64,000 nt of DNA from Hyphomicrobiales bacterium (lineage in GTDB: Bacteria > Pseudomonadota > Alphaproteobacteria > Rhizobiales > Rhizobiaceae), in contig UCLB01000001.1 of NCBI GenBank assembly GCA_900473205.1, forward strand, positions 186,001 through 250,000, given 5' to 3'. The translations under genes and the position numbers were made by a program. Shown piece by piece: positions 1 to 64,000 of this stretch; position 1 is the first letter of the stretch; each line of letters begins with the position of its first letter. The notes under the pieces are model-generated. The model was not told the DNA's origin. It ran no database searches and worked only from the letters and a program-made list of their open reading frames with translations.

Positions 1-351
1 CCACATTTCGCGTCCGCCATCCAGCGTCAGTTCGTCGATGACGTCATTAGCGTCGTTGATGATTTTGGTCGTGAGTGCGCGGCCTTCAGCGGTGTTCGGT
101 AAAAGATCGAGACGTTCTCCCAAGTAAAGGGCGATTGCGGGCATTTGTGAGATGGCGAAGTCTCGTTCGCGGTCGATCAGAATGGGCGCGCCCATGAAGG
201 CTATGGGCTGCTGACCCGCGTCACGCTCCATCATTTCGCCGATCTCGCTCGAATCATGTTCATCCCAAGAGCGGCCACCATAGGCCAGAATGGCGCGGAT
301 GAACTGGCCGCGAAACGGCACGGGCCAATAGTAAAGGTCGAAGTCGCTCAC
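1..351 (-). CDS. glutathione S-transferase family protein, 3' end cut by window edge
   Basis: The reverse strand is open from a GTG at 351 to the window edge, giving the first 117 residues. They begin SDFDLYYWPVPFRGQFIRA and show the thioredoxin-like N-terminal half of a glutathione S-transferase: an early beta strand and helix with PFRGQFIRA, a cis-proline region APILIDRER, and an AISQMPAIALYLGE stretch, which matches the usual QS-AI-YL signature. The start of the helical C-terminal domain follows (residues about 90-117). GTG is the likely start because the match begins at once after it; no strong ribosome binding site is visible. Substrate unknown. It is divergent from the importer at 542 and probably unrelated to it. 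Confidence 0.8.
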   Translation of the reverse strand, partial: MSDFDLYYWPVPFRGQFIRAILAYGGRSWDEHDSSEIGEMMERDAGQQPIAFMGAPILIDRERDFAISQMPAIALYLGERLDLLPNTAEGRALTTKIINDANDVIDELTLDGGREMW

Positions 352-458
352 GTTTTATCTCCCGACTATCTACGTAAAAAACAACGGAGAGGGGTGCGGG
401 CGGTTCCATCGAGATATTATCATATGCTTACAAAGTCGCTCCTGTTTAAGGAACGTAA

Positions 459-486
459 TTGACAGCCCTTCGCTTTCAGTTATTCT
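459..486 (+). promoter_or_regulatory. sigma-70-type promoter of the oligopeptide importer operon
   Basis: A perfect -35 box TTGACA (459-464) is followed after 16 bp by TATTCT (481-486), about 55 bp before the ATG at 542. It is the best promoter-like match in this intergenic region. Confidence 0.6.
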
Positions 487-507
487 GTTATAAAAGCTTA
501 TATAACA
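486..507. promoter_or_regulatory. inverted repeat overlapping the transcription start, possible operator
   Basis: TGTTATA (486-492) and TATAACA (501-507) form a perfect inverted repeat with an 8-bp centre just downstream of the -10 box. This is a typical repressor position. The IclR gene at 5757-6581 in the same locus is the obvious candidate ligand, but this link is inference. Confidence 0.45.
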
Positions 508-541
508 TAATAGTGGAACATCTGAAAACCGGGAGCTTTGT

Positions 542-2071
542 ATGAGACTCAAGCTAGCACTTCTTATTGCCACCGCGCTTGTTGCTGCCCCGTCGCTTCT
601 TTCCGCGCAGGAAAAGGGCGGCGTTATCAATGTGGCGACGATTGGCGAGCCGCCGACACTCGATCCGATGGCGTCGACTGCGGACCTCGTCGGCATCGTT
701 ACGCAGCATATGTTCGAGACGCTCTACACATTCGACAAGGACTGGAAGACAACGCCTCTGCTGGCTGAAAGCCTGCCTGAGATCAGTGCGGATGGCAAAA
801 TCTACACCATCAAGCTGCGCTCCGGCATCAAGTTTCACGATGGTTCCGATATGGCATCGGACGATGTCGTCGCCTCGCTGAACCGTTGGATCAAGGTTGC
901 CTCGCGCGGCAAGCAGGCAGCGTCCTTCATCGACAAGATCGAGGCCACCGATCCGTCCACGGTGACGATTACATTGAAGCAGCCTTATGCGCCGCTTGTT
1001 TCACTCCTCGCCTTCAACAATTCCGCGGCAATCATTCTGCCAGCTGAAAAGCAGGCTGAGCCGATGAAGGAGTTTATCGGCACCGGTCCCTATATGCTCA
1101 AAGAGCGCAAGGCCGACCAGTACATCCAACTCGTGCGCTTCGATGGTTACACACCGCGCTCTGGCGAGAGCAATGGTTATGGCGGCGCGCGCCATCAGTA
1201 TCTCGATGAAATCCGCTTCGTGCCCGTGCCGGACGCCAATACGCGAGTGGAAGCGGCAGTCTCCGGTCAGTATGACTACATCGATAGTCTCCCGGTCGAA
1301 TCCTTCGACAAGATCAAGTCGTCCACGGTGACCGAACCGGTCGTTCTCAAGCCTTTCGGCTATCCGGTCTTCGTGTTCAACACGGCCGAGGGCATTGCCA
1401 AGGATGTCGCCATTCGTAAAGCCATTCGTCAGGCGCTCAGCATGGAAGACATGATGGCCGCAGCCTTTGGCAGCACCGATTTCTACGCGCTGGACGGCGA
1501 TATCTATCCGAAGAATTTCGTCTGGAACACAGATGCCGGTGTCGAAGGCAATTACAATCTCGCAGACCCCGAAGGCGCTGCCGCAGCGGCCAAAGTTGCC
1601 GGTTATGACGACGAAAAGCCGATCCGTATTCTGACCAGCCGCCAGTATGAATTCCATTACAAGATGGCGCAGGTCGCAGCAGAATATCTGAAACTCGCCG
1701 GTTTCAAGGTGGATATGCAGGTCGTCGATTGGGCAACGTTGACACAGCGCCGCGCCGACAAGGGTCTATGGGATATCTACATCACCCACAGCCCGTTCCT
1801 GCCAGAACCTGCATTGATCGGTTCGCTCGCGCCAACATCTCCCGGCTGGTGGGATACGCCGCTGCGCAAGCAGACGGTCGAAGCCTTCTCAGCCGAATCC
1901 GACCCGGAAAAGCGCGTTGCGCTCTGGGCTGATGTTCAAAAGGCGATGTATGCGGAAATTCCTTACATGAAGATCGGCGATTTCAACGGTCTGACTGCCA
2001 AGGCCAAGAAGGTCGAAGGCGTCGATCCTGCCCCATGGCCATATTTCTGGAATGCTTCGATCAAGAAGTAA
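542..2071 (+). CDS. ABC transporter substrate-binding protein, family 5 (peptide/opine type)
   Basis: This 509-residue protein has a signal peptide (about residues 1-22, ending LLSAQ) and the SBP_bac_5 fold found in DppA/OppA/NikA proteins. Family features include GEPPTLDPMAS near the mature N terminus, LAESLPEISADGKIYTIKLRSG, KFHDG with DDVVASLNRW, and FIGTGPYML. It would capture the substrate in the periplasm and hand it to the permeases at 2155 and 3110. Its ATG follows GGGAG at good spacing. It is the first gene of the operon behind the promoter at 459. The downstream amidohydrolase and PLP enzyme suggest an N-acylated or amino-sugar-like ligand rather than a plain peptide, but the ligand cannot be read from sequence. 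Confidence 0.9.
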   Translation: MRLKLALLIATALVAAPSLLSAQEKGGVINVATIGEPPTLDPMASTADLVGIVTQHMFETLYTFDKDWKTTPLLAESLPEISADGKIYTIKLRSGIKFHDGSDMASDDVVASLNRWIKVASRGKQAASFIDKIEATDPSTVTITLKQPYAPLVSLLAFNNSAAIILPAEKQAEPMKEFIGTGPYMLKERKADQYIQLVRFDGYTPRSGESNGYGGARHQYLDEIRFVPVPDANTRVEAAVSGQYDYIDSLPVESFDKIKSSTVTEPVVLKPFGYPVFVFNTAEGIAKDVAIRKAIRQALSMEDMMAAAFGSTDFYALDGDIYPKNFVWNTDAGVEGNYNLADPEGAAAAAKVAGYDDEKPIRILTSRQYEFHYKMAQVAAEYLKLAGFKVDMQVVDWATLTQRRADKGLWDIYITHSPFLPEPALIGSLAPTSPGWWDTPLRKQTVEAFSAESDPEKRVALWADVQKAMYAEIPYMKIGDFNGLTAKAKKVEGVDPAPWPYFWNASIKK

Positions 2072-2085
2072 CGCTTTTCGATGGG

Positions 2086-2112
2086 CCGGACGCCGCCTTG
2101 CCGCGGCTCCGG
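2086..2112 (+). other. stem-loop between binding-protein and permease genes
   Basis: CCGGA-c-GCCGC pairs with GCGGCTCCGG around a 6-nt loop (one bulged C). There is no T-run, so it is more likely an mRNA-stabilising or partial-termination element than a full terminator. Confidence 0.5.
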
Positions 2113-2154
2113 CTTCGGAAATGTTTCTGCCTTGGAGCATGAAGAGAGACATCT

Positions 2155-3096
2155 ATGATCCGTTATATTCTCCAGCGCCTGTTCGGCATGATCGTCGTGA
2201 TGTTCCTCGTCGTGACCATCGTCTTCGTCATCGTGCGCGTAACGCCGGGCGACCCGGCTGCCGTCATGCTGGGCCCTGATGCTTCCGGACAGGACATTGC
2301 CGATCTGCGCATGCGGCTGGGGCTGGATCAGTCCCTTATCGTTCAATATCTGATCTATATCGGCCAGATGCTGAAAGGCGATCTCGGTCAGTCGATCTTC
2401 CTCAATATGCCTGTCACCTCTGCGCTGATGGCGCGGGCCGAGCCGACCTTTTTCCTGACGCTCTTCTCGCTTCTGATTGCCAGTGTCATCGCTCTGCCCA
2501 TTGGCATCTATGCGGCCTATCGCCGTGGCTCATTTATCGATCAGGCTGCAACGACCATCGCCATGCTGGCGGCCAGTATTCCCAGTTTCTGGCTCGGCCT
2601 TATTCTCATGCAGTTCTTCGCCGTGCGGCTGAACCTGTTTCCCGTGTCCGGCTATGGCGGGCCGGGTTCCAGCTTCATGGAGCGCATGTACCACTTGACG
2701 CTTCCGGCCTTTGCGCTCGGTATCGTCTCTTCCGCCCTCATTCTGCGTTTCACGCGCGCTTCCATGCTGGATGTTCTGGGCGACGATTACATTCGCACCG
2801 CCCGTGCCAAAGGCTTGGTCGAGCGCCGCGTCATTCTCAAACACGCGCTGAAGAACGCACTAATCCCTATCCTGACCGTCATTGGCCTAACGGCTGCGGT
2901 GCTGATCTCCGGTGCTGTCGTTACCGAAACGGTGTTCGGTCTCCCGGGCGTCGGCAGTCTGGTGGTGTCGGCTGTCCTGCGGCGGGATTATCCGGTCATT
3001 CAAGGAGCTCTGCTGGTCATTGCAGCGCTCTACGTCCTCATCAATTTCGCAATCGATATGCTGTATTTGGCGATCGATCCGCGTGTGCGTTATTAA
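2155..3096 (+). CDS. ABC transporter permease, DppB type
   Basis: This 313-residue membrane protein starts MIRYILQRLFGMIVVMF, the usual N-terminal helix of DppB/OppB/GsiC permeases, and has about six membrane spans. The cytoplasmic EAA-like loop that contacts the ATPase is DYIRTARAKGLVERRVILKHALKNALIP (about residues 203-233). The C terminus DMLYLAIDPRVRY is family-typical. It lies 83 bp after the binding-protein gene and 13 bp before the second permease, so the two permeases are probably one transcript and form the heterodimeric inner-membrane channel. Confidence 0.93.
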   Translation: MIRYILQRLFGMIVVMFLVVTIVFVIVRVTPGDPAAVMLGPDASGQDIADLRMRLGLDQSLIVQYLIYIGQMLKGDLGQSIFLNMPVTSALMARAEPTFFLTLFSLLIASVIALPIGIYAAYRRGSFIDQAATTIAMLAASIPSFWLGLILMQFFAVRLNLFPVSGYGGPGSSFMERMYHLTLPAFALGIVSSALILRFTRASMLDVLGDDYIRTARAKGLVERRVILKHALKNALIPILTVIGLTAAVLISGAVVTETVFGLPGVGSLVVSAVLRRDYPVIQGALLVIAALYVLINFAIDMLYLAIDPRVRY

Positions 3097-3109
3097 GGGG
3101 GCGCGACGG

Positions 3110-3988
3110 ATGGTCGATTTGACAGCAACCACCCCAAAGCCTGCCGCCAGCGAAGGCTCCAAGTTCCTGCGCCGGTTCCTGAAGCGCAAAACGGTGGCCT
3201 TTGGCCTCATCATTCTGGTGATCTTCATTCTGCTGGCCGCGCTTGCGCCGTGGATCGCACCTTATTCGCCCTCCAAGCTGTCCATCGTCAACCGGCTGAA
3301 GCCGCCGAGCGAAATCTTCTGGTTTGGCACAGACGAATTCGGCCGCGATGTCTTTTCGCGCACCATTTATTCCGCGCGGTTGTCGTTGCTGATTGGTGCA
3401 TCCGTCGTTGTGCTGTCGGCGGCTATCGGCGTCACACTCGGACTTCTCGCCGGTTTCTTCCAGAAACTCGATACGCCCATTGCCCGTCTGATCGATGCGA
3501 TGATGGCGTTTCCGGATATTCTTCTCGCCATCGCGCTTGTGGCAGCGCTCGGCCCATCGCTCACCACCGTCATCATCGCGCTGTCGATCGTCTATTCACC
3601 GCGTCTTGCCCGTATCGTCCGCGCCTCGACTTTGGTGATCCGCGAGCTGCCTTATGTGGAGGCGGCACAGGCGTTGGGCATTTCGACCTTCCACATCATG
3701 ACGCGGCATGTGCTGCGCAATCTGCTCTCGCCCATCCTCGTGCAGGCCACATTCCTTTTTGCCAGCGCCATGCTGGCGGAGGCTGGCCTTTCCTTTCTCG
3801 GGCTCGGTGTCAGCCCGGAAATTCCAACCTGGGGAACGATGATCGCCAGCGGCCGCCAATATATCGGGCAGGCCGACTGGATGACCTATTTCCCCGGCTT
3901 TGCCATCATTCTTTCCGTGCTGTCGCTGCAAATGGTCGGCGATGGTTTGCGGGACATGCTCGATCCAAGACTGCGAAGGGATTTGTAA
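3110..3988 (+). CDS. ABC transporter permease, DppC type
   Basis: The protein has 292 residues. It carries the N-terminal OppC_N-like helix (RKTVAFGLIILVIFILLA), the motif FWFGTDEFGRDVFSRTIYSAR and the coupling loop PYVEAAQALGISTFHIMTRHVLRNLLSP. It ends DGLRDMLDPRLRRDL, the standard DppC C terminus. I start it at ATG 3110 rather than further upstream, because the upstream extension runs through the dppB-like gene in another frame. The stop is next to the ATG of the amidohydrolase at 3990, indicating an operon. Confidence 0.93.
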   Translation: MVDLTATTPKPAASEGSKFLRRFLKRKTVAFGLIILVIFILLAALAPWIAPYSPSKLSIVNRLKPPSEIFWFGTDEFGRDVFSRTIYSARLSLLIGASVVVLSAAIGVTLGLLAGFFQKLDTPIARLIDAMMAFPDILLAIALVAALGPSLTTVIIALSIVYSPRLARIVRASTLVIRELPYVEAAQALGISTFHIMTRHVLRNLLSPILVQATFLFASAMLAEAGLSFLGLGVSPEIPTWGTMIASGRQYIGQADWMTYFPGFAIILSVLSLQMVGDGLRDMLDPRLRRDL

Positions 3989-3989
3989 T

Positions 3990-5195
3990 ATGACCGGGGA
4001 AAACGCGAAACCGCTCCTCCTCACCAACGTCAAGCCAATGGCTTTTGGCGAAACCGCACAGACTGGCGCGACCGATATTCTGGTCGGCGGTGACGGCAAG
4101 ATTGCCGCCATCGGTCAGTCCATCGCTGCGCCCGCAGATGCCACGCGTATCGACGGCAAGGGCGCATGGATTTCCCCCGGCTGGGTGGATTTGCACGTCC
4201 ACATCTGGCACGGCGGCACCGACATTTCGATCCGCCCTTCGGAATGCGGCGCGGAACGTGGCGTCACCACATTGGTCGATGCAGGATCTGCCGGTGAAGC
4301 CAACTTCCATGGCTTCCGCGAATATATCATCGAGCCATCCAAGGAACGCATCAAGGCTTTCCTCAATCTCGGTTCCATCGGTCTCGTCGCCTGTAATCGT
4401 GTTGCGGAACTGCGTGATATCAGAGACATCGATCTCGATCGCATTCTCGAATGTTATGCCGAAAACAGCGAACATATTGTCGGCCTGAAGGTTCGTGCGA
4501 GCCACGTCATCACCGGTTCCTGGGGCGTGACGCCAGTCAAACTTGGCAAAAAGATCGCCAAAATCCTGAAGATACCGATGATGGTGCATGTGGGCGAACC
4601 GCCAGCACTATACGACGAAGTGCTGGAAATTCTCGGCCCTGGCGACGTTGTTACCCACTGCTTTAACGGCAAGGCAGGTTCGTCGATATTGGAAGACGAA
4701 GACCTGTTCAATCTGGCCGAACGTTGCGCATCGGAAGGCGTGCGGCTGGATATCGGCCACGGCGGAGCATCCTTCTCGTTCAAGGTCGCGGAAGCGGCAA
4801 TTGCGCGTGGTCTGCTACCGCATTCGATTTCCACCGACTTGCACGGCCACTCCATGAACTTCCCGGTCTGGGATTTGGCGACGACAATGTCGAAGCTGAT
4901 GTCCGTCGGCATGCCTTTCGACAAGGTCGTCAACGCTGTGACGCATGCACCTGCCGAGGTCATCAAGCTCGACATGCAGAACCGGCTGTCGGTCGGCGCG
5001 CGGGCTGATTTCACCATTTTCGATGTCATCGACTCCGATCTCGAAGCGACAGATTCCAACGGTGACGTTTCGCAACTCAAACAACTGTTCGAGCCGCGTT
5101 ACGCCGTCATCGGCGCGGAAGCCACTGTCGCCAGCCGCTACATTCCGCGTGCGCGCAAACTGGTTCGCCACAGCCATGGTTATTCCTATCGCTGA
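3990..5195 (+). CDS. amidohydrolase-superfamily metallohydrolase (COG3964; EF_0837/AHA_3915 type)
   Basis: This 401-residue enzyme has the full binuclear-metal amidohydrolase set: HVH (H69, H71), a probable carboxylated lysine in GLKVRASH (K167), H200 in MVHVGEPP, H223 in VTHCFNG and the catalytic D283 in STDLHGHS. It is the COG3964 type, often misnamed dihydroorotase. From memory, an A. tumefaciens member was reported to hydrolyse acetyl-(R)-mandelate and related alpha-acyloxy acids. This family commonly lies next to a SelA-related PLP enzyme, as here (6691). The ATG at 3990 follows the permease stop by one base. It probably removes an acyl or lactam group from the imported substrate in the cytoplasm; the natural substrate is unknown. 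Confidence 0.85.
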   Translation: MTGENAKPLLLTNVKPMAFGETAQTGATDILVGGDGKIAAIGQSIAAPADATRIDGKGAWISPGWVDLHVHIWHGGTDISIRPSECGAERGVTTLVDAGSAGEANFHGFREYIIEPSKERIKAFLNLGSIGLVACNRVAELRDIRDIDLDRILECYAENSEHIVGLKVRASHVITGSWGVTPVKLGKKIAKILKIPMMVHVGEPPALYDEVLEILGPGDVVTHCFNGKAGSSILEDEDLFNLAERCASEGVRLDIGHGGASFSFKVAEAAIARGLLPHSISTDLHGHSMNFPVWDLATTMSKLMSVGMPFDKVVNAVTHAPAEVIKLDMQNRLSVGARADFTIFDVIDSDLEATDSNGDVSQLKQLFEPRYAVIGAEATVASRYIPRARKLVRHSHGYSYR

Positions 5196-5242
5196 GGGCT
5201 GCCAGCCATGAACAGAGAATTTCGCATAATACAGGAGTTTGC

Positions 5243-5740
5243 GTGACCCAGTCCCCGATCAAGTCAGAAGCAAAGGCGGAAACGCCCTACGACCGGCTTG
5301 CCGCGCTCGGCATCGAACTGCCGCCGCCAGCGCCGCCGATAGCCAATTTCGTAACGCATGTCATCGAAGGCAACATGCTCTATCTGTCTGGCCAAGGCCC
5401 GCGCGAGGCAGATGGTTTCATGCACACCGGCAAGGTCGGAACGGATGTTTCGGCGGAAAAGGCCTATGCCGATGCACGGCTGACAGGTGTCAACCTGCTG
5501 GCCGTCATGCACGACGCGCTGGGCGATTTGTCCCGCGTGCGTCGCGTCGTGAAACTGCTCGGCATGGTCAATGCCGCGCCGGATTTTCTGGAACATCCGC
5601 AGGTCATCAACGGCTGCTCTGATCTTTTCAATGCCGTGTTTGGAGAGGCGGGCCAGCATGCCCGCTCCGCTGTCGGCTTCGGTTCGCTTCCAGGCAATAT
5701 CACGGTGGAAATCGAAGCCATCGTGGCATTGCACGGCTAA
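5243..5740 (+). CDS. RidA family (YjgF/YER057c/UK114) protein
   Basis: This 165-residue protein of the Rid fold reads YLSGQGPR near the start, a family core GDLSRVRRVVKLLGMVNAAPDF, and ends ARSAVGFGSLPGNITVEIEAIVALHG. The arginine of ARSAV matches the residue that binds the substrate carboxylate in enamine/imine deaminases. The start is GTG 5243, seven bases after CAGGAG. RidA proteins hydrolyse reactive enamines made by PLP enzymes, which fits the SelA-related PLP enzyme at 6691. It has an N-terminal extension of about 30 residues over the usual Rid length. It is in the same direction as the amidohydrolase, 47 bp away. Confidence 0.88.
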   Translation: MTQSPIKSEAKAETPYDRLAALGIELPPPAPPIANFVTHVIEGNMLYLSGQGPREADGFMHTGKVGTDVSAEKAYADARLTGVNLLAVMHDALGDLSRVRRVVKLLGMVNAAPDFLEHPQVINGCSDLFNAVFGEAGQHARSAVGFGSLPGNITVEIEAIVALHG

Positions 5741-5756
5741 GGGTAAGGGGAGACGG

Positions 5757-6581
5757 TCAGTGGTTGCGCCAGCCCATCAGCTTTTCGATCCGCGCTGCCG
5801 ACGCCTTGACGCGGTCGGCATAGCCGGATTTGTCGGCAAGCACTTTCTGCTCGGGAAGCACGATGGAAATCGTCGCCACGCAATCGCCCCTGTTATCGAC
5901 AATGGGCGAAGCGATGCAGGCAACGGAGTAATCGGACTCCCCGGCCTGAATGGACAGACGCTCTTCAAAAGCCTTGCGCGCCGCGTCCGACAGCGTGGTC
6001 GCATCGATGGTGGCGCGACCGGTGGGCGATATGCGCGCGCCGCGTTTGAAGAGCTCGATGCGTTCGGCTTCCGGCATATGGCCGACAAGAAGACGGCCAG
6101 ACGCAGTCCAGTTCAGGGGCACACGGGTGCCGACACGGGATGCGACCTGAAAATGGCTGGGGCCATCCGCCATGGCCAGCACAAGCATGTGCTCAGTGTC
6201 ACGGCCGCAGACCTGAACGGTTTCGCCCGCCTCGCGGCAAAGATCGTGCATTTCATGGGTGGCAACACTCATAAAATCCAGCGAGCGGGCATAGGCGAGA
6301 CCATAATGATAAAGCCGTGCGCCAAGCCAGATCATGCCGTCGGCATTACGGGCCAGCATGTTCTTTTCCACCAGATCGTCGATGATCACATAGACGGTGG
6401 AAAGCGGAGCCTTGACGGCCTTGGCAATGGCATAGGCACCGGCGGGCGCACCGGTTTCATAGAGATAATCGATGACCTGCAAGGCACGGTCGATGCCGCT
6501 GACACGCGAGCGACGCGCCTTGCCGTCACCGTCAACCGCCGATGTCACCTCGGAAAGGTCCGATGATGTCTTCAAATCCAA
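5757..6581 (-). CDS. IclR family transcriptional regulator
   Basis: The protein has an N-terminal winged helix ([49 protein letters not shown]) and a C-terminal IclR effector domain ([20 protein letters not shown] to [21 protein letters not shown]). I choose the TTG at 6581 as start because CAGGAG lies seven bases before it; this gives 274 residues starting [11 protein letters not shown] longer reading from 6644 has no ribosome binding site. It is convergent with the RidA gene and divergent from the PLP enzyme, so it probably controls both halves of this catabolic locus, perhaps at the inverted repeat at 486-507. Confidence 0.85.
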
Positions 6582-6690
6582 AACCGAGCTCCTGCACCTT
6601 AAAGAACATATTGCATTACTATGGCATAGGCGTGTGCGGGGCAACCGAAATCAGAGCCGGTATCGACGGCTCACAGACTGGAGAATGACA

Positions 6691-7887
6691 ATGTCCGACG
6701 ATATCCGCACGAAGCTCGGCCTGCGCCCGGTGATCAACGTATCCGGCACGATGACCAGCCTCGGAGCCTCCATCGTGGTGCCGGAAGCGGTTGCCGCCAT
6801 GGCAGCTATCCTTCCGCAATTTGTTGAGATCAACGATCTTCAGCGCAAGGCAAGCACCATCATTGCGCGGCTGACCGGTGGTGAAGCCGGGTTCGTCACA
6901 GCCTCCTGCTCATCTGGCATCAGCCTGGCTGTTGCTGGAACGATTACCGGGCCAGACCTTCTGGCGATTGAGAGGCTACCGGAAACATCGACGCCCAAGA
7001 ACGAGGTTCTTGTGCAAATGGGTCATGTGGTGAGCTATGGCGCACCGGTGGACCAATCCATCCGTCTGGCTGGCGGCAAGGTCGTGATGATCGGTCAGGC
7101 AACATCGACGCATCGCTACCACATGGAAAACACCATTACCGATAGAACCGCAGCAGCGGTCTATGTCGTGTCGCATCATGTCGTTGATTACGGCCTTCTC
7201 AATCTCAAGGAGTTCGTGGAAATCGCGCATGCCAAGGGCGTGCCCGTGATCGTTGACGCGGCATCCGAATATGACCTGAAGCTGTTTCTTGAGCAGGGCG
7301 CTGATATAGCCCTCTATTCCGGCCACAAGTTTCTTGGTGGCCCGACATCGGGCATCGTCGCTGGGAAAAAAGAACTCGTCCGCAACGCCTTCCTGCAAAA
7401 CATGGGCATTGGCCGTGGCATGAAGGTTGGCAAGGAAAGCATCTACGGCGTCATGGCGGCACTGGAAGCCTGGGAAAAGCGCGACCATGCCGGCATCCGC
7501 GAGCGTGAAACCAGCTATCTGAACCTGTGGAAGCAGACGCTTGCAAACCGCCCGGGTGTCACCGCGCTCATCGAACCCGACCCGACCAACAATCCGCTGG
7601 ACCGCGTGCGGGTCATCATCTCGCCGGAGGAAGCCCACATCACCGCCTGGGATTTGGCCGCCGCCCTGCGCCAAGGCCCGCAGCCGATCATCGTGCGGGA
7701 TCATGAAGTGGAGCATCACTACTTCTATCTCGACCCCTGCAACCTGCATCCGGGCCAGGAAACCGTGGTGGCGTCAAGGCTTGCAGAGGAACTGGACAAG
7801 GCCCGCGCCTCCAACGAGATCATCGCGACACCTTTCGAGGATTTGAGCAAGCATCGTTTCGATGGCACGTTGAAATGGCCTGACTGA
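6691..7887 (+). CDS. SelA-related PLP-dependent enzyme (D-glucosaminate-6-phosphate ammonia-lyase-like)
   Basis: This 398-residue fold-type I PLP enzyme starts [17 protein letters not shown], typical of the SelA-related group that includes DgaE. The PLP lysine is in [14 protein letters not shown] (about residues 208-221), preceded by [11 protein letters not shown] with the aspartate that holds the pyridine nitrogen. ATG 6691 is chosen over 6685 because GGAG is seven bases upstream of it and only one base before the other. Members of this group remove ammonia from amino sugars or amino acids and often sit next to COG3964 hydrolases. Exact reaction unknown; a beta-elimination making an enamine would explain the nearby RidA protein. 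Confidence 0.82.
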
Positions 7888-7895
7888 CCCGTTGC

Positions 7896-7932
7896 ATCCA
7901 ACTGATCCACTAATCGGGCGGATCAGTTGGAT
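7896..7932 (+). other. 13-bp perfect inverted repeat between PLP enzyme and ATPase genes
   Basis: ATCCAACTGATCC (7896-7908) and GGATCAGTTGGAT (7920-7932) pair perfectly around 11 bases. No T-run follows, so it may be an mRNA-processing or attenuation stem, or an operator. It starts eight bases after the stop codon of the PLP enzyme. Confidence 0.55.
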
Positions 7933-7965
7933 TGGTTCAGGCAGAAAGAACATAAGGGAACGATC

Positions 7966-9810
7966 ATGACCAACCTCGCAAAGACCATGCCCATTGCGCC
8001 ACAAACTACCGACCCGGTACTGTCGGTCGAGAAGCTGCGTACGTCCTTCATGGTCGATGGTGTTTGGAAGCCGGTCGTTCGTGATATTTCCTTCACGGTC
8101 GCGCCGGGTGAGACAGTCGCGATTGTCGGAGAAAGCGGTTCGGGTAAATCGGTCACATCACTGTCGATCATGCGGCTGTTGCAGCCCGATACCAGCCGCA
8201 TCGAGGGTAATGTCATGCTCGGCGGTCGCGATCTGCTGGCGCTGCCGGAGCATGAGATGCGTAAGGTACGCGGCAATGATGTGGCGATGATTTTTCAGGA
8301 GCCGATGACGAGCCTCAATCCGCTCTTCACCATCGGCGACCAGATTTCCGAGGCGCTGCTATGCCATGCGCCGATGAGCAAACACGAGGCGAGGGCGGAA
8401 ACCATCCGCATTCTTGAAAAGGTTCGTATTCCATCCGCCGCATCACGCTTCGATGAATATCCGCACCGTTTTTCCGGCGGCATGCGCCAGCGCGTAATGA
8501 TTGCCATGGCGCTTGCCACCAAGCCGAAGCTGCTGATTGCCGATGAGCCGACAACCGCGCTTGACGTGACTATCCAGGGCCAGATCCTCGATCTCATCAA
8601 AACATTGCAGGAAGAGGAGGGGACGTCGGTTCTCTTCATCACCCACGATATGGGCGTTGTGGCAGAGATCGCCGACCGGACCGTTGTCATGTATCAGGGC
8701 GAGCAGGTGGAAACGGGCGCGACTGCCGACATCTTCCATCGCGGCCAGCATCCTTACACACGCGCATTGCTGTCAGCCGTGCCGGTGCTCGGCTCGATGC
8801 AGGATTATCAAAGACCGCGTCGTTTTCCCGTCGTCAACGTCGCCACCGGCGAATCCGATGTCCCGGTCGAGGTTAGCGATACGGTGGCGACGGGCCAGCC
8901 GGTGTTGCAGGTCAAAAACCTCACCAAGCGCTTCGACATTCATTCCGGCCTGTTCGGAAAACTCTCGGGCCGTGTGCATGCGGTGGAGAATGTCTCCTTC
9001 GATCTACATGCTGGGGAAACACTTTCGTTGGTTGGTGAATCCGGCTGCGGCAAGTCCACCACGGGTCGTGCGATCATGCGGCTGATAGAGCCTAGAAGCG
9101 GCTCCGTTCTGGTCGATGGGCGTGAGGTGCTGACGCTGGGCAAGCAGGAAATGCGCGAGATGCGCAAGACGGTTCAGATGATCTTTCAGGACCCCTTCGC
9201 CTCACTTAATCCGCGCATGACGGTTGGCGCCGCCATCGCCGAACCCTTCCTTGAACACAAGATGGGCGACAAAAAACAGGCGAAGGACGTGGTTGCCGAT
9301 ATGCTGGTGAAAGTCGGGCTGACACCTGACATGGCCAAGCGATACCCACACGAATTTTCCGGCGGTCAGCGCCAGCGTGTTTGCATTGCCCGCGCGCTTG
9401 CGCTTCAGCCGAAAGTCATCGTGGCAGACGAAAGTGTTTCGGCACTCGATGTCTCGATCAAGGCGCAGGTCATCAATCTTATGCTGGATTTGCAGCAGAG
9501 CCTCGATCTCGCCTTTCTCTTCATTTCCCACGATATGGCCGTTGTGGAACGCGTCAGCCACCGGGTGGCGGTCATGTATCTGGGCGAGATCGTTGAGATT
9601 GGGCCGCGCGCGGCAGTGTTTGGCAATCCACAGCATGCCTATACGAAACGCCTGATGTCGGCAGTGCCGGTGCCTGACCCGGATCGCCGCCGCATCAAGA
9701 GCGGATCAGTTGCCGAGGAACTGAAAAGCCCGATACGACCAGTTGATTACCAGACTGTTCCACCGACATTCCGCGAGGTCTCACCGGGCCATCTAGTGGC
9801 GGAGCTTTGA
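7966..9810 (+). CDS. fused oligopeptide-type ABC transporter ATPase (DppD-DppF)
   Basis: A single 614-residue chain contains two complete nucleotide-binding domains. The first has Walker A GESGSGKS, signature FSGGMRQR and Walker [13 protein letters not shown]. The second has Walker A GESGCGKST, signature FSGGQRQR and Walker B VIVADESVSALD. Each half ends with the oligopeptide-ATPase extension (HPYTRALLSAVP and HAYTKRLMSAVP). It would energise the permeases at 2155 and 3110. ATG 7966 follows AAGGGAA by five bases; upstream readings lack this. It is separated from the permeases by the amidohydrolase, RidA, IclR and PLP genes, so its expression may come partly from another promoter. Confidence 0.92.
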   Translation: MTNLAKTMPIAPQTTDPVLSVEKLRTSFMVDGVWKPVVRDISFTVAPGETVAIVGESGSGKSVTSLSIMRLLQPDTSRIEGNVMLGGRDLLALPEHEMRKVRGNDVAMIFQEPMTSLNPLFTIGDQISEALLCHAPMSKHEARAETIRILEKVRIPSAASRFDEYPHRFSGGMRQRVMIAMALATKPKLLIADEPTTALDVTIQGQILDLIKTLQEEEGTSVLFITHDMGVVAEIADRTVVMYQGEQVETGATADIFHRGQHPYTRALLSAVPVLGSMQDYQRPRRFPVVNVATGESDVPVEVSDTVATGQPVLQVKNLTKRFDIHSGLFGKLSGRVHAVENVSFDLHAGETLSLVGESGCGKSTTGRAIMRLIEPRSGSVLVDGREVLTLGKQEMREMRKTVQMIFQDPFASLNPRMTVGAAIAEPFLEHKMGDKKQAKDVVADMLVKVGLTPDMAKRYPHEFSGGQRQRVCIARALALQPKVIVADESVSALDVSIKAQVINLMLDLQQSLDLAFLFISHDMAVVERVSHRVAVMYLGEIVEIGPRAAVFGNPQHAYTKRLMSAVPVPDPDRRRIKSGSVAEELKSPIRPVDYQTVPPTFREVSPGHLVAEL

Positions 9811-9937
9811 TTTCGTGTTTGGGTTTCGCACGCCGCACCTGTTTCTGAAAGCCAGACCAAGAATTTAGGTTGACTTGCGCCGTGCGACAGCGAAACTACA
9901 TCCTGTCGATGGAAACCAGCTTTGGGAGGAGCGTTTC

Positions 9938-10297
9938 ATGAAACGGAACTGGCCTGATGAGTTCGGCTCATTGTTAAACGGCGCGGAAGAAGTAACTCTC
10001 ACACTTTCCAGTCCAGACAGCGATCATCCCAAGGTGACGCGCAAGGCGCTGAAGGTTCGGCTTTCCCAGCAGGACTACGAAAAAATCTGGCCGCTCGCTG
10101 AAATGCGTTTTCGCTTGCAGGGAGAACGCGCTGGCTCGGCAATCACCTTGATTACCAGTAATCCTCATTACCAGCAGTGGCACCCTGCCGATGGTGGGAG
10201 TGAGCAGGTGAACCTGCCGAGCTGCATGGTCCATGAAACGAAATATGTGATCGTTCACTTCCTGCTGGATGAAGTACGGGAACCGGTGGAAGCGTAG
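9938..10297 (+). CDS. hypothetical protein, 119 aa
   Basis: The ATG at 9938 follows a strong GGGAGGA by seven bases, which supports a real gene. The 119-residue product (starts MKRNWPDEFGSLLNGAEE) is soluble, with no signal peptide or membrane segment and mixed alpha/beta character. I do not recognise a family. It lies 127 bp after the fused ATPase and is followed by a good terminator at 10312, so it is the last gene of the rightward run. No function is proposed. Confidence 0.6.
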   Translation: MKRNWPDEFGSLLNGAEEVTLTLSSPDSDHPKVTRKALKVRLSQQDYEKIWPLAEMRFRLQGERAGSAITLITSNPHYQQWHPADGGSEQVNLPSCMVHETKYVIVHFLLDEVREPVEA

Positions 10298-10311
10298 ATA
10301 AAGACTGTCGA

Positions 10312-10349
10312 AGCGAGGCAGCGCTAGTTTGGCGTGCCTCGCTCCTTTT
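10312..10349 (+). terminator. Rho-independent terminator
   Basis: AGCGAGGCA (10312-10320) pairs with TGCCTCGCT (10335-10343), and a short T-run follows (10346-10349). It lies between the hypothetical gene and the convergent LysR gene. Confidence 0.6.
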
Positions 10350-10382
10350 CGCGGGGTTCTCACCACCGCTTAAGGCCCTTCA

Positions 10383-11267
10383 TCATCCCGTTTGATGGCA
10401 AATATCGAGCAGTGCCAGCGCTGCCTTGCTGGCATGGCGCTCCTTATGTCTCAGCAAGCGAAACTCGCGCGCAGATGCGGGGAAATCGACTTCGCACAGT
10501 TTGCCGCTTTCGATATATTGCTGTGCGGCAAGTTGCGATACGGCAGCGACCCCACCGCCAGCCAGCAGGGCAGACAAGATCGATTCATTGGATGGCAGGA
10601 CCAGTATTGTATTGAGCGTGCCTGCCTTGATGCCCATCTCGGTCAGGGTTTCTTCAAAGGCAGACCGAGTGCCGGAGCCGACTTCGCGCATCACCCACTG
10701 ACCCTCTCTTATGTCATCGACGCCCAAAGTCTTCTTGCCCGCCCAGGGGTGAGAAGGGCCGACGACAACGACCAGTTCATCATGTGCGACGATAGATGCG
10801 GCAAGTGCTGGCTCATCAAGTTCGCCTTCCACAAAGCCGATATCGGCTTCGCCGCTGATGACCGCATCCGCGACTGTGCGTGTGTTGCCAATCGTCAAGC
10901 CCAGCTCGATGCCCGGAAACCTGTTGTGAAACTCCATCAGGCGCGGTGGCAACCAATAGCTGGCAATTGTCTGGCTGGCAAAAACACTGAGTGAGCCACG
11001 CTGCATGCCGCCGAGCTCACTGAGAATAAGTTCGACCGAGCGAGACCGTGCGAGAAGCTTTCGCGCCTCATCCAGAAAGATGCGTCCCGTGGCGGTGAGT
11101 TCAATGCGCCGGCCGATCCGGTGAAAAAGCTCGACACCATAATGCTGCTCGAGATTGCGTATCGATGCACTGACTGCCGATGGCGTCAAGTGGATTGCGG
11201 CGGCAGCCTTTGTCAGGTGCTCGCGCTCAGCGACGGCGACGAAAATTGAGAGTTGTTCGAAAGTCAT
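10383..11267 (-). CDS. LysR family transcriptional regulator
   Basis: This 294-residue protein starts MTFEQLSIFVAVAEREHLTKAAAAIHLTPSAVSASIRNLEQHYGVELFHRIGR, the standard LysR winged helix, followed by a periplasmic-binding-like effector domain (about residues 90-290). It is transcribed divergently from the YeiH-type exporter at 11373 with 105 bp between them, the usual arrangement for a LysR activator and its target. It therefore probably senses sulfite, sulfate or a related anion and controls the exporter. The effector is not readable from sequence. Confidence 0.9.
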   Translation of the reverse strand: MTFEQLSIFVAVAEREHLTKAAAAIHLTPSAVSASIRNLEQHYGVELFHRIGRRIELTATGRIFLDEARKLLARSRSVELILSELGGMQRGSLSVFASQTIASYWLPPRLMEFHNRFPGIELGLTIGNTRTVADAVISGEADIGFVEGELDEPALAASIVAHDELVVVVGPSHPWAGKKTLGVDDIREGQWVMREVGSGTRSAFEETLTEMGIKAGTLNTILVLPSNESILSALLAGGGVAAVSQLAAQQYIESGKLCEVDFPASAREFRLLRHKERHASKAALALLDICHQTG

Positions 11268-11372
11268 AGGAAATCGTTCTGTTTTTCCGAATGAAACGTA
11301 GAATTATATTCGATGGAAGTAAATTAAATTAGGTGAAAAAACTGTCATAAAGCATCACAGAGACAGTCCATC

Positions 11373-12389
11373 ATGAATTCCCCCCGCGTGTTCCAAATCA
11401 TTCCCGGCCTTGCCCTTTGTGTCACGGTTGCAGGTGCAGCCTATCTTGTGGCTCATGTAGAGCATGCTCTATTTGGCGCAGGATTACTGGAACCGTTGGT
11501 CTTTGCGATCATCATCGGCATCGTAATCCGTACCCTTTTCTCTGACAGGCAGTCCTGGCGGCCCGGCATCAGTTTCAGTTCAAAAACCTTGCTTGAAATT
11601 GCCATCGTCCTTCTCGGTGCTTCGATCAGTTTTGCCACGATAAAAAGCGCGGGGCTGACGTTGATCATCTCGGTCGCCGCTATCGTCAGCATGTCGATCT
11701 ATGTGAGTTTTGCCGTCGCTCGCTTGCTGCGGCTGTCGCCGCGGCTGGCCATGCTGATTGCCTGTGGAAATTCCATCTGCGGAAACTCGGCCATCGTCGC
11801 GGTTGCGCCCGTCATTGAGGCCAATTCCGATGAAGTCGCCTCGGCGCTTGCCTTCACAGCCGTCCTCGGTGTCGCCTCCGTCCTTCTTCTGCCGCTTCTT
11901 TACACTTATGGGGGCCTTGGTGCCGCGCAGTATGGCGCCCTGACCGGTCTTACAGTCTATGCCGTTCCGCAGGTTCTGGCCGCCGCAACCCCGGCTGGTC
12001 TGGTTGCAGTCCAGACGGGGACGGTCATCAAACTTCTGCGCGTTCTCATGCTCGGACCGGTGATTTTCACGCTGGGTATTCTTCAAGGCAAGGCCGCCCG
12101 CCGCGCTGGACGCCCGACGTCCTACCGAAACCTCGTCCCATGGTTCATCATCGGTTTCATGCTTGTGGTTGTTGCGCGGTCTCTGGGGCTTATCCCGCTT
12201 AACATCGTGAATATATTGCTGACCGTCTCCGGTGGGTTGACTGTCGTCGCGATGGCTGGATTGGGGCTGTCGGTCGATATCCGCACGGTGGCAAGTGCGG
12301 GTGGACGTGTCATCCTTGCATCGTCCATCTCGCTGCTTCTGCTCGTGGTCGTCAGCTATTTCGTCGTGATTTCCGCTCTCCACGCATAG
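11373..12389 (+). CDS. YeiH family (UPF0324) putative sulfite/sulfate exporter
   Basis: This 338-residue integral membrane protein has about ten hydrophobic segments and the family-typical core CGNSICGNSAIVAVAPVIEANSDEVASALAF (about residues 131-161). YeiH-type proteins are annotated as sulfate/sulfite exporters. Here it stands 12 bp tail-to-tail from smoA. Sulfoquinovose desulfonation releases sulfite in the cytoplasm, so export of sulfite is the natural job, and the A. tumefaciens cluster has a sulfite exporter at this place. Its regulator is probably the LysR gene at 10383. Confidence 0.85.
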   Translation: MNSPRVFQIIPGLALCVTVAGAAYLVAHVEHALFGAGLLEPLVFAIIIGIVIRTLFSDRQSWRPGISFSSKTLLEIAIVLLGASISFATIKSAGLTLIISVAAIVSMSIYVSFAVARLLRLSPRLAMLIACGNSICGNSAIVAVAPVIEANSDEVASALAFTAVLGVASVLLLPLLYTYGGLGAAQYGALTGLTVYAVPQVLAAATPAGLVAVQTGTVIKLLRVLMLGPVIFTLGILQGKAARRAGRPTSYRNLVPWFIIGFMLVVVARSLGLIPLNIVNILLTVSGGLTVVAMAGLGLSVDIRTVASAGGRVILASSISLLLLVVVSYFVVISALHA

Positions 12390-12401
12390 TTGCTGGAGAG
12401 A

Positions 12402-12929
12402 TCAGGATACAGCGGCGAACCGACCCAGCGCACCGCGCGCGAAGCACAATGGCTCTCCATCACGGTGGGCCGCGCGCAACACGCGACCGAGCAGGATAGA
12501 ATGATCACCGCCATCATAGATCGACGCGCGTTCGCATTCGAAACGGCTGAGTGTCCCTAGAATAACGGGAACACCTTCGGGGTTCGCATCCCACTCAAAC
12601 TCTTCGAAACCAAGTCCACCGCGTGTAAAGCGGCTGCTGAGATCGCCCTGATCTGCGGCAAGAACGTGGATTGCGAAATGCGTGGCGCCGGCGAAGAGGT
12701 CATGCCGGGACGATGTCTTCGCCGGAGACCACAGGATCAACGGCGGGTCGAGCGACACCGAAGAGAAGCTGTTGACCGTCATGCCGATTGGCCCGACTGA
12801 CGTCTGAGCCGTTACGACTGTGATGCCGGTCGGGAAATTTCCAAGCGCAGTGCGAAAGCTGCGTGTGTTTTCAGAATCCGGAACGAACCTGTGTTCATTG
12901 TGATTGTGCATGCTGGCAAGGGACGTCAT
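12402..12929 (-). CDS. smoA: FMN reductase of the sulfoquinovose monooxygenase system
   Basis: This 175-residue flavin-reductase-domain protein shows RTALGNFPTGITVVTAQ, GMTVNSFSSVSLDPPLILWS and a C-terminal H-S-I-L-L-G-R-V segment, typical of two-component monooxygenase reductases. It would supply reduced FMN to SmoC. Its ATG shares one base with the smoB stop (TGATG), so smoC, smoB and smoA are translationally coupled in that order. Assignment as smoA rests on the conserved order of the whole block, including the residue-level match of smoI. Confidence 0.88.
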   Translation of the reverse strand: MTSLASMHNHNEHRFVPDSENTRSFRTALGNFPTGITVVTAQTSVGPIGMTVNSFSSVSLDPPLILWSPAKTSSRHDLFAGATHFAIHVLAADQGDLSSRFTRGGLGFEEFEWDANPEGVPVILGTLSRFECERASIYDGGDHSILLGRVLRAAHRDGEPLCFARGALGRFAAVS

Positions 12930-13819
12930 CAGGGCACCTCGTGACCTTTTGCAAGCGTGTAAAGTTCAAACCATGTCTGTCGATCCATGACGACTTTGCT
13001 GGCCTGTGAAATCGTGGCAATACGCTCAAGATTGTTGGTGCCAAGCACGGGCAAAATCTTTGCCGGATGCCGCAGCAGCCAGGCGACGGCTACCGCAGCG
13101 CTGTCAACACCCTGATCCTGAGCAATTTTGGCCATGGTATCTGCCAGCGCCCCGCCCGCAGTCATCAGCGAACCGCCGCCAAGTGGGGACCAAGCCATAA
13201 CGGCCAGGTTTCGCTCTTGGAGATAGGCAAGATCGCCATTGGTGAAAGGTGACGTTTCAGCCAGACTGAGTTCGATCTGGTTCGTCACCAGTTCGTTTTC
13301 CATGTGCGTCTGCAGCAAGGAAAAATCCCATGGGCGGAAGTTCGACACGCCAACGCTGCGGACTTTACCGGAGGCGACCAGTTCATCGAGAGCCGCGCCG
13401 GTTTCATCCGGGTCCATCATTGGGTCCGGGCGATGGATCAAAAGCAAGTCGATGTGATCGGTCGCCATGTCCCGCAGTGATGCCTCGACGGAAGCATTAA
13501 TGTGGTCTGCCGACGTGTCGTAATGCTTGACGCGGGCGGCTGAATGGCGGCCTGCCGGTGCGACGATGCCGCATTTCGTTACGATTTCGACCTTGTCGCG
13601 GAGCGACGGAGAAGCTTTGAAGGCCTCGCCCAGGATTGCTTCTGCAGTATAGCCGCCATAGATATCCGCCTGATCGAGGGTTGTTATGCCCTGCGCAAGG
13701 CATGCTTCGATCTTGGCCTGAACGTGTTTCGCCGAGGTGTCCGTGTCATCGCCAATGCGCCACATGCCGTAGACGATGCGGCTGACAGACAGGTCGGAAG
13801 TAAGTTCGATGCGGTCCAT
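12929..13819 (-). CDS. smoB: aldo/keto reductase, 6-oxo-glucose reductase
   Basis: This 296-residue aldo/keto reductase has the catalytic set D and Y in TTLDQADIYGGYTAE, K in VTKCGIV and H in LLIHRPDP, plus the NADPH-site region LPVLGTNNLERI near the C terminus. In the smo pathway SmoB reduces 6-dehydro-glucose, the product of SmoC, to glucose using NAD(P)H. Both junctions with its neighbours are one-base overlaps (TAATG with smoC, TGATG with smoA), which shows tight coupling. On sequence alone it could be called YdhF-like; the context decides the name. Confidence 0.88.
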   Translation of the reverse strand: MDRIELTSDLSVSRIVYGMWRIGDDTDTSAKHVQAKIEACLAQGITTLDQADIYGGYTAEAILGEAFKASPSLRDKVEIVTKCGIVAPAGRHSAARVKHYDTSADHINASVEASLRDMATDHIDLLLIHRPDPMMDPDETGAALDELVASGKVRSVGVSNFRPWDFSLLQTHMENELVTNQIELSLAETSPFTNGDLAYLQERNLAVMAWSPLGGGSLMTAGGALADTMAKIAQDQGVDSAAVAVAWLLRHPAKILPVLGTNNLERIATISQASKVVMDRQTWFELYTLAKGHEVP

Positions 13820-14976
13820 TAGTGGCGTTCTCCAATTCCAAGGGGTGTTGCTGGTGTTGTTGCCGGCACGCGCCCGTGAATATGGGGCAGGGAACAGGTT
13901 TTCAACTGCGGCAAGACTTTGCGACCAAAATGTTCAGCCTCATCCAGATGCGGGTAGCCTGAGAAGATGAAGGCGCGAATGCCCATCTTCTGGTAGTCTT
14001 CGATAGCGCTCATGACCTGATCGGTAGAGCCGACCAAGGCAGCACCGCAGCCTGAACGCGCGCGTCCAATGCCGGTCCACAGGTTTGGCTCGATATAACC
14101 GAACTTGTCCGCCAGTTCGCGTGCTTTTGCCTGATGCGCAACGCCAAGCGAGATGCTGTCATGGGCGCGGTTGCGAATGAGCTGGCCATATTCATCGTCG
14201 AGCTTGGAAACGAGATGCTCGGCATACTCCTTGGCTTCCTGTTCCGTGTCGCGGACGATCATGTGAACACGAAGGCCGTAATCCAGCGTTCTGCCGTGGG
14301 CTTCTGCACGGGCGTGAACGGCACGCATGCGCTCGGCGAGTTGATCCTTCGTTTCCGGCCACATCAGGTAGACGTCGCACTGTGCGCCACAGAGTTCCAG
14401 AGCATCGGGCGAATAACCGCCAAAATAGAGCAGAGGACCGCCATTTTGCTGATAGGGGCGTGCGGGCTCGGTGGAAACGCCCTTGAACTGATAGATTTCC
14501 CCATCATGGTCGATCGTATCGCGGGTCCACGCCTGACGCAAGATTTCCACGACTTCGTGGCTGCGCCGGTAACGGAAAGCGCTGTCGGCGACTTCACCGG
14601 GAAAATCGGAACTGATGATATTCAGCGTCAAACGACCCTTAAGCATATGGTCGAGCGTGGCGATCGTACGAGCCAGCATGATGGGCTGCATTTCGCCACA
14701 GCGGATCGCAGCCAGCATGTTGATCTTGTCGGTAATGGGCGCGCAACCGGCAACAAAGCTCATTGTATCCTGTCCGACCTGGTAGGAGGATGGACACAGG
14801 ATATTGCGAAATCCCAGCTCTTCGGCTTTCTTGACGATGGTGGAGCAATGATCCCAGCTTGAGCGTAAGGACCCGTCGGGAACGCCGAGATAGGCGTAGT
14901 CATCGGAGCAGAGTGCTGAAAACCAGGACACTTCCGCAGCATCGAGATCAGCAGACGTTACAGGCACAATCGTCAT
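13819..14976 (-). CDS. smoC: FMNH2-dependent sulfoquinovose monooxygenase
   Basis: This 385-residue luciferase-like monooxygenase is close to the alkanesulfonate monooxygenase SsuD: SWFSALCSDDYAYLGVPDGS at the N terminus, an AAIRCGEMQPIMLARTIATLDHMLKGRLTLNIIS core and GSTDQVMSAIEDYQKMGIRAFIFSGYPHLDEA near the end. SmoC splits the C-S bond of sulfoquinovose, giving sulfite and 6-dehydro-glucose. ATG 14976 is chosen because GAGGAGGAT lies just upstream; a longer reading from 15015 has no such site. It is the first gene of the smoCBA transcript. Confidence 0.9.
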   Translation of the reverse strand: MTIVPVTSADLDAAEVSWFSALCSDDYAYLGVPDGSLRSSWDHCSTIVKKAEELGFRNILCPSSYQVGQDTMSFVAGCAPITDKINMLAAIRCGEMQPIMLARTIATLDHMLKGRLTLNIISSDFPGEVADSAFRYRRSHEVVEILRQAWTRDTIDHDGEIYQFKGVSTEPARPYQQNGGPLLYFGGYSPDALELCGAQCDVYLMWPETKDQLAERMRAVHARAEAHGRTLDYGLRVHMIVRDTEQEAKEYAEHLVSKLDDEYGQLIRNRAHDSISLGVAHQAKARELADKFGYIEPNLWTGIGRARSGCGAALVGSTDQVMSAIEDYQKMGIRAFIFSGYPHLDEAEHFGRKVLPQLKTCSLPHIHGRVPATTPATPLGIGERH

Positions 14977-15006
14977 GAAATCCTCCTCACAGGACGTTGC
15001 CCAATT

Positions 15007-15047
15007 AACTAACATCAGGTATTTAGTAAATCAATAATGTATCAATT
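15007..15047 (-). promoter_or_regulatory. smoCBA promoter with putative SmoD element
   Basis: On the minus strand AATTGATACATTATTGATTT (15047-15028) contains two ATTGAT copies 11 bp apart. The second supplies a possible -35 TTGATT (15034-15029), followed after 16 bp by TTAGTT (15012-15007). The 20-bp element is 18/20 identical to the one at 15902-15921. Confidence 0.6.
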
Positions 15048-15077
15048 ATTTCCCCCGCGCACCGGAAGGCATTGAAA

Positions 15078-15782
15078 ATGCGGAGTTCCAAAGGAAGTTT
15101 GCCAGTGTATCTCCAGATCGCCGAGACGCTGGTGCGGGATATAACGGCTGGCCGCCTGATCGACGGGGAGAAGCTTCCGCCGGAGCGCGAGATGGCGACG
15201 ACGCTGGGGATTGCGGTTGGAACGCTGCGAAAGACGCTGGCCGAGCTCCACAGTCGCGGATTGCTGGAGCGCATTCAGGGATCAGGTAATTACATCCGCG
15301 CCGTTACCGACCCAAAAAGTGTCTATGCCATGTTCCGCCTTGAATTGGTGGCGGGTGGCGGCTTTCCAACTGCAGAAATTCTGAGCGTCAGCCGAGAGGT
15401 CAAGCCTGCGGAACTGCCTGCCTTCGGTGCGTCTAAAGAAGGGCACCGTATTCGTCGGATAAGACGCATTGCGGGGCAGGCTGCGGCGATCGAAGAAATT
15501 TGGCTGGACGGATCCTACATAGAAAGGGTCGCCGCCGAAGATTTGTCAGAATCGCTCTACCTCTACTACCGCACGCGGTTGGGGCTATGGATCGCAAAAG
15601 CGGAAGACCACATCGGCCTCGGTCATGTGCCGGAGTGGGCGCCGGAGGCATTCGGCCCGAAAAGCGGCGAGCCCCTTCCTCATATATTGCGCATTAGCCA
15701 CTCCCATGAAGGTGCCATGGCCGAGGTTTCGCATACATGGTACGACCCTGATATCGCCCGTTACGTCAATAGACTGAGGTAG
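15078..15782 (+). CDS. smoD: GntR/HutC family regulator of the smo genes
   Basis: This 234-residue protein has an N-terminal GntR winged helix (SLPVYLQIAETLVRDITAGRLIDGEKLPPEREMATTLGIAVGTLRKTLAELHSRGLLERIQGSGNYI) and a C-terminal UTRA ligand domain of the HutC group. ATG 15078 is used because GGAAGG ends nine bases before it; the TTG at 15072 is too close. It lies between the leftward smoCBA and rightward smoE-I transcripts, as expected for their shared regulator. The ligand is presumably sulfoquinovose or a glycoside. The shared element at 15028 and 15902 is its best candidate binding site. Confidence 0.88.
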   Translation: MRSSKGSLPVYLQIAETLVRDITAGRLIDGEKLPPEREMATTLGIAVGTLRKTLAELHSRGLLERIQGSGNYIRAVTDPKSVYAMFRLELVAGGGFPTAEILSVSREVKPAELPAFGASKEGHRIRRIRRIAGQAAAIEEIWLDGSYIERVAAEDLSESLYLYYRTRLGLWIAKAEDHIGLGHVPEWAPEAFGPKSGEPLPHILRISHSHEGAMAEVSHTWYDPDIARYVNRLR

Positions 15783-15859
15783 GCGCTTGCGCGGATCTTC
15801 GACTAGACCGGCATTAATTTGCCTCATCGCGCGTTTTAAACGAAATCAAAATTCTCCTG

Positions 15860-15881
15860 TGAAATCAAAATGTAGATTTCA
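15860..15881. promoter_or_regulatory. inverted repeat upstream of smoE
   Basis: TGAAATC (15860-15866) and GATTTCA (15875-15881) form a perfect inverted repeat with an 8-bp centre in an AT-rich stretch. A further copy of GAAATCAAAA lies at 15842-15851. It may be an extra regulator or activator site. Confidence 0.35.
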
Positions 15882-15901
15882 ATTTTAAACAGAATAAATT
15901 A

Positions 15902-15942
15902 AATTGATACACCATTGATTTCCTTAAATCCTTGCGTATGCT
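15902..15942 (+). promoter_or_regulatory. smoE-I promoter with putative SmoD element
   Basis: AATTGATACACCATTGATTT (15902-15921) carries ATTGAT at 15903 and 15914, one helical turn apart. A possible -35 TTGATT (15915-15920) is followed after 16 bp by TATGCT (15937-15942). The layout is the same as at the smoC promoter. Confidence 0.6.
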
Positions 15943-15992
15943 CAATTTTAGAGGAGCCCGAAGCAACATCGCCGAGGGTTGGGTGATTGTGA

Positions 15993-18366
<2,374 letters not shown>

Positions 18367-18428
18367 AACGTCTGGATCGCCTCCTTCCTGATTACGGGGA
18401 TGGGCCTGCTCTCCAACTGCTCCGACCG

Positions 18429-18457
18429 CTGGAGGCGACGCATCGCATCGCCTCCAG
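18429..18457 (+). other. stem-loop between smoF and smoG
   Basis: CTGGAGGCGA pairs perfectly with TCGCCTCCAG around a 9-nt loop. There is no T-run. It probably protects the smoF 3' end or causes partial termination. Confidence 0.6.
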
Positions 18458-18483
18458 CCCTTACAATGTCTCGGAACGAAACC

Positions 18484-19419
18484 ATGGCAATGACAACCCC
18501 ATTCAAAGCGGATGACAAGCAGTCGGCACCCTCGCCAAGCTGGACGCGGTGGCTTGACCTGAGCGACCGTTCGCTGGCGGTCCTGCTTCTGGCACCTGCG
18601 GCACTCCTTCTGGCGTTGATCATCGTCTATCCGGTATGCCGACTGATCTATACGAGCTTTTTCAGCCTATCGCTGACATCTGGACTACCAGCCGCATTCG
18701 TGGGGTTTGAAAACTACCAGCTGATGATCGAAGATCCTGTGTTCTGGGAAACGACCTGGAACACCGTGCTGATCACCCTCATCACCGTGCCGGGCGCGCT
18801 GCTGATCGGCCTAGGTCTGGCGCTGATGGCAAATCTTCCATTCGGCATGCAATGGCCCGTTCGCCTGTCTCTGCTCATTCCGTGGGCGCTGCCGCTATCC
18901 TTTGCCGGACTGATCTTTGCGTGGTTCTTCCATTCCGAATACGGCGTCGTCAACGATGTTCTCAACCGGCTCGGCTTTGAAGGGATTATCTGGTTCAATT
19001 CGCCGAACTGGGCCTTCGCCGCCATCTGCCTGACCATTATCTGGAAGACATCATCCTTCATGGCGCTGATCATTCTGGCGGGCCTGCAAACGATTCCGCG
19101 CTCGCTCTACGAAGCAGCCGATGTTGATGGTGCCGGCAGACTGCGGCAGTTCTTCGAGATCACCCTGCCACTGCTCAAGCCGTCCATCGTCGTCGCCCTG
19201 ATTTTCCGCACCATCACGGCGCTTCAAACCTTCGACATTCCCTACATGATGACCGGCGGCGGGCCGGGCACGTCTACCGCAACGCTTGCCATGTATATCC
19301 ACCAGAACACCGTCTCGTTCCTCGATCTCGGCTACGGCTCAGCACTTGCCGTCGTCATGTTCATACTGTCGATGTGTGTGACCGCCGTGTATCTGCGCAT
19401 GATACGGACGAAGGAGTAG
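18484..19419 (+). CDS. smoG: ABC transporter permease (MalF type) for sulfoquinovosyl glycerol
   Basis: This roughly 311-residue permease has six predicted membrane helices, starting [20 protein letters not shown]. The coupling loop [25 protein letters not shown] contacts SmoE. ATG 18484 gives [12 protein letters not shown]; an ATG at 18466 is possible but has no ribosome binding site. The stop is five bases before the smoH ATG. It pairs with SmoH as the channel of the importer. The smoG/smoH names are by order. Confidence 0.88.
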
Positions 19420-19424
19420 CAGCC

Positions 19425-20279
19425 ATGAGCACGACGACAGCCTCCGGTTCGATGTCCTTCCTGTCCGGCAAACCACTGCGTTTTATCGCCGCTGGCATTT
19501 TGCTCATCAACGGCATGTTTCCGGCCTTGTGGATTCTCTTTACCTCGCTGAAATCGGAAGCGGAGCTGACGGCAAAGCCGATTACGTGGATACCACACGC
19601 GCCGACGCTACAGAACTATATGCAGGCCTTTTCCGACCAGCCTTTGCATATCTTTCTGTTCAACAGCTTCATGGTCGCGCTGCTATCGACAGCGCTGACC
19701 TTGCTGGTTTCAGTTCTCGCAGCCTATGCGCTGGCGCGATTGAACCTCGCCTATCGCGGTTTGATCCTGTCGCTCATCATTGCGGTTTCCACTTTTCCGC
19801 TGGTCACGCTGCTCGTGCCACTGTTTGAAATCATGCGGGCGCTCAATCTTCTCAACAGCTGGACCGCGCTGGTCTTGCCCTACACAGTGCTGAGTTTGCC
19901 GGTCTGCACGCTGATGCTCGTCTCGTTTTTCGAAGGCATTCCGCGCGATCTGGAAAACGCCGCCATGATCGATGGCTGCACGCGGCTGGGAGCTTTGTTC
20001 AAAGTCGTGGTGCCTCTCTGCGCACCCGGTGTGTTTACCGCCGGTATTCTCGCCTTCGTCAACGCTTGGGATGAGTTTCTGCTGGCTCTGTCCTTCAACT
20101 CCAATCCCAGCTTGCGCACTCTGCCCGTTGGCATTCAGCTGTATCAGGGCGAGTTCGCATTCCCCTGGCCGGTCATTTCCGCCGCCCTCGTCGTCGGCAT
20201 CGTGCCGGTAGCCATTCTCATCGTCATCTTCCAGGAGCGTGTCGTCTCCGGCCTGACGGCGGGCGGCATCAAGGGATGA
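19425..20279 (+). CDS. smoH: ABC transporter permease (MalG type) for sulfoquinovosyl glycerol
   Basis: The protein has 284 residues and six membrane segments. Its coupling loop is LENAAMIDGCTRLGALFKVVVPLCAPG, and it ends ERVVSGLTAGGIKG, the classic MalG C terminus. AAGGAG lies nine bases before ATG 19425. It is the partner of SmoG. Confidence 0.9.
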   Translation: MSTTTASGSMSFLSGKPLRFIAAGILLINGMFPALWILFTSLKSEAELTAKPITWIPHAPTLQNYMQAFSDQPLHIFLFNSFMVALLSTALTLLVSVLAAYALARLNLAYRGLILSLIIAVSTFPLVTLLVPLFEIMRALNLLNSWTALVLPYTVLSLPVCTLMLVSFFEGIPRDLENAAMIDGCTRLGALFKVVVPLCAPGVFTAGILAFVNAWDEFLLALSFNSNPSLRTLPVGIQLYQGEFAFPWPVISAALVVGIVPVAILIVIFQERVVSGLTAGGIKG

Positions 20280-20331
20280 GTGCGTTTGCGCTGAGAACTA
20301 ACTGATATCAAAGACTTTGAAAGACTGTGGA

Positions 20332-22323
20332 ATGAAACTCGAGCAGACACCGACCGGCTTTACGCTGTCCCTGAATGGCCGGACGATCCTTGATCACAGC
20401 GATACATCACCTGCAATCTTTGTCGGTTACGGTGAAGAGCGCATGGACATGTATCGCGGTAATTTCGACATCGAAGATTATGTCATCGAGCGCCGTGGTC
20501 TCGCCCATGCCCAGATCGAAGGCAACCGCGTCTTGCTATCCGACGCTGCAGGACTTCCCGCTCGTCTCATCCTCAAAGTCGTTGAAAACGCCATCGAGTT
20601 TGAAGCAAATGATCCAAAACTCAACCGCTTCTGGATTCGTATCAAGGCCGATGCCGACGAACATGTATGGGGTGGCGGCGAGCAGATGTCATATTTTGAC
20701 ATGCGCGGACGCCGTTTCCCGCTGTGGACATCCGAACCCGGTGTCGGTCGCGACCCGGTAAGCGAGATTACCTTCAAGGCCAATGTCAAAGACAGGGCCG
20801 GGGGCGATTACTTCAATACCAACTATCCGCAGCCGACCTATGTATCGTCGGCGCTCTATGCCCTACATGTGGACACAACTGCCTACTCGGTCTTTGACTT
20901 CCGGCAGAAAGCTTTTCATGAGATCGAGATATGGGCAATTCCTGACCGCCTCGAGTTCTTTGCTGCTCCGACATTCGTGGAACTGGTAGAGGCGCTTTCC
21001 CTGCGCTTTGGGCGACAGCCGCCGTTGCCTGATTGGGTTTATAACGGCGCGATCATCGGCTTAAAGGATGGCGAAAATTCCTTCGCTCGTCTCGACGTGA
21101 TCCGTAATGCCGGTGTGCAAGTATCCGCCCTTTGGTGCGAGGACTGGGTCGGTCTGAGACAGACATCGTTTGGCTCACGGTTGTTTTGGGATTGGCAAGC
21201 CAACGAGACGCGCTATCCGGGTCTTCGTAAGAAGATCAGCGAATTGCATGAAAGCGGCATCCGCTTTATGGGCTATGTGAACCCGTATCTCTGTGTCGAT
21301 GGGTCGCTGTTCCAAGTTGCGGAAAAGGCGGGCTATTTCGCAACGGATGGAGCCGGAAAAACCGCCCTTGTGGATTTCGGCGAATTTGATTGTGGTGTGG
21401 TCGATTTCACCAATGAAGCGGCGGCGGACTGGTTCGCAGAAGAGATCATCGGCAAGAATATGCTGGACTTTGGTCTTTCCGGCTGGATGGCGGATTTCGG
21501 CGAATATCTGCCGATCGATGTGCATCTGTCGAATGGGATTGATGCCAAGCTGATGCACAATGCCTGGCCTACACTGTGGGCCGAGGTCAACGCAAAGGCC
21601 GTTGCGTCACGCGATAAAACCGGTGACGCCCTGTTCTTCATGCGCGCAGGATTCACCGGCGTTCAGAAGCATTGCCCGCTTCTGTGGGGCGGTGACCAGT
21701 CGGTTGATTTCTCGCGCCACGATGGTCTTGTCACCGTCATCTGCGGCGCACTGTCATCTGGCCTGCTGGGCAACGCCTATCACCATTCCGATATCGGCGG
21801 CTACACCAGCCTGTTCGGCAATGTCCGCACGCCGGAGCTTTTGATGCGCTGGGCCGAAATGGCGGCGTTCACTCCCGTCATGCGGACCCATGAAGGAAAC
21901 CGTCCTCGCGAAAATGTTCAGATCGACCAGGACCCGGAAGTCCTGTCGCATTTCGCCCGAATGACGCGGATTTATCGACATCTTGCGCCCTATCTCAAGT
22001 CTCTGTCGGTAGAAGCTGTGGAGCGGGGTCTAGCCGTGCAACGCCCGCTTTTCCTGCATTACCAGCAGGACCGGCAAACCTACACCATTCAGGACAGTTA
22101 CCTTTACGGTGCCGACATGCTTATCGCGCCGGTGTGGCAAGCTGCGAAAGAAGAGCGCGCCGTCTATCTTCCCCAGGGTGAGCGCTGGGTACATGTCTGG
22201 ACGGGCGAGGAATTTGCGGGCGGCGCAGAAATCCAGATCGCGGCACCGCTCGGTCAACCGCCTGTTTTCTACAGAGCCGGTTGCGCACAAGAGGCTCTGT
22301 TCGCGGGTCTGCGGGATATCTGA
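20332..22323 (+). CDS. smoI: sulfoquinovosidase, GH31
   Basis: This 663-residue glycoside hydrolase of family 31 hydrolyses sulfoquinovose glycosides in the cytoplasm (no signal peptide). It aligns by eye with E. coli YihQ. The sulfonate-binding residues are present: R283 and W286 in GSRLFWDW and Y491 in HHSDIGGY. The nucleophile is D388 in GWMADFGEYLP and the acid/base is D455 in LWGGDQSVDF. As I recall, these numbers agree with those reported for the Agrobacterium enzyme. The start is ATG 20332; a TTG 15 bases upstream adds five residues without benefit. It is the last gene of smoEFGHI. Confidence 0.95.
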   Translation: MKLEQTPTGFTLSLNGRTILDHSDTSPAIFVGYGEERMDMYRGNFDIEDYVIERRGLAHAQIEGNRVLLSDAAGLPARLILKVVENAIEFEANDPKLNRFWIRIKADADEHVWGGGEQMSYFDMRGRRFPLWTSEPGVGRDPVSEITFKANVKDRAGGDYFNTNYPQPTYVSSALYALHVDTTAYSVFDFRQKAFHEIEIWAIPDRLEFFAAPTFVELVEALSLRFGRQPPLPDWVYNGAIIGLKDGENSFARLDVIRNAGVQVSALWCEDWVGLRQTSFGSRLFWDWQANETRYPGLRKKISELHESGIRFMGYVNPYLCVDGSLFQVAEKAGYFATDGAGKTALVDFGEFDCGVVDFTNEAAADWFAEEIIGKNMLDFGLSGWMADFGEYLPIDVHLSNGIDAKLMHNAWPTLWAEVNAKAVASRDKTGDALFFMRAGFTGVQKHCPLLWGGDQSVDFSRHDGLVTVICGALSSGLLGNAYHHSDIGGYTSLFGNVRTPELLMRWAEMAAFTPVMRTHEGNRPRENVQIDQDPEVLSHFARMTRIYRHLAPYLKSLSVEAVERGLAVQRPLFLHYQQDRQTYTIQDSYLYGADMLIAPVWQAAKEERAVYLPQGERWVHVWTGEEFAGGAEIQIAAPLGQPPVFYRAGCAQEALFAGLRDI

Positions 22324-22334
22324 GGGCAGGCGCA

Positions 22335-22366
22335 CTGGGCGACGCTGCTGCAGCTGCATCGCCCAG
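22335..22366. terminator. possible bidirectional terminator stem
   Basis: CTGGGCGA (22335-22342) pairs with TCGCCCAG (22359-22366), with an inner TGCAGCTGCA palindrome, between convergent smoI and the protease-nuclease gene. There is no T-run, so the call is weak. Confidence 0.3.
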
Positions 22367-22394
22367 ATCATGCCAATGACGTCAGCTTCGAGCC

Positions 22395-24287
22395 TTAAAT
22401 CACCACGTCGGTGAAGGCGCGAATTTCGACGACGGCGCTGGCCGAACGCTCCAGCGCCTCGCGCATGTTGACCCTGGATACGAGTTCAGGATGCCGGACA
22501 AGATCGCTTTGCTGTATGGCACTGAAATCGAGGCCTGTCCTCACCGCGAGGTCTTCCAGTGTAACCTGATAGAGCCGGAACGGATCGAGATCGAGTGTTT
22601 CGAGGTCGTTGAGAAGGTTCTCCTGCGAGAGAACGAAGCTCGCGCAGCGCAGTTTTCCGTCTGTGCCGACATAACCAATGGCCTTCCAGAAGGCGCGCGG
22701 AATCTGCGCGCCACGGTAGGGAATGTCATCATCGCCGAAAATCGGCCCGCCCTGCACTGAAAGTCGGATGTCCTGAAGCTCCGCCTGCTCAAAGATGAGG
22801 TTTTCGAGCCCGCCCCAAAGGCCTTTGCGGGAGGACTGATTGTAACGCTCATGCTGAGGCGCAATGTTCGTGAAGTAAAAGGAGTCGCTGTTTGCCTGTC
22901 TGGCCTCGGCAACAGAGCCCCAGCATAAGTCTGCGCGCCGGGCGATATGGCCGCGGTCTATACGATTGTCTACGTAGAACTCGTCTCCAAGCTGGTACTT
23001 TGCATCGATGCGAGGATCCAGCGAGAAGCCGTTTCTCGGCAACTTTACCATTTTGGCGCCATCGATGTTCCAGGCTACATAGCGTGCCATACGGCGCTTG
23101 GAACTGAGGCACACAGAGAAATGCGTGTAGGGAATGCTCTGACCGCGACCGAAATTGACGGCATCGCGTTTTAGCGAAGTGGACAATCCCGGTTCTGGGA
23201 AGGCAAGGCCAAGAAAATCAGCGTCATAGCCAGAGCGTGGAACAGCCGTTTCCATGCCCTCGCTGGCTTCGGCGCCGTCGGTTTCCGGCTCCAGAATGAA
23301 GTCCAGTTTCTTCTGAACCGATGCGGGATAGCACGCCAGCGCATGTTCATCCGCAACGCCATCACTTTCGCCAGCGAAATGAAGTCCAGCGAAGATATCG
23401 GTTGCTTTACCCTTGTCGAAAATGAGCCATGCGGAACCGGAATCTCCACCCTTGCTGATCTCGCCATCATCGGGCAACGCATCCGGGTCGGGGCCGATCT
23501 CGAAGCAGCCGATTGCCTGTTCTCCCGCTGGCGAACCATAATTGATTTTGGCCATGACATCGACGCGGCGAACAATTCCTTGGGTGTTTGCCGTGGTGCG
23601 TCCGGATTTGATGACCTTGTCGCCCAACGAAACCCGCGCCATCCGCGTTGGCACCACGTCCAGTGCATAGACGGATCGATCATAATCTCGAAGGCGGATG
23701 CGAGCGAGCGCGCAATCTCCGGCGGCACCCAGATGGCTTCGCAACAACTGTCCCGCACCGTTTTGCGATGTGTTGTTGTCGTCATAGGAGCCGGGTTGGA
23801 CAATCGTGTCACCGATGCGACCCATATTACCGTGAAGCACATGCCAGTTCGATAGAATGCAAGGCGTGCCAGTAGACCGGTCAAACACGATGAGTCCAAT
23901 CGTGCCAGCCGTTTCCGCGATGTGAGAAACACTGACGCCCGGTCTTATCGGGTCGATACGCTGTTTGCGCAGATCAATCTGCTCCGGTTCGACGAGCTTG
24001 TAAGACGGAGCATAGGATCGCTCGATGACATCCGTCGGTACAGCTGTGCCATCGACATCGATTGTTTCAGGCACGCGGGTCGTTGACAGGGACTCGAGCG
24101 CCGACTCCCCTTTTTGTCTGACAGTAAATTGCAGGCAGACTGGCCCGTTGCCGTTTTTCAGACCAATGCCGACGGAGGTTATGTTTGGATCGTTGAGATA
24201 ATCAGCACCCTTTGCCCGAATAAATCGGCGCAAATCGTCTTCGCTGACACTGGTAGATTTGGCACGCCCGGTTGTCTTTCGAACCAT
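22395..24287 (-). CDS. trypsin-like serine protease fused to DNA/RNA non-specific endonuclease
   Basis: This 630-residue protein has two apparent catalytic domains. Residues about 120-330 look like a chymotrypsin-fold protease: H149 in LSNWHVLHG, D191 in AAGDCALARI and S283 in KGGDSGSAW. Residues about 385-600 match the Serratia/NucA endonuclease family: D-R-G-H at 444-447, then FTNIAPQHERYN with N483 as metal ligand and WGGLEN. There is no signal peptide, so both activities would be intracellular unless it is secreted by another route. GGAGGGG precedes ATG 24287. Its neighbours on both sides are sugar-catabolism genes, so it is an orphan insertion. Role unknown; defence, nutrient scavenging or protease-controlled nuclease activation are all possible. 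Confidence 0.85.
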   Translation of the reverse strand: MVRKTTGRAKSTSVSEDDLRRFIRAKGADYLNDPNITSVGIGLKNGNGPVCLQFTVRQKGESALESLSTTRVPETIDVDGTAVPTDVIERSYAPSYKLVEPEQIDLRKQRIDPIRPGVSVSHIAETAGTIGLIVFDRSTGTPCILSNWHVLHGNMGRIGDTIVQPGSYDDNNTSQNGAGQLLRSHLGAAGDCALARIRLRDYDRSVYALDVVPTRMARVSLGDKVIKSGRTTANTQGIVRRVDVMAKINYGSPAGEQAIGCFEIGPDPDALPDDGEISKGGDSGSAWLIFDKGKATDIFAGLHFAGESDGVADEHALACYPASVQKKLDFILEPETDGAEASEGMETAVPRSGYDADFLGLAFPEPGLSTSLKRDAVNFGRGQSIPYTHFSVCLSSKRRMARYVAWNIDGAKMVKLPRNGFSLDPRIDAKYQLGDEFYVDNRIDRGHIARRADLCWGSVAEARQANSDSFYFTNIAPQHERYNQSSRKGLWGGLENLIFEQAELQDIRLSVQGGPIFGDDDIPYRGAQIPRAFWKAIGYVGTDGKLRCASFVLSQENLLNDLETLDLDPFRLYQVTLEDLAVRTGLDFSAIQQSDLVRHPELVSRVNMREALERSASAVVEIRAFTDVVI

Positions 24288-24450
24288 GTCACCCCTCCAA
24301 ACAAAGCCGAATTCTGGCTTCGAGACCGATCCTGAGATCTATACTGATGATTGAAGTTAGAGGTCGTTTATGACCATCTAATGACGCAAATCACCAGCAA
24401 TGATTGTAGTATGCTCAGTTTTGCCGGAGGGCATCAGCATCCCGTATCTC

Positions 24451-25521
24451 TTACTCGATCCGCATGCCGGTATCCGCATCGAACAAATGGATATGTTCCT
24501 GCGCGAAATCCAGACCGATCGTCTGACCACCGCTTATCGGAACGCGTCCGTTGACCACCACGACACATTCGGGCGTCGTTGCAGTGGTGACGTAAGTCGT
24601 TGAACCAGTGGATTCCACCATGGCGACGGGCACGTTTAGCGCCCCCGCCATGTTGTCAGAGATCGTCAGATGTTCGGGTCTCAAGCCCACCACAAGTTTG
24701 CGATTGGCAGGAGTGGTGCGTTCCAGACTGATCGTCTGTGGCTCTCCAAGCTCCAGAACGAGTGTTTTCCCATCCGCTCCCGCGGTTGCCGGAATGAAGT
24801 TCATGGCAGGCGAACCAATGAAGCCTGCAACGAAGCGGTTCACGGGTCGGTCGTAGAGCTCGAGCGGCTGTCCCTGCTGTTCTATCACGCCCTGGCGCAT
24901 CACGACCACATGGTCGGCCATCGTCATGGCTTCGATCTGGTCATGCGTGACGTAGACCGATGTTGCACCCAGCCGGTCATGCAGCGCCCTGATTTCCTTG
25001 CGCATATGGACGCGTAGGGCGGCATCGAGGTTGGACAAGGGTTCGTCGAACAGGAAGGCCTTTGGGTTGCGGATAATGGCGCGGCTCATCGCGACGCGCT
25101 GACGCTGCCCGCCGGAGAGTTCGCGCGGATAACGATGCAGAAGGTCGGACAGGCCGGTAATGGCCGCTACTTCCTCTGCCGCTTTTCTGGCTTCTGCCTT
25201 TTTGGTCCCGCGAATGCGCAGACTATAGGTCAGGTTTTCCTCGACCGTCATGTGCGGATAAAGCGCATAGGACTGAAATACCATCGCCAGATCGCGTTTA
25301 CGCGGGGGCACGTTGTTCATGCGCTCCCCAGCAATCACGAGATCACCCGCCGAGATTGATTCAAGCCCTGCAAGTGAGCGCAGCAGCGTAGACTTGCCGC
25401 AGCCGGATGGCCCGACGAGCGCTACAAAGCCACCCTTGCGAATGGTGAGATCGATGTTTTTCAGCGCGTGATAGGCACCGTAATATTTGTTGACGCCTGA
25501 CAATTCGATTTGATTGGTCAT
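24451..25521 (-). CDS. sugar ABC transporter ATPase (UgpC/MsmK type)
   Basis: This 356-residue ATPase has Walker A GPSGCGKST, Q-loop VFQSYALYPH, signature LSGGQRQR, Walker B FLFDEPLSNLDAALR and switch THDQIEAMTMADH. A C-terminal TOBE region includes VGLRPEHLTISD. ATG 25521 overlaps the preceding permease stop (ATGA) and follows GGGAG, so the upstream in-frame extension is not used. It is the last gene of the leftward operon that begins at 30629. Confidence 0.92.
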   Translation of the reverse strand: MTNQIELSGVNKYYGAYHALKNIDLTIRKGGFVALVGPSGCGKSTLLRSLAGLESISAGDLVIAGERMNNVPPRKRDLAMVFQSYALYPHMTVEENLTYSLRIRGTKKAEARKAAEEVAAITGLSDLLHRYPRELSGGQRQRVAMSRAIIRNPKAFLFDEPLSNLDAALRVHMRKEIRALHDRLGATSVYVTHDQIEAMTMADHVVVMRQGVIEQQGQPLELYDRPVNRFVAGFIGSPAMNFIPATAGADGKTLVLELGEPQTISLERTTPANRKLVVGLRPEHLTISDNMAGALNVPVAMVESTGSTTYVTTATTPECVVVVNGRVPISGGQTIGLDFAQEHIHLFDADTGMRIE

Positions 25522-26345
25522 TTGAGAGCTCCCGATGTGAGGCCGGAAACGATGCGGCGCTGCAAGAGGACAAAGATGGCAAGGATCGGGGTCACATACA
25601 TGGTGGCATAGGCCATGATGTTGTTCCATTCGCTGGTGTTCGGGCCCATGAAGGAGTTGAGGCCGACGCTTGCGGGCTGCAACTCGACATTCTGGATCAT
25701 CGACTTGGAATAGACGAACTCTCCGAAGGCCTGCATGAAGATGAGAATGGCGCTGACGAGAATGCCGTTGCGCGCCAGTGGCAGCACGATGTTGAAAAAC
25801 GCGCCGATGCGGGAATTGCCATCGACCAGCGCAGCCTCCTCAAGCTCCATCGGCACGGCCATGAAGGTGGCTCGAACCAGTACGACGAAGAAGGGCATGC
25901 TTTTTGCCGCAATGGCCAGAATGACGGCAAAGCGGGGATAATCCAGCAAACCAACCTGCGAGAAGCCAACGAAGATCGGTGTGATCATCAAGGATGCCGG
26001 AAGAACCTGCAGCATCAGGATAAGGAAAAGCCCGATATCCACCCAGCCATTGCGATACCGCGCCAAAACATAGGCGCAGCCGGTGCCGAGAACGGCGATT
26101 AGCGCCACCGAGCCAAAGGCGATCAGCGTGGAATTCCAGAGATAACGCCCCATGTTCCGGCTTTCCCAGACATAGACGAAGGTGTTCCACTGCGCTGTCG
26201 ATGGCCAGAAGCTTGGCGGGCTGGCAAACATCTCGGACCCTGTTTTCAGCGCCGTGATATACATCCAGTAAAGCGGAAAGAGATAGATCGCCGCCATGAT
26301 GATGGCGATTGCGAGCATCATTCGATTTCTGCTGGTATCACTCAT
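25518..26345 (-). CDS. sugar ABC transporter permease (MalG type)
   Basis: The protein has 275 residues and six membrane segments. Its coupling loop is LEEAALVDGNSRIGAFFNIVLPLARNG and the C terminus is RRIVSGLTSGALK. Both ends overlap their neighbours by ATGA, showing translational coupling with the other permease and the ATPase. Confidence 0.92.
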   Translation of the reverse strand: MSDTSRNRMMLAIAIIMAAIYLFPLYWMYITALKTGSEMFASPPSFWPSTAQWNTFVYVWESRNMGRYLWNSTLIAFGSVALIAVLGTGCAYVLARYRNGWVDIGLFLILMLQVLPASLMITPIFVGFSQVGLLDYPRFAVILAIAAKSMPFFVVLVRATFMAVPMELEEAALVDGNSRIGAFFNIVLPLARNGILVSAILIFMQAFGEFVYSKSMIQNVELQPASVGLNSFMGPNTSEWNNIMAYATMYVTPILAIFVLLQRRIVSGLTSGALK

Positions 26346-27244
26346 CCGCGCACCTCATGACGTGTCGAGCGCACATAGACGATGGCCGCGAACATCACGA
26401 AGACGGTCATGATGACGGAGATCGTCGCGCCTTTGCCAAAGTCATATTGCCGAAAGGAAAGGTCCCAGGCCCAATATTGGGCGACATTGGAGGAGTTGTT
26501 TGGCCCGCCGTCCGTGATGGCGGCGAAGAGATCGAACTGTTGCAGAGTGAAGATCAGCCCAAGCGAAATGATCGCACCGATGGTGGAGCGCATCATCGGC
26601 AGCGTGATCGTCCAGAAACGTTGCCAGGCATTGGCACCATCGAGTTCCGCAGCCTCATAGAGATCGTCGGGAATGGATGATAGTCCGACTGATAGCAGGA
26701 TCATATTGAAAGAGGTGCCGAGCCAGATATTGGCAAGAATGACGGCCCACAGGGAGAAATGCGGATCTGAGCGCCAAAAGATATTGCTGTCGATCAGGCC
26801 GCTTTCGCGCAGGAAGAAATTTAGCACGCCGAAATCACCCGACAATATCCAGTTCCAGATCGCGCCAACCACCAGGCCGGGCATGACCCAGGACACCAGA
26901 AACAGTCCGCGCAGCCATGATGAGCCGGGAAAGTTTATCCAGAAAAACAGTGCAAGGCCGAACCCGACGAGAAACTGCCCGGCGATGGAGCCGACGACGA
27001 AAATGACGGTGTTGTAGAGAATGGGTAGGGTTTCAGGCTGCTTGAACAGATCGATGTAGTTCTTGAAGCCTACGAATGGTCGGATGATGCTTCCCAGGCT
27101 GAACATGTCGACTTCCTGAAAGCTCATCAGAATATTGTAGAGCAGTGGCAGGCCCGCGAGAATGAAGAGGAAGGCGAAGGGAACGCCGACCAGACCGATG
27201 TCGAAGCCGCGCCCATCCGTGATGCTGGAAAGTATCCTTTTCAT
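26342..27244 (-). CDS. sugar ABC transporter permease (MalF type)
   Basis: The protein has 300 residues and six membrane helices. The coupling loop is LYEAAELDGANAWQRFWTITLPMMRS. It is coupled by a four-base overlap to the second permease. It lies 117 bp after the binding-protein gene, and that gap contains the palindrome at 27321. Confidence 0.92.
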   Translation of the reverse strand: MKRILSSITDGRGFDIGLVGVPFAFLFILAGLPLLYNILMSFQEVDMFSLGSIIRPFVGFKNYIDLFKQPETLPILYNTVIFVVGSIAGQFLVGFGLALFFWINFPGSSWLRGLFLVSWVMPGLVVGAIWNWILSGDFGVLNFFLRESGLIDSNIFWRSDPHFSLWAVILANIWLGTSFNMILLSVGLSSIPDDLYEAAELDGANAWQRFWTITLPMMRSTIGAIISLGLIFTLQQFDLFAAITDGGPNNSSNVAQYWAWDLSFRQYDFGKGATISVIMTVFVMFAAIVYVRSTRHEVRG

Positions 27245-27320
27245 GGAAACCTCATGAGAGCCTGCTTTGAGCTGCCCAATGCCGAAGCATCAGACAGCTC
27301 GCCGCGGGAGGAAAAGCTGG

Positions 27321-27338
27321 ATGGCACGCGTGCCATCG
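27321..27338. other. 18-bp perfect palindrome between binding-protein and permease genes
   Basis: GATGGCACGCGTGCCATC is a perfect palindrome. As RNA it can form a stem with a small loop after the binding-protein gene; as DNA it could be a protein site. Its position matches the stem-loops after the other binding-protein genes. Confidence 0.55.
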
Positions 27339-27361
27339 GTTTTCGAGAAAGGGCGTAAGCC

Positions 27362-28597
27362 TCAACCTTCGATGAGCTTGATCTTCTCTGCAGCCTGATC
27401 GAGCGCCGCTTTTGGCTCCATCTGACCGGTCAATGCCGCCTGTATGGCATCCTGAATGGCCTTGGAAATCTTCGGCCATTCCGGCGAAGGGCCGCGTGGC
27501 TTGGCATATTTCAGCTGCTCTACGAAGGTCTTTAGAGCCGCATCTTTCAGCGCATTGCCCGTTGGCGGGATCGGCACGTCAGAGCGAGCGGGGATCTGGC
27601 CGAAATCCTTATACATCGTCACATCCTTGGAGGCGAAGAACTCAAGCGCCTTGAAGGCCTCTTCAGGATGTTTGGTATTGGAGAAAATCGCCCAGTTGTA
27701 ATCGCCCATGGCGGAAGAGCGCTCGGCTCCCTGCTGTGGCACCGGCAACAAAGCCGTTCCCCAGTCGAATTTTGCATCCGTCAACATACGGTCGATTTCC
27801 CACGGGCCGGAAATGGCCATGGCAGCATTGCCGGCATTGAAGGTTGCCGTGGAATCCCACTGGCTGCGCGTCAGCGTGTCGGGCGACGTCATCTTGCCGT
27901 CTAGCAATTGCTTCCAGATTGTCAGTGCGCGTACCGCCCCTTCGCTGTTGATGGACTTGTAGGTTGCGCCACCCATTTGTGCCCAGGGCAGGAACTGGAA
28001 GGTGCCTTCCTCATTGGCTTTGGCCGAGAAGGTGATACCGTAGACATTCTTGGACGGGTCGGTCAGCTTCTTGGCTGTTTCCAGCAGCTCATCCCAGGTC
28101 TGCGGCGGCTTTTCCGGGTCAAGCCCAGCGGCCTTGAACAAATCCTTGTTGTAATAAAGCGCTATCGTATTCGTGGCTTTCGGCACACCGTAATATTTTC
28201 CGTCCCATGTGGCGGAGGCGAGGGGGCCGGGGAAATAATTCTCGGGCTTGATAACCGTCGATTTGGCAATCATGTCGGTCAGATCGACAAAGGCTTTTCG
28301 CGATGCGAACATGGCATGGTTTGGGTTGTCGATAGTGATGATATCAGGCGCGTTGCCGGTCGAGTACGCACGCATAGCTTCGCTCACCACGTCATCGAAC
28401 TGTATCTGGCGATACTCGATTTGGATGCCGTTCTTTTGCGCGTTGAATTCCTTGATGAGGTTCGGCGCCGGCTGAATGTCGCGGTCGAGCGACCACAGCG
28501 TCAACTTCACGTCCTCTGCCTGCGCGCTCATGCCGAAGAGTGAAACGCTCGTTGCAAGCGCCGTTGCTATGGCAATTGTGTATTTGCGGATACCCAT
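27362..28597 (-). CDS. sugar ABC transporter substrate-binding protein (family 1)
   Basis: The protein has 411 residues with a signal peptide ending GMSAQAE (about residue 27). Family 1 features are [66 protein letters not shown] and a C-terminal [26 protein letters not shown] 28597 follows AAGGAGGAG. It probably binds a mono- or disaccharide processed by the dehydrogenase and isomerase encoded just upstream. Ligand unknown. Confidence 0.92.
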
Positions 28598-28677
28598 GTT
28601 CTCCTCCTTGTGGTTATCCATGTTTCATCAACCGGGATGCGCACTCCTCCGCGCGGCATCCCTTTGCATTGCGTGCG

Positions 28678-29583
28678 TTAGACCGGATCGACGACGAAGC
28701 TGCCGCCGCGCGCTTGCTTGAGGTGGTTGAGCCCGTGAACCTGCCCGGTCATTTCCAGCGCGTCCCGGTAGACCGGATCGTGCCAACCTTCGATATCGAT
28801 GGAGCCGGACCAGCCTGCCAGCCGCAGCTCGGAAATGATGTCCGTCCAGTTGCTGTCACCAAAGCCGGGCGTGCGCATGAAGACGAACGGATGCTTGCCA
28901 AAAATGCCGTGTTCACGAATGACGTCCCAGCGAATGGTCGCATCCTTGCCGTGAACGTGGAAGATTTTCGAAGCCCATTTGCGAATTTGCGGCAGGGGAT
29001 TGATGAGGTAGACCATCTGGTGGCAGGGCTCCCATTCGAGACCGATATTGTCGTCAGGCGTCTCGTTGAAGATGAGTTCCCACGCATCGGGATTGTGCGC
29101 GATGTTCCAGTCGCCGGTTGCCCAGTTGCCGTCCATTGCGCAATTCTCGAATGCGATCTTCACGCCTTTGTCGGCTGCGCGTTTGGCAAGCTCGCTCCAC
29201 ACCTGCTTGTAGCGTGGCAGGCTGTCGGTCAGCGGTTTGTTGCGGATTCGACCGGTAAAGCCGGCAACGCAGGTAGCGCCGAAGTGGTGGGCATTATCGA
29301 TGCAATCCTTCCAGCCCTGCAAGGTCTGAAGGTCCATATCGGTTTCCTCCAGCGGATTGCCGAACATACCGATGGTGGAGATCGTGATGTCGCGATCTCC
29401 GATGGCTTCACGGCATCGCTTGCCGAGGTCGGCGATGTCCTGTCCGTTGGTCGTCTGCCAGAAAAACGGCTCGAAGCTCTCAAATCCCATATCGGCGATT
29501 TGCGCGATACGCTCGGCGGCCTGACCTTTGGTGGCGCTGACCATGGTGCCGATGCGAATGGATTGTCCCTGTAGATTGCTCAC
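28678..29583 (-). CDS. sugar phosphate isomerase/epimerase-like TIM barrel
   Basis: This 301-residue xylose-isomerase-like TIM barrel carries the expected metal ligands: the glutamate in IAFENCAMDGNW, the acid and histidine in GLEWEPCHQM, the histidines in HVHGKDA and the last glutamate in SIDIEGWHD. It lies 11 bp after the Gfo/Idh/MocA gene in the same operon. Such pairs occur in pathways where a sugar or glycoside is oxidised at C3 and then isomerised or eliminated. The exact reaction is not identifiable. Confidence 0.82.
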   Translation of the reverse strand: MSNLQGQSIRIGTMVSATKGQAAERIAQIADMGFESFEPFFWQTTNGQDIADLGKRCREAIGDRDITISTIGMFGNPLEETDMDLQTLQGWKDCIDNAHHFGATCVAGFTGRIRNKPLTDSLPRYKQVWSELAKRAADKGVKIAFENCAMDGNWATGDWNIAHNPDAWELIFNETPDDNIGLEWEPCHQMVYLINPLPQIRKWASKIFHVHGKDATIRWDVIREHGIFGKHPFVFMRTPGFGDSNWTDIISELRLAGWSGSIDIEGWHDPVYRDALEMTGQVHGLNHLKQARGGSFVVDPV

Positions 29584-29594
29584 TATTCCGGTCC

Positions 29595-30629
29595 TTATGC
29601 TGCTATGTCGACGGGCTGGCCTGACTTGGCGCTTTCAATCGCGCCAAGGACCATCGCCAGGCTTTTGATGTTGTCGTGACTGACTGTTTCGGGCTCGCGT
29701 CCGGTGCGGATGGCATCAAGGAAATCGGAAATCACGCTGGTGTGACCATGAGTTTCCTCGTCGTTATAAGGCGGCGGGACATCGACTGGGGTAAAGCCGT
29801 GCAGTAACCCCGGCTCTGTCCCGGCGACGGCGGCCTTGAACGTCTCTTCGCCATCCCAGGTCAGCATGCCCTTAGAGCCGACGATGCGCCACGCGCTTTC
29901 CCAACTGGTCCGTTCACCTTCGGCGCACCAGGAACCGCGATAGGTGAAGACAACATCATCCGCAAAGCGGAAGATGGCGTTGGCCGCAGCACCGTGGGCA
30001 TACCAGGAGCCGACGGGGTTGGTTTCGACACAATAAACCGAGAGCGGGGACTTGCCCGACACGAAGCGCGCGGCATCGAAAGTGTGAATCGCCATGTCGA
30101 GAAGCAGCACATTGTCCATCTGCTCACGAAAGCCGCCGAAATGCGGGCCCAAAAAGAAATCGCAGTGAATGCCCGTCACCTGACCAATGACGCCGCTCTC
30201 GACCAGACGGCACATGCGACGCACGCCGGAAATAAAGCGCCGGTTTTGAACGACTGCGTGGACACGGCCCGCATCTTTGGCAGCGCGGCGCAAATACTCC
30301 GCTTCTTCCATGGAGGTCGCCATCGGCTTTTCGCTCAGGACGTGGCAGCCATAGGCGAGGCCGGTTTTGACCACCGAATGGCGAGCGACAGGGATGACCA
30401 CGTCAAAGAGAATATCCGGCTTGGTCTCCGTTAGAACGACGTCCAGATCGGTGCCGATAACGGCGTTGCGAATATTGAACTCGGCAGCAAGCGCCTCGGC
30501 TGTCGCTCGGTCCAGATCGACTAGGCCAACGACCCTGACAGCCTCTTGCATTTGTGGTGTGGCCTGCAACGCTCGGAGCCAGCCTTTGGCCATAGCTCCG
30601 CATCCACACAAAACGGCATTGTATGTCAC
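29595..30629 (-). CDS. Gfo/Idh/MocA family oxidoreductase
   Basis: This 344-residue NAD(P)-dependent dehydrogenase has a Rossmann GCGAMAKGWLRAL motif at the N terminus and the family's EKPMATSMEEAEYL lysine motif (about residues 95-108). The C-terminal alpha/beta domain includes LLDMAIHTFDAARF with the catalytic aspartate/histidine pair. The start is GTG 30629, after GGAGGAGG. It is the first gene of the operon behind the LacI-type operator at 30675. It probably oxidises the imported sugar or a derivative. Confidence 0.88.
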   Translation of the reverse strand: MTYNAVLCGCGAMAKGWLRALQATPQMQEAVRVVGLVDLDRATAEALAAEFNIRNAVIGTDLDVVLTETKPDILFDVVIPVARHSVVKTGLAYGCHVLSEKPMATSMEEAEYLRRAAKDAGRVHAVVQNRRFISGVRRMCRLVESGVIGQVTGIHCDFFLGPHFGGFREQMDNVLLLDMAIHTFDAARFVSGKSPLSVYCVETNPVGSWYAHGAAANAIFRFADDVVFTYRGSWCAEGERTSWESAWRIVGSKGMLTWDGEETFKAAVAGTEPGLLHGFTPVDVPPPYNDEETHGHTSVISDFLDAIRTGREPETVSHDNIKSLAMVLGAIESAKSGQPVDIAA

Positions 30630-30674
30630 TGAAATCCTCCTCCTACGGCAACCGAAACTCCTCTTCCGGTTGTC

Positions 30675-30688
30675 CGTAAACGTTTACG
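30675..30688. promoter_or_regulatory. LacI-family operator
   Basis: CGTAAACGTTTACG is a perfect 14-bp palindrome with the central CG typical of LacI/GalR operators. It sits directly downstream of the -10 box of the leftward operon, where it would block initiation. The divergent LacI gene at 30762 is the likely ligand. Confidence 0.8.
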
Positions 30689-30718
30689 ATACTATGGACA
30701 GGAGGCTATTTTTGTCAA
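30689..30718 (-). promoter_or_regulatory. promoter of the LacI-controlled sugar operon
   Basis: On the minus strand TTGACA (30718-30713) is followed after 18 bp by TAGTAT (30694-30689). The operator starts at the next base. Confidence 0.65.
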
Positions 30719-30761
30719 TACTGTTTGCGAAATCGCTTTAAGAGCCGTGGAAAGGCACTTC

Positions 30762-31778
30762 ATGAAGGGCATTCGCCAGCTGGCAGAACATCTTGATATT
30801 TCTATCGGCACGGTTTCCCGTGCCTTGAATGGAAAAGCGGATGTCAATGAAGAAACGCGTCGCCGTGTTCTCGAAGCAGCCGACAGGCTGGGTTATGTTG
30901 CCAACCAATCGGGGCGTTCCTTGCGCAAAGGCTCGACCGGTGTCATCGGCTTCATGATGCAGACCGGGCCGGAGATTACCGGTCAGGGGGATACATTCTT
31001 CATGAGTGTTTTCGACGGGGTGCAGACCGTGTTCGCCCGTCATAAGCTCGATCTGGTGGCGCTGCTTTGCTCATCCGACGAAGACCCGGATGCCTATCTC
31101 CAGCGCGTCGTGGCGCGCGGCTTTGCCGACGCCATCATTCTCTCCGCCACCCGTCTCCACGATGCCCGTTTCGAACTGCTCGCCCGCCACAACATTCCCT
31201 TCATAACCCTAGGGCGAAGCCAGACCGATGTCGGCCAGCCCTGGATCGACCTCGATTTCGAGGGCATGGCGGAAGCTGCCATCGAAAGGCTGGTGAAAAA
31301 CGGTCACAGACACATTGGTCTCATCTGGCCACACGGCGATCTCAATCTCGGTCATCTGTTCGTCCAGCGCGCGCGCGACGTACTCGGTCGGCACGGTCTA
31401 TCTTTGGCAGACAATCACATCTTCCGCGCAACGCCGAGCGAAACGGGTGGTTATGGCGTCGCTTGCCAGATCATGGGCTGCGAAACCCGCCCCACCGCTG
31501 TCGTTCTCGTCAATGAAACGCTGGTCACGGGGCTCTATCGCGGGCTCGAGGAAGTCGGCTTGATGCCCGGCAAAGACATCGCCATCATTGGGCGGCAGAG
31601 TTCACAGGCGCAATTTTTACAGCCAAGTCTCACCTGTTTCAGCCTGTCTCTTCGGGATCTCGGAATTAGTCTTGCAGAGAGCCTGTTATCCGTCATGCCG
31701 GACTATCAGGTGCACTATCCCGATGCCATCAAACGCAAGGTCTGGCCGATGGACTTGATCGAAGGAAAGAGCGGCTGA
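30762..31778 (+). CDS. LacI family transcriptional regulator
   Basis: This 338-residue protein starts MKGIRQLAEHLDISIGTVSRALNGKADVNEETRRRVLEAADRLGYVANQSGRSLRKG, a textbook LacI helix-turn-helix and hinge. A periplasmic-binding-like sugar domain follows (about residues 60-335). ATG 30762 is chosen over GTG 30747 because GGAAAGG lies between them. It is divergent from the sugar operon, with the operator between, and should repress the dehydrogenase/isomerase/importer genes until the sugar is present. Confidence 0.9.
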   Translation: MKGIRQLAEHLDISIGTVSRALNGKADVNEETRRRVLEAADRLGYVANQSGRSLRKGSTGVIGFMMQTGPEITGQGDTFFMSVFDGVQTVFARHKLDLVALLCSSDEDPDAYLQRVVARGFADAIILSATRLHDARFELLARHNIPFITLGRSQTDVGQPWIDLDFEGMAEAAIERLVKNGHRHIGLIWPHGDLNLGHLFVQRARDVLGRHGLSLADNHIFRATPSETGGYGVACQIMGCETRPTAVVLVNETLVTGLYRGLEEVGLMPGKDIAIIGRQSSQAQFLQPSLTCFSLSLRDLGISLAESLLSVMPDYQVHYPDAIKRKVWPMDLIEGKSG

Positions 31779-31792
31779 GCAAGTGGCTAGAT

Positions 31793-34700
31793 TTAGAAAT
31801 CGATCGACAGGTTTGCGTGGGCGGCATTCGACTGAAAGCCGCTGGCAAACTCCCCGGAATAGGTCAGCGACAGGCGGGCCGACTTGGAAAGATGGGCTGT
31901 GATGCCTGCCCTCAACACGAGCGCATCTTGCGGGATGGTGATGCCATCAAGAACGAATGGCGAGCCGCCAGCGAAGCTGGTCAGGATACCCGGCGTCAGG
32001 TCTCCGGCCGCATGACGCCAGCCAATCATGCCTGAGGCAACGACAGGCAGATCGCTGGTTTGCAAAGCGGCAGACCAGCGGATGCCAAGGGTCGATAGAG
32101 ACACCTCACGGTCGCCGCCCGATACGGACAGGGCCGCTGCCCCGCCACTCTCGCTGAAGTCATCGGTATCGAGACTGATATAGGCGAGATTGGCGAAGGG
32201 CTGAACGCTGAAATCATCTGCTTCCAGAGTCCAGGAAATATCACCGAACACCTGCGTTGTGGCGCTATTATATTTTGCGGAAAGCTGGTCTGTGAATGTG
32301 CCAAATGCGATATCACGCTGCGTCGAAACTTCGTTTTTCGAGTAGATCGCACCACCGATGATATTTAAAGGTCCCATATCGCCCGCTGCGTAGAGACCAA
32401 CATGGTAGGAGTCGGCACTGGCCTGCGGCTGCGCAGCCAGATGGCTGTATCCGATCACGCCGCCCAGTCGCACATGGTCGGAAACCGCCACGTCAGCGCC
32501 TACGACGGTCCCGGCTAGACTGGTATTCAACCCTCTGGCATTGCCATCATCGGTGAAATTGTTTTGCGCCAGGATGCCAGATGTCCAGAAGGAAACGCCA
32601 TCGGCATATGCGGGCCGCCGATCATTCAAAGGGTTCATCTGGTCGATGACAGCGTCGCGGGTAAACTGGCTGTCCAGTAAGAAGGCACTCTGGAGAGACG
32701 CGTGAATTTCGCCATTAAGCTGGGAGAATGCGCTTTGCGCGGTCTGAACATCGAGCGGCAGCACCGCTGAAAACAGCGTGTTCGCGATGCCAAGATTTTC
32801 AACGGCAGCCGCTGTGGCTCGATCATTCGCGGTCAACCCAACGTCCTCGAAGCGGACAGTGTTGCGATCGAGGCTGAGATCGACGCTGCTGTTGCCATAG
32901 GTGAGCGTCGGCGACAGGAAGGCAAAATCGCTTGCGACACTGTCGAAGGAGCCCGTGATGCTGTTAGCTGTCAGGATCGTATAGTCCGTCGAAAGACCAT
33001 AGCGGCCACTGGCAGCACGGATCTGCAAGGTGCCGCCGTCAATGGTGATCGTGTCCGCATCGACCCGGTCGGACGCGCCGCTGCCGTTGATGTCGAGTTG
33101 ATAGATCGAGCCATTGCGAAACGTCAGATTTCCACCCACGTTCAGCATCGCTATGCCCGGCCCGGGAGCAAGTGTGCCGCCCGCATTGACGATCAGTCCG
33201 CCAGAGCTGCCACTGCCGGATAAGAGCCCGCCGTCAAATACATCGATTGTTCCAGTCACCGCTCCCTGATTGACGAGTTCGCCGCCTGAGATTGTCGCTG
33301 TCCCGGTGATGATGCCAGTGTTGGAAAAAGCGCCGTCCATATTCACCAGCGACGCGATGGTTCCGTCATTCGCTGCGGTGCCTTCATTTGTCACCGCACC
33401 TGCGGTCGCGCCGCTGTTGTTGGTGAAAGTGCCTTGTTTGCCGATTTCCACATCGCCCAGCCTAGCGTTGTTGACGACCGTTCCTCCGGCAACATCTGTC
33501 TTCCCGGTAACTTCACCCCCGGTATTGTTGGTGAAGTTACCGCCGTTGTTTTGCAGTGACGCGATGGTGCCCGCATTGGTCACCGTGCCTGCATTGCGGA
33601 TGGCACCCGCAGTCGCATTTGTGTTGTTGACGAATGCTGCCGCCGCCGCGACATCGGCGTCCGTAACAATGAAGTTGTTCGTCACGGTTCCGCCGGAGAC
33701 GGTCGTCACGCCGGTCACCGACCCGTTGTTCGTGAAGCTGCCGCCATCGTTTTGAACAGAAGCAATGATGCCTGCATTGGTCGATGTGCCGGAGTTCCTG
33801 ACATTGCCAGCCGTCGCTCCGCCGTTGTTGACGAAGGCCGCAGCGGCTGCAACGTCCACGTCCGTCACCAGGAAGTTGTTTGTCACCGTCCCGCCGGAAA
33901 CAACGGTCTTTCCGGTGATTTCGCCACCACTGTTATTCGTGAAGTTTCCTGCGGTATTCGTCAGAGAGCCAATCGAACCGGCATTTGAGGTGGCTCCGGC
34001 ATTCGTCACCGCGCCCGCACTGGCACCAGTGGTGTTGGTGAAGGTGCCGCCAGCGCCGATATTGACGTCGCTCAGTTGCGCACTGTTCGTAACGCTTCCG
34101 CCGGAAACCGTCGTCACGCCCGTCACAACGCCTCCGGCATTGTTCGTAAACATCCCCGCATCATTTTGAAGCGAGTTGATCGTACCGGTGTTGGTCACGG
34201 AGCCAGAGTTTCTGATAGTCCCAGCCGTGGCTCCCATATTGTTGACGAAGGCAGCCGCTGCCGCAACATCGGCATCTGTCACCACGAATTTGTTCGTTAC
34301 CGTCCCGCCGGAGACAGTGGTTTTCCCGGTAATGGTCCCGCCTGCATTATTGGTAAAATTGCCCGCCGTGTTCGTCAGTGACTGTACCGTGCCAGCATTG
34401 GACGCGGTGCCGACATTGGTGACAGCACCTGCGGTACCACTGCTGTTATTGGCAAAGGTTCCGCCTGATGAAACGGACACGTTGCCCACCGTTCCATTGT
34501 TGGAGAGCGCAGTGCCTACGCCAACGACACCACTGCCGAGTGTGCCATTCACCGTCACATTGCCGTTGTTCAGCTTCAGTTCGCCGTCGAGCGTACCGTC
34601 AACCCCGAGGCTGCCACCGTTGAGGCTGACATCCGAGTTCAGGACGCCGCTTGAATTGATGGAGACGCTGCCAGCCGTGATGGTGCTGCCGTTCGTGACC

Positions 34701-34978
34701 GTCAGCGTGCCTGTGTTGCTGATCGTGACATTGCCGCCACCCACACCGAGTTGGTCGATTGTCACACCAGTTGTCACTTGAGGCGAGCCGCTGTTTACCG
34801 ATGCGGCATCTGTTTCGCCTGGAACGTTCGGGTTCCAGTTCGCTCCGTCGCTGAATTCATTGTTGGAGCTGCCGGTCCAGACGGACTGACCGAAAGAAGG
34901 TGTCGTAAGGGCGAGCGAGACCAATGCTGTAAACAAGCCGAGGCGCCGGGATGATTCCGGAAGCAGCTGGTGGGTCAT
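31793..34978 (-). CDS. autotransporter with repeat-rich passenger domain
   Basis: This 1061-residue type V secreted protein has a signal peptide ending TTPSFGQ. The passenger is Gly/Ser/Thr/Asn rich, with SVWTGSSNNEFSDGANWNP at its start. Residues about 177-550 form roughly six imperfect repeats of 60-70 residues with recurring FTNN, VTGVTTVSGG, DVAAAAAFVNN and ATAG. A linker with pectin-lyase-like strands follows. The last 280 or so residues are the outer-membrane beta barrel, ending ANLSIDF with the usual C-terminal phenylalanine. It is convergent with the LacI gene, 14 bp apart. It is probably an adhesin or biofilm surface protein. Confidence 0.9.
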   Translation of the reverse strand: MTHQLLPESSRRLGLFTALVSLALTTPSFGQSVWTGSSNNEFSDGANWNPNVPGETDAASVNSGSPQVTTGVTIDQLGVGGGNVTISNTGTLTVTNGSTITAGSVSINSSGVLNSDVSLNGGSLGVDGTLDGELKLNNGNVTVNGTLGSGVVGVGTALSNNGTVGNVSVSSGGTFANNSSGTAGAVTNVGTASNAGTVQSLTNTAGNFTNNAGGTITGKTTVSGGTVTNKFVVTDADVAAAAAFVNNMGATAGTIRNSGSVTNTGTINSLQNDAGMFTNNAGGVVTGVTTVSGGSVTNSAQLSDVNIGAGGTFTNTTGASAGAVTNAGATSNAGSIGSLTNTAGNFTNNSGGEITGKTVVSGGTVTNNFLVTDVDVAAAAAFVNNGGATAGNVRNSGTSTNAGIIASVQNDGGSFTNNGSVTGVTTVSGGTVTNNFIVTDADVAAAAAFVNNTNATAGAIRNAGTVTNAGTIASLQNNGGNFTNNTGGEVTGKTDVAGGTVVNNARLGDVEIGKQGTFTNNSGATAGAVTNEGTAANDGTIASLVNMDGAFSNTGIITGTATISGGELVNQGAVTGTIDVFDGGLLSGSGSSGGLIVNAGGTLAPGPGIAMLNVGGNLTFRNGSIYQLDINGSGASDRVDADTITIDGGTLQIRAASGRYGLSTDYTILTANSITGSFDSVASDFAFLSPTLTYGNSSVDLSLDRNTVRFEDVGLTANDRATAAAVENLGIANTLFSAVLPLDVQTAQSAFSQLNGEIHASLQSAFLLDSQFTRDAVIDQMNPLNDRRPAYADGVSFWTSGILAQNNFTDDGNARGLNTSLAGTVVGADVAVSDHVRLGGVIGYSHLAAQPQASADSYHVGLYAAGDMGPLNIIGGAIYSKNEVSTQRDIAFGTFTDQLSAKYNSATTQVFGDISWTLEADDFSVQPFANLAYISLDTDDFSESGGAAALSVSGGDREVSLSTLGIRWSAALQTSDLPVVASGMIGWRHAAGDLTPGILTSFAGGSPFVLDGITIPQDALVLRAGITAHLSKSARLSLTYSGEFASGFQSNAAHANLSIDF
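33330..34450 (-). repeat. intragenic tandem repeats of the autotransporter
   Basis: Imperfect repeats of roughly 200 bp encode the passenger repeats. The DVAAAAAFVNN block appears three times and the TVSGG block several times with nearly the same DNA. The boundaries are approximate. Confidence 0.7.
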
Positions 34979-35170
34979 GCGCTAACCAATGCTAAGAGCG
35001 TCAGCCTGCATCGGCGGACGAGTAACAATTCCTAGCGGATCATGGTTAATGAGGACTTAATTTAGCGATTTGTTGCGCTCTCATGCAATCGGTCTAGGTC
35101 TGCGTGCGCATGATGCGTCAGGCGAAGGGTGCAGCACCGAGCAATCATGTACTCAATGTTGAAGCCGATT

Positions 35171-35202
35171 AAAAAACGCATGGCACCCGGGGTGCCATGC
35201 GT
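35171..35202 (-). terminator. Rho-independent terminator of the DUF992 transcript
   Basis: The 12-bp arms ACGCATGGCACC and GGTGCCATGCGT pair around 3 bases, and on the minus strand the hairpin is followed by six T residues (35176-35171). It lies 15 bp after the DUF992 stop. The rest of 34979-35216 shows no gene. Confidence 0.85.
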
Positions 35203-35216
35203 CTTGGTATCTTCGG

Positions 35217-35732
35217 TTAGCCTGCAGTGCGCAGCTGAAGGCGCGATACGCCCGCTGCTACGTTCAGGCCAAGGCCAGCCTCGGCGCTGAGTGGCTGCAA
35301 ACCGAAGTTCTTGTTGTTGCCGCCGACCAGGGCGTTGGCTCCAAGGCCTACGCCAACCGAAGCGCGGGCTGATGCACCGACATAGGTGCCTGCAAGGCTG
35401 CCCTGGCCGATTGTCGTTGGTTCGGTGTTGACGACGATCCAGCTGAGATAGGACTTGCCGGTAACGCCGACGTCGAGGCCGAGCTTGCCGATGGTGCCTG
35501 TGTAGCGCTCCACCTTGCCGGTACGCTGCTTGAACTGGCAGTCAACCGCCCGGCTGGAGCCTACAAGAAGACCGATGCCGCCTGCGACTTCGCATGACAG
35601 GGTGCCCAGACGCTGCTTGGGCTGTGCGACCACTTTTTCAGCAGGTTTACGGTTGTGATGCGTGCTGGCAGCAGAGGCGGCAGAAGTCATGGCCATTGCA
35701 CCAGCAAGCGCGAGGATGAGTGTCTTTTTCAT
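35217..35732 (-). CDS. DUF992 family exported protein
   Basis: This 171-residue protein has a signal peptide (MKKTLILALAGAMAMTSAASA). The mature part contains GTLSCEVAGGIGLLVGSSRAVDCQF, KVERYTGTIGKLGLDVGVTGKSYLSW and a Gly/Ala-rich tail with YVGASARASVGVGLGANALVGG. This matches the alphaproteobacterial DUF992 family of periplasmic or envelope proteins of unknown function. The start ATG 35732 overlaps the stop of the BON-like gene (ATGA), so the longer in-frame reading is rejected. A strong terminator follows. Confidence 0.82.
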   Translation of the reverse strand: MKKTLILALAGAMAMTSAASAASTHHNRKPAEKVVAQPKQRLGTLSCEVAGGIGLLVGSSRAVDCQFKQRTGKVERYTGTIGKLGLDVGVTGKSYLSWIVVNTEPTTIGQGSLAGTYVGASARASVGVGLGANALVGGNNKNFGLQPLSAEAGLGLNVAAGVSRLQLRTAG

Positions 35733-36070
35733 TTTATGTCTCTTTTCATGTGAAGAATTTTGCCGGATGTCCGTCGATCTTTTTTGAGGTCGAGGGCAGG
35801 CGGTATGGGTGGGGTCAGGCATGTCTCGCGCACATCGATGTCGCTGAAGACGAGCCGCGATGAAACGTCGGCGGCAATCCCTATCGCCTTGTCCACGGCT
35901 GCGTTGCATGACGCTTTGCCGGTGAGCATGACAATGTCAGACGTAACCTCAACATCGATCTGGCAATCTTCTAGACCCTGTGCGTAGGCCAATAACGATT
36001 TGATCGCGGCGCTGGTTGCACACTGGCCAGAAGATGGTGCTGACGGCGCTGAGAAGACGGGGAAAAACAT
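35729..36070 (-). CDS. small BON-like domain protein
   Basis: The protein has 113 residues. The middle part (about residues 20-80, CQIDVEVTSDIVMLTGKASCNAAVDKAIGIAADV with VFSDIDV) resembles a BON domain, a membrane-associated fold found in OsmY-type proteins. AAGGAGG lies about nine bases before ATG 36070. It is coupled by ATGA to the DUF992 gene, which supports that both are real and act together at the envelope. No signal peptide is clear. BON assignment is by pattern and moderate. Confidence 0.6.
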   Translation of the reverse strand: MFFPVFSAPSAPSSGQCATSAAIKSLLAYAQGLEDCQIDVEVTSDIVMLTGKASCNAAVDKAIGIAADVSSRLVFSDIDVRETCLTPPIPPALDLKKDRRTSGKILHMKRDIK

Positions 36071-36132
36071 TGTGGGATTGCCTCCTTAGGTCCGGCCTGC
36101 CATTGCGGCAAGCCGGATTGCTGGATCAACGC

Positions 36133-36312
36133 TTACTTTAGAGCGCCCTTGACGGCATCGACGCCTTTGCCGACACTGCCTTGAACTTCGCCAGCAAGCT
36201 TCTCGCCACGGCCTTCGGCTTCCAGCTTCTTGTTGCCCGTCAGCTTTCCGGCTGCCTGCTTGATCGTGCCCTTCAGTTCCTTGGCGGCACCTTCGATACG
36301 GTTCTTATCCAT
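36133..36312 (-). CDS. CsbD family stress-response protein, 59 aa
   Basis: This short gene encodes 59 residues starting MDKNRIEGAAKELKGTIKQ and continuing with AAGKLTGNKKLEAEGRGEKLAG, the signature of CsbD proteins. They are small, hydrophilic, lysine-rich general-stress proteins. AGGAAGG precedes the ATG. It lies 62 bp upstream of the BON-like gene in the same direction, so the three small genes may be one stress transcript. Confidence 0.9.
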   Translation of the reverse strand: MDKNRIEGAAKELKGTIKQAAGKLTGNKKLEAEGRGEKLAGEVQGSVGKGVDAVKGALK

Positions 36313-36473
36313 GATGTATCCTTCCTAAGACTGTGTTCTTAATCATCCGGCGTCGGTGGGAGCCAACGCCATGCCATAGGAGATACAGCTGCAAACCAAG
36401 CTTTTGCAGAGCGGAAAGTACTATTTGAATTGGTAGAAAATGACCTTTTTTACCAAAATAGGCCTGTTTTTGA

Positions 36474-37988
36474 TTATTTTTTGGCTTTGGCTTTGGCTTT
36501 GGCTTTGGCCTTGGCGTCGGTCGTGCCGGTGAAGCCGCGCTCTCGCGCCCAGATGACCGCCGCTGCCCGTCGGTTCACACCAATCTTGCCATAGAGTGAG
36601 GCGATGTGGTTGCGGATGGTGTTTTTGGAAAGATGCAGCGTTTCTCCCATTTCCGCATCGCTCTGGCCGTTGCAGATCAGGCCTAAAATTTCACGCTCAC
36701 GGTCGCTGAGCTCCATCAGTTGTGCGGTGGGTGCTGCCGTCGATTGGTGTTTTAGCGTCGCCAGGCGATCAACGATGGAGCGGCTGAACCAAGATGTATC
36801 CGCCATCACGCTTTCAATAGCTTCCACCAGTTGCGCTTCGCTGCGCCTGCGCTCGGTCACATCCTGCAGCGCCCAGATCACGCATTGCTCGTCATTGATT
36901 TCCACGCGCTCGGCGGAAACGAGGCAATCGGCCATACCGCCGTCCTTCTGGCGCATGCGCATGGCTTCGTTGCGAACGAAAATATTGTCACGCAGTTTCT
37001 GTTCCAGCGCGCGCCGTGCGGCCACGTCTTCCCACAGGCGCAGATCGCTTGCCGTGCGACCGGTGATCTCGGTGACGCTGTAACCGGAGACTTGCAGAAA
37101 CGCGTCATTGACTTCGGTGAACACAAAATCATCCAACCGGGAGACGGCTGCGGGTGCGGGTGAAAGCTTGAAGGATTTCGAAAAACGCTCCTCGCTCTGG
37201 CGCAGCGCATTCTGCGCCTTTCGTCTGGCATCGAGATCGGCGAAGGTGAAGAGCATGCAGGGTTCTTCAACCACGGAAATCGGCTCACCGGCGACAATTA
37301 CCAGCCGGTCCCCGCCATCGGGCAGGGGTACCAGCGCTTCACGGTGGCGGATAACCCTGCCATCGTCCAGCTTGGTCAAAGCATCCTCGCCGGTTTCGCA
37401 GTTCGAAAACAGACCTATTGCCTCGACGGTCTTTCCAACGACATCTTCTTTGGTAAAGCCCGTCATTTCTAAAAAGCCTTCATTGACCCGAATGAAACGG
37501 TGGTCATCCAGGCGACAAATGAGGCCGGGCGCGGGGTTCGCGTTGAATGAGCGTTCGAACCGTTCTTCCGCCTCGAAACGCGGCGTCTCGTCCCGCAGGA
37601 TCAGAGCCAACACATCCGGTTTGTCGGTGCCGTCGGAAATGATCATGCTGCGCACCGTGTGCACCCAGACCAGATCGAGATCGCTGGTTGGCGAAATCTC
37701 TACCGTCACATCGTCTATCGTCTCGCCCGATAGCAGACGCTCGAGCGGGTACTGGCCTTCTTCCAGAAGATGGTTGTTGCGATAGCGCAGCGTAAACCTG
37801 CGCCGATACTCTTTGGCATCCGCCCCAAGCGCCTCGACGCTATCGACGCGGTGCATGTCGAGCGCTGATTCATTGGCCCAGGCGATATCGCCGTCGGGCT
37901 CCAGAAAAATGATGCCGTCGCTCAAGCCGCCTATCAGTTCCTGAAGACTGCCGCGGTTAATCCTGGGTGGCTTGGGAACGTCGTTCAT
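36474..37988 (-). CDS. PAS-domain LuxR-type transcriptional regulator
   Basis: This 504-residue protein has three PAS modules (about residues 12-120, 140-255 and 275-395), with phrases such as RINRGSLQELIGGLSDGIIFLEPDGDIAWAN and FTEVNDAFLQVSGYSVTEITGRTASDLRLWED. It then has a LuxR/FixJ helix-turn-helix (LSDREREILGLICNGQSDAEMGETLHLSKNTIRNHIASLYGKIGV, about 425-470). There is no histidine kinase or receiver domain, so it is a one-component sensor-regulator. The C terminus is an unusual alternating Ala-Lys tail encoded by a hexanucleotide repeat. Its targets may be the adjacent csbD/BON/DUF992 genes. Confidence 0.87.
   Translation of the reverse strand: MNDVPKPPRINRGSLQELIGGLSDGIIFLEPDGDIAWANESALDMHRVDSVEALGADAKEYRRRFTLRYRNNHLLEEGQYPLERLLSGETIDDVTVEISPTSDLDLVWVHTVRSMIISDGTDKPDVLALILRDETPRFEAEERFERSFNANPAPGLICRLDDHRFIRVNEGFLEMTGFTKEDVVGKTVEAIGLFSNCETGEDALTKLDDGRVIRHREALVPLPDGGDRLVIVAGEPISVVEEPCMLFTFADLDARRKAQNALRQSEERFSKSFKLSPAPAAVSRLDDFVFTEVNDAFLQVSGYSVTEITGRTASDLRLWEDVAARRALEQKLRDNIFVRNEAMRMRQKDGGMADCLVSAERVEINDEQCVIWALQDVTERRRSEAQLVEAIESVMADTSWFSRSIVDRLATLKHQSTAAPTAQLMELSDREREILGLICNGQSDAEMGETLHLSKNTIRNHIASLYGKIGVNRRAAAVIWARERGFTGTTDAKAKAKAKAKAKK
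36480..36515 (-). repeat. hexanucleotide tandem repeat encoding an Ala-Lys tail
   Basis: Five perfect TTTGGC units (36480-36509) and one CTTGGC (36510-36515) encode alternating Lys and Ala at the extreme C terminus of the LuxR-type regulator. The unit length keeps frame. Confidence 0.85.
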
Positions 37989-38179
37989 ATCGGTCTCGAA
38001 TGCGCTGGATGGAAATCACGTCTGATTATCATGCCGTCTCTGATGGCGAAAAGCGAGCGCCGTGCAGATGAAGGGCATTGTCATATGGGAACGGTTGCAA
38101 TTGGAAATGGTACAGCAACAGAAGCTTAATGCCTTATAATCTAATATTCCGAAAAACAACGACATGGGGAGCATGAACA

Positions 38180-38947
38180 ATGCCGACACAGTGCAATGGT
38201 TGCCGCGATGGTGCAGCTTTCGATGTGCCATTTTCGATGGCGTTTCAGCCCATTGTCGATATCAGCACAGGCAAGGTTTTTGCTCACGAGGCATTGGTTC
38301 GCGGGCCGAATGGCGAAGGTGCGGGCACCGTTCTTGGGCAGGTGAAGGCCGACAATCGCTACGCCTTCGATCAGCAATGTCGGGTCAAGGCAATTGAGCT
38401 CGCGTCAAGCCTTTACGACCCGGCTGACGATGTGAAGCTATCGATCAACTTCATGCCAAACGCTGTCTATGAGCCGCGGGCCTGCATTCGCCTTACGCTT
38501 GCCACGGCCATGAAAACCGGCTTTCCGCTGGACCGTATCATTTTCGAGTTCACGGAAAACGAAGTGCTCGATACCAAGCATGTGCTCCACATCTTGAGAA
38601 CATACAGGGATATGGGTTTCAAGACGGCGATAGACGATTTTGGCGCGGGTCACTCCGGACTAGGTCTTCTTACCCATTTCCAACCTGATATCGTCAAGCT
38701 CGATATGGACATGATCCGGGGCATCGACATCGATCCTGTGAGACGCACGATCGTCAAACACACCCTGAATATGCTGCAGGACTTGGCAATCGTCCCTCTC
38801 TGTGAAGGCGTTGAGACCGTGGATGAATTGGCAGCACTGAGAGATCTCGGAGTATCCCTCATCCAGGGCTATCTGCTGGCGAAGCCAAGCTTTGAAACGT
38901 TGGCAATTCCCGTTACGCCGACCGCGTTTATTCCCAAGGTTGCCTAA
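38180..38947 (+). CDS. EAL domain protein, probable cyclic-di-GMP phosphodiesterase
   Basis: This 255-residue stand-alone EAL domain keeps the key residues: the glutamate of HEALVRG, the asparagine of INFMPN, the glutamates of FEFTENE, the aspartates of IDDFGAGHSG, the lysine of VKLDMDMI, EGVET and QGYLLAKP. It should therefore be catalytically active. The N terminus MPTQCNGCRDG carries a CxxC pair not needed for EAL activity. GGGGAG lies eight bases before ATG 38180. It is divergent from the PAS-LuxR regulator. It probably lowers c-di-GMP and so affects motility or biofilm. Confidence 0.87.
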   Translation: MPTQCNGCRDGAAFDVPFSMAFQPIVDISTGKVFAHEALVRGPNGEGAGTVLGQVKADNRYAFDQQCRVKAIELASSLYDPADDVKLSINFMPNAVYEPRACIRLTLATAMKTGFPLDRIIFEFTENEVLDTKHVLHILRTYRDMGFKTAIDDFGAGHSGLGLLTHFQPDIVKLDMDMIRGIDIDPVRRTIVKHTLNMLQDLAIVPLCEGVETVDELAALRDLGVSLIQGYLLAKPSFETLAIPVTPTAFIPKVA

Positions 38948-38995
38948 CCGTAAATTTGGTAAGGCAGCCCATTGGTTGTCGCGAATTGCCGCCGT

Positions 38996-39916
38996 TCAAG
39001 GATACTGCGCACCCGTGGCCGCCACGTAAATCGAGTAAAGCGATTTCGTGGCCGTGATGAACAGCCGGTTCTTGCGCGGGCCTCCGAAGGTAAGGTTCGC
39101 CACCGTCTGCGGTATCTTGATCTTGCCCAGCAAAGTGCCATCCGGCGAGAAGCAATGCACGCCGTCTCCGGCGCTGGTCCAGAGGTTACCCGCAACATCC
39201 AGCCGGAAACCATCCGGCAGGCCATTGTCCAGAGCACAGAATTCCTGCCCGCCCGTCAGACGCTTGTCGTCAACCACATCGAAAACGCGGATATGGCGGG
39301 GGCGGGTAATGTCGTGGCTGGATGAGCTGTCGGCGACGTAAAGCTTTGTTTCGTCTGGCGAGAAGGCGAGCCCGTTGGGCTGCCCGAAGTCATCCACCAT
39401 GATCTCGATTTCACCTGTCGATGGATCGAGACGGTAGACATTGCGCGTCGCTTGCTCAGGCTCGGATTTGTATCCTTCGTAATCGGAGAGGATGCCGTAG
39501 GTCGGGTCGGTGAACCACACGCTGCCATCGGAACGGACGATGACGTCGTTGGGCGAGTTCAGGCGTTTGCCATGATAGCTATCCGCCAGTACGGTGATGG
39601 AGCCGTCCACCTCGGTACGGGTGACACGCCGTGTGCCATGTTCGCAGGACACCAGTCTGCCCTGCCGGTCGCGCGTGTGGCCGTTGGCGAAATTGGAGGG
39701 CTGGCGAAACACGGAAACGCCATCCTCCGGCACCCAGCGCAATATGCGCTGGTTGGGAATGTCGCTCCACAACAGGCAGTTCAGGTCCGAAAACCAGACC
39801 GGGCCTTCGGCCCAGCGGCAGCCGGAGTAAAGCTCTTCAAGCTCTGCATTGCCGACAATCAACTGGCGGAAACGCTCGTCGCGGATTTCATAGAGGGAAG
39901 ACTGGTCTGTCGGCAT
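38996..39916 (-). CDS. SMP-30/gluconolactonase family protein
   Basis: This roughly 306-residue six-bladed beta-propeller of the SMP-30/regucalcin family shows CRWAEGPVWF with the metal glutamate, LNSPNDVIVRSDGSVWFTDPTYG and GQPNGLAFSPDETKLYVADSS. It probably opens a sugar lactone formed from the sugar imported by the adjacent RbsABC-type transporter. ATG 39916 is preferred because it lies 28 bp after the permease stop; a TTG at 39973 would overlap the permease. Confidence 0.87.
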   Translation of the reverse strand: MPTDQSSLYEIRDERFRQLIVGNAELEELYSGCRWAEGPVWFSDLNCLLWSDIPNQRILRWVPEDGVSVFRQPSNFANGHTRDRQGRLVSCEHGTRRVTRTEVDGSITVLADSYHGKRLNSPNDVIVRSDGSVWFTDPTYGILSDYEGYKSEPEQATRNVYRLDPSTGEIEIMVDDFGQPNGLAFSPDETKLYVADSSSSHDITRPRHIRVFDVVDDKRLTGGQEFCALDNGLPDGFRLDVAGNLWTSAGDGVHCFSPDGTLLGKIKIPQTVANLTFGGPRKNRLFITATKSLYSIYVAATGAQYP

Positions 39917-39944
39917 GGGCTTGATCCGAAAATTGGGGTCGCGT

Positions 39945-40892
39945 TCAGCGCAGCTTTTTAGGGCCGCTCGCAAGAAGAATGACGGAGATGATGATGAGGC
40001 CGGTCAGGATGAGGCGGATGCCCGCACCAAAACCATAGGTGTTGAGCATGGAAACCACGAGGAACATGAAAAGCGAGGCGCCCCAGATGCCCGGAACATT
40101 GGAATCGCCACCCGCGACAGCCGTGCCGCCGATGACGACGACGGCAATCGACATCAGCAGATATTCGGCACCCATGTTGAGAGCCGCGCCGCCGGAGAAG
40201 CTAGCCAGCAGATAACCTGCGATGGCTGCGAGCACTGCGCAAAGGACATAGGTGATGAAGCGCGTGCCATCCACCGGTATGCCGGTCATTCTGGCGGCAA
40301 AGGTGCTCTGGCCGATGGCGGATATCCAGCGTCCGTAGAAACTGCGATCAAGGAGAACCCAGGCGATTGCCGAAAGCAGCAGGGCAACGAGGGCGACGTT
40401 GGGGATGCCGAGGGTGCTGGAGATGGCAAAGTCTGCCAGCATCTGCGGCGGCTTGATACGAAGGCCGCGATTGGTCCAGATGGCCGTGGATTGCACGATG
40501 AAGCTCATGGACAAGGTGGCGATGATGGGCGGAATGCGCAGAAGCTTGATGAGCGCATAGTTACCGATGCCGACCGCAACACCGATGCCGATGGCAACCA
40601 TCAGTCCCGGCAGGATCAGATGATCGGACACATCCATGAACTTCAGCGCAACAGTGCCAGAGAGCGTCATGGTGGCCGGTACGCACAGATCAATATTGCC
40701 CGGGCCAAGCGTGATGACGAACATCTGGCCGATGCCGACGATGACCGAGAAGGCCGCGAAGGTCAGCGCTGCATGGGACAGGCCGAAGGAACTGGAACCG
40801 CCGGTAAACAACACGGTGATAATCCACACCGCAATCGTGGCAGCGAAAGACCAGATCCACGGCTTCTTCGAAAATCTCTGCAAGGCACTCAT
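39945..40892 (-). CDS. sugar ABC transporter permease (RbsC type), second subunit
   Basis: This 315-residue permease of the ribose/xylose type has 8-10 membrane segments. It shows the conserved GPGNIDLCVPATMTLSG, GIPVDGTRFITYVLCAVLAAIAGYLL and YLLMSIAVVVIGGTAVAGG. The start at 40892 overlaps the upstream permease stop by four bases, so the extension to 40982 is not used. It forms a heterodimer with the product of 40889. Confidence 0.9.
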   Translation of the reverse strand: MSALQRFSKKPWIWSFAATIAVWIITVLFTGGSSSFGLSHAALTFAAFSVIVGIGQMFVITLGPGNIDLCVPATMTLSGTVALKFMDVSDHLILPGLMVAIGIGVAVGIGNYALIKLLRIPPIIATLSMSFIVQSTAIWTNRGLRIKPPQMLADFAISSTLGIPNVALVALLLSAIAWVLLDRSFYGRWISAIGQSTFAARMTGIPVDGTRFITYVLCAVLAAIAGYLLASFSGGAALNMGAEYLLMSIAVVVIGGTAVAGGDSNVPGIWGASLFMFLVVSMLNTYGFGAGIRLILTGLIIISVILLASGPKKLR

Positions 40893-41830
40893 TGATTTTT
40901 CTCCCGCTTTTCGAGGCGGTTCAGCAGCAGGCGAAGGCCGAGCACGACGATGAGGATGGCGCCCTGCGCGCCGATCTGCCAATCCGGCGAAATGCGCATG
41001 AAGGACAGGAACGAGCCCGCAAGCGTCAGCGTCAAAGCACCGATGACGGCACCGATGGGCGAGACGCGACCGCCGACGAATTCACCGCCGCCCAGAATGA
41101 CACCGGCAATGGAGAGCAGCGTGTAACGCAGTGCGATATTGGCGTCCGCCGAGGTGGTGAGACCGACCAACGCAATGCCTGCCAGTACGGCGAAGAACCC
41201 GGCCAGCGCAAATGTCGCTGCGCGAATGCCGATGACGGTCCAGCCTGAGCGTTCAACAGACCGGAAATTGCCGCCCACACCGCGCATCAGCACGCCAAAG
41301 GACGAGCGCATGACGATGTAATGGGCAATGGCGGCAATCACGATGCTGGCGACGATGGCCATGGGGATGAAGGGCGGCTTCGCCGTCATGATCGTGCGTA
41401 TCCATGCAGGCGCCAGACCACCCGGCGATGGCAGCAACAGAACGGCCAATCCGCCCCAGACAAAGCTCATGCCCAGCGTCACGACGATGGAGGGCAGCGC
41501 ACGGATATGAATGATCGCGCCCATGGCGGCGTAAATCGCAATCGCAGCGGCGAAGATCACGATGCCGATCAACGGTGACGTCTGCAGAAACGTCGCGGTA
41601 ACACAGGCGCAGAAGCTGACAAATGTTCCCATCGACAGGTCGAGATCGTTGACCGACATGATCAGCATCTGCGCGATCGTTGCGAGTGCGATCGGCACAG
41701 CAAGATTGAACAATAGGTTGAGGCCCGTATAGCTCATGGCGCGGGGCTGCATGTAGAAGACGGCGATCAACAGCACGGCGAGAGATGCGGCGGGAATGAT
41801 GAGGCGCAGGGCGTTGGCGGAAAGTTTCAT
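40889..41830 (-). CDS. sugar ABC transporter permease (RbsC type), first subunit
   Basis: The protein has 313 residues and about ten membrane segments. Conserved stretches are NDLDLSMGTFVSFCACVTATF, LGMSFVWGGLAVLL and YTLLSIAGVILGGGEFVGGRVSPIGA. Both ends overlap neighbours by ATGA. Two different permease genes in an Rbs-type system imply a heterodimeric channel. Confidence 0.9.
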   Translation of the reverse strand: MKLSANALRLIIPAASLAVLLIAVFYMQPRAMSYTGLNLLFNLAVPIALATIAQMLIMSVNDLDLSMGTFVSFCACVTATFLQTSPLIGIVIFAAAIAIYAAMGAIIHIRALPSIVVTLGMSFVWGGLAVLLLPSPGGLAPAWIRTIMTAKPPFIPMAIVASIVIAAIAHYIVMRSSFGVLMRGVGGNFRSVERSGWTVIGIRAATFALAGFFAVLAGIALVGLTTSADANIALRYTLLSIAGVILGGGEFVGGRVSPIGAVIGALTLTLAGSFLSFMRISPDWQIGAQGAILIVVLGLRLLLNRLEKREKNQ

Positions 41831-43290
41831 GCGTGCGCGTCTCCGGAGAAAGATGCAGCAAGCACTGCCTGTTCGTTAATGTCATCGCCCGTGAGTTCGG
41901 CCTGAATGCTGCCTTCGCGAAACACGTAAACGCGGTCGCATAGGCGAATTTCGTCCATCTCGGTCGAGTACCAGATGAAGGTGCGGCCATTGGCAGCTTC
42001 GCTGCGCAGGATGTCGTAGACCTCCTGCTTGGTGCCGATATCGACGCCGCGCATCGGGTCGTCCATCAGCACGGTGCTGGCTGTGGTGGCCAATGCGCGG
42101 GCAAACAGCACCTTCTGCTGGTTGCCACCGGAGAGCGAGAGGATTTTGTTGTCCACATCGGGCGTACGGATTTCGATGCGCTTTTTCCAGCTGGCACCGA
42201 GTTCGTCTTCCCTCGCGCGATTGACCAGACCTGCCGGTGAGAAGTCTCGCAGGGATGCAATGCTGAGATTTTTCAGAATACTCCAGAGCGGAAACGTGCC
42301 GTTCAGGCTTCTGTCACCGGCAACGAAGGCAATGTCCTGATGCCGCGTCGGAAACCAGCTGCTGTTTCGGGAAAGATAGAGGTCCAGCAGGGCTTCCGTC
42401 TGCCCGTGACCGCCCAGACCGGCCAGCCCGATGATCTCGCCGCGATAGGCTTCAAACGGTAGGCCTTGTCCTTTTCTTGGAGGCATGGACAGGACGGTCG
42501 GGCCAGCCTTGCGTTCCAAAGAACGCTTCCAGCCTTGTTCCTTCACCACGCTGCCCATGGCTTCCACGAGAGTTTTGTTCGTGAACTCGCCAGCAGCACG
42601 GTCTGCCACCACCTTGCCGTCCTTCATCACGACGACACGGGTTGCTGTGGAGAGAATTTCGCCGAGAATATGGGATATCAGCAGCACCGCGCCGCCGGTG
42701 CGCACGAAGCGGCGCACATAATCCATCAGCTGTTCGGCAAGCCCCGCATCGAGCGAGGATGTCGGCTCATCGAGAATGACCAGCTTCGGCTCTTCGTTGA
42801 CGCCAGCAAAGTTGATGGCAATTTCCACCATCTGCCGCTCGGCGATGGAGAGTTCCGAAATGGTCAGATCACAATCGATGCCATGGCCAGGGAATATCTC
42901 GTCCAGCTTGTTGCTGATGAGAGAAAGCGCGCGGCTGCGCCAATTGCTGCCCTTCATGTCGGTATGCATGATGCGGACATTTTCGTTGATCGTGAGGTTA
43001 GGGCAGAGCGACAGTTCCTGAAACACGCAGCGCACACCACTTGCCCGCGCTGCGGCAATACCATAGCTGCTCGGCTTGCCGCCATAGGACACAGACCCCT
43101 CATGCGGCGTCAGCCCGCCATTGATGACGTTGACGATGGTAGATTTTCCCGCGCCATTGTGGCCGACGAGGCCGAGGCACTCGCCGGAGCGAATGACGAG
43201 ATCGGCACCATCCAGCGCCTTGACGGCACCGAACACCACTTTCACGCTTCGCGCTGCGACGACTTCCTGTGTGGATATCACTTCGTTCAT
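41827..43290 (-). CDS. sugar ABC transporter ATPase (RbsA/MglA type)
   Basis: The protein has 487 residues and two nucleotide-binding domains. The first is intact: Walker A GHNGAGKST, signature LSIAERQM, Walker B LVILDEPTSSLD. In the second half the signature LSGGNQQKV is present, but Walker B reads VLMDDPMRGVD, with aspartate in place of the catalytic glutamate, and no clear Walker A is seen. One site is therefore probably degenerate. ATG 43290 has no good ribosome binding site; TTG 43296 is an alternative. Confidence 0.9.
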   Translation of the reverse strand: MNEVISTQEVVAARSVKVVFGAVKALDGADLVIRSGECLGLVGHNGAGKSTIVNVINGGLTPHEGSVSYGGKPSSYGIAAARASGVRCVFQELSLCPNLTINENVRIMHTDMKGSNWRSRALSLISNKLDEIFPGHGIDCDLTISELSIAERQMVEIAINFAGVNEEPKLVILDEPTSSLDAGLAEQLMDYVRRFVRTGGAVLLISHILGEILSTATRVVVMKDGKVVADRAAGEFTNKTLVEAMGSVVKEQGWKRSLERKAGPTVLSMPPRKGQGLPFEAYRGEIIGLAGLGGHGQTEALLDLYLSRNSSWFPTRHQDIAFVAGDRSLNGTFPLWSILKNLSIASLRDFSPAGLVNRAREDELGASWKKRIEIRTPDVDNKILSLSGGNQQKVLFARALATTASTVLMDDPMRGVDIGTKQEVYDILRSEAANGRTFIWYSTEMDEIRLCDRVYVFREGSIQAELTGDDINEQAVLAASFSGDAHA

Positions 43291-43335
43291 GAGCAATTAC
43301 GCCAGTTTTGCGGCCTTGCGCCACGGCTTTACATC

Positions 43336-43366
43336 CATCGCAGCGCCGCCGGGCGGCACTGCGATG
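43336..43366 (-). other. stem-loop between binding-protein and ATPase genes
   Basis: CATCGCAG pairs with CTGCGATG, and the inner GCCGCC pairs with GGCGGC, giving a very stable GC-rich hairpin. It lies 25 bp after the binding-protein stop, with no T-run. Confidence 0.65.
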
Positions 43367-43390
43367 TCTTGGTGCTGGGAGGGTCTGCGC

Positions 43391-44407
43391 TTACTTGGCG
43401 GAGGCGATGACCTTCTGTGCATCTTCCAGGCTGTATTCGACGTTTGCCACGCCGCCCTTCTGGGTGTTCTTGAGGTTCTCCTCAAGATTGGCCTGATCGA
43501 TACGCAGGAATGGAACGGTCAGATCCTTCTTCACGTCCTTGCCGTCGAGGATTTGCTGGGCGACCCAGAAGGCGAGCGTGGAGACGCCGGGGGCGATGGA
43601 AACCGACATGGTTTCATAACCGCTTGCATCCTTCTGCTGCTTCCACCACTGCAATTCGTCTTCACGGTTGCCCATGACGATGGTTGGTGTCGGACGCTTG
43701 GCTGCGGCAAACGCCTGTGCGGCACCGTAACCATCCCCACCCTGCGTTACGACGGCGGCCACTTCCTGCAGGCTTGGCAGAATACCGGCGACAGCGCGCT
43801 GTGCCACATCCTGCGCCCAGTCGCCGTTCACGGAACCTACGATCTTGAACTGGGTGTTCTTGGCCACACCGGCTGCGATGCCTGCGTGGATTTCGTCATC
43901 GACGGACACACCGGCAAGACCCCGAATTTCAAGCAGGTTGCCGCCCTTCGGCATTTTCTTCGCAAGGTAATCGATCTGGCTTTCACCCATGGCCTTGAAG
44001 TCCACGGCAATGCGCCATGCACAGGGCTCGGTCACGGTGCCGTCGAAGGACACGACGGTGATACCGGCGTCGCATGCTTCCTTGATGGCGCCGTTCAGCG
44101 CGGTCGGTGAAGCGGCGTTGATGACGATGGCATCATAGCCCTGTAGAATGAGGTTCTGGATCTGTGCAGCCTGTTCGGTTGCCTGATTTTCCGCTGTCGT
44201 GAACGGGTCGGCAGCGGCAACTGTGCCAGCCTTGACGGCGTCCTTGGTGATCTTGTCCCAGCTGGTCAACATGGCCTGACGCCATGAGTTGCCAGCGTAG
44301 TTATTCGAAAGCGCGATTTTCTTGCTGGATGTCTCGGCCTGTGCGGTCATCGGCAACGTCGCGCATGCGACAGCAACCGATGCCAGAAGCATCTTCCTGA
44401 TAGCCAT
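43391..44407 (-). CDS. sugar ABC transporter substrate-binding protein (Peripla_BP_4 type)
   Basis: This 338-residue protein has a signal peptide ending PMTAQAE (about residue 24). Features are KIALSNNYAGNSWRQAM, AAQIQNLILQGYDAIVINAASPTALNGAIKEACDAGITVVSFDG and AVVTQGGDGYGAAQAFAAA, as in ribose/galactose-type binding proteins. It is the first gene of the importer operon and divergent from a two-component system that probably controls it. The adjacent gluconolactonase suggests an aldose that is oxidised to a lactone. Ligand unknown. Confidence 0.9.
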   Translation of the reverse strand: MAIRKMLLASVAVACATLPMTAQAETSSKKIALSNNYAGNSWRQAMLTSWDKITKDAVKAGTVAAADPFTTAENQATEQAAQIQNLILQGYDAIVINAASPTALNGAIKEACDAGITVVSFDGTVTEPCAWRIAVDFKAMGESQIDYLAKKMPKGGNLLEIRGLAGVSVDDEIHAGIAAGVAKNTQFKIVGSVNGDWAQDVAQRAVAGILPSLQEVAAVVTQGGDGYGAAQAFAAAKRPTPTIVMGNREDELQWWKQQKDASGYETMSVSIAPGVSTLAFWVAQQILDGKDVKKDLTVPFLRIDQANLEENLKNTQKGGVANVEYSLEDAQKVIASAK

Positions 44408-44493
44408 TGATTTTCCTCCCTAGTGGCCCACCCGTCTCCGGGCAAAGAAACCTTCGCAACGCCTCCTCGACGTTGAGCTGAGATTCCCGTTGC

Positions 44494-44514
44494 ACCGGGG
44501 CTCCTTTCCCCGGT
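44494..44514 (-). other. leader hairpin with a Shine-Dalgarno-like loop
   Basis: ACCGGGG and CCCCGGT pair perfectly around 7 bases. On the minus strand, the sense of the importer operon, the loop reads AAAGGAG. It lies about 90 bases before the binding-protein ATG. Confidence 0.4.
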
Positions 44515-44698
44515 ACTAAACAAGCATGACCGGGAAAGCCTTTGTTGTACAGGCTGTTCAAGGCAATCTGGTTGCGGGTTCCCGCAGAATTTATGCGGAT
44601 GTCCGCAGGACGCAAGCGCCACGACGGCGCAAGATATGTGGCCCGAGGTTAATTGCGACATCGGGCCATGTTGCAGACGCTTGGGAGGGCGTCCGCCA

Positions 44699-45931
44699 AT
44701 GCTCGACACACCACGATCATCGCTGTTTCACCACTATATGGGCATTTCGCGGCTGCTGGCCGGGCAGCTGGAATTCAATGCCATTATTCAGGCCGTCGCC
44801 ACCGAAATTACCCACATCATTCCGCATGATCATTTGGACGTCTGCATCAAGCTCATCGATGGCAAATATCACATTGCCTATGAGAGCGGCATGGACAGCG
44901 CTTGGAGCCAGCAACCGCCCGCACTTTTGACCGGAAGCCCTATCCGCTCCCTTCTATCGGGTGAGGTGGATTTCCTCCTGAGCGGCGATGCCTGTTGCGA
45001 TCCGCGCTTTCATTTCGAAGGCTCCTTCTCCAGCCCAATCATCGAACTCGGTCTTCACAGCCGCCTGCATGTGCCCATGAAGGTCCATGGCGATATCATT
45101 GGTGCGCTCAGTTGCTCATCGCTGGAGGCGGATGCCTACACGATGGAAGATGTAGCCAATGCCCGCGCCGTTGCCGATCTTCTGGCACCCTATTTCTTCG
45201 CCATCCGCGCCGCCGATCAGGCCAAACGATCCGCTATCGTGGAGGCTGAGGCCCATGCACGCGAGGAAGGATTGCGCCTTGGCGCGCTCAAACTGACGCA
45301 GGCCTTGGAGGCGGAACGCCAGCGCATCGGCATGGATTTGCACGACCAAACGTTGGCCGATCTCACTCGGCTTGCTCGGCGCATGGAGCGGATGACGCAT
45401 ATTTCAGACCTCTCAGGCGAAATGCTGGAGCCACTGGTGCGCAGCCTCCAGCATTCCATGCAGGATTTGCGGCAGATCATCGAGGAGGCCAAACCCTCGA
45501 TCCTCCAGCTTTTCGGCGTCGTTCAGGCCATCGAGAATGATCTGGAACGCTCGGTGCGTGACAGTGGGCTGGCAATCGACTGGACTGTGGTCGATGAAAC
45601 GGATGGCCGGATCGAGGCGCTGGAGCAGACGGTGGCGACCTCCGTGTTTCGCATCGTGCAGGAGGCGGTCAACAATGCGATCCGCCATGGCCAGCCGAAG
45701 AATATTAGCGTGCATGTCCAACCTGCCGATGGTCGCCTGCGCATCGTCGTCCGCGATGATGGCAGCGGCTGCGGCAAGCATGCCGCCGTTCACGGCCATG
45801 GTATCGGCAACATGAAGACCCGCGCCCGCCTGATCTCCGCTCGCTTCGAAATGGGGCACAACCGGCAGGGGCCAGGAACTTTCGTCAGCATTACCTTGCC
45901 TGACAGTGCGCAGATATTCGGGGAGATATGA
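44699..45931 (+). CDS. sensor histidine kinase (GAF, HisKA_3, HATPase)
   Basis: This 410-residue cytoplasmic kinase has no membrane segment. Residues about 20-170 form a GAF-like sensor. A HisKA_3 dimerisation domain has the phospho-accepting H215 in AERQRIGMDLHDQTLADL. The ATPase domain has N-box residues in QEAVNNAIRHG (321-331), G1 DDGSG (353-357) and GHGIGNM (366-372). It belongs to the NarL-type kinases. It is divergent from the sugar importer at 43391 and probably senses its sugar or a cytoplasmic metabolite. GGGAGG precedes ATG 44699. The stop is next to the response-regulator ATG. Confidence 0.9.
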   Translation: MLDTPRSSLFHHYMGISRLLAGQLEFNAIIQAVATEITHIIPHDHLDVCIKLIDGKYHIAYESGMDSAWSQQPPALLTGSPIRSLLSGEVDFLLSGDACCDPRFHFEGSFSSPIIELGLHSRLHVPMKVHGDIIGALSCSSLEADAYTMEDVANARAVADLLAPYFFAIRAADQAKRSAIVEAEAHAREEGLRLGALKLTQALEAERQRIGMDLHDQTLADLTRLARRMERMTHISDLSGEMLEPLVRSLQHSMQDLRQIIEEAKPSILQLFGVVQAIENDLERSVRDSGLAIDWTVVDETDGRIEALEQTVATSVFRIVQEAVNNAIRHGQPKNISVHVQPADGRLRIVVRDDGSGCGKHAAVHGHGIGNMKTRARLISARFEMGHNRQGPGTFVSITLPDSAQIFGEI

Positions 45932-45932
45932 G

Positions 45933-46664
45933 ATGGAAGTTCTGATCGTGGAAGACGACGTTCTCCATCGCTCCTATCTGAACGAAGCGGTGCGTGCCGC
46001 ACTTCCCGAATGCAACCACGTCATCGAAGCAGAGAATGGCAAGACGGGCGAAAAGCTGGCGCGGGAAAACCGGTCTGCGCATATCGTGATGGATTTGCAG
46101 ATGGGCGAGCGCAACGGCATCGAGGCCGCGCGCACCATCTGGAAAGAGCGCCCCGATACCCGCATTCTGTTCTGGTCGAACTACTCCGACGAGGCCTATG
46201 TGCGCGGCGTTTCAAGGATCGTGCCTGATGGTGCAGCATATGGCTATGTGCTCAAATCCGCTTCCGACGACCGCCTTCGACTTGCGCTACGCAGCATCTT
46301 CATTGAAGCCCAATGCGTCATTGATCGCGAAGTCCGCGGAATGCAGGAAAAGAGCCTCGGCCGCATCAGGGGCTTCAGCGATTCCGAATACGAAATCCTT
46401 GTCGATGTCGCTCTCGGCCTGACGGATAAAACCATAGCCCGCCGCCGCAACCTGTCCCTCAGAAGCGTCCAGAACCGCCTCCAAAGCCTTTATGAAAAGC
46501 TCAACGTCTACCAGACGAATGGCGAAGGAGAGCGGGAAGGCCAATACAATCTCCGCACCCGCGCGGTCACGGTGGCATTCTTGCGGAAACTGCTCAATTA
46601 CAGCGCATTGGAGCGGGCAGAGCAGGAGCTTGCGCAATGGTCGGGGGCGCGAAACACGGTGTGA
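45933..46664 (+). CDS. response regulator with receiver and helix-turn-helix domains
   Basis: The protein has 243 residues. The receiver carries the acidic pair D8/D9, phospho-acceptor D54 in IVMDLQMGERNG, S82 in FWSNYSDE and K108 in YVLKSASD. The C-terminal part (about 145-205, FSDSEYEILVDVALGLTDKTIARRRNLSLRSVQNRLQSLYEKLNV) is a divergent LuxR-type helix-turn-helix. The last 40 residues contain a further conserved helix. ATG 45933 follows GGGGAG and lies one base after the kinase stop. It is the partner of the kinase at 44699. Confidence 0.88.
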   Translation: MEVLIVEDDVLHRSYLNEAVRAALPECNHVIEAENGKTGEKLARENRSAHIVMDLQMGERNGIEAARTIWKERPDTRILFWSNYSDEAYVRGVSRIVPDGAAYGYVLKSASDDRLRLALRSIFIEAQCVIDREVRGMQEKSLGRIRGFSDSEYEILVDVALGLTDKTIARRRNLSLRSVQNRLQSLYEKLNVYQTNGEGEREGQYNLRTRAVTVAFLRKLLNYSALERAEQELAQWSGARNTV

Positions 46665-46738
46665 GTCGTGAGGCAGTTTCTCAATGGATTTTTCGAGGGG
46701 TAGCCATGAGACAGGTCCTTACCTTCGATCAGAAGGCA

Positions 46739-47548
46739 TTACTTGGCTATCAATACTTCAATGCCACGTTTTTCAAACTCGCGTGCGTCTCTGTCAGAAA
46801 TACCGTCATCGGTAATGAACGAATGTATGACATCCAGCGAGCCTAAGCGTGTGAAGGACGACCGATTGATCTTGGTGGAATCGGCCACGAGATAGACGTG
46901 GGCAGCAGCTTTGATCATGGCCTCTTTAAGCTGAAGATCTGCGAAGCTCGGATAGGTCAATCCCGTGTCTAGTGCGACACCGGCTGTTGCCAGAAACAGT
47001 TTTCCAGCGAAGATATTTCGAAAATACTCGACAGATTTGTCGCCCGAAAGCGAAAGAGTGGGAGATTTGAACTGGCCGCCGGGCATATGAACGGCGAAGC
47101 TGGGCACTGAACCCAGAATGATGGCGATGTTGAGCGCGTTTGTAATCAGCGTCAGGTCGCGTCGGCTTGTGAGCCGTGTCGCGATTTCGGTCGTGGTGGT
47201 CCCGGCGTCAAGGATCAATGTCTCGCCGTCCTTGACGAGGCTTGCGGCAAGAGCACCTATACGGCGCTTCTTATCCATATTCTCCTGATGATGAAGCGTC
47301 ATCGCGCCAGTTTGAGGAGCGGTCGTGTTGAGATAGGCCCCACCGTGTTCGCGGGTGATGAAACCTTCGTTCTCCAGTCTTTCGAGATCCTGGCGGATCG
47401 TTGCTTCGGACACACGGAACGCCCCTGCCAGTTCTCTGACGCGGGCCGAACCTTCCTCCTGGACCCATTCGAGGATGCGGCGGCGTCTTGGCTCCGACAA
47501 CAGCCCGATCATCGATTCCGAAGCATCGTGATCATCTTTCGCGTCCAT
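46739..47548 (-). CDS. DeoR family transcriptional regulator
   Basis: This 269-residue protein starts with a DeoR winged helix (EPRRRRILEWVQEEGSARVRELAGAFRVSEATIRQDLERLENEGFITREHGGAYL). A DeoRC sugar-phosphate-sensing domain follows, with TLILDAGTTTTEIATRL and VYLVADSTKINRSSFTRLG. It is the last gene of the leftward Rbs-type operon, 93 bp after the permease. It probably controls both this operon and the rightward pentose operon, sensing a phosphorylated intermediate. Candidate sites are described at 51934 and 52101. Confidence 0.9.
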   Translation of the reverse strand: MDAKDDHDASESMIGLLSEPRRRRILEWVQEEGSARVRELAGAFRVSEATIRQDLERLENEGFITREHGGAYLNTTAPQTGAMTLHHQENMDKKRRIGALAASLVKDGETLILDAGTTTTEIATRLTSRRDLTLITNALNIAIILGSVPSFAVHMPGGQFKSPTLSLSGDKSVEYFRNIFAGKLFLATAGVALDTGLTYPSFADLQLKEAMIKAAAHVYLVADSTKINRSSFTRLGSLDVIHSFITDDGISDRDAREFEKRGIEVLIAK

Positions 47549-47641
47549 CTATGGTCCACCCAAACTTAGAATTCGAAAAGCGCTCAAAACAACGATTCTC
47601 CTTGTTAGACCGTTACAGCAATGGTCTTCAGCTTCCAATCC

Positions 47642-48724
47642 TCAATTGATATTCTGCTGTAGAACCACACGGGCCTGAAGCTTTTGCTGCATTTGATCGA
47701 CCACGACGGCCGCAATAATCACAAGCCCCTTGATCACCGTCTGCCAGAAGGACGAGACGCCCATCATGATCAGGCCATCGGCAAGAATGCCTATGACGAA
47801 AGCACCAACGATAGTGCCTGCTATGCGCCCACGACCGCCGGACATCGATGTGCCGCCCAGTACCGCTGCCGCAATGGCGTTTAGTTCGAAGGTTTCTCCG
47901 GTTGCCGGATGACTGGCCTGTAGTTGGGACGAAATGATAAGGCCAACCAGCGCTGCGCAAACTCCAGAGAACATGTAAACGAAGAGCTTTATTTGATCCA
48001 CGCTGACGCCTGAGAGAGCTGCGCCGCGTTCGTTTCCACCAACCGCATAAATGTGCCGGCCGAGTGGCGTGCGACTGGCGAGATAGGCAGCCAGAAGCGC
48101 AACGACAACCATGATCCAGACGGAAACGGGAAGGCCGAAAAGCGTGCCGGAGCCAATGACGCGGAATGTGTCTGATCCGTATTCGGGATTACCGGCAAGG
48201 TTCGGAAAGGTTCGCCCATCGGAGAATAGCAGCGCTGCGCCGCGTGCTACATAGAGCGTGCCGAGCGTTGCTATGAAAGGCGCGACATTGAGCTTTGTAA
48301 TCAGCAGCCCGTTGATCCACCCGATGAAGACGCCGACCACCAGAACGATGAGGCAGATCTCGATCGTATTGAACTGGATGCTGTAGGCCAGACCGAGAAA
48401 GTTTAGGTCTATGCCGTAGAGAACGAGATAACCCGCAACCATGGCGCAAAGGCCGACAATCGAACCAACCGAAAGGTCGATACCTCCCGCGATGATGACA
48501 AAGGTCATGCCGATGGCCAGAAGCGCATTCAGCGCCACATGCTTTGAGATAATCAGCATGTTGCCGGTTGAAAGAAAATTCGGAGCCGCGAAAGCGAAAA
48601 AAGCAAACACGAGGATAAGCGCCACAAAGGTGCGCATGTGCAGAAGCATCAAAAGCGCCGATGTACGGGACCTTGAGCCCCCAATGACAGTCTTGACATT
48701 GCTAGCAGCGTCGATGTTGCTCAT
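47642..48724 (-). CDS. sugar ABC transporter permease (RbsC type)
   Basis: This 360-residue permease shows GMTFVIIAGGIDLSVGSIVGL, TKLNVAPFIATLGTLYVARGAALL, GRHIYAVGGNERGAALSGV and TSMSGGRGRIAGTIVGAF, all conserved in RbsC/AraH/XylH proteins. A single permease gene implies a homodimer, unlike the system at 39945. The start overlaps the ATPase stop by ATGA. It is probably part of an importer for D-apiose or another pentose (see context at 52268). Confidence 0.92.
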   Translation of the reverse strand: MSNIDAASNVKTVIGGSRSRTSALLMLLHMRTFVALILVFAFFAFAAPNFLSTGNMLIISKHVALNALLAIGMTFVIIAGGIDLSVGSIVGLCAMVAGYLVLYGIDLNFLGLAYSIQFNTIEICLIVLVVGVFIGWINGLLITKLNVAPFIATLGTLYVARGAALLFSDGRTFPNLAGNPEYGSDTFRVIGSGTLFGLPVSVWIMVVVALLAAYLASRTPLGRHIYAVGGNERGAALSGVSVDQIKLFVYMFSGVCAALVGLIISSQLQASHPATGETFELNAIAAAVLGGTSMSGGRGRIAGTIVGAFVIGILADGLIMMGVSSFWQTVIKGLVIIAAVVVDQMQQKLQARVVLQQNIN

Positions 48725-50265
48725 TGTGTTTCAACCCTGTTGAGATTGGGCGTTGCTGCAGAAATGATGTCCGCCGCATTGGCACCAGCCGGGAATTGCC
48801 CCGCCAACCTGCCATTTGCCATGACGAGGATGCGATCTGAGAGTGCGAGGACCTCTTCCAGATCGGATGTTACGAAAAGTATGCCCAGCCCTTCTCCAGC
48901 CAGACGTCGCATGGTGCGAAAGATTTCCGCCTTTGCACCGATGTCGATGCCGCGCGATGGCTCGTCCATCAAAAGGATTTTCGGTTTTGTCATCAAAGCC
49001 TTGCCGATGACGACCTTTTGCTGGTTACCGCCTGAAAGGCTGGAGACGGGATGTTCGAGACTAGCGATTTTGATCGCCATACGCTTGACGAATTCCACAG
49101 CCTTCGAAGCCTCTGCCTTCAGGTTCAGATGAAACCCGCGCGTGAAATCGTAGAGCGACGACATTGTCAGATTTTCGCGGATGGACATGATCTGAACCAG
49201 GCCATCGCGCTTCCGGTCTTCCGGTATCAGCGCCAGACCACGCCGAATGCGTCCGGAAACACTTTTTTCCTTTAATGGCTTTCCAGATATGAAAAGGCGA
49301 CCCGATGAGTTTGGATGCTGCGCCATGATGCATTCCAGAAGCTCCGACCGGCCTGCACCCATCAGACCGTACAGGCCAACGATTTCTCCTTCGCGAACCG
49401 ACAGAGACATATGGTCCACGGCATAACCGCCAGCGGGGCTAGGAAGGCAAATGTTCTCGACACGAAAGATTTCTTCGCCAAGTGAATGTTCGACAGTTTT
49501 CGGAAATTCCTTGGACGCGCTACCGATCATATTGGCGACGATCCAGGGTATGTCCACACCCTGCATTGAGCGCGATCCTGTGATGACGCCGTCACGCAAA
49601 ACGGTAATATAATCGCCGATACGGATGAGCTCTTCGAGCCGGTGCGAGATATAGACGATCCCGACGCCTTGGCGCTTCAGATCATTGATGACCCGGAACA
49701 GAACTTCCACTTCGGCAGCCGAGAGCGCAGATGTTGGCTCATCGAGGATCAGAATGCGCGCATGGCCAGCAAGCGCCTTGGCAATCTCGACGATTTGTTG
49801 CTGACCTATCCGCAGGTTCCCGAGCGGGGTGCCTGGGTCGATATCCTGCTCAAGACGCTTCATCAGCGCTTGTGCCGCAGAGGTCTGGGCGCGGCTGTCG
49901 ATGTGAATTCCACTGATCGTCTTTTCGTGACCCACGAAAATGTTTTCTGCCACCGTCAGGTTGGGAAACAGGTTGAGTTCCTGAAAGACGATGCCGATAC
50001 CGTGCTTTGCTGCGTCGGATTTATCCGCGAATGTGACCTGCTGGCCATCCAGCTCAATCGTTCCGCCGTTCAACTGTTCAACGCCCGCGATAATCTTCAT
50101 CAGCGTTGATTTGCCAGCACCATTTTCGCCGACGAGAACGTTGACCGCCCCCATGCGCAGGTCGAAATCAACATTCTTTAGCGCTTGCGTCCCGGGATAG
50201 ACTTTCGAGCCATTTCGGATCGACAAGCCGATCGGATGAGAGGCTGCGGTCTGAGCATCGCTCAT
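48721..50265 (-). CDS. sugar ABC transporter ATPase (RbsA type)
   Basis: The protein has 514 residues and two nucleotide-binding domains. The first has Walker A GENGAGKST, signature LRIGQQQ and Walker B ILILDEPTSAL. The second has signature LSGGNQQKV and Walker B ILLMDEPSRGIDIG, with the catalytic glutamate retained, unlike the RbsA paralogue at 41827. It overlaps both neighbours by ATGA, showing tight coupling with the DUF2291 lipoprotein and the permease. Confidence 0.93.
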   Translation of the reverse strand: MSDAQTAASHPIGLSIRNGSKVYPGTQALKNVDFDLRMGAVNVLVGENGAGKSTLMKIIAGVEQLNGGTIELDGQQVTFADKSDAAKHGIGIVFQELNLFPNLTVAENIFVGHEKTISGIHIDSRAQTSAAQALMKRLEQDIDPGTPLGNLRIGQQQIVEIAKALAGHARILILDEPTSALSAAEVEVLFRVINDLKRQGVGIVYISHRLEELIRIGDYITVLRDGVITGSRSMQGVDIPWIVANMIGSASKEFPKTVEHSLGEEIFRVENICLPSPAGGYAVDHMSLSVREGEIVGLYGLMGAGRSELLECIMAQHPNSSGRLFISGKPLKEKSVSGRIRRGLALIPEDRKRDGLVQIMSIRENLTMSSLYDFTRGFHLNLKAEASKAVEFVKRMAIKIASLEHPVSSLSGGNQQKVVIGKALMTKPKILLMDEPSRGIDIGAKAEIFRTMRRLAGEGLGILFVTSDLEEVLALSDRILVMANGRLAGQFPAGANAADIISAATPNLNRVETQ

Positions 50266-50879
50266 GGCGCTACCTCTATCGAAACAGGCATGACAAGAGG
50301 CTTTTCGTTCGCGGAACGGATCACCACCGCGCCGAGGAAACTGATCTTCTTGCCTTTCAGCGAAATATCAGCCGCAGGTAGCTTGGAAACGGCCTTGTCG
50401 TTCAAAGCGCGACCGAGTTTTGCATATTCAATCTGATCGCGGAACGTCGAAAAATCATAGAGCGTCGTCGTATCCCGTAACGCAGTGCCCTTGATGACTG
50501 GCCCTAACTGTAGCGTTGCATCCGCGGTTCCGTCTCCGTCCAGATCGATATCCGCAGTCGCAGCTTTCGAGGTGCGGTTTTCATCGACAACGGTGCCGCT
50601 TCCTTTGACCGCGAAATTCCAGCCCCCACCAGCGCCACCAACGCGGACGCCCTGGTTTTCGCCTGCCTTGTCGAGCCCGTTCTTGATGGCGTTGCGCAGC
50701 GTCGTCAGATCGACGGCCTTTTGTTCCAGTGCCGGAACGAGCTTTGTATCAAACGTCGTTTCCACAAGCTCAGCAATCGGATCTGCAGCGGTGCCAGCGC
50801 TGTGATCGGTCTTGACCAACTTGCAACCGGAAAAGGAAGCAGCAAGCAAGCCTGCCACAAAAAGGGTTCTGATCTTCAT
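50262..50879 (-). CDS. DUF2291 family lipoprotein
   Basis: This 205-residue protein has a lipoprotein signal peptide with the lipid-acceptor cysteine in AASFSGCKL (about residue 19). The body matches DUF2291, a family often encoded inside ribose-type importer operons and of unknown function. It lies between the binding-protein and ATPase genes and overlaps the ATPase by four bases. It may help ligand delivery or transporter assembly at the outer face of the inner membrane. ATG 50879 follows GGGAT. Confidence 0.82.
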   Translation of the reverse strand: MKIRTLFVAGLLAASFSGCKLVKTDHSAGTAADPIAELVETTFDTKLVPALEQKAVDLTTLRNAIKNGLDKAGENQGVRVGGAGGGWNFAVKGSGTVVDENRTSKAATADIDLDGDGTADATLQLGPVIKGTALRDTTTLYDFSTFRDQIEYAKLGRALNDKAVSKLPAADISLKGKKISFLGAVVIRSANEKPLVMPVSIEVAP

Positions 50880-50905
50880 CGGTATCCCGCACTTCTTCAA
50901 ATCAG

Positions 50906-50940
50906 TCACCGCCCGGTCTATGTATTTTTCCGAGCGGTGA
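50906..50940 (-). other. stem-loop between rbsB-like and DUF2291 genes
   Basis: TCACCGC (50906-50912) pairs with GCGGTGA (50934-50940), and an inner CGG/CCG extends the stem. It lies directly after the binding-protein gene. Confidence 0.5.
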
Positions 50941-50948
50941 TGGCGGTG

Positions 50949-51963
<1,015 letters not shown>

Positions 51964-52100
51964 TATATTTTTATTGCGGGTATTTTCCGCGGGTAATCGA
52001 AATGAATTCGCGCCATAAATGTTGCGATGCAGCGAAATTCACGATTTTATCCGCGATAAAATGACTTGATCATGACGATATTTTGTGCAAATTCTTCATC

Positions 52101-52119
52101 AAACGAAAGAGATCGAAAG
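52101..52119. promoter_or_regulatory. possible DeoR-type operator upstream of the rightward operon
   Basis: AAACGAAAG (52101-52109) is followed by CGAAAG (52114-52119), giving CGAAAG copies ten bases apart. CGAAA-type repeats are common in DeoR/GlpR-family sites. The rest of the 377-bp intergenic region 51891-52267 is AT-rich and shows no gene. Confidence 0.4.
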
Positions 52120-52267
52120 CAATCAAGAGCCTTCCCTTGGCGCTAATTTGCTTTGGGAGACGGTCTCGAATTTTGGTCAATGCCTCATATGGCAGTGTCT
52201 TGTCTTACTGTTTGGGCGGTCGCCAACGTAGGTGATCTGCGATCGGTGAGTGAAATGGAGGAAACAC

Positions 52268-53248
52268 ATGAGCGAACAACGTTACGGTGCCGGTATCTGG
52301 CATTTCGCAACCTATCTCGACCGCTATGCCACTGACGGTTACGGCACTCCGCGCAGCGTCATCGACGCGATCGATCTGGCGGGGCAGGTCAAGGATCTGT
52401 CTGTCGTCGACATCAACTATCCCTTCTTTGGCGGAGACTTTTCCAACGCTCAAGTGAAGGAAGCGCTGGATCGAAACAAGCTTGGTGTTATTGGCATCAC
52501 GCCTGAAATTTACACGCGCGAATTCGTCAAGGGCTCATTCACCAACCCGGATGCTGGGGTACGTCGGCGGGCTCATGAGCTGGTGACGGAGGCCTGCGAT
52601 CAGGTTCGTTATTTCGGCGCCGATTACGTCAAGCTCTGGCCCGGTCAGGATGGCTGGGACTACCCGTTCCAGGTGGATTACGGCACCTTGTGGAAGCATT
52701 CGCTCGATGGTGTCGGTCAGCTGGCGAGTGAAAATCCTGATCTCAAATTCGTCATAGAATACAAGCCACGCGAGCCCCGTGTGCGGATGAGTTTTGGCTC
52801 CGTTGCCCGCACCCTGCTGGGAATTGAGAAGATCGGCCTGCCGAATGTCGGTATTTTGCTAGATTTCGGCCATGCCATCATGGGTGGAGAATCCGCGGCC
52901 GACAGCGCCCAGCTCGCTATCGATTACGGTCGCTTGTTCGGCATGGACGTCAACGACAATTACCGCTCCTGGGATGACGATCTGGTTGCAGGCAGCCTGC
53001 ATCCCATCGAACTTTTCGAGTTCTTCTACGTGCTGAGAAAGAACAAGTGGGAAGGCGTCTGGCAACTCGACCAGTTTCCATTCCGCGAGGACAGCGTTGC
53101 GACCGCCAACCATGCCATCGATTTCCTCAAGGCTGCGTCGAAGGGGCTTGATGCGCTCGACGTCGACGCGTTGCGGGACGCGCAGAGCCGTCACGATGCC
53201 ATCGGTGCACTGAAGATCGCTCAGAAGGCTCTGTTCGGCGCGATGTAA
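52268..53248 (+). CDS. xylose-isomerase-like TIM barrel, probable D-apiose isomerase
   Basis: This 326-residue TIM barrel has likely metal ligands E164 in FVIEYKP, D199 and H202 in [10 protein letters not shown]227/D230 in MDVNDN and D268 in WQLDQFP. ATG 52268 follows GGAGG. It opens a nine-gene rightward run. Its neighbours are a split transketolase and an FGGY kinase, the set described for the transketolase-type D-apiose pathway, in which an isomerase makes D-apulose. The isomerase role is therefore likely, but sequence alone would only say sugar isomerase/epimerase. Confidence 0.75.
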
Positions 53249-53294
53249 GCGCCGAACCAAAGAGCGCGGAACTGCTACTGAAAGGCCAACACCA

Positions 53295-54116
53295 ATGTTG
53301 AAGAACGACATCGCCGATACGATCCGGGAGAAAGCCTTGTGGATGCGCCGCAGGGCTTTCAAGATGGTTTTCGATGCCCAGCTCGGTCATCCCGGCGGCG
53401 ACTTCTCGGCGATTGACATTATCGCGACCCTTTATTTCGGCATCATGCGCTACGATCCGAAAAAGCCGGATATGGCGGAGCGGGATCGCTTCGTTATGTC
53501 GAAGGGGCACGCGACCGGGGCGCTTTATACGGCGCTCTGCGCAGCCGGATATTATCCGGAAGAATGGTTGCAAACTTATATGCAGCCGCAGTCCAAGCTG
53601 AACGGCCACCCGAATCGCAATTACCTGCCCGGTGTAGAGACCAATACCGGGCCGCTCGGTCACGGTGTGCCGGTGGCACTCGGCATTGCAATTGCCGGTC
53701 AGATGACCAACAGCGATTACCGCACTTTCGTTCTGACCGGCGACGGCGAGTTGCAGGAAGGGTCGAACTGGGAAGCGGCTATGACGGCGGGCAACCGCAA
53801 GCTTGGCAAGTTCACACTGATCGTGGACCGCAACCGGTTGCAACAGGGCATGGGCACCGAGGAGACCAATGGTCTCGACCCGCTCGACGACAAGTTTCGC
53901 GCCTTTGGCTGGGATGTCGAAGTCGTTGATGGCCACGACATCCACGCTCTCGTGAGCGTTTTGTCCGAACAGCCTGGTGGGCGCACGAAACCTCTTTGCA
54001 TTATCGCCAATACGATCAAGGGCAAGGGTGTGTCCTTCATGGAAAACAAGGCGTCATGGCACCATGGCGTGCCGAATGCCGAACAATACAATATTGCTAT
54101 GGAGGAACTGGTCTGA
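53295..54116 (+). CDS. transketolase N-terminal subunit, probable apulose-4-phosphate transketolase subunit A
   Basis: This 273-residue protein covers the thiamine-diphosphate-binding half of transketolase: GHPGGDFSAIDIIATLYF, MSKGHATGALYTAL, and the TPP motif GDGELQEGSNWEAAMTAGNRKL with DRNRLQQ. Split transketolases of this kind occur in specialised sugar pathways rather than the main pentose phosphate cycle. The stop overlaps the start of the C-terminal subunit (TGATG). In the D-apiose pathway this enzyme would convert apulose 4-phosphate and glyceraldehyde 3-phosphate to xylulose 5-phosphate and dihydroxyacetone phosphate. Confidence 0.85.
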   Translation: MLKNDIADTIREKALWMRRRAFKMVFDAQLGHPGGDFSAIDIIATLYFGIMRYDPKKPDMAERDRFVMSKGHATGALYTALCAAGYYPEEWLQTYMQPQSKLNGHPNRNYLPGVETNTGPLGHGVPVALGIAIAGQMTNSDYRTFVLTGDGELQEGSNWEAAMTAGNRKLGKFTLIVDRNRLQQGMGTEETNGLDPLDDKFRAFGWDVEVVDGHDIHALVSVLSEQPGGRTKPLCIIANTIKGKGVSFMENKASWHHGVPNAEQYNIAMEELV

Positions 54117-55078
54117 TGGCTGCTCCCGCTGCAAAACAGGAAGGCTTTCACGATTGTCGTGATGCCTGGGCTCGCACGATCGAAGAACTGGCCGCCAACG
54201 ATCCCCGGATTGTCGCCGTCGTCAATGATTCCGTCGGTTCCTCGAAACTAGGTGGCTTTCAAAAGACATTTCCCGACCGGTTGATCAACGTCGGCATCGC
54301 CGAACAGAACATGGTTGGCGTCAGCGCGGGCCTTGCCAATGGCGGGCGAATTCCTTTCGTTTCTGCCGCGTCGTGCTTTCTAACGGGTCGTGCGCTGGAG
54401 CAGATAAAGGCGGATATCGCCTATGCCAATTTCAACGTCAAACTGGTCGGCCAGTCCTCGGGCGTGGCTTATGGCGAATTGGGGCCAACGCACCATTCCA
54501 TTGAGGATTTCGCGTGGCTGAGGCCCCTGCACAACATCACGGTCATCGTGCCTGCCGATTCTTGGGAAACGGCAGAGGCAGTGAAATGGGCCGCAGCCCA
54601 TGAGGGACCTGTCTATATCAGACTGAGCCGCATGCCGGTCCCCGACCTTGTCGTAGCTGACCGAACATTCCAGCCCGGTCTGGCTGAACTGGTGCGTCCG
54701 GGCACGGACGTTACACTCATTGCCTGCGGCACCATGGTCCATCTCGCCGTTCAGGCAGCGGCGGAACTGGAGAGTGAGGGCATTTTCGCCCGCGTGCTGA
54801 ACATGGCAACGATTTCACCGCTTGATGAGGCTGCGATTTCTCTCGCTGCGAATGAAACTGGCGCGATCGTGACAATCGAGGAAGCCAATATTCACGGCGG
54901 TCTCGGTGGTGCGGTGGCTGAACATACCTCTGCAACGACGCCTGTTCCAGTTGAGCGGATGGGCTTTCCGGGCTTCGTTCCAACGGGCTCAGTGGAATGG
55001 TTGTTTGATCATTTCGGCCTGACGCCTGCCGGGATTGCAAAAACGGCACGCAAGGCGATTGGACGCAAACGCGCATGA
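54116..55078 (+). CDS. transketolase C-terminal subunit, probable apulose-4-phosphate transketolase subunit B
   Basis: This 320-residue protein covers the pyrimidine-binding and C-terminal domains of transketolase. The catalytic glutamate is in INVGIAEQNMVGVSAGLA, followed by the GPTHHSIEDFAWLR region and TLIACGTMVHLAVQAA in the C-terminal domain. ATG 54116 shares one base with the stop of subunit A, so the two are made together. Its own stop overlaps the kinase ATG (ATGA). Confidence 0.85.
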   Translation: MAAPAAKQEGFHDCRDAWARTIEELAANDPRIVAVVNDSVGSSKLGGFQKTFPDRLINVGIAEQNMVGVSAGLANGGRIPFVSAASCFLTGRALEQIKADIAYANFNVKLVGQSSGVAYGELGPTHHSIEDFAWLRPLHNITVIVPADSWETAEAVKWAAAHEGPVYIRLSRMPVPDLVVADRTFQPGLAELVRPGTDVTLIACGTMVHLAVQAAAELESEGIFARVLNMATISPLDEAAISLAANETGAIVTIEEANIHGGLGGAVAEHTSATTPVPVERMGFPGFVPTGSVEWLFDHFGLTPAGIAKTARKAIGRKRA

Positions 55079-56565
55079 ACGGCGGGCATGTCATAGCCAT
55101 CGATCAGGGCACAAGCAGCACAAAAGCTATCTTGGTGGATGCTGCGGGCAGGGTGGTGGCCAAAGCGTCGGCGCCTTTGAAATCCAACTATCCGAAACCC
55201 GGCTGGGCTGAGCAATCCGCCGCCGACATCTGGTCAAGTGTTCAGGCGGTCATTGCCGAGATCGTCGGAAGCGGCAGCTTCGACATCGCGGGACTGGCAA
55301 TCGCCAACCAACGTGAAACACTGGTGGTGTGGGACGCGGCAACCGGCAAGCCTGTCGCGCCAGCCATTCTTTGGCAGTGCCGTCGCACTGCAAGTGCGTG
55401 CGAAAGGCTGATCGCCAGCGGCACGGACCCTGCAGTCGTGGATGCAACCGGCCTTTCCATCAACGCGCTCTTTCCAGCCTCGAAACTGGCTTGGGTTATG
55501 GAGAACGTGGCAGAAGCGAAGGGTCTTGCAGACGAAGGTCGGCTTCGCGCTGGTACCGTAGATAGCTGGCTGCTCTACAAGCTAACGGGCGGGCAGGAAT
55601 TCTCGACGGACCATTCCAATGCGTCTCGCACCCAACTGTTCAACACTGCCAAGTTGCAGTGGGACGAAGATATGTGTGATTTGTTCGGCGTGTCGTCATC
55701 GGTGCTGCCGCATGTTCGAAGTTCGGACAGCCGGTTCGGCGAAGTCGCGCAAGGTGCTACGGCCCTCAAAGCCGGTGTCCCGATCCTTGCGATGATGGGC
55801 GACAGCCATGCCGCGCTTTATGGCCATGGTGTTCGTCAGCCGGGATTGGTCAAGGCGACATATGGCACGGGCTCGTCCTTAATGACGTTGACGTCGCAAC
55901 GAGTGCTTTCCAATAACGGTCTTTCCGCCACGATTGCATGGAGTGATAAGAACGGCGTCGTTTACGCGCTCGAAGGCAATATCACGGTGTCGGCGCAGGC
56001 TGCCACTTTCGCTGCCGATATGCTGGGTCTGCCCAACGCCTCTGCGCTCTCTGATCTTGCACAAACAGTTGCGGACAGCGGTGGAGTTACCTTCGTTCCG
56101 GCCTTAGCGGGTCTTGGTGCACCGCACTGGAACGACAATGTTTCGGGCACCATTTCCGGCATGACGCTGGCAACGACCCGCGCCCACATCGCCCGGGCGA
56201 CACTCGAAGCCATCGTGTTGCAGATTGCTGATGTTTTCGCCGCGATGGAAAAAGATATCGGTTCGCGGCTGGAGGGACTGCTCGCGGATGGCGGTGCCTC
56301 ATCCAACGATTTTCTGATGCAACTGCAGGCGGATATTCTTGATCGACCGGTGACGCGTGGCGATCAGGCCGAGGTCGGCGCAATTGGTGTCGCAACCTTG
56401 GCGCTACGCAGTCTTCATGACAAATCGCCGGTTTCGGATGCGTTGCGAACGGCGTTTCATCCGCGGGTAGATGCAGCCGACTGGCGTCGGCATAGCAAGC
56501 GAAACTGGGAGGGCTTGCTGGCGCAATTGATGGCAAAGCCAAGCGTTGGGGGTTCGACGGACTGA
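55075..56565 (+). CDS. FGGY family carbohydrate kinase, probable apulose kinase
   Basis: This 496-residue kinase resembles glycerol kinase, with AIDQGTSSTKAILVD for ATP binding, IANQRETLVVWDAATGKPVAPAILWQCRR and FVPALAGLGAPHWN. The usual glycerol-kinase segment GDQQAAL reads GDSHAALYGHG here, which points to a different substrate. It is coupled by ATGA to the transketolase. In this locus it would phosphorylate the ketose made by the isomerase, giving the transketolase substrate. Confidence 0.82.
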   Translation: MNGGHVIAIDQGTSSTKAILVDAAGRVVAKASAPLKSNYPKPGWAEQSAADIWSSVQAVIAEIVGSGSFDIAGLAIANQRETLVVWDAATGKPVAPAILWQCRRTASACERLIASGTDPAVVDATGLSINALFPASKLAWVMENVAEAKGLADEGRLRAGTVDSWLLYKLTGGQEFSTDHSNASRTQLFNTAKLQWDEDMCDLFGVSSSVLPHVRSSDSRFGEVAQGATALKAGVPILAMMGDSHAALYGHGVRQPGLVKATYGTGSSLMTLTSQRVLSNNGLSATIAWSDKNGVVYALEGNITVSAQAATFAADMLGLPNASALSDLAQTVADSGGVTFVPALAGLGAPHWNDNVSGTISGMTLATTRAHIARATLEAIVLQIADVFAAMEKDIGSRLEGLLADGGASSNDFLMQLQADILDRPVTRGDQAEVGAIGVATLALRSLHDKSPVSDALRTAFHPRVDAADWRRHSKRNWEGLLAQLMAKPSVGGSTD

Positions 56566-56628
56566 TGCCGAAGCCCGATACCTAAGCAGAAACGTGCATC
56601 GATAGATGTTTATTATGAGGAGGAAAAA

Positions 56629-57882
56629 ATGCTGAAATTTTCGAATAAACTAAAGACTGTCAGTTTCGCAGCCCTTGCTGCTGCCACCATGGCCATCACG
56701 TCGGCCAAAGCAGAAGATCTGACCCTATGGACGCTGAATTTCGACAACAACGCGGCCAATCTTGCGTTGAAAAAAGTCGCGACAGACTTCGAAGCCGCAA
56801 ATCCAGGTACCAAGGTGCAGATCGTCCAGCGTGGCGTCGATGAACATAAAACGGCACTGCGCGTAGCAGCTGGTTCCAACCGTGGTCCTGACATCTACTT
56901 TAGCTGGGCGGGTCTGGGTCTGGGTGGCGAGTATGTCAAAGCGGGCCTATCTCTGCCACTCGACAAATATTACACAGAATACAAATGGAATGACGAGCTT
57001 CTTCCGGCTGCGGCGGCCTTTGCTGATCTTTACCCGGGCGGAAAACACGGCGTGCCTTTTACCTTTAAGGGCGAAGCGGTCTATTACAGCAAAAAGCTTT
57101 TCGAACAGGCTGGTATCAAAGACGAGCCAAAAACCTATGACGAACTTCTGGCTGCTGCGCAGAAATTGAAGGATGCGGGCATCCCGGCGTTCACCTTCGG
57201 CGGAACGGTCAACTGGCATGTGATGCGTCTGATGGACGTCATTCTTGAGACGAAGTGTGGTGCAGAAAAGCATGACGCTCTGAAGTCGATGAAGCTCGAT
57301 TGGTCCAAAGAAGCATGCGCAACGGATGCCTTCACCGAATTTTCTAAATGGACGAAGGACTACACGCTTCAGCCATTTATGGGTATCGACAACAAGCAGT
57401 CCTACAGCCTCTTTACAGCTGGACGCGCGGCCATGATGCTGGAAGGTGACTGGCTCGTAGGCCAGTTGCAGGGAACGGGCGTCAACCTTGACGACTACGG
57501 AATTTTCCCATTCCCGACCAACACCAATCGTCTCTACGGCTTTGCGGAATACAACTACATCAGCACCAAGAGCAAAAGCCCGGACACGGCAGCCAAGTTC
57601 CTGGATTACTTCCTGTCCACGAAAGTACAGCAGGATTTGGTCGGCCAGATCAGCGCGATCTCGGTCAACAAAAACGTGACATACACCAACCAGAAGCCAC
57701 TTGAGGCTGAATGGCTTGAAACCTTCAAGACCTACGATAAGGTCTACATGAACGGTGACCAGGCCTTCCCGCTGGATGTGACCACCGAATATTTCCGCGT
57801 CATCAACGAAGTTGCCTCCGGTAACGTGGCGCCTGCAGACGCTGCCAAGCAACTCCAGACCTTCATCGCCGGTAGAACCTGA
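56629..57882 (+). CDS. sugar ABC transporter substrate-binding protein (family 1), probable glycoside ligand
   Basis: The protein has 417 residues with a signal peptide ending ITSAKAE (about residue 26). Features are LKKVATDFEAANPGTKVQIVQRG, AVYYSKKLFEQAGIKDEPKTYDELLAAAQKL and LFTAGRAAMMLEGDWLVGQL. GAGGAGG precedes the ATG. It lies 63 bp after the kinase in the same run, with the hydrolase gene three genes further on. Import of a glycoside that is cut inside the cell is the simplest reading. Confidence 0.9.
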   Translation: MLKFSNKLKTVSFAALAAATMAITSAKAEDLTLWTLNFDNNAANLALKKVATDFEAANPGTKVQIVQRGVDEHKTALRVAAGSNRGPDIYFSWAGLGLGGEYVKAGLSLPLDKYYTEYKWNDELLPAAAAFADLYPGGKHGVPFTFKGEAVYYSKKLFEQAGIKDEPKTYDELLAAAQKLKDAGIPAFTFGGTVNWHVMRLMDVILETKCGAEKHDALKSMKLDWSKEACATDAFTEFSKWTKDYTLQPFMGIDNKQSYSLFTAGRAAMMLEGDWLVGQLQGTGVNLDDYGIFPFPTNTNRLYGFAEYNYISTKSKSPDTAAKFLDYFLSTKVQQDLVGQISAISVNKNVTYTNQKPLEAEWLETFKTYDKVYMNGDQAFPLDVTTEYFRVINEVASGNVAPADAAKQLQTFIAGRT

Positions 57883-57893
57883 TCCTCCCCGAG

Positions 57894-57924
57894 CGCGAGC
57901 CGACGACCGACCTGTCGGCTTGCG
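57894..57924 (+). other. stem-loop between binding-protein and permease genes
   Basis: CGCGAGCCGAC pairs with GTCGGCTTGCG (11 bp, one G-U) around a 9-nt loop, directly after the binding-protein gene. There is no T-run. Confidence 0.6.
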
Positions 57925-57970
57925 CGATCAATTAGGAGACCAGCAGCGGTAGCGTTGCCTGGAGGAGATT

Positions 57971-58870
57971 ATGTCTTTTAAACAGTCTTCACACGACCCG
58001 CGCGCGCAAGCTTTCGTTATGCTCGTGCCAGCGCTGGCGATCTACGCCATCTTTGCTCTCTATCCGATGCTCGACGTCGTAATTTTGAGCTTTCAGAAGT
58101 GGAACGGGTTGGATCCAGAGCGTCAGTTCGTGGGGTTCGCCAATTATTCTGCGATCTTCACGCGAGATCCTGTTTTCTGGGGTGCGTTCCGAAATACCGT
58201 CATCTGGACACTGATGAGCCTGATCTTTCCGCCAATCGTGGGATTGCTGCTTGCACTCAGTCTCAACCAGAAGATTTTCGGGCGGAACAGCCTTCGCGCC
58301 ATTTTCTACCTCCCGGTCATCATCGCCCCAATCGCGGTCGCGACGATGTGGAAGTGGATGTATGATCCGTTCTTTGGCCTTTTCAACCAGTTATTGACAG
58401 ACTGGGGTTTGCAGAGCTGGATCAAGGACTGGCTTGGGAACAGGGACATCGCGCTTTACTCGGTTTTCGTCGCCTATCTCTGGCAGACCGTCGGCTTTTC
58501 GATGGTCCTTTTCCTCGCGGGCTTGCAGAACGTCTCCCAAACCCTGGTTGAAGCCGCGCGCATCGACGGGGCGGGTCGCTGGGCCGTTTTCAAACACGTT
58601 ACGCTTCCGGCACTACGGCCGACATTGACCATCGTGCTGGTACTTTCAATCATCTCGTCGCTGAAGGCTTTCGACATTGTCTATGGCTTGACCGGAGGTG
58701 GACCCGCGCAAAGCACGCAGATGCTGGCGCTCTGGGCCTTCACGCAGGCGATGCAGATTTTCGACTTCGGTCGCGGTGCGGCGATTTCGGTCGTGCTGCT
58801 TTTGATCACCATGACGATCGTCATTCCCTATCTGCGCTGGTCGCAGAAGAACGAGGAGCCGGAATCGTGA
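57971..58870 (+). CDS. sugar ABC transporter permease (MalF type)
   Basis: The protein has 299 residues and six membrane helices. The coupling loop is LVEAARIDGAGRWAVFKHVTLPALRPT and the family phrase YGLTGGGPAQSTQMLALWAF is present. GGAGGAG precedes ATG 57971. The stop overlaps the next permease start by ATGA. Confidence 0.92.
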   Translation: MSFKQSSHDPRAQAFVMLVPALAIYAIFALYPMLDVVILSFQKWNGLDPERQFVGFANYSAIFTRDPVFWGAFRNTVIWTLMSLIFPPIVGLLLALSLNQKIFGRNSLRAIFYLPVIIAPIAVATMWKWMYDPFFGLFNQLLTDWGLQSWIKDWLGNRDIALYSVFVAYLWQTVGFSMVLFLAGLQNVSQTLVEAARIDGAGRWAVFKHVTLPALRPTLTIVLVLSIISSLKAFDIVYGLTGGGPAQSTQMLALWAFTQAMQIFDFGRGAAISVVLLLITMTIVIPYLRWSQKNEEPES

Positions 58871-59751
58871 CCGTTATCCAGACTGATACTCTGTCCTCCA
58901 GAGACGATATCGTGCCGACCGCATATCGAAGAGACCCGATCCTGATCGGGTTGTGGATCGCTCTCCTGCTTGTCGCACTGATCTGGGTGGCACCTTTCGT
59001 TTTCATCGTTTTCACATCTTTGAAGACGCCTGCGGCAGTCACCAGTACAGGCGCATTCATGCCGCCGACGCAACTAGCATGGGACAATTATTCGGGTGCC
59101 TGGAGCCGAGGAAACTTCGCAAATTCCTTCTTCAACAGCGTGATCATTACCATTGTGAAGGTTCCGCTGGGACTGGCATTGTCCGCCATGGCAGCCTACG
59201 CGCTTGCCAAGATCAGGCTGAAAATCGGCAAGGTGCTGCTTCTGCTTGTCGTGTTTGGCACGATGATACCCTTTCAGGTGATGCTTGCGCCACTGTTCAC
59301 GCTGGTGAATTCCTTTGGCCTCATCGACACCTATCCCGGTGTGATATTGCCATACATCGCCTTTGGCGTTCCCTATCAGGTCTTCATCCTGCACGGCTTT
59401 TTTAAAGGCATTCCGAAGGAGCTGTCCGAGGCTGCCCTGATAGACGGTGCCACGCATTTTACGATCTTCCGGCGCATCTTCCTTCCTGTGTGCCTGCCAG
59501 TGCTCGCCGCTCTGTTCATTCTGGACTTCGTCTCCACCTGGAACGAGTTCGCCATGGCGCTGGTGCTCCTTCAGGACCAGAATATGTGGACGTTGCCGCT
59601 CGGCCTGATGTCCTTTCAAGGCCAGTTTTCCAGCAACTACGGTCAGCTCAATGCGGCAATCGTTATGACCGTGCTGCCCGCCACGCTCGTCTATCTTATT
59701 TTCCAGCGCTACTTTGTATCGGGTTTGACATCCGGTGCCGTGAAGGGCTGA
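58867..59751 (+). CDS. sugar ABC transporter permease (MalG type)
   Basis: The protein has 294 residues and six membrane helices. The coupling loop is LSEAALIDGATHFTIFRRIFLPVCLPV and the C terminus is QRYFVSGLTSGAVKG. The start is GTG 58867, overlapping the MalF-type gene stop. It is the partner permease of the glycoside importer. Confidence 0.92.
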   Translation: MTVIQTDTLSSRDDIVPTAYRRDPILIGLWIALLLVALIWVAPFVFIVFTSLKTPAAVTSTGAFMPPTQLAWDNYSGAWSRGNFANSFFNSVIITIVKVPLGLALSAMAAYALAKIRLKIGKVLLLLVVFGTMIPFQVMLAPLFTLVNSFGLIDTYPGVILPYIAFGVPYQVFILHGFFKGIPKELSEAALIDGATHFTIFRRIFLPVCLPVLAALFILDFVSTWNEFAMALVLLQDQNMWTLPLGLMSFQGQFSSNYGQLNAAIVMTVLPATLVYLIFQRYFVSGLTSGAVKG

Positions 59752-59786
59752 GGCCCATGCAAATCATTCTTTCAGGAGAACACAAG

Positions 59787-61307
59787 ATGTCTGACGCAAA
59801 TGTCGAAAAGTGGGGTGTATTCGAGGCATCCTTTGAAGGGCCGTCGAATGGAAATCCCTTTATCGACGTCGCATTCGATGCCGTCTTCACGCACAAGAAC
59901 AGGCAGGTCCGCGTTCCGGGTTTCTATGATGGAAACGGCACATATCGGGTGCGCTTCATGCCTGACACCGAAGGCGAGTGGACCTTCGCAACCAACTCGC
60001 AAACGCCGCAACTCTCCGGGAAAAGCGGCGGCTTCACAGTCACTGCCGCGTCGGTAAACAATCATGGTCCTGTCCGCGTGCGGAACAAGTTCCACTTCGC
60101 TTATGCCGATAGCACTCCGTTCTTTTCGTTCGGCACGACCTGCTATGCCTGGACGCACCAGCCGCTCGACATGCAGCAGCAGACCTTGGACACGCTTGAA
60201 AAGACACGCTTCAACAAGATCCGCATGGGCGTTTTTCCAAAAGACTATCCATACAACGTCAATGAACCTTTGCATGATTGCTTCGACAAAAAAGCCGATG
60301 GCACCTATGACTTCGACAGGCCCAATGTCGCGCTGTTCCAACATTTCGAAAAGCAGGTCGCAGCTCTTTGTGAGCGTGGTATCGAAGCCGATATCATCAT
60401 ATTCCACCCTTACGACCGGTGGGGATATGCCGATATGCCGGCAGATCAGGATTACCGTTACGTCGCTTATCTGGCGGCGCGCCTTGCCGCCTATCGAAAC
60501 GTCTGGTGGTCGCTTGCCAACGAATATGATTTCCTTCTAGACACCAAGCCGATGGCGCAATGGGATCGTTACTTCCACATTCTGGAAGAGAACGACCCCT
60601 ACCAACATCTTCGCTCGATCCACAATGGCAATGTGACCGCGAATTACGATCACCGTAAGCCTTGGGTCACGCACACCTGCATCCAGAACCCAGATGTGAA
60701 GTTAACCCAGGAGTGGCGGGATACCTATGGCAAGCCGGTCGTCAATGATGAGCCGGAATATGAGGGTGATATCCTCGAATCCTGGGGCAATCTCACCGCG
60801 CAGGAACTCGTGCACAGATACTGGATCACGATGGCCCGTGGTGGGTATGCGGGGCATGGCGAGACTTACTCCCACCCTGATGACCTCATATGGTGGGCCA
60901 AGGGCGGTCAGTTACATGGTGAGGCGTGGAAGCGCATTGGCTTCCTGAGAGATTTGCTGGAGGCAGACGTCAAGAACGGACTTAATCCGCTTGGTCTGGT
61001 CACCCAATGGCCTTGGTCGCGCGTATCAGGTGCCCGCGATGGCGATGGAGATTTCCGGCTCATCTATTTCGGTGAGCATCAGCCCGTTATCTGGTCATCC
61101 GGCTTGCCGATGGACAGCGATGATTATGAGGTTGATCTGATCGATACCTGGGAGATGACGATCACGCCTGTGAAAAAGGTTCAGGCCCCAATCACCCATC
61201 CGGTGCGGCATGGCGCCGTTGTGCGTGGCGGAAAGCCAGATGCCGCTTTCGGCGTCGAAATCCCGCGCAAGCCTTATCAGGCACTGCGCGTTCGCAAGAC
61301 GCGATAG
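59787..61307 (+). CDS. DUF5060/DUF4038 (apiosidase-like, GH140-type) glycoside hydrolase
   Basis: The protein has 506 residues. Residues about 5-88 form a DUF5060 beta-sandwich (EKWGVFEASFEG, YRVRFMPDTEGEWTF). Residues about 100-420 form a TIM barrel of the DUF4038/apiosidase-like type, with YAWTHQPLDMQQQTLD, a likely acid/base in WWSLANEYDF (N245-E246) and a likely nucleophile in VVNDEPEYEG (E322). No signal peptide is present, so it acts in the cytoplasm after import. CAGGAGA lies seven bases before ATG 59787; an ATG at 59757 is weaker. The founding activity of this family is release of D-apiose from pectin rhamnogalacturonan II, which fits the D-apiose-type genes upstream. Substrate is inferred. 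Confidence 0.8.
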   Translation: MSDANVEKWGVFEASFEGPSNGNPFIDVAFDAVFTHKNRQVRVPGFYDGNGTYRVRFMPDTEGEWTFATNSQTPQLSGKSGGFTVTAASVNNHGPVRVRNKFHFAYADSTPFFSFGTTCYAWTHQPLDMQQQTLDTLEKTRFNKIRMGVFPKDYPYNVNEPLHDCFDKKADGTYDFDRPNVALFQHFEKQVAALCERGIEADIIIFHPYDRWGYADMPADQDYRYVAYLAARLAAYRNVWWSLANEYDFLLDTKPMAQWDRYFHILEENDPYQHLRSIHNGNVTANYDHRKPWVTHTCIQNPDVKLTQEWRDTYGKPVVNDEPEYEGDILESWGNLTAQELVHRYWITMARGGYAGHGETYSHPDDLIWWAKGGQLHGEAWKRIGFLRDLLEADVKNGLNPLGLVTQWPWSRVSGARDGDGDFRLIYFGEHQPVIWSSGLPMDSDDYEVDLIDTWEMTITPVKKVQAPITHPVRHGAVVRGGKPDAAFGVEIPRKPYQALRVRKTR

Positions 61308-61325
61308 AGAGCCGGGAGGGCAGAT

Positions 61326-62393
61326 ATGTCTAGCTTGAGCATAAGCAACGTCAAAAAATCCTTCGGTGCCGTCAACATCATCCACGGCGTGGATGTCGAA
61401 ATAGCCGATGGTGAATTCGTTATCCTGGTCGGCCCATCCGGATGCGGTAAGTCTACCTTGCTGCGCATGATCGCCGGGCTGGAGGATATCTCCGGCGGGC
61501 AGATCAGCATTGACGGCAAAGTGGTCAACAACCTTCAGCCGAAGGACCGCGATATCGCAATGGTCTTTCAAAACTACGCGCTCTATCCACAAATGACCGT
61601 AGCCCAGAATATGGGTTTCGCACTCGAACTGGCTGGTGTCAAAAAGCCGGACATCGAGAAAAAAGTCAGCGAGGCAGCGGCAATCCTTGGGCTTGAGCCG
61701 CTTTTGCAACGCAAACCCGGCCAGTTGTCGGGTGGCCAGCGCCAGCGTGTGGCGATGGGACGTGCAATCGTGCGCGATCCGAAAGTCTTCCTTTTTGACG
61801 AACCTCTGTCCAACCTGGATGCAAAATTGCGCGTGAAAATGCGTGCGGAAATCAAGGCGCTTCATCAACGCCTGAAGACCACGATCGTTTATGTCACCCA
61901 CGATCAGATCGAAGCGATGACCATGGCCGACAAGATCGTCGTGCTGCAAGGCGGGCGGGTAGAGCAGATCGGGACGCCGCTTGAACTTTACGACCGTCCA
62001 AAGAACATTTTCGTTGCTGGCTTTCTCGGATCGCCCGCTATGAACTTCCTCGAAGGCACGTTGAAAGACGGCGACGTCATGGCGCTAAAGGGGGGCTCGC
62101 AGGTCGAATTGTCCAAAACACCTCGAGAGAAGGTTGGGTCATCGATCATGCTTGGCATTCGACCCGAAGACATTTCCATGGGCGCGGAGCAGGGAGGGCT
62201 CAAGGCAGTCGTCAAACTCATTGAACCAACAGGTTCTGAGACGCATGTCCTGGTAGAAGTCGATGGACAAGAGTTGACCTGGATCGTTCGAGACCGGGTA
62301 AACCTTGAACCGGGCCAGTCCGTGAACTTGTCGTTTAAAACGAAAAACGTCCATTTCTTTGACTTGACGACGCAGCAGCGGCTTGACGTTTAG
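61326..62393 (+). CDS. sugar ABC transporter ATPase (UgpC/MsmK type)
   Basis: This 355-residue ATPase has Walker A GPSGCGKST, Q-loop VFQNYALYPQ, signature LSGGQRQR, Walker B FLFDEPLSNLDAKLR and switch VTHDQIEAMTMADK. The C-terminal TOBE domain includes LGIRPEDISMG. It lies 18 bp after the hydrolase and is the last gene of the nine-gene run. It would energise the permeases at 57971 and 58867. Confidence 0.92.
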   Translation: MSSLSISNVKKSFGAVNIIHGVDVEIADGEFVILVGPSGCGKSTLLRMIAGLEDISGGQISIDGKVVNNLQPKDRDIAMVFQNYALYPQMTVAQNMGFALELAGVKKPDIEKKVSEAAAILGLEPLLQRKPGQLSGGQRQRVAMGRAIVRDPKVFLFDEPLSNLDAKLRVKMRAEIKALHQRLKTTIVYVTHDQIEAMTMADKIVVLQGGRVEQIGTPLELYDRPKNIFVAGFLGSPAMNFLEGTLKDGDVMALKGGSQVELSKTPREKVGSSIMLGIRPEDISMGAEQGGLKAVVKLIEPTGSETHVLVEVDGQELTWIVRDRVNLEPGQSVNLSFKTKNVHFFDLTTQQRLDV

Positions 62394-62987
62394 ATCGGTA
62401 TTGATCTTTCACGACACTTTATCAATGGTTCATCGGCGTTGAATGCTCCGGTTTCTGGGTTGCGCTAGCTGCCGCTAACGTCCAGCGCCGACTAACAGCA
62501 TTGACGCCGCTGATCTACGCGACATCGCGGAGTGGTTAGCCTGCTATGGATGTTTATAACGTCCACGCGCATTACCGCGCAGCCGACACGGTCAAATATT
62601 GCGTACTGGCCGCATGGCGCTTCTATCTTCATAGAACGCCAATTGCCTTTTCCATCACGTCGCGCTTCAATCATGAAGTGTTAGCGGGCGCGCAGTTTCT
62701 CTACGCGGCTCCGGAATAACCACAAAATCTCATTGCAATTCGCTCGGTGTGGGAAGCGGCACCGTGCCCGCCAGCTGTTCAAATGCTTACTTGTTAGGCA
62801 ATGATAGAATATTGTTCAACAGTATAGACATGATTGTCCTACTTTGGTAGCGTCTTAATTAGCAAGTCAGTTCCTGTTTTCGTGGGTCGGGTGGTGAATG
62901 CGGGTCTGGTTCTAGTCTCGTGTTTTCATCCTCGGCGACGGGCACGGAATTGAATCAGACCGCGCAAGCGCCGCCGGAGACGCAGAC
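62394..62987. other. 594-bp intergenic region without a supported gene
   Basis: Both strands contain only short open frames: 57 codons on plus at 62546-62719 and 60 codons on minus at 62492-62674. They overlap each other and neither has a good ribosome binding site. No terminator, tRNA or insertion-sequence end was recognised. It probably holds the promoter of the next importer and may include decayed sequence. Confidence 0.5.
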
Positions 62988-64000
62988 ATGACGAACGCAA
63001 TGGACAAACTCACGCCGCTCCTTTCGGTTGAAGGGTTGAGTGTCGAGTTTGGCGCCAGTCGCGTTGTCGATGATCTTTCCTTTTCGGTTGCTGCTGGCAA
63101 GACCGTGGCTATCGTCGGGGAGTCTGGTTCAGGAAAGTCGATCACTTCGCTTTCGACCATGCGTCTGGCGGACATGATGGGCGCGAAATTTCCGACCGGA
63201 CGGATCATGTTCGGTGAGAAGAACCTGCTTCAGGTTTCGCAGAAAGACATGCGCTCCATCAGGGGCAAAGACATCGCCATGATCTTTCAGGAGCCGATGA
63301 CCTCGCTCAATCCGGTTTTCACGGTCGGAGATCAGATTTGCGAAGTCCTGATACTTCACGAGAAAATGGGGAAGGCAGCGGCATCTGCCGAGGCGCGTCG
63401 GCTTCTCGAAATGGTGCGCTTGCCGGATGCGGCAGCACTTCTGGATCGCTATCCTCACCAATTGTCCGGTGGCATGCGCCAGCGTGTGATGATCGCCATG
63501 GCGCTCGCCTGCCGTCCCAAACTCTTGATCGCGGATGAGCCAACGACTGCGCTCGATGTTACCATTCAGGCGCAAATCCTCAACATCATGCGCGACCTGC
63601 AAAAAGACCTTGGCATGGGCATGGTCTTCATTACGCACGACATGGGCGTCGTTGCCGAAATGGCAGATGATGTCGTTGTTATGTGGAAGGGCAAGAAGGT
63701 GGAGGAAGGCCCTGTCGGCCAGATATTCGCCGATCCGCAGCATCCCTATACCCGCATGCTTCTCTCAGCCGTGCCACGGCTCGGCAGCATGACCGGTGAA
63801 GACTTTCCCAAGCGCACGCCGCTGACGGTGCTGGAAGACGGCAAGCCAAAAATCATCGGAGATGAGCGGGTCCAGGACACGGCAAGATACGATGAGAAGC
63901 CGCTTCTATCGGTTAAGGATTTGCTTGTCCGGTTCGATGTGAAGAAGAACCTGTTTGGCAAGGCGACCCACCGTCTAAGTGCCGTCCAGAACGTTAGTTT
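62988..64000 (+). CDS. oligopeptide-type ABC transporter ATPase (DppD half), cut by window edge
   Basis: The first 337 residues are present. The N-terminal nucleotide-binding domain is complete: Walker [22 protein letters not shown], signature LSGGMRQR, Walker [13 protein letters not shown] and switch ITHDMGVV, ending [17 protein letters not shown]. At about residue 305 a second domain begins ([22 protein letters not shown]), so the full gene is a DppD-DppF fusion like that at 7966. CCGGAGA precedes ATG 62988. It starts a seventh importer that continues past the window. Confidence 0.9.

Follow-up and report, generated by a model that had tools for sequence, protein, structure and literature searches.

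A NAL1-type protease fused to an Endonuclease_NS nuclease in Rhizobiaceae, a candidate intracellular conflict protein

Results and Discussion

A single gene of the window (the whole stretch of Rhizobiaceae DNA that was analysed, 64,000 nucleotides) encodes a predicted NAL1-family serine protease joined, in one chain of 630 residues, to a non-specific nuclease of the Endonuclease_NS type. The protein may be a stand-alone, horizontally moving intracellular conflict protein, directed against phages or mobile elements, in which the protease controls a latent nuclease; the chances of this reading are considered about even.

Organization of the Gene

The open reading frame is located on the minus strand, from an ATG at 24287 to a stop codon at 22395; the coordinates agree with those of the initial annotation, and the strand is (-). 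Twelve homologues from alphaproteobacteria and actinobacteria, 53-81% identical to the query, align along the whole length of the protein; the gene is therefore neither a fragment nor an artefact. The full-length alignment contains 13 rows, the query and its 12 homologues, with the N-terminus of L030 missing at a contig end. The H149/D191/S283 triad and the D444-R445-G446-H447/N483/E495 residues are invariant in 13/13 rows. A pairing of protease and nuclease with these active sites goes far beyond chance. The following features were assigned:

22395..24287, minus strand: whole gene, putative NAL1-family protease fused to Endonuclease_NS nuclease, 630 residues (open reading frame and alignment with 12 homologues)
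23973..24245, minus strand: N-terminal domain, residues ~15-105, putative counterpart of the NAL1 N-terminal domain (AlphaFold2 model matches NAL1 from model residue 9; Pfam NAL1_N in 5/13 aligned protease halves, the query not among them)
23289..23954, minus strand: predicted serine protease domain, residues ~112-333 (fold matches to NAL1, Z 27.8, and to alpha-lytic/streptogrisin-type proteases, Z ~20-21 over 112/114-333)
23841..23843, minus strand: codon of H149, triad (invariant in the 13-row full-length, 13-row protease and 45-row alignments)
23715..23717, minus strand: codon of D191, triad (invariant in both 13-row alignments, nearly invariant in 45 rows)
23439..23441, minus strand: codon of S283, nucleophile in GGDSG (invariant in the 13-row full-length, 13-row protease and 45-row alignments)
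23232..23288, minus strand: variable linker, residues ~334-352 (low conservation; dN/dS 0.07-0.75 for 331-352 where computable)
22488..23231, minus strand: Endonuclease_NS (NucA-type) nuclease with the GYDxxFL lead segment of its clade, residues ~353-600 (Pfam E 1.2e-40; 19-row nuclease alignment)
22947..22949, minus strand: codon of H447 in DRGH (invariant in 13 full-length and 19 nuclease rows)
22839..22841, minus strand: codon of N483 (13/13 full-length rows, 18/19 nuclease rows)
22803..22805, minus strand: codon of E495 (invariant in 13 full-length and 19 nuclease rows)

The Protease Half Belongs to the NAL1 Family

Residues 19-315 match the PHROG 'protease' profile (E 4.8e-27); the protease half has no Pfam match above the cut-off and no NCBIfam match. 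The His/Asp/Ser triad is present in all 13 rows of an alignment of protease halves that contains the query and relatives as distant from it as 27% identity. When a profile of these 13 halves was compared with the PDB, rice NARROW LEAF 1 (NAL1) was matched with an E-value of 3.7e-22, against 8e-9 for the best other protease. The AlphaFold2 model of residues 1-346, calculated from 45 sequences, reached a pLDDT of 87.6 and a pTM of 0.86. In a Foldseek search with this model, chains of NAL1 fill the first 33 ranks, and structural alignment with VIA-align gave a Z of 27.8 and an rmsd of 3.6 over 310 residues. This match spans model residues 9-338, so that the likeness extends to the entire protease half, N-terminal domain included, even though NAL1 is a plant protein without a nuclease and shares only ~16-17% identity with the query. 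Pfam NAL1_N was found in five and Nal1_C in four of the 13 protease halves. The query's own half matches neither, which reflects a detection limit and not a defining trait of the family. With the modelled fold, the N-terminal domain and the His-Asp-Ser triad all present, the protease half is assigned to the NAL1 family. The initial annotation, which had proposed structure prediction and a profile search for both halves, had correctly recognized a protease and a nuclease in one chain and had missed the NAL1 family.

Rice NAL1 acts in leaf development and is a hexamer; several of its PDB entries contain 6 chains. Free-standing NAL1-like proteases also exist among the database matches, viral contigs included. 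A trypsin-like specificity for Lys/Arg is doubtful because the position six residues before the catalytic serine, which we take to be the specificity position by chymotrypsin numbering, is Ile277 and not Asp.

The Nuclease Half

The Pfam Endonuclease_NS profile covers residues 380-589 (E 1.2e-40), a match that makes the assignment of this half certain. Against the PDB, the family profile retrieved two nucleases that we take to be those of Anabaena and Serratia, together with mitochondrial EXOG and EndoG; all of them share the fold family and the active-site motif. By analogy with Serratia nuclease, H447 is presumably the general base of the DRGH motif and N483 presumably a metal ligand. When 19 diverse nuclease halves, that of the query among them, were aligned, no row departed from the GH of DRGH or from the residues at the N474 and E495 positions; at the N483 position, 18/19 agree. 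The core is preceded by a lead segment, GYDxxFL...P, whose G, F and P are invariant in 19/19; nucleases carrying it are treated here as one putative clade within the Endonuclease_NS family. The bacterial nucleases of Serratia and Anabaena are secreted enzymes. The query, in contrast, has this lead segment added, and no signal peptide was seen.

In agreement with the initial annotation, which had noted no signal peptide, a plain hydropathy scan of the first 60 residues revealed neither a signal peptide nor a membrane segment: the best 19-residue mean is 0.59 in the query and at most 0.94 among all 13 aligned proteins. The dN/dS ratios were calculated over seven pairs and are rough, several pairs being saturated at silent sites; where computable, the protease gave 0.03-0.06 in four pairs and the nuclease 0.04-0.13 in five, against 0.07-0.75 for the linker (331-352) and 0.02-0.72 for the tail (601-630). 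Both enzyme halves appear to be kept by purifying selection, while the linker is freer. In the 13-row alignment, the linker ranks with the most variable regions of the protein and contains no conserved cleavage site.

Related Nucleases and Their Proteases

Outside the NAL1 fusions, 32 loci with a nuclease of this clade were examined: four plasmid loci and 15 and 13 stretches from two further retrievals. The set is non-random and omits L039 (open reading frame in two broken frames), several weaker matches from the genome and class searches, six matches in long open frames of 713-784 residues (L217, L218, L220, L224, L227, L228) and further weaker ones; the counts are therefore not frequencies. 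A fused trypsin-type protease was found in 12/32 loci. Eight of these fusions are confirmed by Pfam Trypsin_2 (L037, L038, L071, L073, L074, L077, L078, L245), and four were recognized by motif and reading (L072, L075, L079, L246). At five loci, a separate protease gene adjoins the nuclease. In L076, it encodes a zincin (Reprolysin_4 above the cut-off, M10 just below), and in L239, a protein with S8 and Trypsin_2 matches is encoded 387 bp upstream. In L243 and L244, an M4 protease is accompanied by its inhibitor emfourin (the latter scanned in L244); L242 belongs to the same genus and was assigned an M4 neighbour through its near-identical start and neighbours. A further protease gene lies next to two of the fused members, S8 at L077 and papain-like at L075.

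In L242-L244, the free-standing nuclease is divergent from the M4 protease, which is protealysin-like (propeptide match below the cut-off), and from emfourin. Protealysin is described as an intracellular protease that cuts RecA (PMC9505478). A C-terminal region read as a lamin-tail domain occurs in six members (L066, L067, L068, L070, L247, L248) that form their own group on the tree; the Pfam LTD match comes from L066, the one locus scanned.

No protease was seen nearby in the remaining 15/32 loci by simple motifs and by eye, with Pfam on some neighbours; as this look was crude and the contigs of L067-L069 and L248 are short, a protease may still be present at some of these 15 loci. A general dependence of the nuclease clade on a protease was rejected, because the 15 loci, L035 and L036 among them, show none nearby. 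The relatives of the nuclease thus occur fused to or beside proteases of several kinds, and many occur without.

The NAL1 fusions group together on both trees (support 90/81 on the first, SH-aLRT 95 on the second), consistent with one origin of the NAL1-nuclease pairing within the sample, as far as these sequences indicate. The two protease-less members L035 and L036 fall inside this clade, most simply through loss or replacement of the protease, and L036 may be a fragment cut by a transposon. In L035, from a Paracoccus marcusii plasmid, a segment of ~140 residues of no recognized kind is found in place of the protease. The trypsin fusions are not one clade on either tree; a single origin is compatible with the starred branches.

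Comparison with Known Systems

A NucA nuclease and a trypsin-like protease have been predicted to form a conflict system, System 3, by Kaur et al. (2020, eLife, PMC7159879), a fact that the initial annotation had missed. System 3 is described there as mostly alphaproteobacterial, with a proteolytic cascade proposed to deploy the nuclease; some members contain EAD1, a STAND ATPase or extra trypsin/NucA genes, and the core also occurs without EAD1. The query shares with it the combination of a NucA-type nuclease and a trypsin-fold protease in a single chain. Unlike System 3 as described there, it is a single gene, and its protease is of the NAL1 family with an N-terminal domain, not Trypsin_2. 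The locus L071 (6528-16344) resembles System 3 (PMC7159879) in layout, with a trypsin-NucA fusion followed by four genes on the same strand: one weakly lysozyme-like, two Trypsin_2 and an AAA_16/NB-ARC-like ATPase, with the lysozyme and ATPase matches below the Pfam cut-offs.

A second comparison is offered by LypC (ACL94044.1), a peptidase-endonuclease fusion of 662 residues from the CARD-NLR-like system LypABC of Caulobacter crescentus (2026, PMC13236601). Going by its published description, it likewise carries the peptidase ahead of the endonuclease, with its catalytic residues S296, H471 and N505 spaced much like S283, H447 and N483 of the query. Unlike the query, beside which no such genes were seen, LypC acts with LypA and LypB. 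S296A abolished lysis and H471A/N505A had no effect, and a homologue from C. endophyticus has no endonuclease domain (PMC13236601).

By analogy, the LypC results caution that the indispensable half can be the peptidase. In the present family, too, the protease might do the effector's work, by cleaving a host protein or relaying a signal, with the nuclease as an accessory, structural or back-up part. The existence of free-standing NAL1-like proteases agrees with this. However, purifying selection on the nuclease is comparable to that on the protease, its catalytic residues are kept in 13/13, and those clade members that lack a half are nuclease-only (L035 and, if not a fragment, L036); a protease effector is considered unlikely.

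Tuck et al. (2025, Science, PMC12799240) describe pro-nuclease/protease pairs in Hachiman, AVAST, Lamassu, DRT and canu, and proteolytic activation of the defence nuclease is shown there for the MBL nucleases of Hachiman and AVAST, which are unrelated to the query. The coupling of a protease to a nuclease, with proteolytic activation as the model, is shared with the query; the MBL-fold nuclease is nonetheless encoded by a separate gene in the pairs of that report, whereas Endonuclease_NS is fused in cis in the query. From the prediction of Kaur et al. and the proteolytic activation of Tuck et al., the coupling idea is therefore already known. What was not found described is the membership of the protease in the NAL1 family, the encoding of both halves by one gene and the variety of protease partners; among the matches listed in searches of open-licence PMC papers, preprints excluded, no title or abstract opening linked a nuclease with a NAL1-type protease.

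The initial annotation had suggested regulated toxicity, in which the protease may free the nuclease by cutting its own chain. A reading as a conflict system has backing in published work (Kaur et al. 2020; LypC, 2026). Release by self-cleavage is not supported, because the linker is one of the least conserved regions and lacks a conserved site, relatives of the nuclease occur without a fused protease, and the nuclease active site of LypC is dispensable.

Distribution and Genomic Context

The family is patchily distributed. Some match was obtained in 20 of 101 genomes searched (the own genome and relatives), and full-length loci are present in 5/39 genus genomes, one of them with two copies (6 loci). 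A sample of 385 genomes of the class contained some match in 22, with only the window's own locus full-length. Among 72,556 plasmid records, 87 have a match, five of which cover at least 80% of the query: three from Rhizobium, one from Tsukamurella and one from Streptomyces, the last two at 53% identity to the query. GC content gives the gene no foreign mark, and promoter and terminator scans showed no excess over shuffled controls.

In the window, a sugar ABC transporter ATPase gene (24451-25629) lies 163 bp upstream of the fusion gene on the same strand, and a sugar-hydrolase gene ending at 22323 is convergent with the fusion gene; both functions were read by eye. The hydrolase is present in 35/39 genus genomes (E ≤1e-100) and the ATPase in 33/39 (E ≤1e-140), and the fusion gene lies within 1.5 kb of neither flank at the 29 other genus loci of each (0/29 per flank). 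No functional link to the sugar genes is evident, as the initial annotation had remarked, and the gene appears to move alone, in a patchy and nomadic manner. The locus to the left (12402-22323) contains, by eye, a flavin reductase, an aldo-keto reductase, a monooxygenase, a GntR regulator, an ABC transporter and a sulfoquinovosidase; it is presumably a sulfoquinovose (smo) pathway.

No CARD-peptidase or NLR-like ATPase gene was recognized next to the fusion, its neighbours read by eye being the sugar ABC operon and the sugar hydrolase. Likewise, no paralogue, lysozyme, STAND ATPase, extra trypsin/NucA gene or other effector was recognized beside it by reading and PADLOC. PADLOC, run at 1e-10 on 30 proteins chosen from the window between 7.9 and 45.9 kb, brought no recognizable defence gene beside the window copy; the matches at this threshold (mad3 in four proteins, mad8 in two, ATPase-Toprim_I-B in one) are read as generic ABC or regulator matches. 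This lack of defence genes, together with two degradative activities in one chain, would suit an enzyme that breaks down nucleoprotein for housekeeping or scavenging. Such a role is nevertheless improbable: the hydropathy scan showed no signal peptide, full-length loci occur in only 5/39 genus genomes, and of the 22 matches in 385 class genomes only the window's own is full-length.

Elsewhere, the neighbours vary. In two Rhizobium loci (L027:6963-7952, L032:6960-7952), the fusion is preceded by a tyrosinase-family gene whose end lies 45-48 bp upstream. This gene is internally deleted in L026, reduced to a C-terminal remnant in L028 and was not found in the remaining sequences (13 sequences, some loci twice; L030 without upstream DNA). 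A conserved tyrosinase neighbour as the key to function was rejected, the gene being intact in L027 and L032 only; it is not required, because elsewhere it is a remnant or was not found. In R. anhuiense (L026), an open reading frame with a Patatin match starts 5 bases past the stop codon; upstream are a DUF4435/AAA protein at ~1 kb, an AbiEii homologue at ~7 kb and, within 1 to 7 kb, a UvrD-type protein. These neighbours of L026 speak for a conflict role. Patatin matches are close to two members only, L026 and Streptomyces canus (L034), where the patatin gene is upstream of the fusion with a transposase in between.

Two loci bear on delivery into other cells by a type VI, type IV or contractile injection system, a reading in which the protease domain would serve for processing or as a helper. 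In S. canus, a same-strand gene run starts ~1 kb after the fusion and includes, ~8 to 15 kb on, baseplate J and an AHH nuclease-domain protein; in R. leguminosarum (L027), downstream genes on the opposite strand were read by eye as a VirB-type secretion cluster. Ten proteins of the S. canus run, however, gave only AHH and a sub-cut-off Dit_like match with Pfam, with no sheath or tube, the window copy lies among sugar genes (by eye), and the neighbours listed include no partner or immunity-like gene that the family shares. A delivered toxin is thus rather improbable, scarcely more probable than a scavenging enzyme.

Viral sequences were searched as well. Scans with the full-length family and with the query protease half revealed no relative, and a search of phage records gave one weak nuclease match (24% identity). 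With the broad alignment of 13 protease halves, 62 IMG/VR loci (L113-L174) were matched, mostly of ~330 residues; in the stretches examined, none of these viral NAL1-family proteases has the Endonuclease_NS nuclease with it (0/62). Among them, a LAGLIDADG domain is found on L172 and a SpoIID domain on L131.

Proposed Role

The reading as a conflict protein joins the observed folds and families, the active sites, the selection on both halves, the absence of a visible export signal, the patchy, nomadic spread and the repeated association with proteases. In the proposed mechanism, the NAL1-fold protease, probably an oligomer as in rice NAL1, shares its chain with a non-specific DNA/RNA nuclease, which would stay latent until the protease is switched on by a signal of infection. 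Once active, the protease would unleash the nuclease, either by a cut in or near it or by cutting a restraining host or phage protein, and the freed nuclease would destroy the nucleic acids of the cell. We infer the latency, the trigger, the cleavage target, the death of the cell and the role in phage defence. Against the conflict reading stand the lack of a defence neighbour and of a linker site, the protease-less members and the dispensable nuclease site of LypC.

More speculatively, and with little probability attached to it, the protein might act as a one-gene immune switch, in which a hexameric protease of the NAL1 type would itself recognize a protein of a phage or mobile element and turn on the fused nuclease in cis, without an NLR, a CARD or a second messenger. 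As viral contigs carry free-standing NAL1-type proteases, the fused pair could also take part in an arms race between related proteases. The Rhizobium tyrosinase-family product could be a second substrate of the protease, by analogy with insects, in which phenoloxidase is activated by a protease.

The fusion links a protease family of crop leaf architecture to a bacterial nuclease with a likely role in cell conflict, and it places one nuclease clade together with proteases of several unrelated families. As a single protein of 630 residues, it would allow the coupling of protease and nuclease to be studied in a far simpler setting than NLR systems of several genes offer.
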